From Agelas oroides (taxonomy: Eukaryota; Porifera; Demospongiae; Agelasida; Agelasidae): a DNA stretch of 64,000 bases. The notes beneath the pieces are model-generated. The model saw only the letters and a list, made by a program, of their open reading frames with translations. It was not told where the DNA came from and did not search any database. A program made the position numbers and the translations under genes. Shown in pieces: positions 1 to 64,000 of this stretch. Numbering within the stretch: the stretch's first letter is position 1; each line of letters starts with the position of its first letter. The stretch is from positions 4,300,066-4,364,065 of the forward strand of contig OX422195.1 in NCBI GenBank assembly GCA_949130485.1, read 5' to 3'.

Positions 1-400
1 TACAAGACCTGAAGTAGAAAGCCTTAGAGTTTAGAGTTTTGTGGTTTCTTAAAAAAGCTTTACCCTCAAGGGAGGAGCCAGACATCAGTTTATCAATCGT
101 GAATAGCAAGGCACGCCTTCACCTGCTTTGTACTTAACGCATTACGCGTGTAACAACAGCACAAAGCGCGGTTGCGCGCTCAATACACGCAATGATTTTA
201 TACGTAGTATATTGAACGTGTGACGTCACGTAAGCGGAAAAATCGCTTCGGGAGTCGCTGTGAGGGGTGACGGTGGTGTAGCTGGTGAAGGGACAGTTGT
301 TGGTGTACCAAAGTTTCATTCATGGGGTAAGTGCAACATGCCATTAACGAATATCAACTCAGATTGGATGTTCAACGCTTCCTCCGGCCTGTGTATTTGT
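1..400. repeat. Partial copy of an LTR-retrotransposon-associated repeat
   Basis: Bases 5-400 match 30118-30510 at high identity apart from small indels. The shared stretch includes the segment with CGCATTACGCGTGT, the motif TGACGTCACGTA and the block GTGAGGGGTGACGGTGGTGTAGC. A gypsy gag remnant on the minus strand adjoins it, so I infer LTR or leader DNA of the same element in minus orientation. The left end is cut by the window, so no terminal repeat or target duplication can be defined here. Confidence 0.55.
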
Positions 401-409
401 AGTAACTGT

Positions 410-700
410 ACTACTAATAGTATTTTAAAGAGTATTTTATTCAAGACACGAACCAGCGCAACGATAGCACGGTGAATTTTCTTGGGCGGTTGCTGCGTGC
501 GAATAGCGTGTACTGCTCCGGTCGGTTTATGGAGATCTCGAGCATTCTTCTCAGCCACCTCCGAGGCTTGAGCAAGTTCAAACGCTTTCTTGAAAGTGAG
601 GTCTGTCTCTGACAGTAGGCGTCGCTGCACCCGCGAATCTTTGATGCCGCACACTAGGCGATCGCGTAGCATGCAATGACTATGGAAGCGCGAGGATGCC
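410..700 (-). pseudogene. Ty3/gypsy gag remnant
   Basis: The minus-strand reading frame contains LRDRLVCGIKD, RRLLSETDLTFKKAFE and LAQASEVAEKNA, the pattern of the C-terminal part of Ty3/gypsy Gag just before the zinc knuckle. Reading on in another frame gives CYRCAG, the start of a knuckle, after which the sequence degenerates with stops. Gag packages element RNA. This piece has no upstream matrix or capsid part and no intact knuckle, so it is a dead fragment. It ends head to head with the pol fragment on the opposite strand. Confidence 0.7.
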
Positions 701-721
701 CCACCACTGCGTCCGACTGCA

Positions 722-1038
722 GTGATACTCCGCACATATACAGGAGAGAAGCTGGCTCTACTAGGGTCCATCACTGTCGACGTACAGTATCAGGAACAGA
801 GAAGAACACTGAGTCTGTTAGTTGTGTCAGGTTCGGGACCGACGCTACCGGGTAGAGACTGGCTACTACAAATCCAGTTGGACTGGACAAACCTCAAGCA
901 CTTGGGGTCAGCACCTACGATGGAGCTGCAAGACGTATTGAGCCGTCACACAGAGGTGTTCAAGGATGAACTTGGACTTGTGAAAGGAATGACTGCTGAG
1001 ATACACGTGGATCCTCAAGCACCTTCCCGATTTTTCAA
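722..1038 (+). pseudogene. Ty3/gypsy pol remnant (protease end plus start of reverse transcriptase)
   Basis: The frame reads LRTYTGEKLALLG, then VVSGSGPTLPGRDWL, typical of the C-terminal part and tail of the gypsy aspartic protease. Next comes VFKDELGLVKG, then HVDPQAPSRFFKA, the conserved entry to the reverse transcriptase domain. Homology stops at FFKA, exactly where the truncated palindromic element begins at 1039, so the rest of RT and all of RNase H and integrase are missing. Pol runs on the plus strand while the neighbouring gag runs on the minus strand, which shows a rearrangement after insertion. Confidence 0.75.
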
Positions 1039-1732
1039 GGCAAACAATACTAGTATCATTAGAATCCACAGGTCCTTACCAACGTAATGGTGTAAGTCTC
1101 ATCTTTATGCGTTGCGTGGTTCTCGAGATACAATTGTTTTTTCGCCTTCATACGGGCCTAGTTACAGGAAACTAAATTTCTGAAGTACATGAATCAAGAA
1201 CGATCGTATCTCGAGAACCACACAACGCATTAAGACGAGACTTGCACCGTTACGTTGGTAAGGACCTGTGGATTCCAATGATACTAGTATATTGTTTGCG
1301 TATTGCATAACTGGGGGTGTCCACGGCGAAAAAATACGTAAATCCACTGTCCGATCATTGATGGAGCAACCCACTCAATTTTCGGCAACACCCCTCCGCG
1401 CCCAAGGCAGCTATGGGGACGAATATCAGGCGTGCAGCAGCAAGGTCTTGCAGCTTGCCAACAGTGCTGAAATCTTGCCGAGAGTTGCTTCAGAAAGGGA
1501 GCAGGAAGCGGCGTCCGAAAACACATTGCTTCATCCGATTATCGTATGGTCCGAAATTGTACGTTAATCATCCCTTGCACAAGCGGGGATTGACGATCGA
1601 GCTCCATTTTTCAGTCGCCGGATACGGTGGACGCCACCTTCCTTTCAGTGGCATAACCCAGTATCTGCGTGGCTTAGTATCCGTGTACGAGCGTCCGATT
1701 ATCGCTGGTGTCCGAACATCGATAACTTCCTC
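1039..1732. mobile_element. 5'-truncated copy of the palindromic TA-flanked element
   Basis: This segment corresponds to 4714-5405 of the complete copy, including the central spacer and the whole right arm. It ends with CTTCCTC followed by TA (1733-1734), the same terminus and flank as the full copy. About 430 bp of the left arm are missing. Its left junction falls inside the gypsy pol fragment. Open frames of 66-108 codons here are arm sequence read in different frames and resemble no transposase. Confidence 0.75.
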
Positions 1733-1734
1733 TA

Positions 1735-3070
1735 CCTGAGCCGTTTTCGAGTTATTGTCGTTTGACAAGTGGTCAGAACAAAGAAAGAAAGAAGACGAAA
1801 AATGGCACTTTTGCTACCGCACACTTTTGCGTTTAGCTGTCTTCCGCGTGGCTTTTGGCCACTCATATGAGCCTTGCTGATCTCAAAACCACTCAAAGAG
1901 GACGTCTGGGCGCTTAAATAAGCTTTTAACGTATTTGTGGTGAAGTTATAAGGCTTTTTTAAGTATTGCATATATTGCGCATCGGCGACATCCCTACATA
2001 GAGAGTCTACCGACTCTCTGATAGCAGCTACGCCCCCCCGGAAGCTCAACTGAGCACGTGTTTAGATAGCTTACCGTGATAAGCTGACACGGAGTATATA
2101 GCTACATGAAGACTGAATGCAACAGCCAAGGTCAGGTGGCACAACACAAAACATAGAGAGGGGATGTGTGCATGCTTCCAGGAGAAGTATTGTAAGGTAT
2201 GTATGTTGTTAGCGAGCAGCAGTTTCTACTTCCGTTCAGACTATAGCTGAAAGTCATTCTGGAACCTGATTGGTCAATGGCTAGACCTGTATCTCACCTA
2301 GACACTATAGATACTTACTTGGAACACTAGCCACTTACATTCAATTTTTCATTTTCAAATTTCAAATTTGCTTGTTATGATCATTTACAGCAAAAAGGTA
2401 TATATAGTACATCTTTATAAACAGTGTTTAGTTGACATTTTGGCTGGTGTCTTTTTAGTATCCTCCTGTTGTGTTGTGCCTGAGTCTTCATATCCCTCCA
2501 ATGCAAAGAGTAGCAGCCTATCGGTACCTTGGTCCTCGAACTGCTCTTAGTGCAGCTAGTAGCAGTGAGTTAACATTGGCTTCATTCAAAACTCCTGCGC
2601 TAGAGGAGGCAGCTGCTGAAATGGGCGGTTGCTCACCTGCTCCCAGTTCACATGGACTACTATTGGGTTCACCGAAACCTCTCTGTAGACTTCGTCCCCA
2701 CAGAGGTCATGTAATACTGAGCTGTAAGACACCATTGCAATAACACTTTGGCGGTAAGTAGCTATGGTCTAAATCGGTTTGACACTGCAGTGTAGGGATC
2801 TACGGGGTTTATAAAGCCTGCACAAAGCCTCATAAAACCGCACGCTTCACACTTGGGTTTAAATCGCATAGATTCCTACGCTTTGGTGTCTAACCTAAAT
2901 GAAGAAGTTTGGTTCGGATGTACATTTTCACTTGAAAGGGTTAGGATTTACAACAATTCTTTCGTGGTTCCTTGTGAATAGCAAAGTTCTATACTTTTGT
3001 GTTTTACAGACCATGCATTTCCCCTCAGCCTCCCCTCCCACCTCTCTTCTCTCTTACTATTCCTAAAAAA
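1735..3070. other. Unassigned intergenic DNA
   Basis: I see no gene with recognisable homology here. A G/C tract at about 2033-2040 and scattered AT-rich stretches are present. Open frames at 2368-2743 have no recognisable domain, no good splice context and no similarity to other parts of the window, so they are left uncalled. Confidence 0.4.
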
Positions 3071-3074
3071 CGAC

Positions 3075-3290
3075 AGGAGTTGTGTGTCGAGTGGGGGAGC
3101 ACCAACACTGCTGGCACATCGATGTTCATGATGTGAAAATAAAGTGTGAAGTTTAAAACATGATGGGATATGGGGATGGGGCATTTATGGCTTAGATGGG
3201 ATGGGGCATTTATGGTTTAAATGGGTGGGGCATTTATGGCTTAAACGGGTGGGCATTTATGGCTTAAATGGGTGGGGCAGTTATGGGAAG
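3075..3290. repeat. Isolated copy of the 31.9-37 kb array unit, with a short tandem GGGGCATTTATGG motif
   Basis: The stretch GTGTGTCGAGTGGGGGAGCA, followed by the ACACTGCTGGCACATCGATG region, matches the repeated unit near 33371-33500. It continues into four or five imperfect repeats of GGGGCATTTATGGCTTAAAT at 3175-3290. The main array has only one or two such motifs, so this copy expanded them locally. Confidence 0.7.
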
Positions 3291-3373
3291 GTAAGGTATT
3301 GTTTTTTGGGAGATATGCTCAAAAAACAAGTACGTCATAAACTCGCTGCATTGATGTGCCAGTTGGTGTTCTG

Positions 3374-3427
3374 TTCGAGCATAGATAATATATAACCTCC
3401 GAAGGTTATATATTATCTATGGTTCGA
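3374..3427. repeat. Perfect AT-rich hairpin
   Basis: ATAGATAATATATAACCT and its reverse complement flank a 4-base loop (CCGA). The flanking bases TTCGAG and GTTCGA extend the pairing imperfectly. No copy with target duplication was found elsewhere in the window. It is either a very short palindromic element or a replication-born hairpin. Confidence 0.8.
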
Positions 3428-3429
3428 GT

Positions 3430-4279
3430 GAGTTTCATATCGCGCTGTTCTAGGCCTTCTGGTAGATGGTAGCTAGGTACCTTGAGATAAAGCTCAAGAA
3501 AGAACAAGTTGCCTCCAATGAGTGTGTTTACCGAGGAAACGTACCTTTATGTGGCTATCCACCATTTCTGGTGAGTCGATTCCAGTATAAACTAGGCAGA
3601 GCATGTAGCAGCGATGTTTATAGCGTTCTAAAAACAGAAGCTGAGGTATTTTTATGATGGTTTATGCTTTTCACATGAACCGTTGATTGTCATATTAGTA
3701 CACGCCCCTAATTCTACCACGTGGCCTTGCCTATAATTACGCGCATGCAAACAGTGTGTACCAGGCGCTCTTTCTCTTCCCCCTCTTCCACGCCTGGGAA
3801 CGGGGCTAAAGCAGGCACGTGCATGCGAGGTAATTCGAGGGCAGGACAAAATCATGGAATATGGCAACTTGATGTCAGGTGAAAATTGGTACGTAGGGTT
3901 GACACAAAAATCATCTTTGGTTCAGCTATTCTAACCATTTGCTATGTAGTTGCCAGTGCACTTTACTTAAGGAAGAGTATGTAATACCTAGCAAATTTTC
4001 TGAATGTGAGCACAATCAATGCTGTGTGGTCTTTTAATAGGTAAACTGGACCTCGCAGTGTGCTGACTTTACCGAAACTACCGTCCTGGGCAAGCGCCCA
4101 CCCATCGATTTTGACAGTTCTGTGGTTTTTCAAGGTCCTCCGTGTAACCGTCCACCACGCAAAATTTTTGCGTGGTTACTCGAAAGTTCACAGTTTGAGC
4201 TCACGTACACTGTAGCTGCAAGCATTCCGATGAGTTTCAGGCGCCACTACACCCGGCAGGAAGTTGCACACACGGGTTG
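3430..4279. other. Unassigned DNA left of the palindromic element
   Basis: No supported gene is visible. A 63-codon frame at 3466-3657 and a minus-strand 71-codon frame at 3652-3867 have no recognisable features. Confidence 0.35.
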
Positions 4280-4281
4280 TA

Positions 4282-5405
4282 GAGGAAGTTATCGATGTTC
4301 GGACACCAGCGATAATCGGACGCTCGTACACAAAGACTAAGCCACGCAGATACTGGGTTATGCCACTGAAAGGAAGGTGGAGTCCACCGTATCCGGCGAC
4401 TGAAAAATGGAGCTCGATCGTCAATCTCCGCTTGTGCAAGGGGCGATTAACGTACAGTTTCGGACCATACGATAATCGGATGAAATAATGTGTTTTCGGA
4501 CGCCGCTTCCTGCTCCCTTTCTGAAGCAACTCTTGGCAAGATTTCAGCACTGTTGGCAAGCTGCAAGACCCTGCTGCTGCACGCCTGATATTCGTCCCCA
4601 TAGCTGCCTTGGGCGCTGAGGGGTGTTGCCGAAAATTGAGTGGGTTGCTCCATCAATGATCGGACAGTGGATTTACGTATTTTTTCGCCGTGGACACCCC
4701 CAGCTATGCAATAGGCAAACAATACTAGTATCATTAGAATCCACAGGTCCTTACCAACGTAATGGTGCAAGTCTCGTCTTTATGCGTTGCGTGGTTCTCG
4801 AGATACAATTGTTTTTTCGCCTTCATACGGGCCTAGTTACAGGAAACTAAATTTCTGAAGTACATGAATCAAGAACGATCGTATCTCGAGAACCACAAAA
4901 CGCATTAAGACGAGACTTGCACCGTTACGTTGGTAAGGACCTGTGGATTCCAATGATACTAGTATTGTTTGCGTATTGCATAACTGGGGGTGTCCACGGC
5001 GAAAAAATACGTAAATCCACTGTCCGATCTTTGATGGAGCAACCCACTCAATTTTCGGCAACACCCCTCCGCGCCCAAGGCAGCTATGGGGACGAATATC
5101 AGGCGTGCAGCAGCAAGGTCTTGCAGCTTGCCAACAGTGCTGAAATCGTGCCGAGAGTTGCTTCAGAAAGGGAGCAGGAAGCGGCGTCCGAAAACACATT
5201 ACTTCATCCGATTATCGTATGGTCCGAAATTGTACGTTAATCACCCCTTGCACAAGCGGGGATTGACGATCGAGCTCCATTTTTCAGTCGCCGGATACGG
5301 TGGACGCCACCTTCCTTTCAGTGGCATAACCCAGTATCTGCGTGGCTTAGTATCCGTGTACGAGCGTCCGATTATCGCTGGTGTCCGAACATCGATAACT
5401 TCCTC
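4282..5405. mobile_element. 1.12 kb palindromic (fold-back) element with TA at both ends
   Basis: Two arms of about 520 bp are near-perfect reverse complements around a spacer of about 75 bp at 4806-4882. The termini read GAGGAAGTTATCGATGTTCG and its inverse, each bordered by TA (4280-4281 and 5406-5407), the target duplication expected for Tc1/mariner-type insertion. No transposase is encoded; the long frames in each arm simply mirror one another. It is probably a non-autonomous element. Family assignment rests on the TA flanks only. Confidence 0.8.
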
Positions 5406-5407
5406 TA

Positions 5408-6290
5408 GCCTCGTCCGCAGCGTTCTTCGCTTGCAGTACGAAATTCGTATACTGCAAGCAAAGAACGTTGCAAAGCCCTGGCAATGAAACTTCGGTTTGG
5501 TTCGTTTTCTAGCAGGATACAGCTTTCTCTACTGCCGCTCTGGCCTCGTTCAGCTAAAAACGAAGCACGGGCGAAGCTACGACGCAAGTCAATTCAGTAG
5601 CGCCTGTCAGCTAACTTCGGATCCGGGGTGGGTGCTTGCACGGGGATAGTTGGACTATTCAAGCACCTCCTCCATGTAACCGCCCACCCCCCAATTTTTG
5701 GTGCTTGAGCTGCGAGCGCCCATGGGCGCTTGCCCGGAACACTACGGTGAGTGGCGCCACCACTGAGATATAGTACATCCAAGTCGCACGAAGAATCTCG
5801 CTTATTTCAGGCGTCCGTTTGCTGACTCAAAACGAGTGAGCGTGGCTAAATTAAAATTGGTGGAAGTTGTACGCTGGCGAAACGGCTGCAGAGCTCACTT
5901 GCTCAATTCTTAGCCATCACTCTGACCTTTACACTATAATTAGGCTTTGATGGGATAATTATGCTAGCATAATTTTTTTAAGAATAGGTGGCCTAAAGAA
6001 TTAGGAATTATGCTGGTAAAATAAAAGAATACTAGGTGCTGTTTTTTTTTGCAGATGCTTAGTCTATATCTCATTCAGAACAGGTTTTTTTCAATACAGT
6101 CAAATTCGTTCTCTGCCCAGCAAGAATCGTCACCAAAAGATGATTATTATTTCTGTGATGTTACATTACAATAATCATTCTTAATGTTTAGAGTGCTTTG
6201 ATCAACTTGTATGGGCTTGTACATCTTGAGCACATCTGTGTGTATAGATTGTTTCCTGTTTAACCATGCAAGTGTTAATGATACAGAATA
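5408..6290. other. Unassigned DNA between the palindromic element and the minisatellite
   Basis: No gene is supported. GATTGTTTCCTGTTTAACC and poly-T runs are present. Short palindromic GCTAGCATAAT-type motifs occur at about 5962-5972, similar to ones near 31.56 and 31.85 kb. Upstream exons of the JMJD8-like gene were looked for and not recognised. Confidence 0.35.
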
Positions 6291-6294
6291 ATAG

Positions 6295-7490
6295 GTTAGG
6301 TGAAAAGAATGATAGGTGAGATGAAAATGATAGGTGAGATGAAAATAATGATAGGTGAGATGAATAGAATGATAAAAGAGATGAAAATAATGATAGGTGA
6401 GATGAGAATAATGATAGGTGAGATGAAAATAATGATAGGTGAGATGAAAATAATGATAGGTGAGATGAGAATAATGATAGGTGAGATGAAAATAATGATA
6501 GGTGAGATGAAAATAATGATAGGTGAGATGAATAGAACGATAAGAGAGATGAAAATAATGATAGGTGAGATGAAAATAATGATAGGTGAGATGAATAGAA
6601 CGATAAGAGAGATGAAAATAATGATAGGTGAGATGAAAATGATAGGTGAGATGAAAATAATGATAGGTGAGATGAAAATAATGATAGGTGAGATGAATAG
6701 AACGATAAGTGAGATGAATAGAACGATAAGAGAGATGAAAATAATGATAGGTGAGATGAATAGAATGATAAGAGAGATGAAAATAATGATAGGTGAGATG
6801 AAAATAATGATAGGTGAGATGAATAGAACGATAAGAGAGATGAAAATGATAGGTGAGATGAAAATAATGATAGGTGAGATGAAAATAATGATAGGTGAGA
6901 TGAATAGAACGATAAGTGAGATGAATAGAACGATAAGAGAGATGAAAATGATAGGTGAGATGAATAGAACGATAAGCGAGATGAAAATAATGATAGGCGA
7001 GATGAAAAGAATGATAGGTGAGATGAAAATAATGATAGGTGAGATGAAAATAATGATAGGTGAGATGAAAATAATGATAGGTGAGATGAAAATGATAGGT
7101 GAGATGAATAGAACGATAAGAGAGATGAAAATGATAGGTGAGATGAAAATAATGATAGGTGAGATGAAAATAATGATAGGTGAGATGAATAGAACGATAA
7201 GTGAGATGAATAGAACGATAAGAGAGATGAAAATAATGATAGGTGAGATGAAAATAATGATAGGTGAGATGAATAGAACGATAAGTGAGATGAATAGAAC
7301 GATAAGAGAGATGAAAATAATGATAGGTGAGATGAATAGAATGATAAGAGAGATGAAAATAATGATAGGTGAGATGAAAATAATGATAGGTGAGATGAAA
7401 ATAATGATAGGTGAGATGAAAATAATGATAGGTGAGATGAAAGAATGATAGGTGAGATGAAAATAATGATAGGTGAGCTAAAAAGAATAT
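6295..7490. repeat. 1.2 kb minisatellite of 21/18-bp units
   Basis: More than 50 units alternate between three forms: a 21-mer GAAAATAATGATAGGTGAGAT, an 18-mer missing AAT, and a 21-mer GAATAGAACGATAAGAGAGAT. All forms are multiples of three, so one plus-strand frame (382 codons) and two minus-strand frames (447 and 467 codons) stay open across the array. The plus frame would encode a methionine-rich heptad (MKIMIGE). The coding frames are best explained by unit length, and the array sits upstream of the JMJD8-like exons, probably in an intron. Confidence 0.9.
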
Positions 7491-7691
7491 TAAGTGAAAA
7501 TTTTGAGAATACAAGAATACAATGATAGGCCAAGAAAAATAACAATCCATTGAGGCCTAACTATAAACCTCATCCAACCTTTTTCATGATTTACAGTAGT
7601 AAGTGAGACTGATACAGATTTGAGCACAGTGAATCTGCAAGTACATCACAGGAATGTGGTAGATGAAGTTGAAGTTCTTTCTCTCCACCAG

Positions 7692-7808
7692 AGACCCTGT
7701 ACCATTTTGGTGACGACAGGGAAGGGTGGGCAGAGCTGTTCTCACTCTACCAGTTGCCTCCTTTTGAGCTACCTGGACTGCAACCTGTGCTAAGCTTTGG
7801 GCTTCCAG
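7692..7808 (+). CDS. JMJD8: JMJD8-like JmjC protein, exon with FGD and PPF motifs
   Basis: A pyrimidine-rich tract ending CCACCAG precedes the exon, and CCAG|GTAGTG ends it (phase 1). The frame reads TLYHFGDDREGWAEL, then YQLPPFELPGLQPVLSFGLP. This is the region of JmjC-domain protein 8 that starts the double-stranded beta-helix core, with the family pattern TLYxFGD, W, PPF and SFG. JMJD8 proteins are JmjC-fold proteins reported in the ER lumen and linked to TNF/NF-kB signalling; the hydroxylase activity is not firmly established. Upstream exons, including any signal peptide, were not recognised in the window. The G at the exon end plus GT of the next exon restores a Gly codon. Confidence 0.75.
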
Positions 7809-8206
7809 GTAGTGCACACTGTCATTCCCAGATTGCTTCCAACCCCGAGATCATTCTCACCTGCAATAAGCTAGAAGAATGAAGCCTTCCACACAGGTGT
7901 AGCTATGATTCTAGTTCCTCCCCATAGGACTAATATTAAAAAAAAGAAGATTGCTATGTGGGTGGAAGCTTCAGAAAGAGTATACTAAATGGTGAATACC
8001 AATGCATATTTAGAATGCCTATATGGTAGGCATCTTTCTTTGGCTGCTGTTGTGAGTCAAATGTTAGCCTTGTTTCCACTTACGGTACCATAGCCAAGGC
8101 TATGGATGTAACTATACTGATGCACATAATTATATGTATAATTATGCCATCACAATTGCATGTAGCTCCGACATAATTACCAATTGATGTTATCATCCCA
8201 CTCCAG

Positions 8207-8274
8207 GTCCAGGCACAGGGGTGCCATTCCATATACATGGACCAACATTTGTGGAAACCATATATGGAAGAAAG
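8207..8274 (+). CDS. JMJD8: JMJD8-like JmjC protein, metal-binding HxH exon
   Basis: The acceptor CACTCCAG and the donor GAAAG|GTACAT bound 68 nt. The frame, continued in phase from 7808, reads PGTGVPFHIHGPTFVE then TIYGRK. GxGVPFHxHGP and IYGRK are hallmark JMJD8 segments. The first metal-ligand position is the FHxH motif, where most Fe(II)/2-oxoglutarate JmjC enzymes have HxD or HxE; JMJD8 also has His there as I recall. The exon ends in phase 0. Confidence 0.8.
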
Positions 8275-8667
8275 GTACATACCTAGCCTCGTTACCCAGG
8301 CCAGCCTAGTATGAGGCTATGTATATATATATATATGGCTCAACTTGTTCCTGTAGGCAATTTTATGTAATTCAAGCTACTCTATTGTCATTACTAAACA
8401 ACTCCCAATCAATTTTGCCTTGTAGCATGAAAGATAAACCCAATACCACGAGACAGAAGAGTTTCAAGGCTTATCTTCTACTGGCTAAATTTAGCAGTTA
8501 CGTTCACACAATATACTGCTGTATCAGCCATTGTAGCTAAGCCCTTACTACATTTCATTTTCACCCTGTGCAGAAACTTGAGCAAAAAGAGGGAGGTGGG
8601 CACTTGATACACACTCTATGGTAACCACAATATTTGCTTGATGTTGTTGATCTCGTATTGTACTCAG

Positions 8668-8778
8668 CACTGGTTCCTGTACCCAGCCAACATTCCACCC
8701 AGATGTTAGGATCACTTTCACCCTCCCACACCTCCCCCAGAACAACAACCTATGGAGTGTACCCTACAGCCTGGGGAG
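8668..8778 (+). pseudogene. JMJD8: JMJD8-like exon with an in-frame TAG
   Basis: Bounded by ACTCAG and GGGGAG|GTGCAT, the exon is 37 codons in phase 0-0. It begins HWFLYPANIPP and ends MECTLQPGE, both clear matches to the JMJD8 pattern WFLYP..(P/M)EC...GE. In between, the frame meets TAG at 8707-8709. The neighbouring frame instead reads TFHPDVRITFTLP, which resembles the family's FHP segment. A pair of compensating single-base indels therefore separates this exon from an intact one. The cause is either real decay or base-calling error. A (GT)n-rich tract follows the donor directly. Confidence 0.65.
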
Positions 8779-8805
8779 GTGCATGTGTATATGCGCATGT
8801 GTGTG

Positions 8806-8807
8806 CA

Positions 8808-8850
<43 letters not shown>

Positions 8851-8906
8851 GTGTGTGTATGTGCATGTGTGTGGGGTGTGTGTGTGTATGTGCATGTGTG
8901 TGGGGG

Positions 8907-8937
<31 letters not shown>

Positions 8938-9060
8938 TGTGTGTGTGTGTATGTGCATGTGTGGTGTGTGTGTGTGTGTGTGTGTATGCATGTGTGTGTA
9001 TGCGTGTGTGTGTGTGTGCATGTGTGTGTGTGTGCATGTGTGCATGTGTGCATGTGTGTT
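8806..9060. repeat. (GT)n-rich microsatellite
   Basis: Imperfect TG repeats with interspersed ATG, GGG and CATG variants fill about 250 bp of the intron between two JMJD8-like exons. All open frames over it (Cys/Val or His/Thr repeats) are artefacts of the dinucleotide. Confidence 0.95.
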
Positions 9061-9397
9061 GTGGGACCGTGCTGACAGTCATGTGAGTATTGTAGCTCCT
9101 TTCATCTCTGAGTCTATCAGTTTGTTGCAATCCATGCATCAGACATTGTGGTCTTGAGATGTACGACAACCTTATCTGATTGCAGTAACATTGTGGGCAT
9201 TTTGTCAATGTTGACATTGTGAGAATTGACAAAGTCGGAATTGACAGAGCAAAATTGATGGAAGTGGGAATTAAACAAAAATAGGAATGTACTGTGGGTA
9301 CTATCATTGAGCACTGTGATAGTACATTAATAATGTTCTAGACTTCCCAGAGTGTTGGTTGCTATGTACTGCTACAGGATTTTATCTCTTTCTTTAG

Positions 9398-9814
9398 ATT
9401 CTTTACTTTCCGGACCGATGGTGGTACGCCACTCTCAATGTAGACTCAACAGTGTTTGTGTCAACATTCTACTCTAGTATCACTATCATGTCTCCACCTC
9501 CTACTCTCATACAATTATATTTTGAAGAGGATGAAAATGTTCTCCCCTTCAACATGGTCTGGTTGTCTGGTAGTGGGTACAGTATCATTGTGTGCGTCAT
9601 AGCCAATGTGCATATGCTGATAATTATGTGTGCATTGCACTGGCTGCACTTGAACAGACGACTAGTCTCTGACACACTTGCACTGTTATGGTGGAATGCT
9701 GACTTGAAGATCTTGCTGAAAATTTTTTTTCTTTTAATCTACACATGGCAACTACCCTATTTAATTAGTGATGTAGTATACTGGTATATAGGAAGGACAG
9801 AATACCCAAAATAA
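9398..9814 (+). CDS. JMJD8: JMJD8-like C-terminal exon with a hydrophobic extension
   Basis: After the acceptor TTTCTTTAG the frame continues in phase 0 from 8778: ILYFPDRWWYATLNVDST then VFVSTFYSS. This matches the end of the JmjC core. The family has WWH here, where His is the distal metal ligand; this gene has WWY (TAC, one transition from CAC). Family members end soon after the STF segment, but this frame runs on for about 110 codons to TAA at 9812. The extension contains hydrophobic segments near YSIIVCVIANVHMLIIM and LKILLKIFFLLIY that look membrane-spanning. It could be a true membrane anchor or chance read-through of intron or UTR. Together with the broken upstream exon, the gene may be decaying. 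Confidence 0.7.
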   Translation: MLYFPDRWWYATLNVDSTVFVSTFYSSITIMSPPPTLIQLYFEEDENVLPFNMVWLSGSGYSIIVCVIANVHMLIIMCALHWLHLNRRLVSDTLALLWWNADLKILLKIFFLLIYTWQLPYLISDVVYWYIGRTEYPK

Positions 9815-9834
9815 CTACCGATAAAAATATACTC

Positions 9835-12455
9835 TCACATAAAATAATGCTTAAGGTTGATGTGGTAGTGTAAGTTAGGGTTAGGACCAGAGCGCTTGCT
9901 AGCAGAAGTCTGTTTCAGTTGAGCAACTTGAAGCTTCAGAGGTTCAATGGAACACTGTTCAATTCCTAGTTTGAGAAGTGCGTGGTTGGATACGAGTCCT
10001 TTGGCAATCGGCTCAAGTTTTCCAATATTCAATTCGTCGTGACTTGAAACTGGAGCAGGTCGTGTGAGATTCCACTCATAAAGATACAACTCTTCAAGTG
10101 TGTTATTAAAGGAAAGCATCTCATAAACAGCTTCCAATAGTTCCATTTCAATGGGTTGTGTCTGTACGTATACGTCAATAATGGTTGCAATATAAAAATT
10201 ACTTGGACATCCAATTTTACTAACATCCAGTTTTTTAAGAGTACTGTTTTCCTTTACAGCTCTAAACAGGTTTAAATATGCTTTATGATCACTAATGCCA
10301 GACGAAGGAATACAGTTGTTGCTCATCTCCAGTTCAACAAGTGAAGTGGTACACATCAAGCTCTGAGCAACACAGTTCATCAGGGTATCAAAGCCATTGC
10401 ATTGTATAACTCTCAGAGCAGTAAGTCGGCTCATCATCCCTTTGATATGGCTACAGGTATCTTCACCGATGCAAACTTGTAGTTGTTCGAGTTCTAGTAT
10501 TCTGAGAATAGGTGCCTCATTTAATGCTGTAAGGGTCTTATCTGTAACTTCGTAGATACCACCCAAAGTCGGTTCCATCATTCTGCCTTTAACAGCAATT
10601 CGTATCAAGCTTTGCATTTCCATAAACAGATTAGGCATACCTTTAGAACCATAAGCTCTAAAACCATTTAGAAGCAGTACTTCACAATCAAGTGGGACTG
10701 TTGGTAGTATGCTTAAGGAATCAAATTCAGCTGCTGAAAAATCCACACACTGTACTTTCACACTTCCAGAATCTTCTCGTATTAAAATGCCTTGCTTCAG
10801 TGCCACTAAATCTGGCTCTGAGATACTATCAGATATCTTGAGGTATTTAAAATGACAGTCACTACTTGCTAGAAAGCAACCTAGAACTCTGTAGTCAAAT
10901 AGTGTAAGACCATCTCCAGAGAGTGAAATAGTTTTATCTTTGATTGAATTGGACAGAGAATGGCAGAGGCTGCTAGATTGGGCCTCATAGGTTATGTGAC
11001 ACAGGAAAAGAAAGTGTCTTTGCCTTTGTAGATCATGATAATCTTTGATGCACAGAGTTTCACCACTAAACAGATCGCCTGAGCGTGGTTGTGTTATACC
11101 AGCTAGAAACAGAAGCATCATTCTCAGCCTGTCATTTGATAGATGCTTTTTCATGAAAGCTTCCTGTTCCTCAGGCAAAATCTCCACTGCAGCCCATTTT
11201 GCAGCAAGGTATTCCTGTATGGTCAAGTGAAGGAATTGATAAGTCACCTCCCTACCATGTCTACTGAAGCTCTTTGTTGCTGTCATCAAACCAAGCAAAT
11301 GCTGTTCAACATTAGCATCATTATCATCTGGAAAAACAGATAATATTTCATCATAACTGAACACCAGATTGTCATCCATGAGCCCTTTGTATGCAAGTTT
11401 GGCAAGCTTTTTGAGATCAATTTTTAAAACCTCGGGCATTTTATCAACATCTGCAGCCATCGTTGCTTTTCTGATGCACCCTGCACTTGCGTTGCTCATT
11501 CCCTTTGAATGCCTTTTCAGGGCATGCAGAATGAAAACTTGGAATAATTCTGTTAGGGTGTTGGGGAGGGTGAAGCTTGACTCATTGTTACAGTACACAT
11601 ACAACATGATTGCACAGTTGAGTGGGATATAACAGAGAGACACAATATCTAGTCTTTCTTGTAACATGTCTATCAACTTCTTAGCTTCCTTTTCATCTGA
11701 AATGCTTTGGATTATGCATTTGTGTATTTCAGTTTGTCTAAATCCAAGAACTTCAATATGACGGTATTTTAGCTGGTATAGGCTTTCCGATGCATATGGT
11801 CGTGACGTCACTACTACAGTACAGTTGTGCAATTTCTCCCCTTTAATTATGTCCAAGAACAATGAATCTTGAGCCCTCTCCATGTATCCAAGTTCATCAA
11901 AGGCATCAAATATCAGTAAAACGTTTTCTCCACTTGTTGACTGTACATGCTGTACAACACTCTGCTGCAGTTCGTGATCATCACAATAGAATAGTTCCTG
12001 GATTGATTTTGCCTCTCTAACCTGCTTTTCCCTCAAGTGTAGTAGTACTACTAAGTGGTGATCATGAAGTAGTTCCTTATTAGCCCAGTCCTTGCAGATT
12101 TTACGACTGAGAGTAGTTTTTCCAACACCTGGTGCACCATCAATGAGAGCTTTCAGAACACGTTGGTCAGGTGAGAGTTTAAACATCTCAGTGAGTTCTA
12201 TCTCTTCCTTGCGTTTCAAGATCTTATCCACTTCCCCTCGAATGTAATCATCTTTTATCTCTTTGACTGACTGCGGATCAGGTAAACTATCTTGTTCTAT
12301 CAGTGCCAATCGGATGAATTCTTTTCCAAATGTTGGTGGCCATTCACTGTCTGGAAAGACAGCAAGTTCCTTGTATTTCTCTTTAAGATATGCAGCATAG
12401 CTGGTGATGCACTCTGGAAGTACCTTAGCAGACGAGATAAGCTGACTTGAGACTC
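9835..12455 (-). CDS. NLR receptor: NACHT-LRR exon (last exon)
   Basis: One 2.6 kb exon (872 residues) starts after the acceptor TTTTCCAG and ends at TGA (9835-9837). Residues about 20-60 hold a region with SEWPPTFGKEFIRLALIE, typical of sponge NACHT proteins. Walker A is GAPGVGKTT at about 107-115 and Walker B is LLIFDAFDEL at about 180-189, followed by a VVVTSRPYA sensor segment. The remainder has NACHT-associated helices and then leucine-rich repeats (LEMSNNCIP, LKKLDVSKIG, LEELYLYEWN). NACHT ATPases oligomerise on ligand sensing; the LRRs usually sense and autoinhibit. The exon entry phase fits the Death exon at 18417-18686 exactly (G|GA). An upstream in-frame TTG at 12483 is intronic and not the start. 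Confidence 0.93.
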
Positions 12456-13951
12456 CTGGAAAATGATTGAATTGTTTTACCAAATTAATTGCACAATGGA
12501 AGACCTTAAAAATGAATACTGAGACTTACATTGAACAAGTTGTGTGGCAAACTGCCAATTATTACTGCAAATATATAACAGTGTGGGGCGAACCTGAGTA
12601 AGCAGTACAGAGCAGGGAACTGGTTGTTGTCCAGGGACACATGCACAAAGTGGGGTTAAGCAATCAGTTTTGTCCATCTGTCAGTTTGTCAGTCCAGTAA
12701 AAAATTTTAAATCAGCACATTTACAGGGTTAAACAATTGCTGAACCAAAGTCACACCTGGCAAGATACCACCATGGGAATAGTATTGCAATTGATAGTTT
12801 TGGAGGAGATTAGTGGGTCACTGGTAGCTAGCTATACCTAAACGTTAGTCTTCATACCCTACTTTAGGCGCATGCACAAAATATTTATGAATAACTACCA
12901 TGTAGTGGGACATTGTCGATGGTGCAAAATTTCGTGGAAATGCCTCCAGACCCTTCAGAAGAAGTTGTTTTTTTTATTTTGGTGGAAAAAATGCACAATA
13001 CTTAGGCCACACTCCTAGGAACCAGTTGATTGCCATGCCCCACATATGAACCTGGCAACTTGAAGAAACGATGAAGTGAAGAAGCAAGCGGGTGTAACAA
13101 CAGCTGAGTCTTCCTTTGTGTGGAGGCTATCGCATTTACAATAGTATCTGGACTGCCGCCGTGGGCAAGAAAGTGCCTTGTCAAACAGCTTTGGAGCATC
13201 ACTTACGGCCTTGTTGGCATCTTGTATAGTAGCAGGCTGATTCTGCTCTACAGCTGCCATTTAGAGGGCAGACAGACTGTGGAGAACTATCTTATTAACA
13301 CGGGTACTTGTTCGTATGCACATTCACACCTCATAGCTTGGTTAATTTTTTATTGTGTTTTTTTTTGCGGAAGCAAGTCAGTCTGCAAAAATCGTGAAAA
13401 TTTGCACCCATCAAAAATTTCTCACTATATGGTAAGCTGTTGCTTAGGTGAAGTAGTAACAGCTTGATTTCCTGAATGCAGTCCATCATTCATAATGTTT
13501 GGTTCCGCATGTTATTACAATGCAATTATTATTATCTGAGTAATGGATAGTAGACACACTTATAAATATTGAATGCTGTTAGCTAGCTGTGAGTCTCATG
13601 TTCCTGTCATAGCAGAGCAGCATGGGGTATGTCTTCTTTGGAGACCTCTAGTTTTGCTAAGTACTTCTGGAAGGTGGTATTCCTGTTTCTGGTCCGGCAT
13701 TTACCGTTACAGTGGTCCAGATGGGTGGATAATTAGCACCTTAACAAACAAGTACTTAGCAGGTGTTGACTGTATACTGTAAACTCTGGAGTATGAGTAC
13801 CGGTACTTCTATTTCAAAATCGTGCACATGTGCTGCAGTGCTTATCATGTAGTGTACTTATAATCATGGCACCATGGGGCTAAATATACAGTAGTCCAAA
13901 GGCAGCTGTCACGATGCCGCGGTACTGACAAAGCTACTGCTAGAGTGGATT
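12456..13951. other. Intron of the NLR gene (part)
   Basis: No exon is supported here. A segment at 13120-13440 is related to 19290-19590; both contain TTGGCATC(C/T)TGTATAGTAGCA and end with a GCGAAAATTTGCACCCAT-like block. This is a dispersed repeat, so its open frames are not genes. Confidence 0.5.
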
Positions 13952-14009
13952 TAGTCTCGCAAGCCCGACCCACTTCCGCTAGCGGAAGTGGGTCAGGCTT
14001 GCGAGACTA
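13952..14009. mobile_element. 58-bp hairpin MITE of the TAGTCTCG family
   Basis: Two 29-bp arms beginning TAGTCTCGCAAGCC are reverse complements with one mismatch around the centre CCGCTAGCGG. Flanks GAGTGGAT and GAGTGGAC agree at 7 of 8 positions, consistent with an 8-bp target duplication as in hAT transposons. Relatives lie at 39080-39153, 44689-44744, 50453-50526 and 21498-21592. Confidence 0.75.
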
Positions 14010-15463
14010 GAGTGGACTACTTGACTAGTGTGTGTTTATGAACAGACCTACTGCCATCTGCTGTCAAACTTCAGCATCGCTATTGACCAAAACCGGCCAT
14101 GTGACCAACCACCCAAAGCGCTATACGTAGCTTGTCTGTGGTACTTCATAGACATCAAGGCAATTGTTCCAGTTGTAGGTAGTAGTATCTCATCATAGAT
14201 CTAGTATTGCTGCTGCTGCTCCCCGGATAGCTAGCTACTGCTATCTATGTTTGGTCTTTGATGAAACTCCACCCACAGACTGGTTATGGGCTGATGGGTA
14301 CTAATATTCATAGGGTAGCTATGTTCGCGTGGGTATTACTATGCAGGAAATTGATAGCAACGGTTTTGATAGGTAACTATATTCATAGAGTACTTATAAT
14401 TGATGGCTATTAAATACTCCTAAGTTTACAGAGATCTCAACCGCTTAGACCAAAAATGAGTGAGAACGTGGTGCAGAATTAGGGAGATCAGGAAAATGCG
14501 TGAGACATGCTAAATAGATAGTAAAAGTATCCCTTGCTGTGTTTTTTTTTTTTCGAGGCCTCTGACACGGGTATGGAACACCAAATATGGCAAAATCGCT
14601 GCTAAATTATTGTCACATGTTGCAATTGGAGTCCGCAATAACACAATATTACATTACAAGAAAGCCATTCCCAGGCCTTCACAACATACCTTTTGCAGTA
14701 CGAGGCTGTTTACATTTCAAGCAAACTTTGTAGTTACCCGGTGCAGACTATGTAAGCTACAGTGGATTGTTCTTCTTGCACATGCATAATGCATGAGAAA
14801 AATGATGCAATGCGTGTAAGCGTGAGTTTTGTGTAAAATGCATGTGCCTCACATGCAATGCGTGAGAGTTGAGAGCCCTGCAAGGATCCAGTGGCAAGAC
14901 TATTCCAGCAGAGGAAAGTACCAGCTTCTATGGGGCTTACTGTGTGGTAACTTCATGATACTACACAGTATAGTACCAACTGTATTTTACCAAGTTTGGG
15001 GGGTAGCCTTCTTCCCAGGTCTTCGCCACCTCCAGTATTTGCATGAATGCTACCAGTATGCAAATATGAAAGGGGAAGGCCTAAGAGATCACATCATGTG
15101 TAATGATGTCATGTAATGTAAGGTAGAGAGTGCTAGACCAAGTGAGGGGGGTGCCAGACAAAGAACCTTGATGCCCTTTCTTGCAATGTCCAAGGACCGG
15201 AGGCCAGATTGTTTGTACAGCAGTGTTAATCCAGTTTGTTGCTGATACAATGGTCAGGCACTACCCTTCTATGTGTTTACCTTAGTCTCTCTACCTGACA
15301 TCACCAGATCTCTCAGGCCTTCCCCCTTCACGTTTGCATGTACTGGGAGCCATCAAAGTAATAGTCAAAGTGGCAAAGGCTTGAGAATAAGGCTATTTTG
15401 GGGGTAGCTAACAGAATCATAAATCAAGCACTTCATAAATGTTGCATATAGATAGTCTGTATA
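14010..15463. other. Intron DNA of the NLR gene with repeat fragments
   Basis: No exon was recognised. 15280-15463 carries the leading part of the large dispersed repeat also present at 17270-17400, 30915-31035 and 38020-38140, with the motif GGGAGCCATCAAAGTAATAGTC. Confidence 0.45.
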
Positions 15464-15996
15464 TACCATATAGCACCAAAGTTTTGAGGGACAACATTTT
15501 CGTGAAAATAAATTTCGCAGATCGAGGATTCCCGTTAGCCATGCCCATTTTTAGCAGCTGCATGTACAATTTGTGTTTCTAGTTGCAACAACGCCATGCT
15601 CGGCTGCTTGCTTCCAAGTCTAAGCATTTTGCTCCGAGGCCAACTTCATCATCTAAGGTCTTCTCGGTTTCATTTGTTGGAGCTCATCAACTACGCGTCT
15701 CAGGCCAGAGACGCCTCCCTATTGACAAATGCAATGGACATCGAAGGAACTTACAAAAGTGGACCCCGGGAATCCAGAAGCGTTGGCTTGGAAATAACAG
15801 TGGAGAGCCATGTTGTTCTTGATGTCCACGCAATAGTGCAAAAGCGGAATAGCTATTATTTTGCTTCCTGACCATACCATGGACTCCCAAGCAATTTAGC
15901 CGAAAAGTTTTTCGGAGCTTAATTTTCGTGTTATGGGATGAATCTGTGAAAACCACGAAAGTTATGTGCTTTGAAAATTTGGCGCTATATGGTAGC
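15464..15996. mobile_element. TIR element of about 530 bp (TACCATATAGCRCCAAA ends)
   Basis: The left end TATACCATATAGCACCAAAG and the right end TTGGCGCTATATGGTAGCTA are inverted. The same body recurs, more or less complete, at 17400-17640, 27840-28215, 29335-29860, 31036-31355 and 38143-38250. It includes the block GTCTCAGGCC(A/G)GAGA(C/T)GCCTCCC. No transposase is visible. Frames of 80-120 codons are shared between copies but interrupted at different places. Confidence 0.65.
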
Positions 15997-17084
15997 TATA
16001 GGAAACAATCACATGATTAAATTCATACAATCTTCACTTGAGGCTGTTCAGAGTGTTATGTTTGCAAAATTATTAGACGTAACACTATACTCAATCTGCT
16101 ATAGGATTTGTTTTTCCTAAGACTAGCATCTTCTGGGTTTAAAAGTGTGTTTGTATCCTTGAACTACTCTAGCAAGCTCAGCTGCCGTCTTGCACTCACA
16201 ATCTGCTCAGGTCAGTTAAGGCGGCCCCAAAATGTATTATTTGTGACACAGAAGTATGTGAAAGTATTGCCATAGTTCGGGAAAGTATTGTGATAGTTCA
16301 CGGAGATTGAACGGCTGCTGTGTGTAATCTTGTTAGCTTTGCTACTGTTATTCTGACTGTTAGTCCGTATTGCTTAGCTTTGTGTTATCGATGGTTGTGA
16401 AGTAGGTAGGTCTGACTTACCAAAGGGCTGCCATTGAGACCGAGCACTGCGTGTTCCTGGGAGCAGGAGGGAAGAATGTGGCTTGAGCTACTCGAGTGAC
16501 GATGACCTATCACCTTTGGCGGTTGATGCAGAAGGTCAGATGGCTAGATTTGTGGCTAAAACTTTGAGAATGTGTAGTGGACTAGTTGTACTAATGTACT
16601 GGACCTTGGGACAGAGGCTGTTGTTGTTGTCTGGAGAGGTGAGCTTTGATAATTGAAATAAACACCGATTCCAGGTGTAAAAACATTTTGCTTCTTGGAG
16701 TTTCATGTTGTATCTGGTACCGTGTCCCTACCCAGATTCAGATAGCTAAAGCAAAGAGCTTTTGGTCAATCAATATCCATTGCGTCGGGATTGAAAGGCA
16801 TTTGAGGTTCCGCATTTATTATTGCTTACATAAATAACTGGCACCTGAATGCATTTCACAGGTTTCCAACAGTTGATCAGAACCTTAAGGCAATTAAATT
16901 TTGACCCCCTCCAATTTTGGGATTGTTAGCATGTTGCCATGGTAACACTTGTTTATAATAAACTATAATCTATTTTCTATTCGGTTAATCAATGATTGCT
17001 AAATTAGAACATGTACTTTGCCTTCAGTACAAAGGGTAAAGCAAAAATTGAGCTAAAAATCAAAATTGGGGTATGCCTTAATCA
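15997..17084. other. Trailing part of the dispersed repeat, then unassigned intron DNA
   Basis: 15997-16200 matches 28915-29130 and 29860-29950 (CAATCTTCACTTGAGGCTGT, TTATTAGACGTAACAC), so the mobile unit is larger than the TIR core. From 16200 to 17084 nothing recognisable is seen. Confidence 0.45.
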
Positions 17085-17640
17085 CTCTGAGTGTATGAGT
17101 ACACATGTAATGCACAATAACATATTGTGTCACCTTGCATGGGGCGGATCAAAGAAGCTACACTCACTTTAAGGAAGCAAGATCTGGCCTTGCCGGAGAA
17201 CAGTGCTTTAAATAGGTGTGAAGAGTGCTTTAACTGGGTGTGAACTACATGGGCTTATTTTCGTTCAGAAAACTTTTTTTGTGACTTGTTTGCATACACT
17301 AGGAGCCATCAAAGTAGTAGTCAAAGTGGCAAAGGCTTGGGAATGAGGCTACTTTGGGGGTAGCTACACAGAATCATAACTCAAGCACTTCATAAATCCT
17401 CAATATGTTGTATAGCGCTGAATTTTTGAGGGACAAAATTTTTGCGGAAACATATTTCGCGGATTGAGGATTTCCGTTAGCCATGCCCATTTTTGGCTGC
17501 TGCATGCAGAATTTGTGTTCATAGTTGCAACAATGGCGTGTTTGGCTGCTTACCTCCAAAATTAAAAAAGTGTTTTGCTCAGGGGGAAACTTCGTCTAGG
17601 GCCTTCTCGATTTCATTGTGATTCATGCTTTAACTGGGTG
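17085..17640. repeat. Second, truncated copy of the composite dispersed repeat
   Basis: It contains GTACACATGTAATGCACA, CACCTTGCATGGGGC, AAGGAAGCAAGATCTGGCCT, the CATCAAAGTAGTAGTCAAAG block and the start of the 530-bp TIR element. It breaks off at about 17620, where a palindrome begins. Confidence 0.7.
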
Positions 17641-17741
17641 TGAATGGTACAATTACCATAAAGTTTCTAATATAGGCACCACAAATGGCGTCTATAGGTG
17701 CCTATATTAGAAACTTTATGGTATATTATACCATTCACACC
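17637..17741. mobile_element. 105-bp palindromic MITE
   Basis: GGTGTGAATGGTACAATTACC and the following TAAAGTTTCTAATATAGGCACC region are mirrored by the right arm ending CCATTCACACC, with a 16-bp loop. A single arm recurs at 37155-37200, attached to different sequence. Confidence 0.8.
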
Positions 17742-18416
17742 GTGGATCTGAAGGAAGCAGTGACGTAGTCCTCTGTACTAACACGGCTGAGTAGTCTGTC
17801 AGGGATGCCATCTTACTCGCGCTCACCACACATGTAAAGGTGGGCATGCAACTTCTGCTCCAACAATTTAGGCGCTGCCTAAAATTAATTCCAAAGTCCA
17901 AGGGCGCTTACAATTGAAAGAAAAAATTACGATATGCCCTAGGAGGCACTTACATTAGGGTGGCATCTATATTAGAAAAAAGCAGCTTGTGTACTCCTCA
18001 TACAACTGCGCTCAATCGAGGCATATGCAATTTTGTTGGTGATGCTATACCATGGACTTTTGAATACACTTTCATTCGGCAACAGCCTGAAAGCTAAACG
18101 GCCTGGCAGTGAGTAAATACTGGTACAGATTCAGCCACAGCAGCTATAAGCTTGATTTGAATTGAGAAGCCAACAAAACACATTTGGCATGACATCATGC
18201 ATGGCAACAACTGTGTCTGATATCATTTCGCTCGTAGAGGTGATATAACTATTATTTGCATTCATACATGACACAGTAATATTTATCTAGCTGTTCAAGC
18301 AATTTCAAGATATGACCTTAGATAGTTTTCTATCATACCTTAGATTTCTATCATACCTCAAGTTATCTTTTGCATGAATACACAGTGCATAAATTACTAT
18401 GTGTACAACTGCTCAC

Positions 18417-18686
18417 CATATTTCTCACAAAGCCTTTCTGCCACATCTCTCCTTCCCATTGTAGAGACTGCACTAATTAATGCCTCACAAGTACACTCGC
18501 CACAGTTATTGAACCACCACTCAAACACGGAAGTCAGGCATCGTTGTGAGTGATCATTAAACTGAGCGTGATTGTTTTGAATGATGCGAAGCTGATCTAG
18601 AGGCACAAGGAGCATTGTTCCCAATGTATGCCACTCAGCTGCGAGTGGAAGTGAGCACAGGAAGGCAAAATTGGTGGGCGACCCCT
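18417..18686 (-). CDS. NLR receptor: Death-domain exon
   Basis: The acceptor TTTTTTCTAG and donor TATG|GTGAGC bound a 270-nt exon that is phase 1 at both ends. The 90-residue product shows the Death-domain pattern: LAAEWHTLGTMLLVPLDQL (W and LG of helices 1-2), IIQNN, CLTSVFEWW, then LISAV, and VAERLCEKYG at the end. Death domains join adaptor or kinase Death domains by homotypic contacts, giving this receptor a signalling module. The phases match the 2A exon upstream and the NACHT exon downstream. An in-frame TAG lies 6 codons past the donor, so reading through the donor would end the protein there; the splice is the better model. Confidence 0.85.
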
Positions 18687-18850
18687 CTAGAAAAAAGGAA
18701 CAACATGAGTAAAATGATTACAGGTGCAAATGGGGGTTGGTAATTTATTGAAGATGGTCACTCTAGCTCCCCTGTCATGTATGCACTGCTGAGATAATTC
18801 GGGTACATCTCCACAAGAGTCATGCTGGGTACAAATGTTGTAAAGATAAT

Positions 18851-19184
18851 GTAGATCAGGAAAATTTCGCTGTTAAAATAATTTCGCAGTCAAGACCAAC
18901 CGCGAAGATTTAACACGCGAAAAATAAACTTACACGGCGACGATCAATGAAAAAGCTTGCGCGCGCAAGTCCACACCCCCCGAAGTAAATATCCGATCGA
19001 CGACTACAGCCAACGATCCCTTGCTCTCCTGATACCTAGTAGTAGACTAAACGCTAGGAACTCTCCAGGCGCTCGTCTCGTCCATATTGTAATCGTCAAC
19101 CAATTTCGTGGAGCGAACGAAACCGCGAAAATTTAACACCACGAAAATTTTTCACGCGAAGTATGAAAATTTCCCAATCTACGG
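18851..19184. mobile_element. TIR MITE with GTAGATC(A/G)GGAAAATTTC ends, copy 1
   Basis: The left end GTAGATCAGGAAAATTTCGC and right end GAAAATTTCCCAATCTAC are inverted. An inverted copy lies at 20422-20696, both inside NLR intron 1. CG-rich internal blocks (CGCGAAAATTTAACAC) resemble those of 19480-19580. No coding capacity is seen. Confidence 0.75.
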
Positions 19185-20421
19185 TACTAGTCTCTAGTAT
19201 GTTGGGACTATAGACCTGGGAATGCCACATAAAAGTGTATGAATGACCCCGGACACTAGCCTTGCCTATCGATCTCCACTTTGACACCTTCGGAGCATCT
19301 CCTACGATTCGTTGGCATCCTGTATAGTAGCAAGCTAATTCTGCTCTACAGCAGCCGTTTATTTTAGGGTACAGACAGACTTTAGGGAACTAGCTATCTC
19401 GTTCACGCAGGTACCTGTTCGTATCGTCATACGTACACTTATCTAATACCACGACCAACATAAAACGTTTCTACCGCAGTTCATTTTTTCGTGGGTTTTT
19501 GTTTTCGATTTTTTTCGCGGAGGCAGGTCGGTCCGCGAAAATCGCGAAATTTGCACCCATTGAAAATTTTCCGCTATACTGTATGTGCAGGTGTGTGTGT
19601 ATCCGCTGAGGCATACTGATATGTTTGCCAATAGTCCAGTCCTACAGACTCGAGCTCCCCACTGGAACATATGTACGCTTGATTGCCTCGCTATACGTTT
19701 TAAATGCCCTACCGCTTGTCTAAACTGCTCTACTTCTAGCCTCGCTGCAAAGACATTGAGAACATCTCCCTCCGAGCACGCTGCTACGTATGTGCACCGT
19801 GTTAGTTTTTGAGGACCGGAACGCGCGTATGCGTTTCGCGCGTGTATACGTGCGTAGCTCGCCTTTGCAGGCGTCGGAGAGTTCTGAAAGTATACGGAAA
19901 CGCGTTATTGGCAAGTTACATCCCCTTGATCCAATGGCTATGAGAAAACAAGGGATACCACAACAGCTGTAAAAGATTTTTGCTCACAAAGCAGAGTTGA
20001 TGCCAGAGTTATAATGTACAAAATAGTAAAACTAGATGATGAGTACGTTAAAATTTCACCGCACGCGGATTTTATTGTCTTCCTATTTTCAAAATCTTAG
20101 CTATGCTCCTGAGTTTAGCCAATGACCATGCATACATGGATAAGACACAGCCAAAACTGGATGTAGCAATGTGCGGTACACGTATCTACTATGGTTCCAA
20201 AATGGCCTCAGAAGCGATCTCAGAGGATCTAATTTTGCAAAATTTCCTGGGGGAGCATGCCCCCAGACCCCCCAAGTTCTGCATGAGTACACGGAGATCA
20301 ATGTAACCCCCCTTCTGAAAATCCTGGCCACGGGCCTGCAATGTCATTTGAAGATCAAAATGGGGGTTCGAGCGAACCCCCTCGAACTCAGCCTGCCTAC
20401 AGGCCTGACTTTGCAGCTACA
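19185..20421. other. NLR intron DNA with further repeats
   Basis: 19290-19590 is the dispersed repeat shared with 13120-13440. A motif GGGGGAGCATGCCCCCAGACCC at about 20251 resembles GGGGGCATGCCCCC at 59277. No exon is supported between the two MITE copies. Confidence 0.45.
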
Positions 20422-20696
20422 CACCGTAGATCGGGATTGACGGTTACATAATGGACGAGCGCCTGCAGCGTTCCTAGCGTTTAGTCTACTACCAGGTATT
20501 GGGAGAGCCAGCAATTGCTGGCTGTAACGCTGTGTGGCTGTCGGGAGTAGTCGTCAATCGGACATTTACCTCGGGAGATGTGGACGTGTGTACACGCTTA
20601 TTCTTTGATCATCGCTGCGATGTTTTTATTCGCGTGTTAAATTTTCGCGGTTGGTCGGGATTATTTTAACAGCGAAATTTTCCCGATCTACGGTAC
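20422..20696. mobile_element. TIR MITE copy 2, inverted relative to 18851-19184
   Basis: It starts ACCGTAGATCGGGA and ends TCCCGATCTACGGT. It is about 275 bp, with CATTTACCTCGGGAG and GTTAAATTTTCGCGGTTGG blocks matching the reverse complement of copy 1. Confidence 0.75.
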
Positions 20697-20803
20697 ATGC
20701 ACTGCTGATTGCTACGTCATACTATGTATAAAACCGTTAGGAATTGCACACACTTATCATAAACTCTTGCCATTAGGTGAGGTCTAGGGAAACCATGCAT
20801 TAC

Positions 20804-21293
20804 CTAGCTTGAAGGGGCCAGGGTTCAGTTCCACGTCGCCAGCTATGATGAGTAAAATGGCTAGAATCGGTACAACCGAACCCCCGGTAAGCGAGGGGGT
20901 TTCCACTCCTGCGTTTCGACGTTTGTCCATCGACCTACATTTCTCCGATCCAACGAGGAGGAGCGTGGATGCTAGACGGATTGGTAAGAAGCAGGCGCTC
21001 GTGAGTTTACACGGGGAGTTGTTGAGGTTGTTACTCCTGCTGCCAACTGCGACTACTAGGGTCAACAGTGCAACGAAGGAAATAAACTGATGGAGCGCTC
21101 TACTATGAGTCTGCTGTGGGGTATTCCTCCCCTTTCTCTGTCTGCTTTTAAATGCGCGCTTGCAGTCTTGGTTCCTTCCGGCTTTTCTGCACTTTGACGG
21201 TTTGTCGCGTCGACGGCGAGCAAGTGGCCTTCCTGCGGTGAACGCATGCCAGAGCCCTATCTTAGCCCTCCACTGGTTTACATCGATCCCCAT
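20804..21293 (-). CDS. NLR receptor: first coding exon with signal-like segment and 2A motif
   Basis: The minus frame is open from an ATG at 21293, with a second ATG at 20930, and ends at the donor CTAG|GTAATG (phase 1), which fits the Death exon. The end reads VVPILAILLIIAGDVELNPGP: a hydrophobic run followed by a canonical 2A-like sequence. 2A makes the ribosome skip the bond between the final Gly and Pro, releasing the N-terminal part. In sea-urchin NLRs such N-terminal 2A sequences also act as signal peptides. From ATG 20930 the leader would be about 38 residues, the size reported for those; from 21293 it is about 160 residues, basic and Arg-rich. Without splicing the frame stops 9 residues after NPGP. 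A 2A of this type also occurs at the start of some non-LTR retrotransposon ORFs, the main alternative. Confidence 0.72.
20814..20840 (-). other. 2A-like ribosome-skipping motif (GDVELNPGP)
   Basis: The nine codons read G-D-V-E-L-N-P-G-P and match the 2A consensus D(V/I)ExNPGP at every fixed position. They follow a leucine/isoleucine-rich stretch. Skipping would leave Pro as the first residue of the Death-NACHT-LRR product. Confidence 0.9.
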
Positions 21294-22400
21294 AGTTTTG
21301 TCTAACGGGAGATTTGCGAACTCTCTCAAGCTAGTTCCACACCTCCGGCGGACTGCACTGGATCAGTCTAACTACACTTGGTATGGATTACCGAATAAGG
21401 CGGATGTATAGCGCGCCGTTAGTATAAATGTGGGAGGCTGTCTTTCTTTTCACCTAATCCCATGCGGATCACGTGATAAGCCTGCTGGACGAGGAAGTGG
21501 TATACCGGTAGTCTCGTGCCCCGCCCGCGCGCGCCTCCCAGCGAGAAACGTTTCTCCTCGTCAGAGCTGGTGGGGTCTGGGGACGAGACTAAGGAAGCGG
21601 TGAAGGCGAATGCATGCGATTGTCTGATTGTGTTGGACACTGCGCTTGCGAAAGGCAGAAGCTGCGTGTTCTCCTCGACAGGTAAGACAGCTTTATAGAT
21701 AGTAGTGATGTTTGACTTTACGTGTAAATCAGAGAGGATAGCTTATTGGATATACTGAGATGGGGACAAGAGACTTCTTGCCACATCTGGTCACTTTTGT
21801 CTGCTCTCCAAACCTCCTGGTAGATTTTGAGAGTGGCAGGAAAGAAAAGGAGCATTTCAGAGCACCAATATAGAGAGTAGCTGGGTATGCCTTTGTGCTA
21901 AAGTGTGTCCTCGTCACATCACGTTTGTGATTTTAAAAATAGTGAGAGCCAGTGAAAGTAACTGAATGTAGACAAAAGCATAACTTCGACGGAATAACTC
22001 CGTTTTGTTTTACGTGTGTCAATAATATACTGTTAGTTTGCAGAAAATGCAAAAGAGACTGGCATTTGAGAGTATTTGAGAGTAAATTCTACCTCTGACA
22101 GTGAAGTGAGCACGCCACCTTCCAGGGTTTGACATGGCAAGCAGAAATCAATGCACTATCCAATTGGATTTCAGCTTGAACTGTGATAAGTGTAAGTGCA
22201 TGCTTGTGACTCTAAGAGGGACTCCACAATGCCAACTGCATGTGTTATTAATCAACGGCCAACCCCTAGAGAGAGTGTATACCTTGGAATTCAATTAACA
22301 TCTGGTCAGCACACATATCTACACTTTGTTCTAAAGCCTGACAGCAAATTAGCCTGCTCTACCGCAGATTTTACAGATACTCTGATGTGGACATTCTATA
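21294..22400. other. Upstream region of the NLR gene, with a TAGTCTCG hairpin
   Basis: 21150-21660 is richer in CpG than its surroundings and probably holds the minus-strand promoter; no TATA box is clear. 21498-21592 has TAGTCTCGTGCCCC inverted against GGACGAGACTA, a diverged member of the hairpin MITE family. The plus frame at 22196-22483 grades into the LINE relic. Confidence 0.4.
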
Positions 22401-22404
22401 AAGC

Positions 22405-22810
22405 AGCTGTATGTGGCACTTATCCACCCCGTCTTGAATATGTAACTATACTGTTTGGGACCCTCACCTGTCTAAGGACATAGCTAGCTACAAGAACTCG
22501 AATCTGTACAATTTTTCGCACGTAGGGTCTTTACCAAAAGTTAGGAGAAGCTTACTGTGATATGCTGTGTACCTCCCACTCTCTGAAAGGAGGAAGCTAC
22601 TCAAAATGTGTCATCTCTACAAAATTGTTCATGGGTTTGTCTAATGCACCATTACTATACAAGCTTTGGACTAATTACTTCACTCTCACACTCCTACAAC
22701 CTCAGACTCGCACAGACTCTTTCTATTTTTCCATGCTGTAGCAATTTGGAACAGTTTGCCATACTCTGTTGTTTCATCACCTAATATTAGTACATTTTTG
22801 TTAACTGGGT
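22405..22810 (+). pseudogene. Degraded 3' end of a LINE (CR1/L2/Jockey-like RT tail)
   Basis: Read across frameshifts, the plus strand gives LEYVT, WDPHLSKDI, LPLSERRKLLKMCHLYKI, VHGFV and WNSLPYSVV. This order is typical of the region downstream of the RT palm in CR1/Jockey-group non-LTR retrotransposons. Several stops and frame changes show it is inactive. It may be related to the LINE at the right edge, but the two cover different parts. Confidence 0.65.
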
Positions 22811-23935
22811 ACAGTGCTCCAGAGCAAGAGAGCTAACTTTGTAGTTAAGATTTTCTGCTATAGTCAAGAAAGTATACATGCAAGAAACATCTATTTTGAG
22901 TTAATGGAAGGAAAACAAGCACTTGTACAGTTTTGTGGGAAGTCACATGTTGTCATGTGACCTAGGTATGTCACTATGGCTTCACTTAGTGAACTGATTT
23001 GGGAAACACTTATGTTGTAATCTCTTTAGCCAATGCTAGTTAATAGCTGAAAATTGAACTGAACATATACTTCATCTGAAGATACACAAATGGTGAGAGT
23101 TTGAAAGCTCAAACCTAAACACTGTGATAAATATTCAGCAAAATGCTTGTTTCAAAGGTGTAAAACTGTTTAGTTTATAAACTCACTACCCACTGCTAGT
23201 TAAGATCTCAAACTTGCAAAGTGTGTTGGCAATGCCCTACGGATGCTACAATGCAAATTTCAACTTTTAGATCCATTCCAATTCAAAGATAAAGGTCATG
23301 TCAAAACATTGCCCAAACCCTTAAAAGTGGCCGTCCACTTATATGGTTCTCTATTGCCATAATTATATGGAGAAAAACAACTTTCTTTAAATCACTTCCT
23401 TTTCACTTATAACAGTAAGTGATGTGCATAGCACACTGTTTTGGAGCTCAGGAAGCTCTCAATGAGGATTTTGAAAGTTGGCTGACTTGCTCTGGAGCAT
23501 ACGGTTAAGCCTTTGCATGTATCCATTGCACAAATTGCATAAAGTTTCATTAAAAAAAAAATTAAAATACAGTACTACAGGCTGCATCATGTGACCTTTG
23601 AGAGACCACAAGCTGGTATGCTTGGTAGCCTTCACAATTTTACACAAGCATTGCATGGGAAAACTTTATGGGATTACCCTAAAGCATTAGCATACAGCAA
23701 TGGGATACAGGCAGTAGGAGAGTTTGCCTCTCCTAGACTTTGCCAATTGGAACCAAGTGCAAACCAGCTGCATGTAGACGATATATGCCACACTTCGACC
23801 ACCACTTCTCCAAAGTATAGACCAGTACATGTAACATACCAAGCGAAAGACATCCGATCCGATCAGCTAGCTATTAGTTTAGTGTCTTCCCCATTCCATT
23901 TTGGTATAATTATGCTATACTTTGAGAAACAGTGT
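22811..23935. other. Unassigned AT-rich DNA
   Basis: No gene, repeat family or RNA gene was recognised. The plus frame at 23591-23944 (117 codons) has no identifiable motif. Confidence 0.35.
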
Positions 23936-24098
23936 GGAAATTAACCACAGAGTGGTCACCCTGATTGCAGACAAGCTGAAGAAACAGTGGTTACATGGTT
24001 CAACCATGGTGGCGAAAAAAGACCAAAAGAGATCCAATCTGAGAATTGAACTGTGTCTATGGATATATATACCATCTATCCTCTGCTCCAATTCCAGA

Positions 24099-24173
24099 GC
24101 TCCAGTGGCTCAGTTGGTAAGAGCATCTGACTGGCATTCAGAAGAAGACCCAGATTCAAATCCTGGCTGGATG
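24099..24173 (+). repeat. tRNA-like (SINE head) sequence
   Basis: It has an A-box-like TGGCTCAGTTGGTAAGAGC, an anticodon arm TCTGA-CTGGCAT-TCAGA (would-be anticodon GGC), and a B-box-like GATTCAAATCC. The acceptor pairs at 5 of 7 positions. Mismatches in the acceptor and T stems make a functional tRNA unlikely; a tRNA-derived SINE or pseudogene is preferred. Confidence 0.5.
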
Positions 24174-24244
24174 TCTTTTTTCGCCACCAAATAACTCTGC
24201 AATAAATACATCTTTCATGGTTCAACCATGATCTTGCAGATATA

Positions 24245-24590
24245 GTCTGCATGTAATCATTGAACATCATTCTGTAAGAGAGACACCACAGCTTTGCATC
24301 ATGTTTTTGAAGTGTAGTGACTCCCTCACAGATGTTTTGAGGGTTGTAGAGTATATATGATTTGGGCTCGGGTTGCTTATGCATTAGCCTCTAGCACCAT
24401 AATAGACTTCTCATATCCACAGCTTGTCTGCAACTGGGGTAACCATGCACTCAGTGGTTAAAACAGCCAGTCTTTTTTTGCAGTACCATAGCTGGTTAAA
24501 TGTCTCAAGTTTCAGTTATGAGCCTTCAACTATTGACAGCTTTCTACTCACTCATAAAAGCTAACATTGATATACCTTTTCACTTTACTA
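24245..24590. repeat. Segment duplicated at 26520-26880
   Basis: Both copies carry AGCTTTGCATCAT, CTCACAGATGTTTTGAGGGT, TTAGCCTCTAGCACCATAAT and GACTTCTCA in the same order, and end near AACTAACATTGATATA or its variant. They are 2.3 kb apart in direct orientation and flank the palindrome field. Confidence 0.8.
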
Positions 24591-24800
24591 TTTTTGCCTC
24601 ATAACTCCTTTATTTCCAGCATGAGGCAAGATGCTCTGAGTGAGAAAACCACTCAGTATGGGTCTTTCCTGATAGAATTTTCCGGTCAACCCCCAACGGA
24701 GTTCTGACGGCACATACTGAGTGGCTGCCAAGTGTGCGACTGAGGCATTCAGCACCACCTGTGCAGTACATATAGAGGATTATGGGGTTGGTGGTTGTCC

Positions 24801-24872
24801 GGCTATCATGGCTCAGTGGCTGGCAGCTCAAGCCAGAGTTGTCCTGGGTTCGACTCCCGGCGGCTGCCAGCC
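24801..24872 (+). repeat. Second tRNA-like segment
   Basis: It has an A-box-like TGGCTCAGTGGCTGG and a strong B-box match GGGTTCGACTCCC. GGCTGGCAGC near the start is the exact inverse of GCTGCCAGCC at the end. It is best read as a tRNA-derived SINE head. Confidence 0.45.
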
Positions 24873-25264
24873 TTTTCACTTTCCTTCATTTTTGCCTCAT
24901 AACATCTAAATTCCTGATTACAGACTAGCTATATCTGCAAAATTATGGTTGAACCATATAACCACTGTTTCTTCAGCTTGTCTGCAATCAGGGTAACCAC
25001 TCTGTGGTTAAAACAACCAATTTGTTTTGTATTGAGAAATGGTGGTCAAAGTGTGTGTCTGTGTGTGTAGGAGTTTGAAGTTAGTGAAAGCTAATGGAAT
25101 GGAGAATGCACTAAATATCTAGCTCGTGGAAAGTCTTGACTTCCTAAGCCTGCAAAGTTGACCCAATGTCAGCTCTACGATTCCTATTCACACAAAAGCT
25201 AACATTTATATACCACACTTTGACCATGCACTAGAAAGGATAGACTTCAACAGGTATGTTCAAA

Positions 25265-25620
25265 CTCCAATTTTGGCAACTTTGGTGCCAACAAAATTTG
25301 CCAATTTTGGCAACTGACGGTATTTGCCAATTTTGGCAACTGACGATATTTGCCGATTTTGGCAACTTAGGTGTCCATAAAATTTGCCAATTTTGGCAAC
25401 TGACAACATTTGCCAATTTTGGCAACTGACAACATTTGCCAATTTTGGCAACTTATGTGTCCATAAAATTTGCCAAAGTTGGCAACTGACGATATTCGCC
25501 AATTTTGGCAACTGACGATATTTGCCGATTTTGGCAACTGACGATATTTTGGCAACATGAGCCAATTTTGGCAACTGACAAATATTTGCCAAAGTTGGCG
25601 ATCGACAACATTTGCTAATC
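25265..25620. repeat. Minisatellite of 26-bp units built on TTGCCAATTTTGGCAA
   Basis: About 13 units contain the palindromic core TTGCCAA-tt-TTGGCAA plus CTGAC(G/A)A(T/C)AT, with some longer units carrying GGTGTCCATAAAA. All three minus-strand frames stay open over parts of it, which does not imply coding. Confidence 0.9.
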
Positions 25621-25794
25621 TGCTAAACATGCTTCGGCAGTATTCGTATTGACAAGTTGAAAATAACTATATGAATGATTATGTGATAAAATGCAGAAAC
25701 AAAAATGAACAAGTATATAACCTATAATCTAATAGAAGAAACATCTAGTTTTCTCTGAATATCCATGTTTTTCACTGAAATAAATTGACGTTGA

Positions 25795-26030
25795 CTAACA
25801 AACTCAGGGGAAAAAGTTCCCAAAAACGGTGACTAACAAACTCAGGGGAAGAAGTTGCCAAAAACGGTCACTAACAAACTCGGGGGAAGAAGTTGCCAAA
25901 AACAGTGACTAACAAACTCGGGCAAAGAAGTTGCCAAAAACGGTGACCAACAAACTCGGGGGGGAAAGTTGCCAAAAACGGTGACTAACAAAGTCGTTGT
26001 CAGCTTTTTGCCAACATTGGCAATTGTTTG
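25795..26030. repeat. Minisatellite of about 38-bp units
   Basis: Six units contain GTGACTAACAAACTC, a G-rich stretch, then AAGTTGCCAAAAACG. Each carries one TTGCCAA half-site rather than the full palindrome of the preceding array. Confidence 0.9.
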
Positions 26031-26059
26031 TCCAAACTAATATTGCCAAAATTTGAAAG

Positions 26060-26440
26060 AATTTTACTAGCTTGACTTTATGCCAAATTTGGCAAAATGT
26101 TACCAGACACAAAGTTGCCAAAAATGGTCATATGTGTACAGAATCCTTACCAATGCTTCCAGGGAGTATATAAGGAAGTGCAGTTGTCATTTGAGAGCTT
26201 TTAGAGCTACTGCAGATGTTGCCAATTATGGCAAATCTGTCATAGTACCTAAAGTTGCCATTTTTGGCAACCTTTGGGAGGCAGGTTTTGCCATTTTTGG
26301 CAAGCTTTATGGATTGCCAGAATTGGAAAGAAAAATCTGGCAATGCATAAGGATTGCCAAAAATGGCAAAACTTGCTGGGCAAAGTTGCCATTTTTGGCA
26401 ACTTTGTTCACCAAAAGTTGCCAAAAATGGCAACTTTTGG
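26060..26440. repeat. Cluster of TTGCCA-N4-TGGCAA palindromes in unique context
   Basis: At least six palindromes are embedded in otherwise dissimilar sequence, for example GTTGCCATTTTTGGCAAC at 26252 and 26385, GCCAAAAATGGC at 26356, and AAAAGTTGCCAAAAATGGCA at 26413. Spacing is irregular. Confidence 0.85.
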
Positions 26441-26934
26441 TGACACCTAAGTTGCTTCTGAACATAGCTCACTTCAATCAGTAGCATAATTGCTCAGAGC
26501 ATCTGCCTCACACTGGAAATAAACTGAACATCTGTAAGAGAGTCACCAGCTTTGCATCATAATTTTGAACTGTAATTATAGTGACACCCTCACAGATGTT
26601 TTGAGGGTAGTCAGTTGTGAAGTATGATTTGGGCTCAGGTTATGCAATTAGCCTCTAGCACCATAATAGACTTCTCACATCCAAAGCTTGTCTGCAACTG
26701 GGGTAACCATGCACTCAGTGGTTAAAAACAGCCAATCTTTTTTCTTTTTTTTTGCAGTGACATAGCTGGTTAAATGTCTCGAGTTTCAGTTATGAGTCTG
26801 CAAAATAGCTAGTCCTATTGACAGCTTTCTATATACTCACTCATAAAAACTAACATTGATATATACCACACTTTGACCACCATTTCTCCAGGAGTATCTA
26901 GTCAATCAAATCACCATTACATACATTGTGGGCA

Positions 26935-27774
26935 GTCTAGTAGGGGTAGGTACAAAACCTGGACTCTGGACTCTGGACTGGACCATGGACTGGACTATGG
27001 ACTGGATTATGGACTCAATTTTGGACCTAATTTTAGATTGGAAAGCAGAATCTACGAACTAACCTCGCGTTTCCAGGCCTTCTAACCGTCCACTTTTTGA
27101 TCGCTTCCAGTCTTGTGCCGAAGGTTGTGATTATACAGATTCTTATGGATGTTTTCAGTATATATGTCAGCGTTTAAAGTCTAGACAATGCATTAAGATA
27201 GAGCAAGAAGGCTGAGGTGTTGGGTAGTGATTGTACAGCCAGTCTACCCCAAGCCCACATTCCCATCACATTATAGGCAGTGTACCCGACAGCTGAAGTC
27301 ACCGAGGCTTCCAGTCTGGCTGTTGCAAGGCTTGCTTCTACTCCTCTGCCATGAGTCCAGTAGCTCAGTGGTAAGAGCATCTGACTAGAGCATTCACAAG
27401 GTCCCAGGTTCGACTCCCAGCTGGATCTCTTTCCTTTCCCACTTAAGCTTACATTAGGCATTATAATGCAACTCCTTGCCAACCAGCTGAGCTGGGAGGC
27501 TGTACGAGCAGAGCGATGGCTTAAACCAACCAGCCAGTCTTGCTGAAAGCTGCACAAATATCCGTTCCTACTGTTATGCCAATCCCCTGCTTATTGGGAA
27601 ATCCAGCATTCATAGTCTTTTTTTTAAACATGCTTAAATAGCAGAACTAGAAGTCTAGAACACTATCGAGTCCAAAATCGAGTCCAAAATCGAGTCCATA
27701 ATCCAGTCCATAGTCCAGTCCATGGTCCAGTCCAGAGTCCAGAGTCCAGGTTTTGTACCTACCCGGCTAGTAGT
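26935..27774. mobile_element. Fold-back element with minisatellite arms (GGACT repeats)
   Basis: The left arm at 26935-27030 reads AGGTACAAAACCTGGACTCT and continues in GGACTGGACCATGGACTGGA repeats. The right arm at 27658-27774 is its inverse and ends TTTTGTACCTACCCGG. Between them lie about 600 bp with a tRNA-like segment. Arms made of short tandem repeats recall Drosophila FB elements. No transposase is seen. Confidence 0.75.
27354..27427 (+). repeat. Third tRNA-like segment, inside the fold-back element
   Basis: It has an A-box-like TAGCTCAGTGGTAAGAGC and the B box GGTTCGACTCC, and TCCAG is paired with CTGGA at the ends. The anticodon arm is broken. It is close to the 24099 copy, indicating one SINE family. 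Confidence 0.5.
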
Positions 27775-27839
27775 GTTAACCTAAATAGTACCACCCTGGC
27801 CTGTGTGAACTTTGATTGAATATAAAATGTAATAATTTT

Positions 27840-29330
27840 CATTTTAATAATTCAGAGCACCACTCTCACTTGTGATTTCTGGGAGGACTTCCAATACACA
27901 ATTACATGTCCTCACTTCATCAACTATGCGTCTCAGGCCAGAGATGCCTCCCCATTGACAAACGCAATGGACGTTGAAGGAACTTAGGAAAGCAGCCCCA
28001 AGGAATCTGGAGGCGTTTGTGTTGAAATAACAGTTGAGAGCCATGCTGCTCTTGTCCATGTAATAGTGCAAAAGTGGAATAGCTATCATTTTGTTTCCAG
28101 ACCACACCACGGTCTCCTGAGCAATTTAGCCGAAAAGTTTTGAGGAGCTTAACTTTCACAGCACGGGACGAATCCACAAAAGCCACAAAAATTATGCACC
28201 TTGAAAATTTGGCACTATATCAGTGGCGGATTTAGGGGGGGTGCAAATGCACCCCCCTTTGACGGCTAGTAATGTATTTTGCATACATAACTGCACGAGT
28301 TCATCAAATGATTATGCAGCAGTGGCATGCAGCAACAACAACCAGGCACAGTTACACACTCACGTATCAGTTCCTTACTGATCTCCAGACGTTTGACTAG
28401 GCCTAGAGTTGCTTCGAGATATTCAGTTTGGCCCGAGGGGTCCGCCACGGTGCGCCTCGGCGTACGAGATTTCGAAATCCACTGGATTTCACGTGGATTT
28501 CGGGTTTCAGAGTGGATTTCTGGATTTCACAGTGGATTTCTGGATTTCAGTTTGGATTTCTGCCGACAGGTTTCTTCTTGTATGTTCTTGGATATTTTAG
28601 TTATAGTTCCCAGCTTAGCAAAAATTTTTAGTTAGTTGTAGTTTTGGTTAACTAAATTTTAAAAAGGCCATACTAAAATGTATTTAGTTAAAGTTATAGT
28701 TAACTAAAAACAACACTGTCGGACAGTGTACGAGATTTCTTTTGTGACGGACCCCTCGGTTCGGCCTTCCAGCTATATTTTATTTTATTGTATGAATGCG
28801 TTCACGTGACCGAAAGTTGGCGTGGCAACCCCAAAAATTTTGCAGCGCGCTTCGCACGCCGGTGACTGAACCCCCCTTTCTAAATTTCTAGATCCGCCAC
28901 TGTATATGGTAGCTATAGGAAACAATCACGATTAAATTCACACAATCTTCACTTGAGGCTGTTCAGAGTGTTGTCTTTGCAAAATTATTAGACGTAACAC
29001 CATATAGTTTGCTCTTCCAACTACTCAAGAACTGTTGCCCTCAATCTGCTATAGTATTTTTTTCCTAAGACCAGTGTCTTCTGGGTATCCTTGAACTACT
29101 CTAGCAAGCTCAGCTGCCTTCTTTCACTCACATATTTGTATAGAGTACACATGTAATGCACATGCACAATAACATAATTCATATTGTGTCACCTTGCGTG
29201 GGGCAGATCAAAGATGCCACACACACTTTAGGAAGCAAGATCTGGCCTTCCCTGACAACACTGCTTTGAATAATTCATATTGTGTCACCTTGCCTGACAA
29301 CAGCGCTTCAAATAGGTGTGAAGAATGCTT
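27840..29330. repeat. Composite dispersed repeat, copy split by an insertion
   Basis: 27890-28220 and 28903-29330 together match the 15.6-16.2 kb copy, and the 682-bp element at 28221-28902 interrupts it. The right part leads directly into the next copy. Confidence 0.7.
28221..28902. mobile_element. TIR element CAGTGGCGGAT, 682 bp, with TATAT target duplication
   Basis: Ends CAGTGGCGGATTTAG and CTAGATCCGCCACTG are inverted. TATAT flanks both sides, and the uninterrupted site GGCGCTATATGGTAGC is visible at 15979-15994, so both ends are fixed to the base. The interior has GTGGATTTCTGGATTTCA tandem repeats at 28480-28560 and no transposase. The TIR resembles hAT-type ends, though an 8-bp duplication would be expected for hAT. 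Confidence 0.8.
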
Positions 29331-30660
29331 TAAATACCATATAGCACCAAATTTTTGAGGGACAAAATTTTGAGGAAATAAATTTGGAGATAGAGGATTC
29401 CCATTAGCCATGCCCATTTTTGGCAGCTGCATGCACAATTTTTGTTCATAGTTGCAACAATGTCATGCTTGGCTGCTCACTTCCAAATCCAAGCGATTTG
29501 CTCGGGGCAAACTTCATCTAGGGCCTTCTCAGTTTTGTTTGTTAGAGCTTATCAACTATGCGTCTCAGGCCGGAGATGCCTCCCCATTGAGAAACGCAAT
29601 AAACGTTGAAGGAACTTACATAAGAGGCCCCAACAAATCTGGAGTTCACTTTAAAATAGCAGTAGAGAGCCATGTTGCTTTTGACGTCCATGCAATAGTG
29701 CAAAAGTCGAATAGCTATGGTTTTGTTTCCAGAACATACCACGGTCTCCTGAGCAATTTAGCCAAAAAGCTTACATGTAATTTTCGTGGTACAGGACAAA
29801 TCCGCGAAAACCGCAAAAAATGATGTGCTTAATAAATTTTGTTGCTATATGATAGCTATAGGAACTCAAATCACATGATTAAATTCACCAATCTTCACTT
29901 GAGGCTTGTCAGAGTGTTACCTTAGACGTAACACTATATTGCTTGCTCTTTCAACGAGCAAAGTAACCGCACCCCAAGATGCTCATAAGAGGTTAGTGCT
30001 GCAGGTTTACCTTGGCTCGAACACTTTAGAGTTCAGTGCTATACGCAGGTAAAATCTTTGTTAGTAGGCTCTTAGGAAAAAGCAAAGTTCACTGCTAGGC
30101 TTAGAGATCAGGATTTATTAACCTAAAGTAGAAAGCCTTAGAGTTCAGAGTTTTGTGGCTCAAGGGAGGAGCTGGACATCAGTTTATCAATCGTGAACAG
30201 CAAGGCATGCCTTCACCAGCTTTATACTCGCGCATTACGCGTGTAGTATTAGCCCGAAGCACGGTAGTGCGCTCAATACACGTAGCAATGATTTTATACG
30301 TAGTTATATTGAACATGTGATGTCACGTACGCGAAAAAATCGCTTCGGAAGTTGCTGTGAGGGGTGACGGTGGTGTAGCTGGTGAAGGAAGAGTTGTTGG
30401 TGTACCAAAGTTTCATTCATGGGGTAAGTGCACCATGCCATTAATGAATATCAACTCAGATTGGATGTCCAACGCTTCCTCTGGCCTGTGTATTATACAT
30501 TTATATTACGCGGGTCCTTTAAGTTGCATCTTGGGGTGTAACTACTCAAGAACTTGTTGGCCTCAATCTGCTATAGCATTTATTTCCTAAGACTAGCGTC
30601 TTCTGGGTTTAAAAGTGTGTTTGTATCCTTGAACTACTCTAACAGGCTCACCTGCCTTTT
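29331..30660. repeat. Composite dispersed repeat, next copy, split by a 584-bp insertion
   Basis: The 530-bp TIR core lies at 29335-29860, the trailing block at 29860-29955, and its continuation resumes at 30543 (TACTCAAGAACTTGTTGGCC). The plus frame at 29452-29823 shares the layout seen in other copies and is not credited as a gene. Confidence 0.7.
29956..30539. mobile_element. Nested 584-bp insertion carrying the gypsy-associated repeat
   Basis: The empty site TTCCAACTACTCAAGAACTG is preserved at 29011-29030 and again at 37582-37601. Here it is interrupted after TTTCAAC and resumes AACTACTCAAGAAC, an AAC duplication. Near-terminal inverted repeats GCACCCCAAGATGC and GCATCTTGGGGTG are present. 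30118-30510 matches window positions 5-400. Confidence 0.75.
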
Positions 30661-31490
30661 TTCACTCACACATTTGTATAGAGTACACATGTAATGCACA
30701 TGCACAATAACATATTGTGTCACCTTGCGTGGGGCAGATCAAAGATGCCACACACACTTTAAGGAAGCAAGATCCCGCCTTGCCTGACAACGGTGCTTTA
30801 CGCAAAGAATACTTTAAACAAGAATCCTTTAAACAGGTGTGGTGCATATGCTTTAACTGGCATGGGTGTGAACTGCGTGCACTTGTTTTAGTTCACAAAA
30901 CTTTTTTGTGACTTGTTTGCATACACTGGGAGGCATCAAAGTAATAGTCAAAGTGCTTGAGAATGAGGCTATTTTGGGGGTAGCTACACAGAATCACAAA
31001 GCAAGCACTTCATTAATGTTGCATATAATAGTATATACCATATAGCACCAAAGTTTTGAGGGACAAATTTTTGCAGAAATAAATTTTGTAAATCGAGGAC
31101 GTCAAATGAATTTACGAAAGTGGTCCTAGGAATCTGAAGGTGTTCGCTTTAAATTAACAGTTGAGAGCCATGTTGCTCTTGACATCCACGTAATAGTGCA
31201 AAAGTGAAGTAGCTATCATTTTGTTTCCAGACCATACTACGGACTCCTGAGCAATTTAGCTTGAAAAGTTTCGAGGAGCTTAACTTTTGCAGTATGGGAC
31301 AAATCCACAAAAACCAAAGATTATGCACCTTGAAAATTCGGCGCTATGCAGTTGGTATAGGAAACAATCACATGAATAACTTCAGTTGAGGCTTGTCAGA
31401 TTGTTATCTTTGTATCCTAAGACTAGCATCTTCTGGATTTAAAAGTGTGTTTGTATCCTTGAACTACTCTAGGCTCAGCTGCCTTCTTGC
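30640..31490. repeat. Composite dispersed repeat, deleted copy
   Basis: It has the ACATGTAATGCACATGCACA, GGGGCAGATCAAAGATGCCA and CATCAAAGTAATAGTC blocks, then a shortened TIR core (31036-31355) missing the CGTCTCAGGCC segment. Confidence 0.7.
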
Positions 31491-31563
31491 TAGGCATTGG
31501 TGAATTATGACCAATATTTGCCTTTTTCTGCTATGCCAGCATTGTTGGCAAAACCCTCCTATT

Positions 31564-31743
31564 ATGCTTAGTATTATGCTAGCTACGTTGACTGTGTTGT
31601 GTATATACACATGTGCAGTTTGTGCGTCTGATAATGATGGTGCTACTGTGCAGCCAACTCAGCCAACTGAGTCAAGGTGTGACCGTCCCCAGTGTTCTAT
31701 CCTGGAAAAACTAAACCCTCCGACAAAATCAGATTTGGTATGA
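31564..31743 (+). CDS. Possible small secreted protein (unidentified)
   Basis: From ATG 31564 the frame reads a short hydrophobic leader (MLATLTVLCIYTCAVCAS) with a plausible signal-peptidase site, then an acidic, Gln/Pro/Thr-rich stretch with CDRPQC. It stops after KSDLV at 31741-31743. There is no family match that I can recognise. It lies between repeat copies and could equally be chance. A downstream splice is possible but no clear donor lies before the stop. Confidence 0.25.
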   Translation: MLSIMLATLTVLCIYTCAVCASDNDGATVQPTQPTESRCDRPQCSILEKLNPPTKSDLV

Positions 31744-31879
31744 AAAAGGAAGACTGAGTTGAGAACCCTAAATCTACGAGGGCTAACAAGAAATATATGT
31801 TTAATTACTTCCAGATATGCTCCTATGCTAGAAAGTACCTATTATGCTTGAAATTATGCCAGCATAATCTAATCCTTAC

Positions 31880-34800
31880 TTCTTGCACTCACACAGATAG
31901 AGTACACCTGATGCACAACAATAACGTAATTCATCAAAGAAGCCACACACACTTTAAGGAAGCATGCAAGATCCCGCCTTGCCTGAGAACAACAACAATG
32001 GTGCATAAATAATTCATATTGTGTCACCTTGCACGTGGGGCGGATCAAAAAAGCCACACACACTTTAAGGAAGCTGTGTGTTGAGTAGGGGAGCACCAAC
32101 ACTGGCTGGCACATCAATGTTCATTAGGTGAAAAACTTCTGCACACACATGAAATGTGAAGTTAAATATAATGGGGATATGGGAATGGAGCATTAATGGC
32201 TTAAATGGATAGAGCATTTATAACTTAATGGGTGGGACAGTTATGGCAAAGTAAGTTGCTGTTTTTGTGGGGGGTTTTTGTTGGGGGGGGGGGGGGGTGG
32301 GGAATACAGTGGAATCTCTATAATGCGGACACCATTGGGACCACATCAAACTGTCCTTATTATAGAGGTGTCCTTAATTCGGAGGTTTCTGGTATATTTC
32401 TGGTAGGCGTGGCAATGTGTACTCATGCTGTTGAGCGCTTCGAAGGTGCGTTCCACAGCTCTCCCTCGCCATACAATGGCAAGAAAGGATAACCAGAGGC
32501 TAGAACTATGCATACCAGTGTTAGTTAGTATAATGTCCAGTTAGCGAATCAATCAGCGGTGCCAGACAATCTTGTGCGAGAGTACTGCCAGTGTCCGCAA
32601 TATGGAGTGATTTTTGTACAGTCTAGGTACTAGCAGGACCGCAAAATCTGTCTGCTTTATGGAATAGAGAGGTGTCCTTAATTTGTAGGTCAAGTAAGTA
32701 CACGTTTCTATGGCCGACCGTTTGGGACCCTAGTCAACCGTCCGTATAACGGAGGTGTCCGTAATTCAGAGGGCCGTAATAGAGAGGTTCCACTGTATAC
32801 TCAAAAAAATGCTGGTCTTCAGAGGAGTACCCTCTCTCGGTGTCGTCTCATCCTGGTACGTCTAAGAGGCGTATTCGGCAGTAGGTATTCCAGTACCGAA
32901 GATTCTTTTGCTGGGCATTTGGGTCTGTACTTTATGACTCTCTTGCAGTGAGTAGTTGTGTGTGAGACGTAGTCGACGGGCTTTAAATGGGAGCGTGCTA
33001 CTCTTAGTAATGGTGTACCTACCCTAGCAACGGCTAATTATGGTGTGTGCTTTGCTATAGTAACAGTACACCTGGGATATAGTTGTTTCCGTAAGGCTGA
33101 GCTGAGGGTTGGGCTGGGGCTACTTGGTGTTCTCTGTGAGGCTCACCCACAGTTACACTATCTTTGTGAATTAACTCTCACTCACAGTAACACAATTCAT
33201 ATTGTGTCACCTTGCGTACGTGGGGTGGATCAAAAAAGCCACACACACTTTAAGGAAGCATGCAAGATCCCGCCTTGCCTGAGAACAACAACAATGGTGC
33301 ATAAATAATTCATATTGTGTCACCTTGCACGTGGGGCGGATCAAAAAAGCCACACGCACTTTAAGGAAGCTGTGTGTTGAGTAGGGGAGCACCAACACTG
33401 GCTGGCACATCAATGTTCATTAGGTGAAAAATTTCTGCACACACATGAAGTGTGAAGTTAAACATAATGGGGATATGGGAATGGAGCATTTATTGCTAAA
33501 TGGATAGAGCATTTATAACTTAATGGGTGGGACAGTTATGGCAAAGTAAGTTGCTTTGTTTTAGTTTGTTTTTTTTTGTGGGGGAGGGGGGGGTGGGGGG
33601 TGGGGGGTGGGGAATATGCTCAAAAAAAATGCTGTCTTCAGGGGAGTACTCTCTCTCGGTGTCGTCTCATCCTGGTACGTCTAAGAGGCTTATTCGGCAG
33701 TAGGTATTCCAGTACCGAAGATTCTTTTGCTGGGCATTTGGGTCTGTACTTTATGACTCTCTCGCAGTGAGTAGTTGTGTGTGAGACGTAGTCGACAGGC
33801 TTTATATGGGAGCGTGCTACTCTTAGTAATGGTGTACCTACCCTAGCAACGGCTAATTATGGCGTGTGCTTTGCTATAGTAACAGTACACCTGGGATATA
33901 GTCGTTTCCGTAAGGCTGAGCTGAGGGTTGGGCTGGGGCTACTTGGTGTTCTCTGTGAGGCTCACCCACAGTTACACTATCTTTGTGAATTAACTCTCAC
34001 TCACAGTAACACAATTCATATTGTGTCACCTTGCGTACGTGGGGCGGATCAAAGAAGCCACACACACTTTAAGGAAGCATGCAAGATCCCGCCTTGCCTG
34101 AGAACAACAACAATGGTGCATAAATAATTCATATTGTGTCACCTTGCACGTGGGGCGGATAAAAAAAGCCACACACACTTTAAGGAAGCTGTGTGTTGAG
34201 TAGAGGAGCACCAACACTGGCTGGCACATCAATGTTCATTAGGTGAAAAATTTCTGCACACACATGAAATGTGAAGTTAAATATAATGGGGATATGGGAA
34301 TGGAGCATTAATGGCTTAAATGGATAGAGCATTTATAACTTAATGGGTGGGACAGTTATGGCAAAGTAAGTTGCTTTGTTTTTTTTGTTTTTTTTTTTTT
34401 GTGGGGGAGGGGGGGGTAGGGGGTGGGGAATATGCTCAAAAAAAATGCTGTCTTCAGGGGAGTACTCTCTCTCGCGGTGTCGTCTCATCCTGGTACGTCT
34501 AAGAGGCTTATTTGGCAGTAGGTATTCCAGTACCGAAGATTCTTTTGCTGGGCATTTGGGTCTGTACTTTATGACTCTCTCGCAGTGAGTAGTTGTGTGT
34601 GAGACGTAGTCGACGGGCTTTAAATGGGAGCGTGCTACTCTTAGTAACGGTGTACCTACCCTAGTAACGGCTAGTTATGGCGTGTGCTTTGCTATAGTAA
34701 CAGTACACCTGGGATATAGTCGTTTCCGTAAGGCTGAGCTGAGGGTTGGGCTGGGGCTACTTGGTGTTCTCTATGAGGCTCACCAACAGTTACACTATCT

Positions 34801-37080
34801 TTGTGAATTAACTCTCACAGTAACATAATTCATATTGTGTCACCTTGCGTACGTGGGGCGGATCAAAGAAGCCACACACACTTTAAGGAAGCTGTGTCTT
34901 GAGTAGGGGAGCACCAACACTGGCTGGCACATCAATGTTCATTAGGTGAAACATTTCTGCACACACATGAAGTGTGAAGTTAAATATAATGGGGATATGG
35001 GAATGGAGCATTTATGGCTTAAATGGATAGAGCATTATAACTTAATGGGTGGGACAGTTATGGCAAAGTAAGTTGCTTTATTTTTGTTTTGTTTTTTGTG
35101 GGGGAGGGGGGGTGGGGGGTACGGGAATATGCTCAAAAAAATGCTGGTCTTCAGGGGAGTACTCTCGGTGTCGTCTCATCCTGGTACGTCTAAGATCGAG
35201 GCTTATTCGGCAGTAGGTATTCCAGTACCGAAGATTCTTTTGCTGGGCATTTGGGTCTGCATGTACTTTATGACTCTCTCGCAGTGAGTAGTTGTGTGTG
35301 AGACGTAGTCGACGGGCTTTAAATGGGAGCGTGCTACTCTTAGTATAACGGTGTACCTACCCTAGCAACGGCTAATTATGGCGTGTGCTTTGCTATATAT
35401 AGTAACAGTACAACTGGAATATAGTCGTTTCCGTAAGGCTGAGCTGAGGGTTGGGCTGGGGCTACTTGGTGTTCTCTGTGAGGCTCACCCACAGTTACAC
35501 TATCTTTGTGAATTAACTCTCACTCTCAGTAACATAATTCATATTGTGTCACCTTGCGTACGTGGGGCGGATCAAAGAAGCCACACACACTTTAAGGAAG
35601 CTGTGTGTTGAGTAGGGGAGCACCAACACTGGCTGGCACATCAATGTTCATTAGGTGAAAAATTTCTGCACACACATGAAGTGTGAAGTTAAATATAATG
35701 GGGATATGGGAATGGAGCATTAATGGCTTAAATGGATAGAGCATTATAATGGGTGGGACAGTTATGGCAAAGTAAGTTGCTTTATTTTTGTTTTTTTTTG
35801 TGGGGGAGGGGGGGTGGGGGGTGGGGAATATGCTCAAAAAAATGCTGGTCTTCAGGGGAGTACTCTCGGTGTCGTCTCATCCTGGTACGTCTAAGATCGA
35901 AGCTTATTCGGCAGTATAGGTATTCCAGTACCGAAGATTCTTTTGCTGGGCATTTGGGTCTGTACTTTATGACTCTCTCGCAGTGAGTAGTTGTGTGTGA
36001 GACGTAGTCGACGGGCTTTAAATGGGAGCGTGCTACTCTTAGTAACGGTGTACCTACCCTAGCAACGGCTAATTATGGCGTGTGCTTTGCTATAGTAACA
36101 GTACACCTGGGATATAGTCGTTTCCGTAAGGCTGAGCTGAGGGTTGGGCTGGGGCTACTTGGTGTTCTCTGTGAGGCTCACCCACAGTTACACTATCTTT
36201 GTGAATTAACTCTCACTCTCAGTAACATAATTCATATTGTGTCACCTTGCGTACGTGGGGCGGATCAAAGAAGCCACACACACTTTAAGGAAGCATGCAA
36301 GATCCCGCCTTGCCTGAGAACAACAACAATGGTGCATAAATAATTCATATTGTGTCACCTTGCACGTGGGGCGGATCAAAAAAGCCACACACACTTTAAG
36401 GAAGCTGTGTCTTGAGTAGGGGAGCACCAACACTGGCTGGCACATCAATGTTCATTAGGTGAAAAATTTCTGCACACACATGAAGTGTGAAGTTAAATAT
36501 AATGGGGATATGGGAATGGAGCATTTATGGCTTAAATGGATAGAGCATTATAACTTAATGGGTGGGACAGTTATGGCAAAGTAAGTTGCTTTATTTTTGT
36601 TTTTTTTTGTGGGGGAGGGGGGGTGGGGGGTGGGGAATATGCTCAAAAAAATGCTGGTCTTCAGGGGAGTACTCTCGGTGTCGTCTCATCCTGGTACGTC
36701 TAAGATCGAGGCTTATTCGGCAGTAGGTATTCCAGTACCGAAGATTCTTTTGCTGGGCATTTGGGTCTGTACTTTATGACTCTCTCGCAGTGAGTAGTTG
36801 TGTGTGAGACGTAGTCGACGGGCTTTAAATGGGAGCGTGCTACTCTTAGTATAACGGTGTAGGCTAATTATGGCGTGTGCTTTGCTATAGTAACAGTACA
36901 CCTGGGATATAGTCGTTTCCGTAAGGCTGAGCTGAGGGTTGGGCTGGGGCTACTTGGTGTTCTCTATGAGCCTCACCCACAGTTACACTATCTTTGTGAA
37001 TTAACTCTCACTCACAGTAACATTGTGTCACCTTGCGTCAGCAGATCAAAGAAGCCACACACACTTTAAGGAAGCATGCA
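31880..37080. repeat. Tandem array of six or more 0.70-0.82 kb units
   Basis: The landmark AGCACCAACACTGGCTGGCA occurs at about 32092, 33391, 34208, 34910, 35621 and 36424, giving spacings of 1299 (with an inserted element), 817, 702, 711 and 803. The 100-bp spacing differences reflect presence or absence of an internal duplication (CATGCAAGATCCCGCCTTGC to the next AAGGAAGC). Each unit also has a variable G-rich tract and the block GTGAGACGTAGTCGACGGGC. An 87-codon frame recurs in several units but is cut short in others, so I do not call it a gene. Confidence 0.9.
32307..32795. mobile_element. Pogo/Tigger-like MITE inserted in array unit 1
   Basis: Terminal inverted repeats are CAGTGGAATCTCTATAATGC and, from the right, CAGTGGAACCTCTCTATTAC. 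The TA flanks (32305-32306 and 32796-32797) are duplicated relative to the uninterrupted GGGGAATATGCTC of sister units. TIR sequence and TA duplication fit the pogo branch of Tc1/mariner. It is 489 bp with no transposase. Confidence 0.85.
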
Positions 37081-38250
37081 AGATCCTGCCTTGTCTGACA
37101 ACAGTGCTTTAAATAGGTGTGAAGGGTGCTTTAAACAAGTGATGCATGCTTTAACTGGGTGTGAATGGTACAATTACCATAATGTTTCTAATATACATGT
37201 AGGCGCCACTCAAAAAATAATTGCAGCACTGAAAGGTGCTTCTTATTCGAGCAGAAAAAATTACGCAATGGTCAAACGGCACTTTAATTGGAGCATTCCC
37301 TACCGCATGAATTAGAATGGAAAAGGTCAGTCGTGCCACACGTGTCAAGTTCCTGATTGGAGTTGTCAATGGCAGGTTCTCACGGGCTCCTCAGTCTCAG
37401 CAGGTACATGTACAGGTGCCACCTGGATGTTCTGTTTGTTGGCCTGCTCTTGGCCATCACTTTTCAGATGGTGCTTTCTGTGTCTCCCCACAGGTCGCTT
37501 GGCCATCTTAGTCTTATGTACGTGGGGCAGATCAAAGATGCCACAGGCACTTTAAAGAAGCAAATTATTATATAGTTTGCTCTTTCAACTACTGAAGAAC
37601 TGTTGGCCTCAATCTGCTATAGCATTTTCCCCTAAGACTAGTGTCTTCTGGGTTAATTTAAGTCCTTAAACTACACTAGCAATTAAGGTCAGCTGCCTTC
37701 TTGCACTCACATATTTGTATAGAGTACACATGTAATGCACACGCACAATAACATAATTCATATTGTGTCACCTTGCGTGGGGCAGATCAAAGATGCCACA
37801 CCCACTTTAAGGAAGCAAGATCCCGCCTTGCCTGATAACCATGCCTTAAATAATTAATATTGTGTCACCTTGCCTGACAACAGCGCTTTAAATAGGTGTG
37901 AAGAATGCTTTAAACAAGTGTTAATATCCTTAAACAGGTGTGATGCATATGCTTTAACTGGCATGGGTGTGAACTATGTGCACTTGTTTTTGTTCACAAA
38001 ACTTTCTTGTGACTTGTTTGCATACACTGGGAGCCATCAAATAGTCAAAGTGGTAAGGCTTGGGAATGAAGCTATTTTGAGGGTAGCTAACAGAATCATG
38101 AATCAAGCACTTCATTAATGTTGCATATAGATACTCTCTATATACCATATAGTACCAAAGTTTTGAGGGACAAAGTTTTTGAGGAAATTAATTTTGCAGA
38201 TTGAGGATTCCCATTAGCCATGCCCATTTTTGGCAGCTGCATGCACAATT
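37081..38250. repeat. Composite dispersed repeat, further copies
   Basis: 37081-37200 and 37520-38250 carry blocks of the composite repeat: GACAACAGTGCTTTAAATAG, CTTTCAACTACTGAAGAAC and TATAGTACCAAAGTTTTGAG. 37200-37520 is unrelated unique sequence. Confidence 0.65.
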
Positions 38251-38284
38251 TTATGCACTCCAGTTTTCATGATCTTTTGTAGAC

Positions 38285-38705
38285 ACAGGAGGAGAAGAGG
38301 GGAGGGAGAAGGGGGGAAGGGAAGGGGGAGGAAGGGTGGGAGGAATAGGGGGAGGGAGGGTGGGTGGAAGAGGGGGAGAGAGGGGGAAGAAGAGGGAAGG
38401 AGAGAAAAGTGGAGGAGAGGAGGGAGAAAAGGGAAGGAAGAGAAAAGAAGAGGGGGGAGGAAGAGGAAGAGAGACGGGGAGATGGAAAGAGGGACGGGAG
38501 AGAATGAGGGAGAGAGAGGGAGAGGAGCAGGAGGGAGAAGGAGAGGAGGAGGAGTAAGAGGAGGAGAGGGTGGGAGGGAGAGGGAGAGAGAGGGGAGAGG
38601 GAGAGGGGAGGGAGAGGGGGGAGAGCGGAATGATGGAAAGGAGATGAAAGGAAATGGAATGGGAGAGAGAAGGGAGAAGGGGAAGTGGGAGAATGAAGGA
38701 GGGAT
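38285..38705. repeat. 420-bp polypurine (GA/G-rich) tract
   Basis: The plus strand is almost purely A and G for about 420 bases, with only rare T and C interruptions. Long frames in several phases (Arg/Glu/Gly or Ser/Leu/Pro) are compositional artefacts. Confidence 0.95.
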
Positions 38706-39079
38706 GAGTCACTTCTGACATAAGCACTCACCAGCAAACTCAGTGGCGTTGTCAGAAACCCCCATCATATGTCACACTCCAGTTTCACTCATTCCTGTGG
38801 GACAAGACAGCAATGAACTCAAACTCAGAACTCGTGTCCCATCACAATACAAAGTCTTCAACACCACTTTCACGCACCCAATCCAAATCTTAATCTAGCC
38901 AGCCCTCTCTTCACCCCTCCCCTCTCCCCAAGTCAACCCACCCACCCACACACATACACACACAACATGTCTGTCCTGTACAGTGTCTGATTGCCAGGGT
39001 CACTGACACCACGCCCACACCCTATGCAGATGTTGATGCAATAATTATGGTGATAATATTGACCACTAGAGAGTACTGA

Positions 39080-39153
39080 TAGCCTCGTACCCAGGCTCCT
39101 CCTCATGCCGAAAAGCGCTTTTTGGCATTGGGAGGAGCCTGGGTACGAGGCTA
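39080..39153. mobile_element. 74-bp hairpin MITE with perfect 8-bp target duplication
   Basis: TAGCCTCGTACCCAGGCTCC and its inverse form the arms, and AGTACTGA flanks both sides exactly (39072-39079 and 39154-39161). The 8-bp duplication points to hAT transposase as the mover. The whole element is TIR plus a short loop. Confidence 0.9.
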
Positions 39154-39783
39154 AGTACTGACATGTCACTATTTTGATTCATACAGACAGCTGGCCATAT
39201 TCCATTTCACTATGCACACCTTTGTCTCGGCACCAGAGTGCTGAGACATAAAGACAGTCACATATGTATGTATGATTAAGCATTACATCATCATTACATC
39301 ATAAAGTTAAATTGCGTGTTCATGACAATGGATAGAAGCTACGACACAAGGTAGACAGCACAGCAAGAGGTTATTGAGGTGGAGAGAGAGGGAGAGACAG
39401 CACCAGAACAGGAGAGTGAGAAACAAGACTCCAGACCAGGCGGGCGAGAGAGCGACTTACAAGACAACAGGACTGCAACAACCATTGGTAAGACGACTAC
39501 AGATGAGAGAGAGACCAACTTAGAACACAACAGGACCGCCCTGAACAACCGTCATTTGGTTGAACACCAACAGCAAAGCCTACAGACTAGATGAGAGTGC
39601 ACGATCAAGAAGACAGAAAACAAGGAACAGGTTAGCAATGTCTAGACACACTGCGGACAAGAGCACGGAGACACATGTATGACAGCTAAATTCAACAAAG
39701 ACCTTGAGTCCACACAAGACATGAAGAGTGGTCTGATTGAAGCCCACATTCCAAACGAGCAGGAAACACACAAACGGTGTCCT

Positions 39784-40120
39784 CCTACGAGATCAACTCC
39801 CACGAAATCCACTCCCACAAAGTCAACTCCCACCAGATCAACTTCCCACGAGATCAACTCAATGTAATTTTTTAATATACCAGAATACAGTTATTTTTGT
39901 TAAAAGTCATGAATGAGAATGTTTGAAGCAGTGCATTTCCTTGAAGTGGACACCTCTTGACCCCACTTTGACTCAGACCCTGTCACATTTCATTAACAAC
40001 TTTTATAGAGAGTTGATCTCATGGGAAGTTGATCTGGTGGGAGTTGACCTCATGGGAAGTTTGATCTGGTGGGAGTTGATCTTGTGGGAGTTGAGGTGGG
40101 AGTTGATTTGATCTCGTAGG
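39784..40120. mobile_element. Fold-back element with GTTGATCTCGTGGGA minisatellite arms
   Basis: The left arm (39784-39862) has CCTACGAGATCAACTCCCAC repeated in five imperfect 14-15-bp units. The right arm (40013-40120) has the inverse units and ends GATCTCGTAGG. It is 337 bp in all, with no coding sequence. Confidence 0.75.
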
Positions 40121-40594
40121 CATAAGCCACAACAATGAAAAAAGCAATCACCATCCTAGACAGCTAATAACAGTTGGCAGCAGACGAGATTCCTACTGAT
40201 CTATTATCACCTGTTCAAGTGCGAATATTTTCCTTGATCTCTCTTTTCCTGAGAGTCGTCTTACCTGGCAGTCAATTTCAAGAAGACAGTACTATCCCTT
40301 TCCCAGTTCAGCATGTGTTTAACTAGCTGCCAACTTCTTGGCACAAATCCGAACTGATACTATCAACTGTTGAAATCCCTGACGGGACATTTCAAACTTA
40401 CTTGACAATGCAAACCAATGAAGAACATGTACATTGAGCAATGTTGTAAACCTATGCAGCTAGCACAGCCAATCAGCCCCATGATCACACACAAGCTGCA
40501 TGACCTAAACTTTGTTGAGCTGGATGTTTCTACTGTATGCACCAGTATGATGTTGATTCAGAAATGAAAATGACTGCTCTGGAGATGAGTAATT

Positions 40595-41176
40595 GGGGCG
40601 AGCCTGAGCGAGCCCCACACTAGCGTGACTGCATTGCGCATGCGTGTGTGTATCTATGCTTGTACGCTTGGACCGACCACTTACCGGAAATTTTAAATGA
40701 GCGCGTTTAAATTTTAATATTACAAAGATCGAGCTCGTGCACTCAGTACGGACAGTAGGTGATGAGCCGATGAGATCAACAGTGAAGGACTACTGCCATA
40801 ACGCAGTGTCGGCGTGAAAGAAACTTGGAGCGAAGACTACTCAAGTTAACGCACGCATGGCAACTGCGGACCGTGACAAACAAGGGCAGGCTGCTTACAG
40901 ACAGTACAAATTTACATACAGTAGTTGAGGTCACTTCAGGTAAGGGCCAAGCATAAGCAACACTCATAAGTGCCAGAGATTCAGCTCGTGACTTCATTGT
41001 GAAGTTTAGTCCAAGCATGTGTATATAATAGCCGTAATAGACCGGAGAAATGGCTGCAATTTGTCAGCATCTATGACCGTCTATATCTGGTGAGGCTACA
41101 TGAAGTTTTGCTTACCATGCTCGTGGAACAGCAGACAGTGGTATTCCTGTATCAGCTTGCTCAGGCTCGCCCCCAC
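40595..41176. mobile_element. TIR element with GGGGCGAGCCTGAGC ends
   Basis: The left end TGGGGCGAGCCTGAGCGAGC is inverted at the right (GCTTGCTCAGGCTCGCCCCCA). It is about 580 bp with a CpG-bearing interior, and no transposase or recognisable gene. Confidence 0.65.
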
Positions 41177-41408
41177 AATGTTCTACATTTTCTAGTTATT
41201 ACATTTACTGTTTAGACACATGGTTTGACCTAACAGTTGCAGGACCTTGGCCCATACCACCTCCCACTTTTACCACAGCGTAGAGTTACATCTTTTGTGT
41301 ACTCAAAGTTCTCATAAGGCTTAAAATATTCACTTTTGGCACAAACATGCAATTACAAAATGAATTTCATTTGCAACCAAATTCATGTTTTGCTGGAATC
41401 CACAAGGA

Positions 41409-41742
41409 ATGTAACCCTAAACCATGGCAACAGGAGGTGGGTCATCACCTGGATGAATCCAGACTGCAATCGAGATAGCATTTTGGGGGTTAAATCAACC
41501 TCCAATGTTTTACAGTCACAGGTTCTAGACACAGAAACATTTGCACACTCATGTATATCTGAAGCAAAACTACAAGGGGATGTTTGTGATGGTTATAGTC
41601 TACCCATGCCCAGATCTGTTAATTGACTGGACAATGGATGTAACCCTAAACCATGGCAACAGGAGGTGGGTCACTGCCTGGATGAACCCAGACTGCAATC
41701 GAGATAACATTTTTGGGGTTAAATGAACCTCCAATTTTTTAC
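41409..41742. repeat. Two direct copies of a 105-bp repeat
   Basis: TGTAACCCTAAACCATGGCA followed by GGAGGTGGGTCA, GACTGCAATCGAGATA and GAACCTCCAAT-type ends occurs at 41409-41515 and 41638-41742, with unrelated sequence between. Confidence 0.85.
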
Positions 41743-41749
41743 ATTGTGC

Positions 41750-42370
41750 ATGCATGCACTCTACAACTCATACTCACCCAATTAATGACCACTTCCACAT
41801 ACCAAGTCGTGCTAAGACATATCTGAAGTCCTCCTAAAGACTAACTTGCTCCCCTTGTTTAACCCGTTAACCACTGAATTTTATTCTCAAGAAGTCTTGC
41901 TATGGACACTTTCTTTGATCCTTGTTTCCACTCTTGCTCAGAGCTAGCACTGGAACCTTGAGCTAAGGGTTCTTCACACAGTCTGTGTAGGTGCACAACT
42001 TGACCACGCCCACTCATTAGCAAGCTTGCAATGGTCAGGACTCTCCAACCAGCAAACCCTCATCCTGACTGAAAAGTGGCTACATATTTCCAGAAATGGA
42101 GCCCCTACAAGGGGAGAGGAGTGGTTTCTACGCCTGTTTGTGTTAAAATGAAGAGAAATGGCTTAGCCAGTGCCGACCAAGGCCTAGCTTTCTACAGCCA
42201 ACCAAGACAGCCGCCATGTGCATGGCCATCTTGTGCCTAAACCTACCCACCTCCTCCATCCCACCCTTTTTGCTAGCACAAAACCTATCTTCAAAACAGA
42301 TTGTGCCAGCTCATAACAAGTGGCCAAAGTTGGATGATGGAATTTCAAGTCATCAGTCATTAAACGGTTA
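41750..42370. other. Unassigned intergenic DNA
   Basis: No gene or repeat family is recognised. Confidence 0.35.
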
Positions 42371-42806
42371 AAGTACTTTGTCTAAATTCATCCACATACA
42401 TGTACATGTGATGTTGTACATTGCTGATTAAATTATTAGTGCTGTTACTATGCACTCCTTTTTCCCTTGTTCAAAGTACTTTGTCTAAATTCATCCACAT
42501 ACATGTACATGTGATGTTGTACATTGCTGATTAAATTATTAGTGCTGTTACTATGCACTCCTTTTTCCCTTGTTCAAAGTACTTTGTCTAAATTCATCCA
42601 CATACATGTACATGTGATGTTGTACATTGCTGATTAAATTATTAGTGCTGTTACTATGCACTCCTTTTTCCCTTGTTTAAAGTACTTTGTCTAAATTTGT
42701 CCACAACTACTTCAAGCCTTGTAGGTACGTGCATGTAATTATAGTGCTGTTCCTCATTAGCAGTCAAGTTGTGGATGACTTTAGACAAAGAACCTTAAAC
42801 AAGAGA
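42371..42806. repeat. Three identical 103-bp tandem units ending in an inverted half-unit
   Basis: AAGTACTTTGTCTAAATTCA starts units at 42371, 42474 and 42577, with a diverged fourth start at 42680. Units 1-3 are essentially identical, so the expansion is recent. At 42768-42806 the start of the unit recurs inverted (GTGGATGACTTTAGACAAAG), so the array sits inside a TIR-like structure. Confidence 0.85.
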
Positions 42807-44399
42807 AAAGGAGAACATAATGAACTGCTTGAGAACTTTCAAGTTGGGAGGCAGCGGTGGGGGAGAATGCCCCCTACCAGCTTCCCCTCAATGAAACACT
42901 TTCCATAGGTTCAGGAGGTTATGGTACTTACCTACACAAGACCTTTGTCAGCAGGTAGACTCCCACAGTTCGGAGGTTGCTAGATCAGCAGGGGAGGGAT
43001 TACCTGGGAGAAGGAGTTGGGGGAGAGGAGAGAGGAGAGAGGGTAATATTGTAACATGCTTATCAGACACACCGGCACCATTCTTTTCAACCCAACACAA
43101 TGAAAGTGTGCTGTTTCTCAAATTGACAAGGACTGGAGAATGAATGCACATTTACTACATAGCTATACAGGTTGTACACAAGTGCTTTTATGGTAGGCTA
43201 TGGGAAAAATCTTCAAAGGGGGGCAACAGGCTTTCAAGGTGTGTTTGTGATGGGGGGGGGAGGGGGGGATGCCCCCCTCCCTCCCCTCCCTAAATTAAGC
43301 ACTACCCATGGGCTTATTTTCAGGGAGTCGGTAAAACGGGGAATATGGAATAACAGAATAACATTTAATGAAAATTAATGAGGAAGGGGGGAGGAAAACG
43401 GAGGGGGGAGAGAAAGGGAGGGGAAGCCCTCGAGGGGGGAGGAGGGGGGAAACAAAGGAAAGGGGAGGGGGAGTCAGGGGGAGGGGGGAGGGAGGGGAGG
43501 GGGAGTTATATGATAGGGGACGGAAGGCGTAGGGTTGGGATGTAGTATAGGCAGGGTTAGCTATGGTACCCCTCTATGCACGTACCCACTGTGGCTGTGG
43601 TGCTTTAGTCAGGGAGCACTGCTCGGGGTCCTGGGTCAAATGTTCAGGCAACAACAGTTGATGATCCTTAATCTCAAAGCTGAAGGCTGAAATCAGAACT
43701 GCATTCGTCTTGTGGTGTTCGAAGAGAACAGAGAGATAGCTGAGAGGTGAGTGAGAGAGGGTGAAGAGGAGACAATGGAGGAAAGGGAAAGGGGGGAGAC
43801 AAGAGGGGGGGGGGGGGGGGGGGTGAGAGAAGGGGATGAAGGAAGATGGGAAGGGAAGAAGAGGAGAGGGGATGGGAGGGACGAGAGGGACGAGAGGGAC
43901 GAGAGGGACGAGAGGGAGGAGAGGGAGGAGGGGAGAGGAGGGAGAAGGACAAAACAGGTGGGTAGATAGAGGTAGGAGATGAAGGAGTCAGTAGCAGATG
44001 CACATGGACAACTGGATGTGAACAATGACTTACACGTACAGCTGCCTTCTGCAGTTGTTGTTAAAACAGCACTGTGCATGCTGCAACACACAATTTGAAT
44101 AATATAATTTCGAACATAATAGGCACTCTATAGATCTCAGCATTGTGCCAGCATAATACAGGGATTTTCCCCAAAAAGGGTGTGGTCACTTGTACATGAA
44201 CGTAACTACTAACTGCCAGCCACCACGTGCAAGTAATTTGTTGCTGGTGACTTGAGAGTAGGACCATCGGGTTTGTGTGACCTGCACTGACACATCATGT
44301 TTGTGTCAGAAGCAAAAGTGGCAGCACACAACGGGTGTAAGCAGTTGCCCTGTGGTACCAGTAATGAAGCATTCTGATAATCATACTACATGTGTACAG
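42807..44399. other. G/A-rich low-complexity DNA
   Basis: Purine-rich tracts lie at 43380-43505 and 43740-43955, with a G run at 43806-43823 and four GGGACGAGA units at 43877-43914. No exon is credited. Confidence 0.5.
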
Positions 44400-44526
44400 T
44401 ATTAGCAGCATAACCACCACAATGGTGGAGCACAAAAGTGATGGTGATTTTACGAGCACAATATTCGCACTCCGACTGCAGCAGCAGTTTCTCAGCCACA
44501 TCACTTGGCTTGGTGGCCCCCCACAT
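44400..44526 (-). CDS. Possible exon of an unidentified gene
   Basis: After the acceptor ACCCCTGAG the frame reads MWGATKPSDVAEKLLLQSE, then CEYCARKITITFVLHH, in phase 0. This agrees with the phase-0 end of the exon at 44768-44872. The donor is not certain (GTGCTC, GTGGTT or GTACAC are candidates). I do not recognise the protein. Confidence 0.35.
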
Positions 44527-44688
44527 CTCAGGGGTCAGCTCTTAACCTATCAAGCTAGACCACCCTTCACCCTCCCACCCACCCCGACTGCAGTGCCTGC
44601 AACCCAATCATTCATATTGTTCCCCCATGACTCCTCACCCATACACTTCCCTACAACTCCCTTACCCACCCAACACCTGCTCACCTAG

Positions 44689-44744
44689 TCTCGTTCCCAG
44701 ACCCTCAGTACGGTGCATGTGTGTGTGTCTGGGAATAAGACTAC
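44689..44744. mobile_element. Hairpin MITE of the TAGTCTCG family
   Basis: TAGTCTCGTTCCCAGAC is inverted against GTCTGGGAATAAGACTA around a GT-rich loop. GCTCACC occurs on both sides, offset by two bases, possibly a decayed target duplication. It lies in the intron between two putative exons. Confidence 0.65.
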
Positions 44745-44767
44745 CGCTCACCCACCTTCCTACTCAC

Positions 44768-44872
44768 AAGGTTGGCCACAGCCTTCACAAGCATCTTGTG
44801 CTCCATCAGTGAAACTTTGATGGCTGTGATCTCCCGCAGGCCCCTGATGCTCACACCATAAGTCACTCTTTC
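44768..44872 (-). CDS. Possible 35-codon exon of an unidentified gene
   Basis: The acceptor CACACTCAG and the donor CCTT|GTGAGT bound a phase 0-0 exon reading ERVTYGVSIRGLREITAIK, then VSLMEHKMLVKAVANL. Codon use and borders look genuine. I cannot name the family. It probably belongs with 44400-44526. Confidence 0.45.
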
Positions 44873-44993
44873 CTGAGTGTGTGTAGAGGCTGAAGGTCCT
44901 CTGAACACTCTGAACGGTGGTCATCTAGAGGAGTAAGAATGCCACCCTATGAAGTCACTTTCCTTCTTCTGGTCCACTAGAAGTTATCATCCA

Positions 44994-44994
<1 letters not shown>

Positions 44995-45025
<31 letters not shown>

Positions 45026-45052
45026 GTGGCGTGTGGGGGGGGGGGGGGGGGG
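44995..45052. repeat. (GT)n followed by a poly-G run
   Basis: About twelve GT dinucleotides are followed by about 17 G residues. Confidence 0.9.
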
Positions 45053-45544
45053 AGGGTATAAGGAAGTCATGAGAGGGGGAGAACAATATACAAAAGAGAT
45101 GCAAACCATCAGATCTGCTAGAAAGTATACAGCCGTCCACTAGAAGTACACTGTCCTATCTTCCAGTCCTATCTTCCAGTCCAAACTGAAAGTGGTCTGT
45201 GTACACAAGAGTGAAGGGGAACAAAGGAGCTGTGAAGATATTCATTGTCCTCACAAGGTCTAAACCTGCACATCCATAAAAGGAGTTGTGTACAGTACCA
45301 TGGTATGCAGATGAAATTGAAACACAAACAGGATTGTATTTCTGTGTTCGTTCATGTTTCAGTGTGTCCAGAACAGTATCATTTTCATGACTTTGCATAA
45401 CATCTAGGCCAGTTTTATAAGGGAGATGTGGTTCGTTGATTGTTCATGCAAACATTTGTGCATTCAGGCTGTACATACAGTGGGTATTTATCCTCGTTCC
45501 CATGCCTTCCCACCGTCCAGTTGTTGATTGCTTACAGTATGCAG

Positions 45545-46195
45545 AAACAGAGGGGTGGGGCCTGGTCCACTCTTTCTGTCAAGGACCCCTCTCCCCTTAC
45601 GTCTACCGACATTAGGTAGACATTGACATCATTCATGTGATAAAAGAACACATTTCGTGCATGTGTTCTTTGTTCTGAACATGTGTTCGGTACATTTTCC
45701 ACTTCCTGAATCTTCGGAACTCCATCACTTGGACAGAAACCACAAGAAGAGGCCTCAGCTAATTCTTTCAGTTGGGGACCCCTCCCCCCTCTGTCTACCT
45801 CGGTAGACACTAACGTCATTCACATGATAAAATGGACCAGGCCTTCCCCCTCTGATGTGACAACAATTACATCTTACACTTACAACTGAGATCCTTTTGT
45901 TCCACAAATTTTGGTAGCACTAACTTGGTCACTAGTTAACCCTGCAGGGGAGGAGAAAAGGTGGAGAGATGTAAATCCTTCTTTCCTGCCTTCATGTTGA
46001 ATGAAGGAGGGTGGGCTCAACCAAGAGCTTCTACCACTTACATGTAGGTCGGTACATCACATGAAGATCGACACTTTTAACATGCAGTGTAATTTCTATT
46101 CTTTCAGTCGGGGACCCCTCCCCCCATCTGTCTACCTAGGTAGACACTAATGTCATTCACATGATAAAATGCTCCCAGGCGTTCGCCCTCTGTTT
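45545..46195. repeat. Three spaced copies of a 90-bp repeat
   Basis: The block TCAGTTGGGGACCCCTCCCC, GTCTACC(T/G), TAGACA, then ACATGATAAAA occurs at about 45570-45650, 45768-45832 and 46105-46170, all in the same orientation. No coding sequence is seen. Confidence 0.75.
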
Positions 46196-46999
46196 TTGCA
46201 CACTGTAAGCGATCAAACCCTGGATGGTGCGAAGGCTTGGGAATGAGGCTAGTGGCTATTGGCTGAAACTGTCGTGTGACGACTACCTACATGTACTACA
46301 AGAATTGGTTTCCAGTTGACATCAGTGAACAGCAAGAGAGTTTATCAGTAAAATAAAACCTTGCAGCTTCACACCTTCTTTGGTTAGCTGCATCTTAAAC
46401 AAGGAACTCTTGCCTGCAGTGGCTGGATAGATCGGGGGTGTCCACCATTTGCTTTGAGGCAATATTTTGCTCCTCAGCTGCTCAAGCTGCAAGCTTGCAC
46501 ACGTGTCCACACACACACACACCTGTCCACACACACACACACATGCACACATGTACACATGCAAGCACATAGACTGTAATCCCCCAAATTTTGCCACTGG
46601 GCAATAAACTTTAGCTACTGTAGAACAGAACCCATGTCTGTACATGCAGTGTGTGTGTACACAGTTGCTAGTTGGACTCAGTGAGGAGACACAGCTCTAT
46701 ATATGAGGGCAGCACTGAGGTGGTGAGTGTATGTTATCCACTGTTGCATCATTTGGTGACTCACACTATCAAACTACAGTTCAAACTGTTCCTCCCATTG
46801 TGGGCTCAGTGTCGCTGGCTTGACAGTGATGGTTACTATACATTCACAATCCCTCCTTCTGCCATATTGCAAGGTTGTTGCTGCTGTGTTTCCTCCAGTG
46901 GGAATTGTGGTACTTGAGAGGGAGAATACCAAGATGGTAAAATGGGTCACTCTTGCCTGGGAGGAGCTAGAGTGGGAGGAAGGGGGACAGAAGAAGTAA

Positions 47000-47215
47000 A
47001 TTGGTAATCATGGTGGGAGGGGAGGTGGAGAGGAGTTGGAGGGTGAGGTGGAGGGGAAGGTGAAGGGAAAGTGGAGAGGAGGGTGAAGGCGAAGTGGAGA
47101 GGAAGGCTGAGGAGGGGAGGTGGAGAGGAGGGTGAAGGCGAGGTGGAGAGGAAGGCTGAGGAGGGGAGGTGGAGAGGAGAGTGAAGGAGGGGTACAGAGA
47201 AGGAAGAGAAAAGAG
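47000..47215. repeat. GA-rich minisatellite-like tract
   Basis: Imperfect units of GGAGGTGGAGAGGAGGGTGA and AGGCTGAGG repeat across 200 bp. The minus-strand Pro/Ser/Leu frames are compositional. Confidence 0.85.
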
Positions 47216-47240
47216 AGACAGCACTCATATCACCAGTACC

Positions 47241-47489
<249 letters not shown>

Positions 47490-48008
47490 CTGGAGGAGGA
47501 AGAGGGAGGAGGAAGAGGGAGAAGAGAGGAGGGAGGAAGAGGGAAGAGGGAGGACAGAAGCAATGACTGTGGAGGGAGAAATGTCTCAAAGTTTCTTTCT
47601 GTAGTTGACAAAATGTACCACAGTTCATGAACAGGGTAATTAGGAAAGTGCATTAAATTTTTATCGAGTGCAGCAAGGATTGATAATCGTGACGTAAGTC
47701 TAGAGAGACTTGGTAGTCATGCTGTATTGTCGGCCTCGCATGTAATGTCAAATGTATGTCACATTTTTGACTCCCACAAGGTACAGGCACATGTGATTTC
47801 ATCACTGCTGAGTAAGCAGTTGAGCTTGTTCAAGTTTACAATCCTAGATATAGTGTTACTGACCAGCGAGCAAGTTCGCCATGAACATCCAGCTCGACTT
47901 GCATAGCTCATGACCTCGATCGTAGATAGCACTACTGAGCAACGAGTGTGATGTTTCAACACTTCACTATACACTCAACATCAACTGTCCAGTGACGGGA
48001 GAGCTTAC

Positions 48009-48100
48009 CAAGTGGATGTTCCAAAACAGTCTGGGAGATGTGACAACGGACTTTCTGCTCTCTCCTTCATCACAGCTTTAGTGAATGGTGTCATTGCAGG
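48009..48100 (-). CDS. Possible exon of an unidentified gene
   Basis: The acceptor GTATCAG and the donor CTTG|GTAAGC bound 92 nt reading PAMTPFTKAVMKERAESPLS, then HLPDCFGTST. The borders are good. The family is not recognised. Confidence 0.35.
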
Positions 48101-49182
48101 CTGATACCTCTACAACCAGAGACACATGTGAAAGCACCCCAGCTGCCTGAATGTCTGAACAACAGGAAGATGAAGAGGGACGCCAGGGATTATTGGTGTA
48201 GACGAGCTTCAGTGTTGCAGGTGTAGCAAGTGATATCAACACTGCATTATTCCTGTTCCTACTGTAACCATGGAGGGCACTAGTGTAGAGTGGTTCTATT
48301 ACTCATGTGCTTAGGACAACTTATCATGGCTTTGTTCTTATCACTAACATTTGACTGTCTGTAACAGTGTTGTAGGGGGGTCCAAATATTTCAGTAGGGG
48401 GCATCCTCTTTCTGAGAAATAAGTTCCAGGGGGTCCATATTTATTGAAAAATTGGTTTGGGGGGGGGGGGGACAAAGTTTGGGCGAACAAATTTGTCATG
48501 ACAGAGGCATCTCCCAATGAAAATGTTCGTGCTTAGCATCAGAGAGACGTTAAGGGGGAGGATAAAGTTATTGTGTGTCTGTTGTCTTCCTAATGCCAAT
48601 TTACCTCCAGCTAAACTGAGTAAGCTGTTGACACAAGATAAAGACCAGTGAGTAGCTCTTAGTACAAAAACATACTCCTTAGAGAAATACAATGTGCCAA
48701 GGACTTATCGAGCCACTTTGTTGTGCTGTAAGTTGGTAAGGTGGAGTTTTAATGAAAATAAACCTGGAGTGTTTGTGAAAACTAAATGTTTAATTGTGCT
48801 ACCAGCCTTGGTGCAATGGCATAATGGTCCCACTGTGAAAAGTAGTGTGCACTGTGCCTTGCAAAAGAAAAATCAACCTTGTGAAGCCATGACGCTAAGT
48901 GGGGAGGGTCACTTTAACATCACTATGACACTAAGTGTACAAAATTTCATTTGGAGATGTCTTCTAAAATATCAAATAGCTGGTATCTTGTAAAGGGCCA
49001 TGTGTGCAACTTCACCAGCTGCAGACCACCATCCATACACAAGTTAGTTTCCTGCCCCAAACGCTTCAAAGTCTAGCAGGAGAATGATGCCTCCTCTTGC
49101 CAGACTATGCGGGGATCAGGTAATAATAATAGACACTAGGTTGTCTACTGAATAACCACTGCTGGTGCCAAAGGGTGCTTAC

Positions 49183-49370
49183 CGTTTGGTTCAGGGCTCA
49201 TTCCTTTCTCCATCGCTTCCATGCATACTGCCATCGGTACTGAGCATCGCCCGAATCGGTAAAGTCGGCATAATGTGTCCAGACCTGCTGCTTGCACAAC
49301 TTCACGAGTCCTTGCGAAACGAAGCAGACACCGTGAAAATGTGGCTAGCGCCAGGGAGGAAGAAGGATGG
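49183..49370 (-). CDS. Possible first or internal exon of an unidentified gene
   Basis: A minus frame reads RFARTREVVQAAGLDTLCRL, then YRFGRCSVPMAVCMEAMEK and GMSPEPN, and ends at the donor AACG|GTAAGC. The upstream border is unclear; several Met codons near the end could be starts. The family is not recognised. Confidence 0.35.
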
Positions 49371-49413
49371 CGTTAAATTGGGTAGCTAGTGATCGCTGGA
49401 GGATGCATTATAT

Positions 49414-49462
49414 CCCCTGGTGCCACTACGAGCAATTTGCTCGTAGTACAGTGGCACCAGGG
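49414..49462. repeat. Hairpin CCCCTGGTGCCACT
   Basis: CCCCTGGTGCCACT and ACGAGCAA are inverted as TTGCTCGT and AGTGGCACCAGGGG, with a five-base bulge. It is probably another tiny palindromic element. Confidence 0.75.
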
Positions 49463-50907
49463 GACACGTGCGTTCCCCGGCCCCACCCATTCCCATTTTA
49501 GACAGTGTGTTCTGGGTTGATGCAGAGCTTGATGTATTGAGTGTACGTGTGACCCTTAGCCAAGGCATCTCTGTGCATGCACCAATACAGTGACTGTACA
49601 TGTGGGTCACTTTAACAAGGCCTACACAAGGATACTGTAGTCTATATGGTGATGTGGGTGTGATAGCTGTTGGAGGTGTTTTGCTGATTATTGGTTAATA
49701 CTTGCCATAGGTGTAGGAACCGGGGGGGGGGGGGGCACAGGGGGCATGTGCCCCCCCCCCCCCCAAGTTTTCATAAATTGTTATATAAATTGCTCACTAC
49801 TCTATGTGTAGTTTCAAACTGTGCCCCCCCAATCAAAAAGTCTTTCCTATGCCTATGCTTGCAATTGTCATTTGCTATGCAGTCAGTCTAGACTGGCTCC
49901 ACACCCAGGCTACGTGCAAATAGGAGAAGTCACTTTCACTATGTAGCTAGCCATGAGTATGAGGCTAGTCTAGGTCTATAGTCTGGGTATAGCCAGGGAG
50001 AATAAGCTGCCAACCAGCTAGGTCTTCTTGAAAATTATTTGTGCATACTAAAGTGGTTTGCACTACGTAGTTCTCAAGCCTAGTGTGGAAAACACCAACA
50101 AATACTGACTCAATCATCTACATGGGAATGATAAAGTCTCAGGACTCACATTTGTATTGTATTTGACTGACATATTCAGAGAACAGCAGAACCTCACACA
50201 AAGTACTGCTGCTCTAGTCATTTATATACAGAGAGCTCTAAATCAGTCCAGAACTCAGTGTAAACATCAGTGTTTAGTCTAGTACATGGAGTCCAGTCCA
50301 GAGTCTGAATGGTTCAGTCATTGTCCACATATGGTAAAACACTCCTATGATCTGAAAGACACCTACTATTTCCTCATGCTGCAAAGAGACAGTTGAAGAG
50401 CCACACATGCTTTGGCCCAGGATGGTTCACAGGTATACATAATGCTTATAGTCTCATTCCCAGGTCCCCACCAAGCTAGCTTGCAGTGCTGCAACAAAAG
50501 CTGGGTGGGACCTGGGAATGAGACTGATAATATCAACAAACTTGAGAGAAGTTCTTTGGAAAAAAATATAATTACTAGAAAATGCAATGTACAATCACAT
50601 ACAATGTTACATCAGTAAACACAATCACTCATGGGGGTTAATATGCATTGTGTAAAGAAAGAGCAATCACTTACGTAAAGTATTGTAGTAGCAAGGATAC
50701 AAAATCATCTGCAAACAATATCACTAACAGATCTAAAGTGTGCAAAATCACCAGAAATGTTGAATAGCAATGTAAGGTACGTATGAGCATGTAAAATACA
50801 AAATCATGTGCTAATAAGCAATCTAATAACACAAGGTATGAACAGTACTAACATAATAATCAGTGAGATACTCATGGGGTGCAGTAACAAGTTTATTCTT
50901 TTCAATT
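49463..50907. other. Intergenic DNA downstream of the Kelch-ROC-COR-Death gene
   Basis: A poly-G/poly-C pair at 49721-49764 (GGGGGCATGTGCCCCCC) can fold on itself. A hairpin MITE lies at 50453-50526 (TAGTCTCATTCCCAGGTCCC inverted). No gene is supported. The 3' UTR of the minus-strand gene probably lies just below 50908. Confidence 0.5.
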
Positions 50908-50984
50908 TCACTTGCCATGCCGGTCTGTCCTACTCTCTTGTGTCTGAGGGCCTTCACCAAAGTCTGAATGTTCCGACTGAATCC
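50908..50984 (-). CDS. Kelch-ROC-COR-Death protein: last exon
   Basis: The acceptor TCTATTAG is followed by 77 nt reading GIQSEHSDFGEGPQTQESR, then TDRHGK, and TGA at 50908-50910. It is in phase with the Death exon (G|GG). It encodes a hydrophilic tail with no domain. Confidence 0.7.
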
Positions 50985-51058
50985 CTAATAGAAAGATCAT
51001 TAGTAGATGATAATCTAATGTCCAAACAGTTCAACTTCCAGTACAGCCATTGTCTTAC

Positions 51059-51307
51059 CGTATTTCTTGCAGAGGCGGTCTGCTTCAGTGATCTCTCCCA
51101 CTTCCAACAGAGCTTCCACCAATTGTTGGTAGGATGGATTGGGGGTGATCCTGAGCCATGCTTCAAACATCTCCCTCCGGCAGGCTCTGAGATCCCCTGG
51201 ATTGTTCTTCTGAATCACCTTCAGCTCTGCATTTTCCACCCCCAGTTGCAGGCCTAAGTCATACCACTCCACTGCTCGAACCAGCACTAAGTCTTTGAGC
51301 TGGGGTC
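51059..51307 (-). CDS. Kelch-ROC-COR-Death protein: Death-domain exon
   Basis: The acceptor CATATTCAG and the donor TACG|GTAAGAC bound 249 nt, phase 1 at both ends. The product has the Death-domain pattern: VEWYDLGLQLGVENAELKVI (W, LG), QKNN, REMFEAWL, LVEALLEVG and ADRLCKKYG. It ends with the same KYG-then-donor arrangement as the NLR Death exon at 18417-18686. DAPK1 and some other Roco proteins also carry a Death domain after COR. It would recruit a Death-domain partner after GTPase activation. Confidence 0.88.
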
Positions 51308-51425
51308 CTGAATATGGAGAGGAAGAAGTGATCAGGTTAGGGAATAATACAAATCAACATGTAATTACATATTGATGCTGAGGATACAAGTCATACCATA
51401 TGTAACAAAAATCATGAATACCTAC

Positions 51426-51477
51426 CAAGCTTTCTTTGCTCTTTGTCACCACCTCCAGTGTTTGCGCTATGTGGCAT
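51426..51477 (-). CDS. Kelch-ROC-COR-Death protein: 52-nt linker exon
   Basis: Between TTTGTAG and CTTG|GTAGGT lie 52 nt reading MPHSANTGGGDKEQRKL, phase 0 in and phase 1 out. It joins the ROC-COR exon (ending in phase 0) to the Death exon (entering after phase 1). It is a flexible Gly-rich linker. The exon is accepted because it makes both phases fit. Confidence 0.7.
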
Positions 51478-51574
51478 CTACAAAGAGGGGAAAAAATGGG
51501 TAACCTGAACCAGAAAGTTATGCAACATTCAACTACTAGCATCCATTGTGCAATGCATAGAATATATTACTCAC

Positions 51575-53796
51575 CGGATGTCCAAACCAGATGCGGTAGT
51601 AGTCAGGAAGGTCACATGACCGACTACTCTTACTACACTCCATGACAACGGGATCTTCACTATGGCACACAGCCAGATGATCATGTGCTTTAGTGCAGGA
51701 AGGGTGGGTGCAGTAGAAACTGTAGTGGAATGCTGAGTCACAGCTGTAGTGTAAAGTCTGGCTAACAGCAACTATACCTTCATCAATACACTGTCGGATC
51801 AAGTCACACACCTCATGAGGGGAGGTCTGCAGCACAGCAGCTGATGCTTGTGTTTCACATTCAGACTGCACTAAAACCTCGAGTTGAGTTGCGTGTGTAG
51901 TAATTGACACAACATTGTCCTCTCGCCCAACCTTGAATGTTACTCGGTCACGTGATACTCCATGTTCATTCAACCGCCAGGTGATCTTTGCTCCACCATT
52001 GTTGTGCTTTGACATTAGGTGGACTATTAGTGCACTGAAAACTCCCTTGGGACAGTAGCCACATCGGAAGGTGATAAAGAGGGGTGGTACTTTGCTGGAA
52101 GCCTCCTCTCGAATTTCTGCTTTGGGTGTTGCATGACTGAGCACACAGGGCATAAAATATTTCTCCACTTCTCCACTTTTACCTCGAATTGGTGCAATAA
52201 TATGTAAATGTTCCAGTAGCTTCACAAGCTTTGCACTGCTCAGGTATTCGCTAGACCGTGCTGCGAGGTCCTCAATGGTGCGCAATGGGAAGATGCCCGT
52301 CTCTCTGAACTGGCGAGCATCATGGGGACCCACTTGCTCAAAAGTGAATGTCCCCGAAATCAGCACCGTGATTTGGTCAAAGAGGAGCTGCGGGTCTAGA
52401 ATGACCACATCACGTAACTCAGGAACACTTTCAAAGTAGCGGATGAAACCTACCTTGTGGTGGAGAAACCACAAAGCTTCTTTTAGCTCCTCCGGCGTAT
52501 CGATACCGCACTCGCTAGCGATACTCATACACTGGTCATAGCTGATAACAGGAACCTGCAAAAGCCTGAAAGCTAAGCTAGAAACTAGCCAGGGAAGGGG
52601 GACCTCAATGTGAAATGAGGGATGCCTCGCGATTCGCTCCACTATGCTCCGAATCTTGTCTGTATCTCGACCATCTGATGAGATGTTGTTGACTGTGAAC
52701 ACTGGTTCGTCTTCAGATGCAAACACGAGTATATTCTGGCGGTAGTACTCTGTCTTCTCCAGTGTTTCTTTAAGCTCCTTCTGTATAGCTCTGATTTGTG
52801 CCTCACTTGCTTGGTCTTCATGGGTGGCAACCAGGACTACCTGTGGTTTTATTGCAACCATCTTCTTGCTGGTGTAAGAGGCATAACTGCATGTAGCAGC
52901 AATGCTGGCCAGTGACTGAAGGAGAGTTTCTTTCACTGTAAAGCTGGACATATAAGGCCTGCTCTTCTGGGAAGGGGAGACAAACTGGACTTGGTACCTT
53001 TGGTTGAGATCATCAATAAGCTTGAAGACCAGGAAGAACAAAGCGGGGCCAGAGATTAGAGCTGGGAGCACTTCTTGAAATTCAGGCTGCCCTCCCGTGT
53101 CTGTAAAGTAGATGGTCAGTGAATCCTTGATGAATGCTTCTACCTCTCCCCACTTTTCACTTTTCAGAGCCTCTTTGAAGATGTCAAGAGGAGCCTTGAA
53201 CCCGGGGACAGTGGATGTTGAGGAAGCTGAGAATCTGCGTTTTCCAAATCGAAAGAAAGGCTGCAGCCCAGAACGTGCTGATCTCTCTGACTGGGGTTTG
53301 TTCTCAGCAGATGTTGAGGCAGAGGGGCTTGCCATTTCTGCTTTGTCTGTGCTCTCATCCTTTGTAGCACCCTCCAGGGCCTGTGGTTTCGTCTGTGATG
53401 AGTGAGAAATGCGACCCTTTGTGACAGACTTTAGCAGTGCTATTGCTTCCACATCAAATTCAATTTGTTCCCATATCAAGCCAGGTTGAAGAGCCATCGC
53501 AACAACCATCGTAACCTTCTTGACGGTGACACGCACAACAGCATTTAATACGCCTGTGCTTGGAGAAACACACCTATGACCAGGTTCTTGTACCGTTTGC
53601 GATTCCTTGGCAGCATCAGGACCCTCAGGACCCTCAGGGTGAATGGTGGAAAGTTGCATTCCTGTGAGCCGTGCAAGTAACGTAGATTTTCCAACACGTG
53701 GATTGCCACTGAGCATGCACTGCACAGCGTTAAGCATGACTTTTCCTTTCTCTCTCATTATTCGATCACAGATGGTAAGGTGTCGCATCTCCTCCT
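51575..53796 (-). CDS. Kelch-ROC-COR-Death protein: ROC-COR GTPase exon
   Basis: One 2.2 kb exon (740 residues) runs from the acceptor TATCCCCAG to the donor CATCCG|GTGAGT. Walker A is SGNPRVGKSTLL near residue 30. The switch II motif DTGGQPEF lies near 230 and THED, the NKxD equivalent, near 322. A Ser-rich insert of about 130 residues separates Walker A from the DxGGQ motif. COR follows (ELKEALWFLHHKVGFIRYF, VVILDPQLLFDQ, KLVKLLEHLHIIAPI, YFMPCVL), then a C-terminal region with a Cys-rich YCTHPSCTKAHDHLAVCH. ROC-COR proteins are GTP-regulated dimers. Without the splice the frame ends 9 residues later, so a downstream exon is needed. Confidence 0.92.
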
Positions 53797-54934
53797 CTGG
53801 GGATATATAGAGAATGATGTATTTTTAGCGAACTTGAAATGGTCACAGCTTTTTAGGCACACAAGTGCATCAAGATGGCAGGAAATATTAGTGAATCAGT
53901 ACTACCCCAATGCTCATGGATAGAAGGAAAGCTATTCAAAGTCCCCAACACACCAAAACATGAAAGTGCTGCATAAGCACATGTCACTGGACATGGATAT
54001 CACTTCCAGGAGAGAGTAAACTTCCATTGAAATTTGACTATAGCCAAAAACATTTGTGTCCAGAAGTTAGAGTACACCCAGTGCAATGTGGTAGCTGTAA
54101 TGGGGCCCAGATTTTACTGCTGGCATAATTTTGGGAATAATAGGTTCTTACTGGCATTGAGTATATTTTGAGAATAATAGATGCTATTTTTAGGAATAAT
54201 AGGCACAGCCCAACCACATTAGTGGGGATTAGAAAATCGCTGCTATACATGCAGGATCAGTAGCTATGAGCCGTGTTGCAAGCACTAGCGAGCTGTGTCA
54301 ACCTTTGTAGTCCTTAGTTCTGGATTTGAATTTAAAAATAAACCTGAAGAAGCAACACAGGGACAGAGCAGTACAATATTTTGTCGTCATCTTCCACAAG
54401 TGAGAATGAAGTGGTACCATTGTTGCACCTATCTATAATATGTGTTCATGTCCATTATTATACAGATATGGAAAGAATAATAGCAGTACATTATTTTGTC
54501 ATCATCTTCCACAAGTGAGAATGAAGTGGTATCATTGTTGCACCTATCTGTAATATGTGTTCATGTCCATTATTGTACAGAATATTGACAGATATGGAAG
54601 GAATAATAGGCACACCTTGGAAGAATAATAGGGAGAAAAGTTAAGAATTGCAGAATAATAAAAGCATATTTGGCTCAGGGCTACCTGTAATGAGGCCAGG
54701 TTTTTACTAGTGAAGTGTCCAAACCCTATTCAACTGCAGGGCAACCCATTAAAAAATTGGTCTGGGAATGAGACTAATCTGGAAGCTGATTATGAACCCA
54801 AATTGTCACAAGGCACCTACGTGAGTACTGTACATGTTTCACGGTTCTAGATGCTGTACCACACCCACCTGTTGGAGACTGGGGGTGAGGTGTGGGCATG
54901 CAGCTGAGCTCACTACCATGTTGCTGCCACTCAC
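53797..54934. other. Intron with a 118-bp tandem duplication
   Basis: 54369-54486 and 54484-54605 are near-identical neighbours (TCATCTTCCACAAGTGAGAA, GAAGTGGTA(C/T)CATTGTTGCA). The stretch around them is rich in GAATAATAGG motifs. No exon is seen. Confidence 0.75.
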
Positions 54935-55048
54935 CGAGTGTTAGCTGGACATGTCTGGGTAGTGTGTCCTTGTTTTCCCTGGGCTGTCCGAGCTGGCTGC
55001 TCAGGATGACATCAGTCACCACCCACTCACCAGGGGCACCACCACACT
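54935..55048 (-). CDS. Kelch-ROC-COR-Death protein: linker exon before ROC
   Basis: The acceptor CCCCCTCAG and the donor CTCG|GTGAGT bound 114 nt reading CGGAPGEWVVTDVILSSQLG, then QPRENKDTLPRHVQLTL. It enters in phase 1 from the Kelch exon and leaves in phase 1, restoring a Glu codon with the ROC exon. It has no domain of its own and probably bridges propeller and GTPase. Confidence 0.7.
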
Positions 55049-55998
55049 CTGAGGGGGTTGGACAATCATGTACTGTCACACTACCACATTGTCAGGGAGG
55101 GCAGAGAGTGGGGAGTGTGTCAGTCACATGACCCTAAACTACTATGGTGCAGTTCAAACAAGACAATATGGTATATGTGATATCATAAATTGTACCATTC
55201 ATATACAAAATGTAGTTGAAGGTCATTGTACAAGAACACATTGACAGGCTCATTCTCCCTCAACCATTACTTAACATATTTCGTACCCACTATGGAAACG
55301 CTTTGCAGCAAGCAAACTCAGTTTGGTCCAGGGGTTAACAGTTAATTGATGCGAGTGGCAGTAGCTGGGAATGCATGAAGGGTGGTCTCCATTTTGCTGC
55401 ACCAAAGTTTCCCTTTACAGCCAAGTTGTCATGGCATTCTATGTTCATGCCCTTGGCTTGCCAATTACCCTTGGTCTTAATCTTTACTTTTTACCTAGCT
55501 CTAAGAAACCACCCAGCGCATTCCAGCTTCTCACCCTTAAGAACCATCTTAAGGGGAAAAATGCAGCTAGTCTTAGTCCCCATGCATGCTGAGCTGGCAG
55601 TAGCTCCTACGTATTTATAAGTATTCTGTTTCTCCCAGCTCTATAGGGTCTAATGGGAGGGGAGTGGTGGGAAGAAATCGCAGACAGGTCCACAGCTGGC
55701 ACGATGCAGAAAATGACTGACTTGGCGCCATGCATGCTCGTTTCCATGGAAACATTGCACTTCTAAGAGCCCATGTGCTACTGTGCATGTGCAATTAGCA
55801 CTCCCTAAACTGAGGGGCTACCCCAAGCCTTGATACTGGATGTTGATGACATAATAACCCAGCTGGTGGTCACTCATCTGTTTAACTGGTTAAACTCCAT
55901 TGCACCATTAGTTATGAGGTGATTTCAGAGGTCAGGGATGTAAGTGTCCTAGTGTATCAGTGTTCTTATGCACTCTTGATGTACTAGATCAGCTAGGT
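55049..55998. other. Intron DNA without recognised features
   Basis: No exon or repeat family is seen. A plus frame at 55371-55620 has no recognisable domain. Confidence 0.35.
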
Positions 55999-56228
55999 AT
56001 GTAGCCTCATTCCCAGGCTCTGATCCTCCTTAGCAGCAACGAGACTACAGGGGAGAGTCTGGGAATGAGGCTACAGGGGAGAGTCTGGGAACAAAGCTAC
56101 AGGTGAGAGCCTGGGAACGAGGCTGCAGGGGAGAGCCTGGGAATGAGGCTGCAGGGGCGAGCCTGGGAACAAGGCTACAGAGAGATTCTGGGAACAAGGC
56201 TGCAGGGGAGAGCCTGGGAACAAGGTAT
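55999..56228. repeat. Minisatellite derived from a hairpin-MITE end
   Basis: It starts with TAGCCTCATTCCCAGGCTC, the end of the hairpin MITE family. It continues as seven or eight units of about 27-29 bp reading GAGAGCCTGGGAACGAGGCT plus (A/G)CAGGG, the inverse end repeated. Confidence 0.85.
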
Positions 56229-56747
56229 GCAAGAGTCTATCAGTTGATGTACTAGCTAGACATGATGCCCACTGACCTCATGAACTTGTAGAACACAATC
56301 ACTGACAGCTGTTCTTATGTAAACTTACAGCACATCAACAAGGCTGTTTTACTGTGTACACAGGAACCCTATTCCATGTTGCATAGCAACACCAATTTTC
56401 CTGAGGAGGACACTGCACCTACCTGGATCCATGCCAACCAATGCCTGGGTTGTATACCACAGGATTGTATATACACATGTATATGCCTGCGTTGTATATG
56501 GTCAGTACATATCAGTCTTGTGTCCAGACTGTGTGTGCCTCCTACCATTTCATTGAGAGGGTGGGGGGTGGGCGTAAGACTAGGTGGTATGGACCTACTG
56601 GGCACCTCCAGTTTTAAAGGACTAGCTGGCTAGTCTATGTTTCCTGTGGTACACCCTGGACCAGGAATCTTGTTGTGGTGAATACTCTCAGTGTTGACCT
56701 CATGTACATGTACAAGGAGATGCCAGCATTTATACACACTGGTGTTT

Positions 56748-57040
56748 CAAGGGGTAGTCACTTATATGTACTGTGTAGAAGCGTTTGCGACCGGGATCAA
56801 AATCAAATCAAGTGATCAAAGCCCTTTTGGGAGGCCGATCAAGGGATCAAGGTGACCTCTGAGCCGCTAAAATCAACGCATCAAGAACGCGTGGCTGCAA
56901 TTTGACTTTGACCTTGAAAATCAAGCAATCAAGAGCCTCAGAAGGAAATGATCAAGTGATCAAGCACAATTTTTGCCGATCAAAAACTTGATTGTGGTCG
57001 CTAATGCTTCTACCGGCGACATATAAGTGACTACCCCTTG
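56748..57040. mobile_element. 293-bp MITE with 22-bp perfect TIRs and GATCAA-rich interior
   Basis: CAAGGGGTAGTCACTTATAT at the left is exactly inverted at the right (ATATAAGTGACTACCCCTTG). Both sides are flanked by TGTTT. The interior contains about fifteen ATCAA words (GATCAAGTGATCAA, CGATCAAGGGATCAAGG). It is non-coding and lies within an intron of the Kelch gene. Confidence 0.85.
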
Positions 57041-57260
57041 TGTTTGGGGGGATTTCTGTCTCCCGGGCAAATATTCTCATTGGACCAAAATGTCCATGAC
57101 TGATAGGACTCCATGTATACCATTGTGTACATGATGTTGACATTTCCTTGTACTGAAGTTAACACTGAGAGTGCTCACCACAACACACACTGAACTGTCA
57201 GGTGTCCAAATGTTTGATTATGGCAACAGCAACAGTGTGAATGTGGTGCACTCCACTCAC

Positions 57261-57408
57261 TTAGCTCCACAACGGTTGTCTCTGCCACTGGGTGGTTAAT
57301 GTCCTCAGTTACCCCTCCAAAGTGGATGAGCCTCTCGTTGGTGGAGTCCTGGTGGACTATGGTAGTGGCATGCAAGTACCTCCCTTTCAGACTATCAGGT
57401 AGCATGAC
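57261..57408 (-). CDS. Kelch-ROC-COR-Death protein: Kelch repeat exon 3
   Basis: The acceptor CAACCTGCAG and the donor CTAA|GTGAGT bound 148 nt reading VMLPDSLKGRYLHATTIVHQ, then ERLIHFGGVTEDIN and TTVVEL. GRYxHA plus a hydrophobic-FGG pair is the Kelch blade signature. It continues the preceding exon in phase 0 (..WRK|V). Confidence 0.8.
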
Positions 57409-57479
57409 CTGCAGGTTGAACACAAATATTGCAACTCCAATGGAAGCATTCTACTCTCATTGAGTGCTACACTCCGGTA

Positions 57480-58356
57480 AATTGGGGACCCAATTGGGAA
57501 ACTGGGGACCCTCCACTGCACACCTTTCCCTTAGAAGTAGAAAAAGACAGTAGCTATATCAAATTTAGACTGGAGAACAACACCTTGGAATAAGAACAGT
57601 TGAAATCCATCCCTATCTTTACGATGGTTGCTACACCAATGGCTATGCTATATCAAGTCAGACTAGGTAGCTACATAGCTCTCCAAAAGCCGTGAGCAAA
57701 ATATTTCTGTGCAAGGGATGGTAATCACTTTTGTGTCGGTGATCATTAAGTAAAACCTTTAGCTCTCTTGTAGGCTGTAATTACGTAGCTAGTACTTTCG
57801 TTGGTACTTCTCTCCCACTAAGATTCCTCTACCAAAGTACAGAGAGGGATGCTTATGTCAGTCTTGTAGGCTGTATAGGTATATTCAAGTGACATATTTG
57901 TTATGTAGCTAGTGCTTTTGTCATTCACTATTATAGACTGTTCTACCAAACTACGGTAGAGGGATGCTGTGGTCAGGAAGAGGCTGGTTTTGAAGATCTG
58001 CCATACAGAGGGTCCCTATACTCTTGAAGAAATGGTCAGCCATACAGGAGAACCCCATTTTCACCAATTTAAGGATTCCCATATTGCTGTGATTATGGTC
58101 TGCCATACGAAGGTAGTAGGTAAACAGTCAGGCATACAGGGGGTCCCAATTTTCACAAAGGAACCCCCATATTCCTGGGAAAATGGGGACCCCGGGCCCT
58201 ATTCTCCTGGAAATGTGGGAATCCTGGGTCCCCATTTTAGGGGGTCCCCATTTTCACATCACACTGGTTTCTGTGATCGAAGGGATCAATCTTCCATGTT
58301 AGTCAACAGTTGGTACCTATGATGTGTCAGCGCTATGAAATGCCCAATTCAGTGCT
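57480..58356. other. Intron DNA with imperfect GGGGTCCCCATTTTC repeats
   Basis: 57475-57520 and 58000-58260 contain diverged copies of GGGGACCC(A/C)ATT and its inverse. No exon is seen. Confidence 0.45.
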
Positions 58357-58765
58357 GTTCTTCATAAAAGTGACACTTACCCAGAGCAGTTGCGCACCGA
58401 AAACCCATGTTTACTACATTGGTTAGTTTCACTGTTACAAGTTCTTACAGAAACCCTTAGGAAATCGCGAAGAATGAAGATTTGAAAGAAATATGGCTTG
58501 GTTTTGTTATTAAAACGGCTAATTTCCTGAATCAGTAAGACACAAACTAATATTTTCCAGACAGGTAGAAATTTTTGGGTCTTCCATGAAATCTAGTCAC
58601 AACTGTAGTTGCTCTTGGCTGTAGCAAAAGTAGAAGCAATTGCATTATGGAAAACTGCTCGGGGTTTTTTGCAATCTTTCTTACAGTGTTTTTTTCACTT
58701 AAAGAACGGATGTGGGTGTGGCCAAAATGAAGTCATAATCAACTAAATACTCACCAAGTATCAAG
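58357..58765. repeat. 400-bp inverted repeat, left copy
   Basis: This is the reverse complement of 62389-62796 with few differences, from CATAAAAGTGACACTTACCC to the TAAATACTCACCAAGTATCA region. The pair encloses Kelch exons 1 and 2. Confidence 0.9.
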
Positions 58766-58839
58766 ATCATAGTGTGAATGCAGTGTGATTAACACTTCTT
58801 CAAAGTTTTAAGCACAGTAGTCATGCTTTGATGTGGGCT

Positions 58840-59820
58840 TGTTCCCAGGCATGTTTGAAAAATTGAAGAAAAGAGGATCAAACTTCCTATATCAGACGTC
58901 CATCATATGTGATCTCACAAACACCAAAACTGAAACTAAAAAAATCTGACTTTAGACCATAGGTTTTGGGTTCCAGGCATGGTAAAATGTGCATTCATAT
59001 CAGTGGTAGCAGCAAATTTGGCTGAATGAGGTGGGAAAAGCATTTCACAGCATACCAATATGGGAAAAATTTCCTATTCTTGACAGACATTCGATATATG
59101 TGCGTATGTGACCCCACTAACACTAAAACTGAAACTAAGGAATAAATCTGACTCTAGATTACAAATTGAGATTTTAAGGTTCGGTAAAATATTAATATCT
59201 GTAGTCAGGGCCGTCGTCGTCAGATTTGAAGTGTTCAGGTTACTAGAGCATGTGCATGTAAAAACTAGAAGGGTCTGGGGGCATGCCCCCCCCCCCCCCC
59301 CCCCCCCCCCCCCAAGAAAATTTTTTGGAATTTAGAGGTTATGACATTACTTCAGAGGCCATTTTGGGGCAAAAAAGATATTTCTTTTCCTACCCATTCC
59401 ACCAACTTCAGTGCTACCACCAGGGCCGTAGTTGTCGGTCTGGTTAGTCCAGTTTCAACCTTACCACTTTTTCTCCTCACTCGTGGCTTGATTGGCGTCA
59501 CCAATTAGCACCATTCAGTATTCAGCAGATACCCATGCAAAGCCTCCATGCACACAGCATGCATTGGAAGGTGGCATGTTGAAACTTGAAAGATGGCTGT
59601 GAGCGTGCGAAACAATTTCTTCCTCCCAAGCTTCATCTGCGAAGGATGTGACTTGCAAGATTAGCGAATAATTGGAAAGCCGAGATCAGTGCTGTGCAAT
59701 ATAGAAAAGGTAGATGTGAAACTCCGTTGTCTGGCTTCCGATGGGATGTTCTACGTGTGTGATCCCACTAACAGTAAAACTGAAACCAAGTGAACTATTT
59801 GGCTTTAACATGTTATTAGT
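58840..59820. other. Intron DNA with three diverged direct repeats and a poly-C run
   Basis: The block CACTAACA(C/G)TAAAACTGAAAC, preceded by GTGTGATC or GTGACC, appears near 58910, 59108 and 59765. A run of about 32 C residues lies at 59287-59313, after GGGGGCATGCC. Confidence 0.6.
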
Positions 59821-59928
59821 TACAGGAAGTACTAATGAATGATAATAGCTATACCAGTTGTGTAATTGTTTACACTGTACAAATTAAAGTGTATATCATA
59901 AGTATGTGTTGGAGACACTTTGGCGCAC

Positions 59929-60126
59929 CTTTCTCCACTGCTGCACATTTACTCCAAATACCCAGCCATCACTCAACATTCCACCATCACCAGTTCCCCA
60001 CATTACTAACAGTGCTGGGTTGTCCGGGTTGCTGTCACTGTCATGGAGGCTTACAGCAGAATGGAACGATCGAGACTCAGGCCAGGGCTGGCCAGGACCT
60101 CCACTGCATTCGACTTTATTCCATTC
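59929..60126 (-). CDS. Kelch-ROC-COR-Death protein: Kelch repeat exon 2
   Basis: The acceptor TATGCAG and the end GAAAG|GTGCGC (a weak donor) bound 198 nt, phase 0-0. It reads EWNKVECSGGPGQPWPESRS, then FHSAVSLHD, LLVMWGTGDGGMLSDGW and QQWRK. W near the start, SRSFHSA and the Gly pair followed by W fit a Kelch blade. VMWGTGD replaces the usual FGG. Confidence 0.75.
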
Positions 60127-61289
60127 CTGCATACATAGAAAAATATGGATAGTGAAAACACAGCTGTGCACTATGTAACACAATATACTGTTACGTAGTC
60201 TACAGTATATACACTATGTTTGTGCAGTGAACACACACAGTGACACATGAACAATACTGTGCAGTACGTGCTAGAGAACTGCTATATAGTAAAGCACAAC
60301 ATGAGTAGGAGAATGGGTTGGGGCAAACCAGTGGGTGAAAACAATCACAAGAAGCAGCTGTCCACACAACCCATATACACTGTAGCCTCATTACCAGGCC
60401 CATACTGACAAATTAGGGAAGAGTGCCCAAAAATTGTCACCATGTGGATATAAATCAGCTGTTCTGGAAATTGATAACACTAATCAGATCTGTCCACAAA
60501 CTTTCAATTATCAAATTTCTAAACACTGTGCACAAACGATTATAAGTACCCATTCTGCCTGGTAATTTCAATAAGCACTGGTGCTTATTGTCTCAATTTT
60601 ACAGTTGCCACACATAATTATGAGGCTACCTATGGTTATGTAATAATGGGTGGGCTTGTATACAAAAGTTTTGAGCTCAGGCAGTTTGAAAGTTGCAGTC
60701 ATGGAAACATGGGGTGTGGATAGTACATTGTACTGGGTTGTGCAATACCCCCTACAGTCAAGTTTGATGGGCCGGAATAGCTGTGTGGCATTGTTACTAG
60801 CTATAGGTAGTACCATCATTATGCTTCAAGATGTCTTAGTCACCCCCTAGCTGCTGCTTGGTTGTAGTCATGTGCCCCCCCCCCCCCATCTTGTACTGCC
60901 TCTGTTTGATGTCCATAGCTTGCTTACAATCAGAGACAGATAAGCTGCTATGTTTGAAAGCTGAATACTTCCGTTTGCGTGGTTACGGTGCCTTTTCATG
61001 TGAGGTGCCTATTTTTGTACGGGTGCTTATAAACGCTATGTGGATGTTGTAATCAATACAGTTGCCTATGTTCATGGGTGCTTATTTTGTGATTTAACAG
61101 TATGTAATGTTACATGGGTGTTATGAGGTTTGTTTGAAACTGCTACCATTGGATTTATTTTCATCTCAAAATTTTTGATCAAGGGTGAGTACTGCTGATG
61201 GTGGGGTTATAGATAGGGACATATCTGACTCCAAAACTCAGGGATTCTGATAGTCAATCTATATACTTCAATGAATAGAAATCTAGGAA

Positions 61290-61510
61290 TGACATGCCTA
61301 AAAGTATGCAAACAAGGTAGGGATGATACAAATGTGATGGTAAACATAAAAAGTTCCACACTGTATCACGCATTGCTACACACCTATCAGAAACTAGTAT
61401 TTTTTACAGACATCGCAGATATGTGAAAAAGATGTAGGGATGGAGCTTTGTATGTTTACCATCACTTCCATATCATCCCTACTTAGCTTGCATACTTTAT
61501 GGCATGCCAT
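61290..61510. mobile_element. Long-armed hairpin, about 220 bp
   Basis: AAGTATGCAAACAAGGTAGG, GATGATA and TGATGGTAAACAT at 61300-61350 are inverted at 61448-61500. The arms match imperfectly. It is probably a palindromic MITE. Confidence 0.6.
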
Positions 61511-62095
61511 CCCTACATCTTTTTTCATTCTTGTTTGTCCACTCCAATGTGATGCAAGTACACTGTTTCAAGTGTAATCACAACTCCCCAGAACTTGAAA
61601 CAGCATTGGCAGTTTATTAAGTAATGGTTCAGAATCCAAAATTGTACTAAGTCCTGCAGTGTAACTTTGCCATCTAGGATCTGATGAAGGGCCAACCACT
61701 CTCCATACCAGGTTTCAAACTTTTTGGAAACCTAAGATTATGATCACATGCACTGACCAACAAAAAGAAATGTACGAACAACACATAACTGGATTGAGAT
61801 TTCAGATAATTCCATTTCAAAAGGTTTCAGTCAAGAAACTTTTGAGAATCGGCTATAATACCCTTTGTCGTGTATGGTCTATGTCCTGTGTAGCTTGATA
61901 CAGTCAGTGTAGCATGGTTGTAACAGCTCAAACAAAGCAGCAGAGTTTTACAGAAAGTATACCAAAAAGTGTCGACATAAACATGCACACAAAATGTAAA
62001 CGTATATAAGCATTAGCATATTTAAGTTCACAGGTATGTTTTGCGTCTTTCCCTCATCACCCAATATACAAGTATTCCACCACATGGTCTCTTAC

Positions 62096-62253
62096 CCATG
62101 ACTTCATGTCCAGGAGGTAGACATGGTTTGGCACCAGCTTGCCCAGCTGGTAACCCCCAAACTGCACTGCTCTGTAGTAGTCGACTCGTGTAAATGAGTG
62201 ACCCCGACTAGGTGGTGGAGGAGTCCCAGAGATCACTGGGGATGACCAGGTCC
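62096..62253 (-). CDS. Kelch-ROC-COR-Death protein: Kelch repeat exon 1 of those in the window
   Basis: The acceptor CTCCCCAG and the donor CATGG|GTAAGA bound 158 nt reading TWSSPVISGTPPPPSRGHSF, then YYRAVQFGGYQLG and VYLLDMKSW. SRGHS followed by VQFGG and a closing W is a canonical Kelch blade. It enters two bases into a codon, so at least one exon lies upstream. None is recognised at 62254-63300, so the gene likely continues beyond 64000. A full propeller needs more blades than the three seen. Confidence 0.82.
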
Positions 62254-62388
62254 CTGGGGAGAAGTACACATACAAACAAGGTTTCATCATAGCTGCTCAC
62301 AGAGCAATTTCCTCCCAGAAACAAAATGTCAGACCAAATAAATGGACAACTGTCACTGACCAATTTCTTCAATGTGAAATACTACAGT

Positions 62389-62796
62389 TGATACTTGGTG
62401 AGTATTTAATTGATTATGACTTCATTTTGGCCACACCCACATCCGTTCTTTAAGTGAAAAAAAAAACACTGTCAGAAAGATTGCAAAAAACCCTGAGCAG
62501 TTTCCCATAATGCAATTGCTTCTACTTTTGCTACAGCCAAGAGCAACTACAGTTGTGACTAGATTTCATGGAAGACTCAAAAATTTCTACCTGTCTGGAA
62601 AATATTAGTTTGTGTCTTACTGATTCAGGAAATTAGCCGTTTTAATAACAAAACCAAGCCATATTTCTTTCAAATCTTCATTCTTCGCGATTTCCTAAGG
62701 GTTTCTGTAAGAACTTGTAACAGTGAAACTAACCAATGTAGTAAACATGGGTTTTCGGTGCGCAACTGCTCTGAGTAAGTGTCATTTTTACGATGA
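62389..62796. repeat. 400-bp inverted repeat, right copy
   Basis: Inverse of 58357-58765. The frame at 62729-62911 partly overlaps it and is not credited. Confidence 0.9.
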
Positions 62797-63306
62797 AACC
62801 CTCTAATACAGGCAACTTTGGACCACAAAATGTGTCCTGATTAGCAAGGTGTTTGTCCTTGTTCTTGTGCCCAGCCCATGTGCGCTTCCTGGCAAGAAAC
62901 AGTCTGGTCAACGAAGTTGAATTTCTTGGGCCTATTCTGCAAAAGTGGTAAGGAACAATGAGATTGTGAGACTGTTTATATGTAGCACTTCCTTTACAAC
63001 AGTAAAGTTTTTTATCACCACTTTAGTATCCATACCTTTTGAGCTGGTTTGGCGCAAAAATTTTTATACGTTGGTAGGTTACACTGTTGCAAGAGCGTGT
63101 GATAGCCCAAGAAATTTGAGTTGGTTCGCCAGATTGTTTTCTTTGTGAGATGGTGGGGTCTGAGGACAAGACTAATTTCAGGGGAAAAACAGTACTTATT
63201 TATATAAAATGGGGTGTGGTCAGGCATCCTGAGTAACTAAAATATCCTTAATTCAGTATGTCTTTAGCGCGAAAAACACATACGACGATCAAAGCTTGCT
63301 GAAGCC
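62797..63306. other. Unassigned DNA before the LINE
   Basis: No Kelch exon or other gene is recognised. GGTGGGGTCTGAGGACAAGA at 63150 resembles the inner part of the 21.5 kb hairpin. The 5' boundary of the LINE cannot be placed. Confidence 0.35.
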
Positions 63307-64000
63307 ATGAGCTCTAAGGATGTTAATAGTTTTTGGTCTCAAGTCAGGAGAATAAACTCAAGCAAGTCTTCCTCTTCATCATCTGTAGTTGATTCTGTGC
63401 GTGGTGCACCGCGCATTGCCAATGTTTTCTCTGCCAAACTTGAATCCCTTTTGAACTCCCGTTCAACTAGGGCCCGTGAGGATCTTCTGTCCTCTTTAGA
63501 TGTTTGTGATGATGATCTTCAGTCTTTTCAGTTTTCACGAGACTGTGTTGTCTCTGCACTTTCTCATCTTAAGCCAGGCAAGCATGACAGAAGTCCTCTA
63601 TCCTCCGATCATGTTATTAAGGCTTCCCCAGTGTTAGTCACAATTTTACCACCTCTTTTTACAGCTTTTGTTCGCCATTCATACCTCCCACCCAACCTCA
63701 GGAACTGTATCCTTAAACCGATTCCCAAGCCACATAAAGATCCTACCTTATCTGATAGTTATCGACCCATTGCCCTTGCCCCAACATTGAGTAAAATCCT
63801 GGAATGGTGTATCCTTTTACAATATTCTGAATATTTTGCGACTTCCCCACTTCAGTTTGGGTTTAAGAAGCATATGTCTACCGCACTCTGTACTGGCTTA
63901 GTTAAGAACATATCTGCACACTACATGTCTCACGGCTCCTCTGTCTTTGCTTGTCTGTTAGATGCCAGCAAAGCATTTGATCTTGTTGATCATTCGTTGC
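63307..64000 (+). CDS. Non-LTR retrotransposon reverse transcriptase, cut by the window end
   Basis: From ATG 63307 (an in-frame TAG lies 14 codons upstream) the frame is open for 231 codons to the end of the window. It reads PLSSDHVIKASP, LPPLFTAFVRHSYLPPNL, KPIPKPHKDPTLSDSYRP, IALAPTLSKILEW, LQFGFKKHMST and LLDASKAFDLVDHSL. These are RT fingers-palm motifs of CR1/L2/Jockey-type LINEs, including the first catalytic Asp in LDASKAFD. Reverse transcription is primed at a nicked target. The endonuclease part is not present upstream, so it is either a 5'-truncated copy or starts in another frame. Absence of stops suggests recent insertion, probably inside the Kelch gene. Confidence 0.88.
   Translation, partial: MSSKDVNSFWSQVRRINSSKSSSSSSVVDSVRGAPRIANVFSAKLESLLNSRSTRAREDLLSSLDVCDDDLQSFQFSRDCVVSALSHLKPGKHDRSPLSSDHVIKASPVLVTILPPLFTAFVRHSYLPPNLRNCILKPIPKPHKDPTLSDSYRPIALAPTLSKILEWCILLQYSEYFATSPLQFGFKKHMSTALCTGLVKNISAHYMSHGSSVFACLLDASKAFDLVDHSL

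Follow-up and report, generated by a model that had tools for sequence, protein, structure and literature searches.

The window, that is, the whole stretch of 64,000 nucleotides of Agelas oroides DNA that was analysed, carries on its minus strand three exons (21293-20804, 18686-18417 and 12455-9835) that join into 1126 stop-free codons. From its N-terminus the joined product shows a leader of 159 residues that closes with GDVELNPG^P, then the Death domain, NACHT and finally LRR. The sequence-only reading of this DNA had proposed such a 2A-Death-NACHT-LRR gene, and the phase-1 borders and the Pfam matches to NACHT and Death bear it out. Intron 1 has donor TAG/GTAATG and acceptor TTTTTTCTAG/AG, while intron 2 has donor ATG/GTGAGC and acceptor CATTTTCCAG/GA. 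As a joined reading frame the three-exon gene is confirmed, and its splicing is predicted. The features are as follows.

20804..21293, minus strand: exon 1, the leader exon, 490 bases with a phase-1 end (open reading frame and join, 29 homologues, donor phase, start context)
21240..21293, minus strand: MGIDVNQWRAKIGLWHAF, the conserved motif at the N-terminus, residues 1-18 (columns invariant or nearly so; pN 0.05-0.09 in residues 1-24)
21033..21098, minus strand: first hydrophobic run, residues 66-87 (hydropathy, 30/30 family members)
20949..20999, minus strand: second, weaker hydrophobic run, residues 99-115 (hydropathy, 26/30 family members)
20841..20897, minus strand: hydrophobic run into the 2A core, residues 133-151 (hydropathy, 27/30 family members)
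20814..20840, minus strand: 2A core GDVELNPGP, where the ribosome would skip from Gly (20819-20817) to Pro (20816-20814) (sequence; NPGP invariant in 30 rows)
18687..20803, minus strand: intron 1 (border letters)
18417..18686, minus strand: exon 2, Death domain, symmetric 1-1 (Pfam Death 1.5e-5; phases in 5/5 family members)
12456..18416, minus strand: intron 2 (border letters)
9835..12455, minus strand: exon 3, NACHT and LRR, through the stop codon (join, Pfam, predicted fold)
11695..12147, minus strand: NACHT domain (Pfam 1.9e-20; genome match C13:4311760-4312212)
9907..10854, minus strand: LRR-like repeats (strand-helix units in the model; Foldseek NOD2/NLRP)

The leader is a conserved protein with 29 homologues, which are 54-96% identical to it across 95-99% of its length. 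In the alignment of 30 leaders conservation spans from MGI to the donor and stops there. MGI stands at the first-ATG column in 27 of the 30 rows, and in all six genomic leader copies position -3 is A and position +4 is G, which supports ATG 21293 as the predicted translation start. A short start at Met 122 was considered and is disfavoured, since conservation already begins at the first ATG. Compared with five genomic paralogues, the leader gave dN/dS values of 0.29-0.38. A fold model of the leader was of low confidence (pLDDT 55) and was used for helix positions only. The leader had been described as short; it is instead a conserved unit that spans about 160 residues, contains two or three hydrophobic runs and starts with a motif of the type MGIDVxxWRARIG. 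Its GDVELNPGP ending with a hydrophobic run ahead was read correctly.

The leader reading frame has a stop of its own 15 bases past the proposed donor, and no full-length protein with both leader and receptor was found among candidates of 619-1970 residues at E<=10. Both observations would suit exon 1 being a separate small gene, unspliced to the Death exon. Against this, the bases past the donor are unrelated between leader copies while FKL/G is kept, the donor phase is uniform (phase 1, with the donor 4, 7 or 10 bases past NPGP, in 23/23 leader-type loci read), and 5/6 genomic leader copies are followed on the same strand by a Death exon belonging to the same family. We regard a separate gene as most unlikely.

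The NPGP of the leader is the only one in the six frames of the window. The DNA pattern for AGDVELNPGP has 12 matches in 259 Mb and its reversed pattern 0; with a leader conserved end to end, this excludes chance as the source of the motif. The 2A/StopGo core is defined as (D/G/C/N)(V/I)ExNPGP (PMC12846837), and DVELNPGP fits it. In the L-rich class an L-rich stretch ending (A/S/C)G precedes the D (PMC12846837), as LLIIAG does here. This class prefers Ser at the variable core position (PMC12846837), which is Leu in our motif. It is very unlikely that the motif is inactive and that the leader does no more than anchor the receptor in the membrane by its N-terminus, given that NPGP, which an anchor does not need, is invariant, and that pN is 0.06-0.14 against a pS of 0.59-0.76 in residues 139-163.

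With exon 2 as an open reading frame alone, Pfam Death scored 25.4 bits against a cut-off of 22.6; in the joined protein the score was 20.6 bits, under the cut-off. Among paralogous exons, L001 and L007 were above the Pfam cut-off and L003 and L005 under it. The building set of a custom Death profile included L001, L003, L005, L007, L019, L022, L024 and L029, so that its matches at these loci are no test. The protein has the N-terminal Death-family domain of an NLR, by the match of exon 2 alone. No Pfam LRR match was found in the receptor. In the predicted structure, with a mean pLDDT of only 55.5, the LRR region reaches largely 60-88 and its Foldseek matches are NOD2/NLRP, so that leucine-rich repeats are present by predicted fold only. 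None of the 120 NACHT homologues listed contains NPGP, and a search of viral_contigs and genome_contigs found no loci.

The leader exon is not restricted to this gene. The order 2A-Death-NACHT recurs at three genes, two in C11 and one in C2, and, judged by position, at five C10 genes. At L029 the 2A is followed by Death and then by a middle part of the ankyrin family; L019, which carries ankyrin repeats, has a middle part with 60% identity to it. Leaders stand, by sequence, before two kinds of receptor gene: those with Death and NACHT, and Death genes from a family of the ankyrin type. The genome holds 285 sites of the DVExNPGP type and 0 of the reversed pattern. In a random sample of 30 sites, 19 were leader-exon-like, 7 retroelement-like and 4 unclassified, and a Death or Death-like exon came next in 5 of the 7 leader-like sample sites read for about 4 kb. 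The predicted 2A leader on a receptor gene is not a lone case in the genome, and the gene is one of many leader-bearing genes.

2A sequences are reportedly found in APE-type non-LTR retrotransposons. Elements with the same core motif are present in this genome: at L025 the 2A, PHD, endonuclease and RT lie in one frame, and L030 has a 2A with a sub-threshold PHD match and the endonuclease in the next ORF. The leader could accordingly be a leftover of a 2A-bearing non-LTR retrotransposon caught beside an NLR, and P0152, in which an MGIDV leader is joined to a coiled-coil stretch, could be counted in favour, as this stretch is reminiscent of a retroelement ORF1. Pfam and PDB searches with the stretch gave nothing firm, and the second half of P0152 had no genome match at E<=0.01. 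In retrotransposons the frame continues past the 2A to PHD, endonuclease and RT with no donor in between (a phase-1 donor past NPGP was seen at 0/3 retroelement-like sites), and the retroelement 2As read lack the WRARIG leader, whereas here the exon ends and the Death exon is next. No endonuclease or RT follows in frame after the 2A of the window, where the frame closes 9 codons past NPGP, nor was either seen after the leader frame at the six copies, five of which precede a Death exon; seven minus-strand ORFs in introns 1 and 2 contain neither. We reject a retrotransposon origin of the locus on account of exon phase, downstream exons and the absent endonuclease and RT, and a remnant is extremely improbable. 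The alternative of a leader upstream of an endonuclease with no NLR, named beforehand, found no support here or at the five paralogous leaders.

N-terminal 2A sequences in sea-urchin NLRs are already known. Roulston et al. (2016, PMC4981915) give 2A-like sequences for 85/241 of these proteins; the elements tested are active, 26 residues long and placed right at the N-terminus, where they serve as signal sequences. Like SpNLR2A, our gene has Death-NACHT-LRR architecture, a near-N-terminal 2A and hydrophobic residues ahead of it (PMC4981915). Unlike it, there is no short 26-residue 2A; the 2A ends at residue 160, closing a 159-residue leader, and 2A leaders also precede ankyrin-family genes. The long WRARIG leader and the second receptor class are what differs here. 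The demosponge Dysidea avara has a large NLR repertoire with the same Death-NACHT-LRR architecture in 25/126 genes, and by term counts '2A-like', 'signal peptide' and 'ribosom' are absent from the main text of that paper (PMC12909245).

We consider it probable that exon 1 is a phase-1 2A leader exon whose product separates, as translation proceeds, from a cytosolic Death-domain receptor. Translation would begin at the conserved ATG 21293, and the basic, hydrophobic leader would engage the ER membrane. At ...ILLIIAGDVELNPG the ribosome would skip the Gly-Pro bond, as judged from the tested L-rich 2As, releasing a 159-residue leader, probably membrane-inserted, while a 967-residue receptor starting Pro-Phe-Lys-Leu would be made separately and kept in the cytosol. 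An unskipped minority of chains may become membrane-tethered or exported. Because the leader exon ends in phase 1 and the Death exons next to it are symmetric 1-1, shuffling or duplication of exons could place it in front of other such genes, in keeping with its occurrence before several Death-domain receptor families.

Dual targeting may also be the main purpose, with partial or regulated skipping leaving a large share of the receptor leader-fused and membrane-bound or exported. The hydrophobic leader in 30/30 family members would agree with dual targeting, which has been proposed for the sea-urchin 2As: skipping by SpNLR2A6 is about 80% complete, and a mutant of it that does not skip is sent to the Golgi (PMC4981915). 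For skipping and for a split into exported and cytosolic forms, both suggested beforehand, the basis is the literature on 2As of sea urchins and viruses. Death-NACHT-LRR proteins are not known to have an evident role outside the cytosol. The tested classes of 2A motif, including an L-rich one, reach about 93-100% skipping in vitro (PMC12846837), and we hold dual targeting as the main purpose to be unlikely.

Several observations count against the detached leader that we prefer. These are the Leu in place of the favoured Ser, the missing full-length protein, a Death exon dN/dS of 0.78 against the closest paralogous copy, pN above pS in residues 122-138 in two comparisons (0.26 vs 0.16), and the low confidence of the leader's fold model. 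Among the six leader copies, moreover, intact Death and NACHT-LRR exons were demonstrated for that of the window only: in the closest copy a stop interrupts the leader and the NACHT exon is broken, at two C3 copies the approximately 19 kb read contain no NACHT, and around the C4 copy no Death match lies within 9 kb.

For the lineage, we tentatively suggest that the phase-1, 2A-ended membrane-leader exon has become a module that is shuffled to positions ahead of Death-domain receptors of the NACHT-LRR and ankyrin kinds. Scaling the 19/30 sampled sites to 285, some 100-200 exons of this one genome may carry it. Leader and cytosolic receptor would be made in equal numbers, and the leader, conserved at its WRARIG start and 2A end and varied in the middle, might be a functional partner, e.g., a guard or a translation reporter, and not waste. 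A 2A-ended leader on a cellular gene is unusual. The many natural leaders with one ending and varied upstream parts offer material for experiments on the 2A mechanism. Should skipping be confirmed, this animal would regularly use it to produce part of its innate immune repertoire, and the trait would be either old and common with echinoderms, or have arisen more than once.

The candidate receptor gene lies on the minus strand of the window (C13:4300066-4364065 within the 259 Mb assembly; C-numbers denote contigs of this assembly, L-numbers the genomic loci read), and it comprises three exons.

21293-20804, minus strand: exon 1, leader, in-frame join
18686-18417, minus strand: exon 2, Death, in-frame join and Pfam
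12455-9835, minus strand: exon 3, NACHT with an LRR-like end, in-frame join; NACHT from Pfam, LRR from the predicted model

Joined as the sequence-only reading had proposed, the exons gave 1126 codons in frame, with phase 1 at both joins, and the exon 1 product ends VVPILAILLIIAGDVELNPGPFKL, i.e., with the claimed 2A (StopGo, ribosome-skipping) core. The domains it had named were recovered by Pfam as well: Death from the exon 2 ORF alone (1.5e-5, over the cut-off; 20.6 bits in the joined protein, just below the cut-off) and NACHT from exon 3 (1.9e-20). As to the LRR claim, the predicted exon 3 model ends in strand-helix repeats, and Pfam LRR families were unmatched. This model is weak, because its mean pLDDT is 55.5; its best Foldseek matches were NOD2 and NLRP chains, with NLRC4 also present. 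No meaningful Pfam match was obtained for seven minus-strand ORFs in introns 1 and 2. In intron 1, the stretches 18850-19200 and 20440-20720 appeared by eye alike in opposite orientation, and are perhaps small transposon copies. Long tandem repeats were seen at 6147-7556 and 8625-9157, with repetitive open frames on both strands. A Roc/COR-A type ORF was found at 51536-53824, minus strand (COR-A 5e-10, Pfam), with a Death-exon match on its strand at 51060-51284; 51060-53824 is thus probably a Roc-COR-Death gene beside the NLR.

Conservation of the leader was evident from searches with the exon 1 ORF, which returned 29 proteins at 54-96% identity across 95-99% of the leader length and 7 further distant ones (E 1.2e-5 to 9.4). 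In the 30-row alignment NPGP is invariant, MGI stands at the window's start codon in 27 rows, and likeness persists through FKL and the following G, where the donor is proposed, beyond which the rows mostly differ. The hydrophobic run claimed ahead of the motif was present by hydropathy before the 2A core in 27 of 30 members, a first run in all 30 and a second in 26. Helices are predicted by AlphaFold at 5-19, 42-55, 60-86, 97-118 and 140-156, at low confidence (pLDDT 55). The 7 distant proteins have a common WRARIG start, which reads WRAAIG in one of them, and their hydrophobic ends carry AGDVELNPGP. Three leader homologues and certain of the NACHT-exon homologues listed occurred on contigs of equal size, namely P0126 with P0010 (1,249,159), P0130 with P0012 and P0013 (286,077), and P0140 with P0061 (2,949,556), which suggests, without proof, that they share contigs. 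In the homologue P0152 (213 aa, other contig), a MGIDVNLWRARIG leader with 2A was seen joined directly to a coiled-coil stretch, and its second half had no match in the A. oroides genome at E<=0.01.

Besides the window's leader, five strong copies were located.

C13:1841203: leader copy, 86%, one stop
C3:14932222, C3:15104964 and C3:10600122: leader copies
C4:2077455: leader copy

Five of these six leaders are each followed, on their own strand, by one of the five top-ranking Death-exon matches (the window's is among them), and the Death exon has symmetric 1-1 phases in 5/5 family members. No Death match lies within 9 kb of the C4 copy; about 16 kb further on there is a NACHT stretch. The closest copy, C13:1841203, has a broken NACHT exon; the NACHT stretch of the copy at C3:10.6 Mb shares 29% identity with the window's; and at C3:14.9 and C3:15.1 Mb no NACHT was found in the about 19 kb read. 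A Ty3/gypsy-like element was seen by eye in the about 19 kb read at C3:14.9 Mb. The window leader had dN/dS of 0.29-0.38 against the five paralogues, and against four of them pN was 0.05-0.09 for residues 1-24, 0.06-0.14 for 139-163 and 0.12-0.38 elsewhere, with pN exceeding pS at residues 122-138 in two comparisons. For the Death exon against the closest copy dN/dS was 0.78. In all six leaders the start codon is flanked by A at -3 and by G at +4, and several carry additional ATGs up to 180 bases upstream.

All 23 leader-type loci had a GT(A/G) donor 4, 7 or 10 bases past NPGP, throughout in phase 1, and the leader exon can therefore be joined to 1-1 Death exons. Nineteen of them are followed on the same strand by a Death or Death-like exon; at L009, L020, L023 and L028 none was seen in the stretches read. 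Fourteen loci were chosen via the finding or leader, Death or NACHT searches, two came from the 2A pattern, and seven were random picks; as 16 of the 23 were not randomly chosen, an unbiased rate comes only from the seven. Among the 19 following exons, nine passed the Pfam cut-off (window, L001, L007, L011, L012, L013, L024, L027, L029), three fell below it (L003, L005, L019), two had no Pfam match (L021, L022) and five, on C10, ran past the stretch read and were unscored. The L021 exon is 23% identical to that of L029 (E 3e-5, single comparison).

Searched as a DNA pattern, D(V/I/M)ExNPGP had at least 285 matches in the genome, the counts being lower bounds, and the reversed pattern had none. 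At some 2A sites the frame resembles that of a retroelement.

L025, C2:8721380-8726279: non-LTR retrotransposon-like, a PHD finger directly after the 2A, then endonuclease and RT, all in one frame (Pfam)
L030, C1:15558773-15563672: non-LTR retrotransposon-like, a sub-threshold PHD match directly after the 2A, endonuclease in the next ORF (Pfam)

L026 was retroelement-like by eye, and none of these three loci had a GT(A/G) donor so placed after NPGP. From 138 places, 80 were picked by a seeded random draw; the first 10 of these were read over 4.9 kb and the next 20 over 136 bases. The first 10 comprised three retroelement-like and seven leader-type sites, the latter with Death at L024, L027 and L029, Death-like exons at L021 and L022, and none seen at L023 and L028. 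Among the next 20, twelve had a donor in phase 1 at 4-13 bases, four continued by eye into a C-x-x-C type stretch like that of the retroelement-like sites, and L039, L040, L044 and L049 were unclassified, giving 19 leader-type, 7 retroelement-like and 4 unclassified for all 30. By position, and among the matches listed, 12 of 105 NACHT matches had a same-strand listed 2A within 15 kb upstream, none had one on the other strand and one had one downstream; for 78 Death matches the numbers were 12, 0 and 0, both counts resting on 206 of the 285 2A sites and on the matches listed.

A check for NPGP-ended exons at other NLRs, as the sequence-only reading had suggested, found them upstream of Death and NACHT on C10, C11 and C2. 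Five Death exons among the C10 matches read are 44-46% identical to the window's, each with an upstream 2A exon from a different leader family (...LLLLQAGDVERNPGPTPG) and, by position, a NACHT match downstream. Two C11 genes and one C2 gene have the order 2A, Death exon, NACHT; their Death exons are over the Pfam cut-off, at the first C11 gene one of two and at the second with 22.7 against 22.6. L019 (C1) has a broken-frame leader, then a Death-like exon (Pfam 0.05, below cut-off) and long ankyrin repeats. L029 (C9) has an unbroken leader from yet another family, then a Death exon (5.7e-8); its part after Death is 60% identical over 266 residues to the Death-to-ankyrin part of L019, and the DNA read ends before any ankyrin repeats. 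The leader of L021 and L022 (C8), with a different start (MPPNGPDEWRARIGHWENRKLRW), also has WRARIG, and the motif therefore spans leader families. One-strand runs of 2A sites, often 10-30 kb apart, at about 4.34-5.10 Mb on C1 and 0.33-0.82 Mb on C3 look like tandem gene arrays, not scattered elements.

The precedent claimed from sea urchins holds in the portions available of PMC4981915, where N-terminal 2A is already known in Death-NACHT-LRR receptors, and urchin NLR 2As had recoding plus signal-sequence activity in test cells. Excerpts of PMC8623073 and PMC11512398 were covered too, and those of the latter note 2A in NLRs as well. A limited search of CC-licensed PMC literature, partly in excerpt, turned up no account of 2A either in NLRs of sponges or in Death-ankyrin genes, and '2A-like', 'signal peptide' and 'ribosom' are absent from the main text, as available, of the Dysidea avara NLR paper (PMC12909245). 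The 2A core and, ahead of its D, the L-rich stretch that ends in AG fit one StopGo class as described in the accessible part of PMC12846837, where StopGo in reticulocyte lysate was about 93-100% for four wild-type motifs tested, including one of two L-rich ones. Frame, conservation, phases and neighbourhood are observed directly; we infer that the exons are spliced, that membrane insertion takes place and that the 2A skips. Two separate products would then be made, a leader of 159 residues and a receptor of 967 residues with Pro at its start, and the receptor would be mostly cytosolic.
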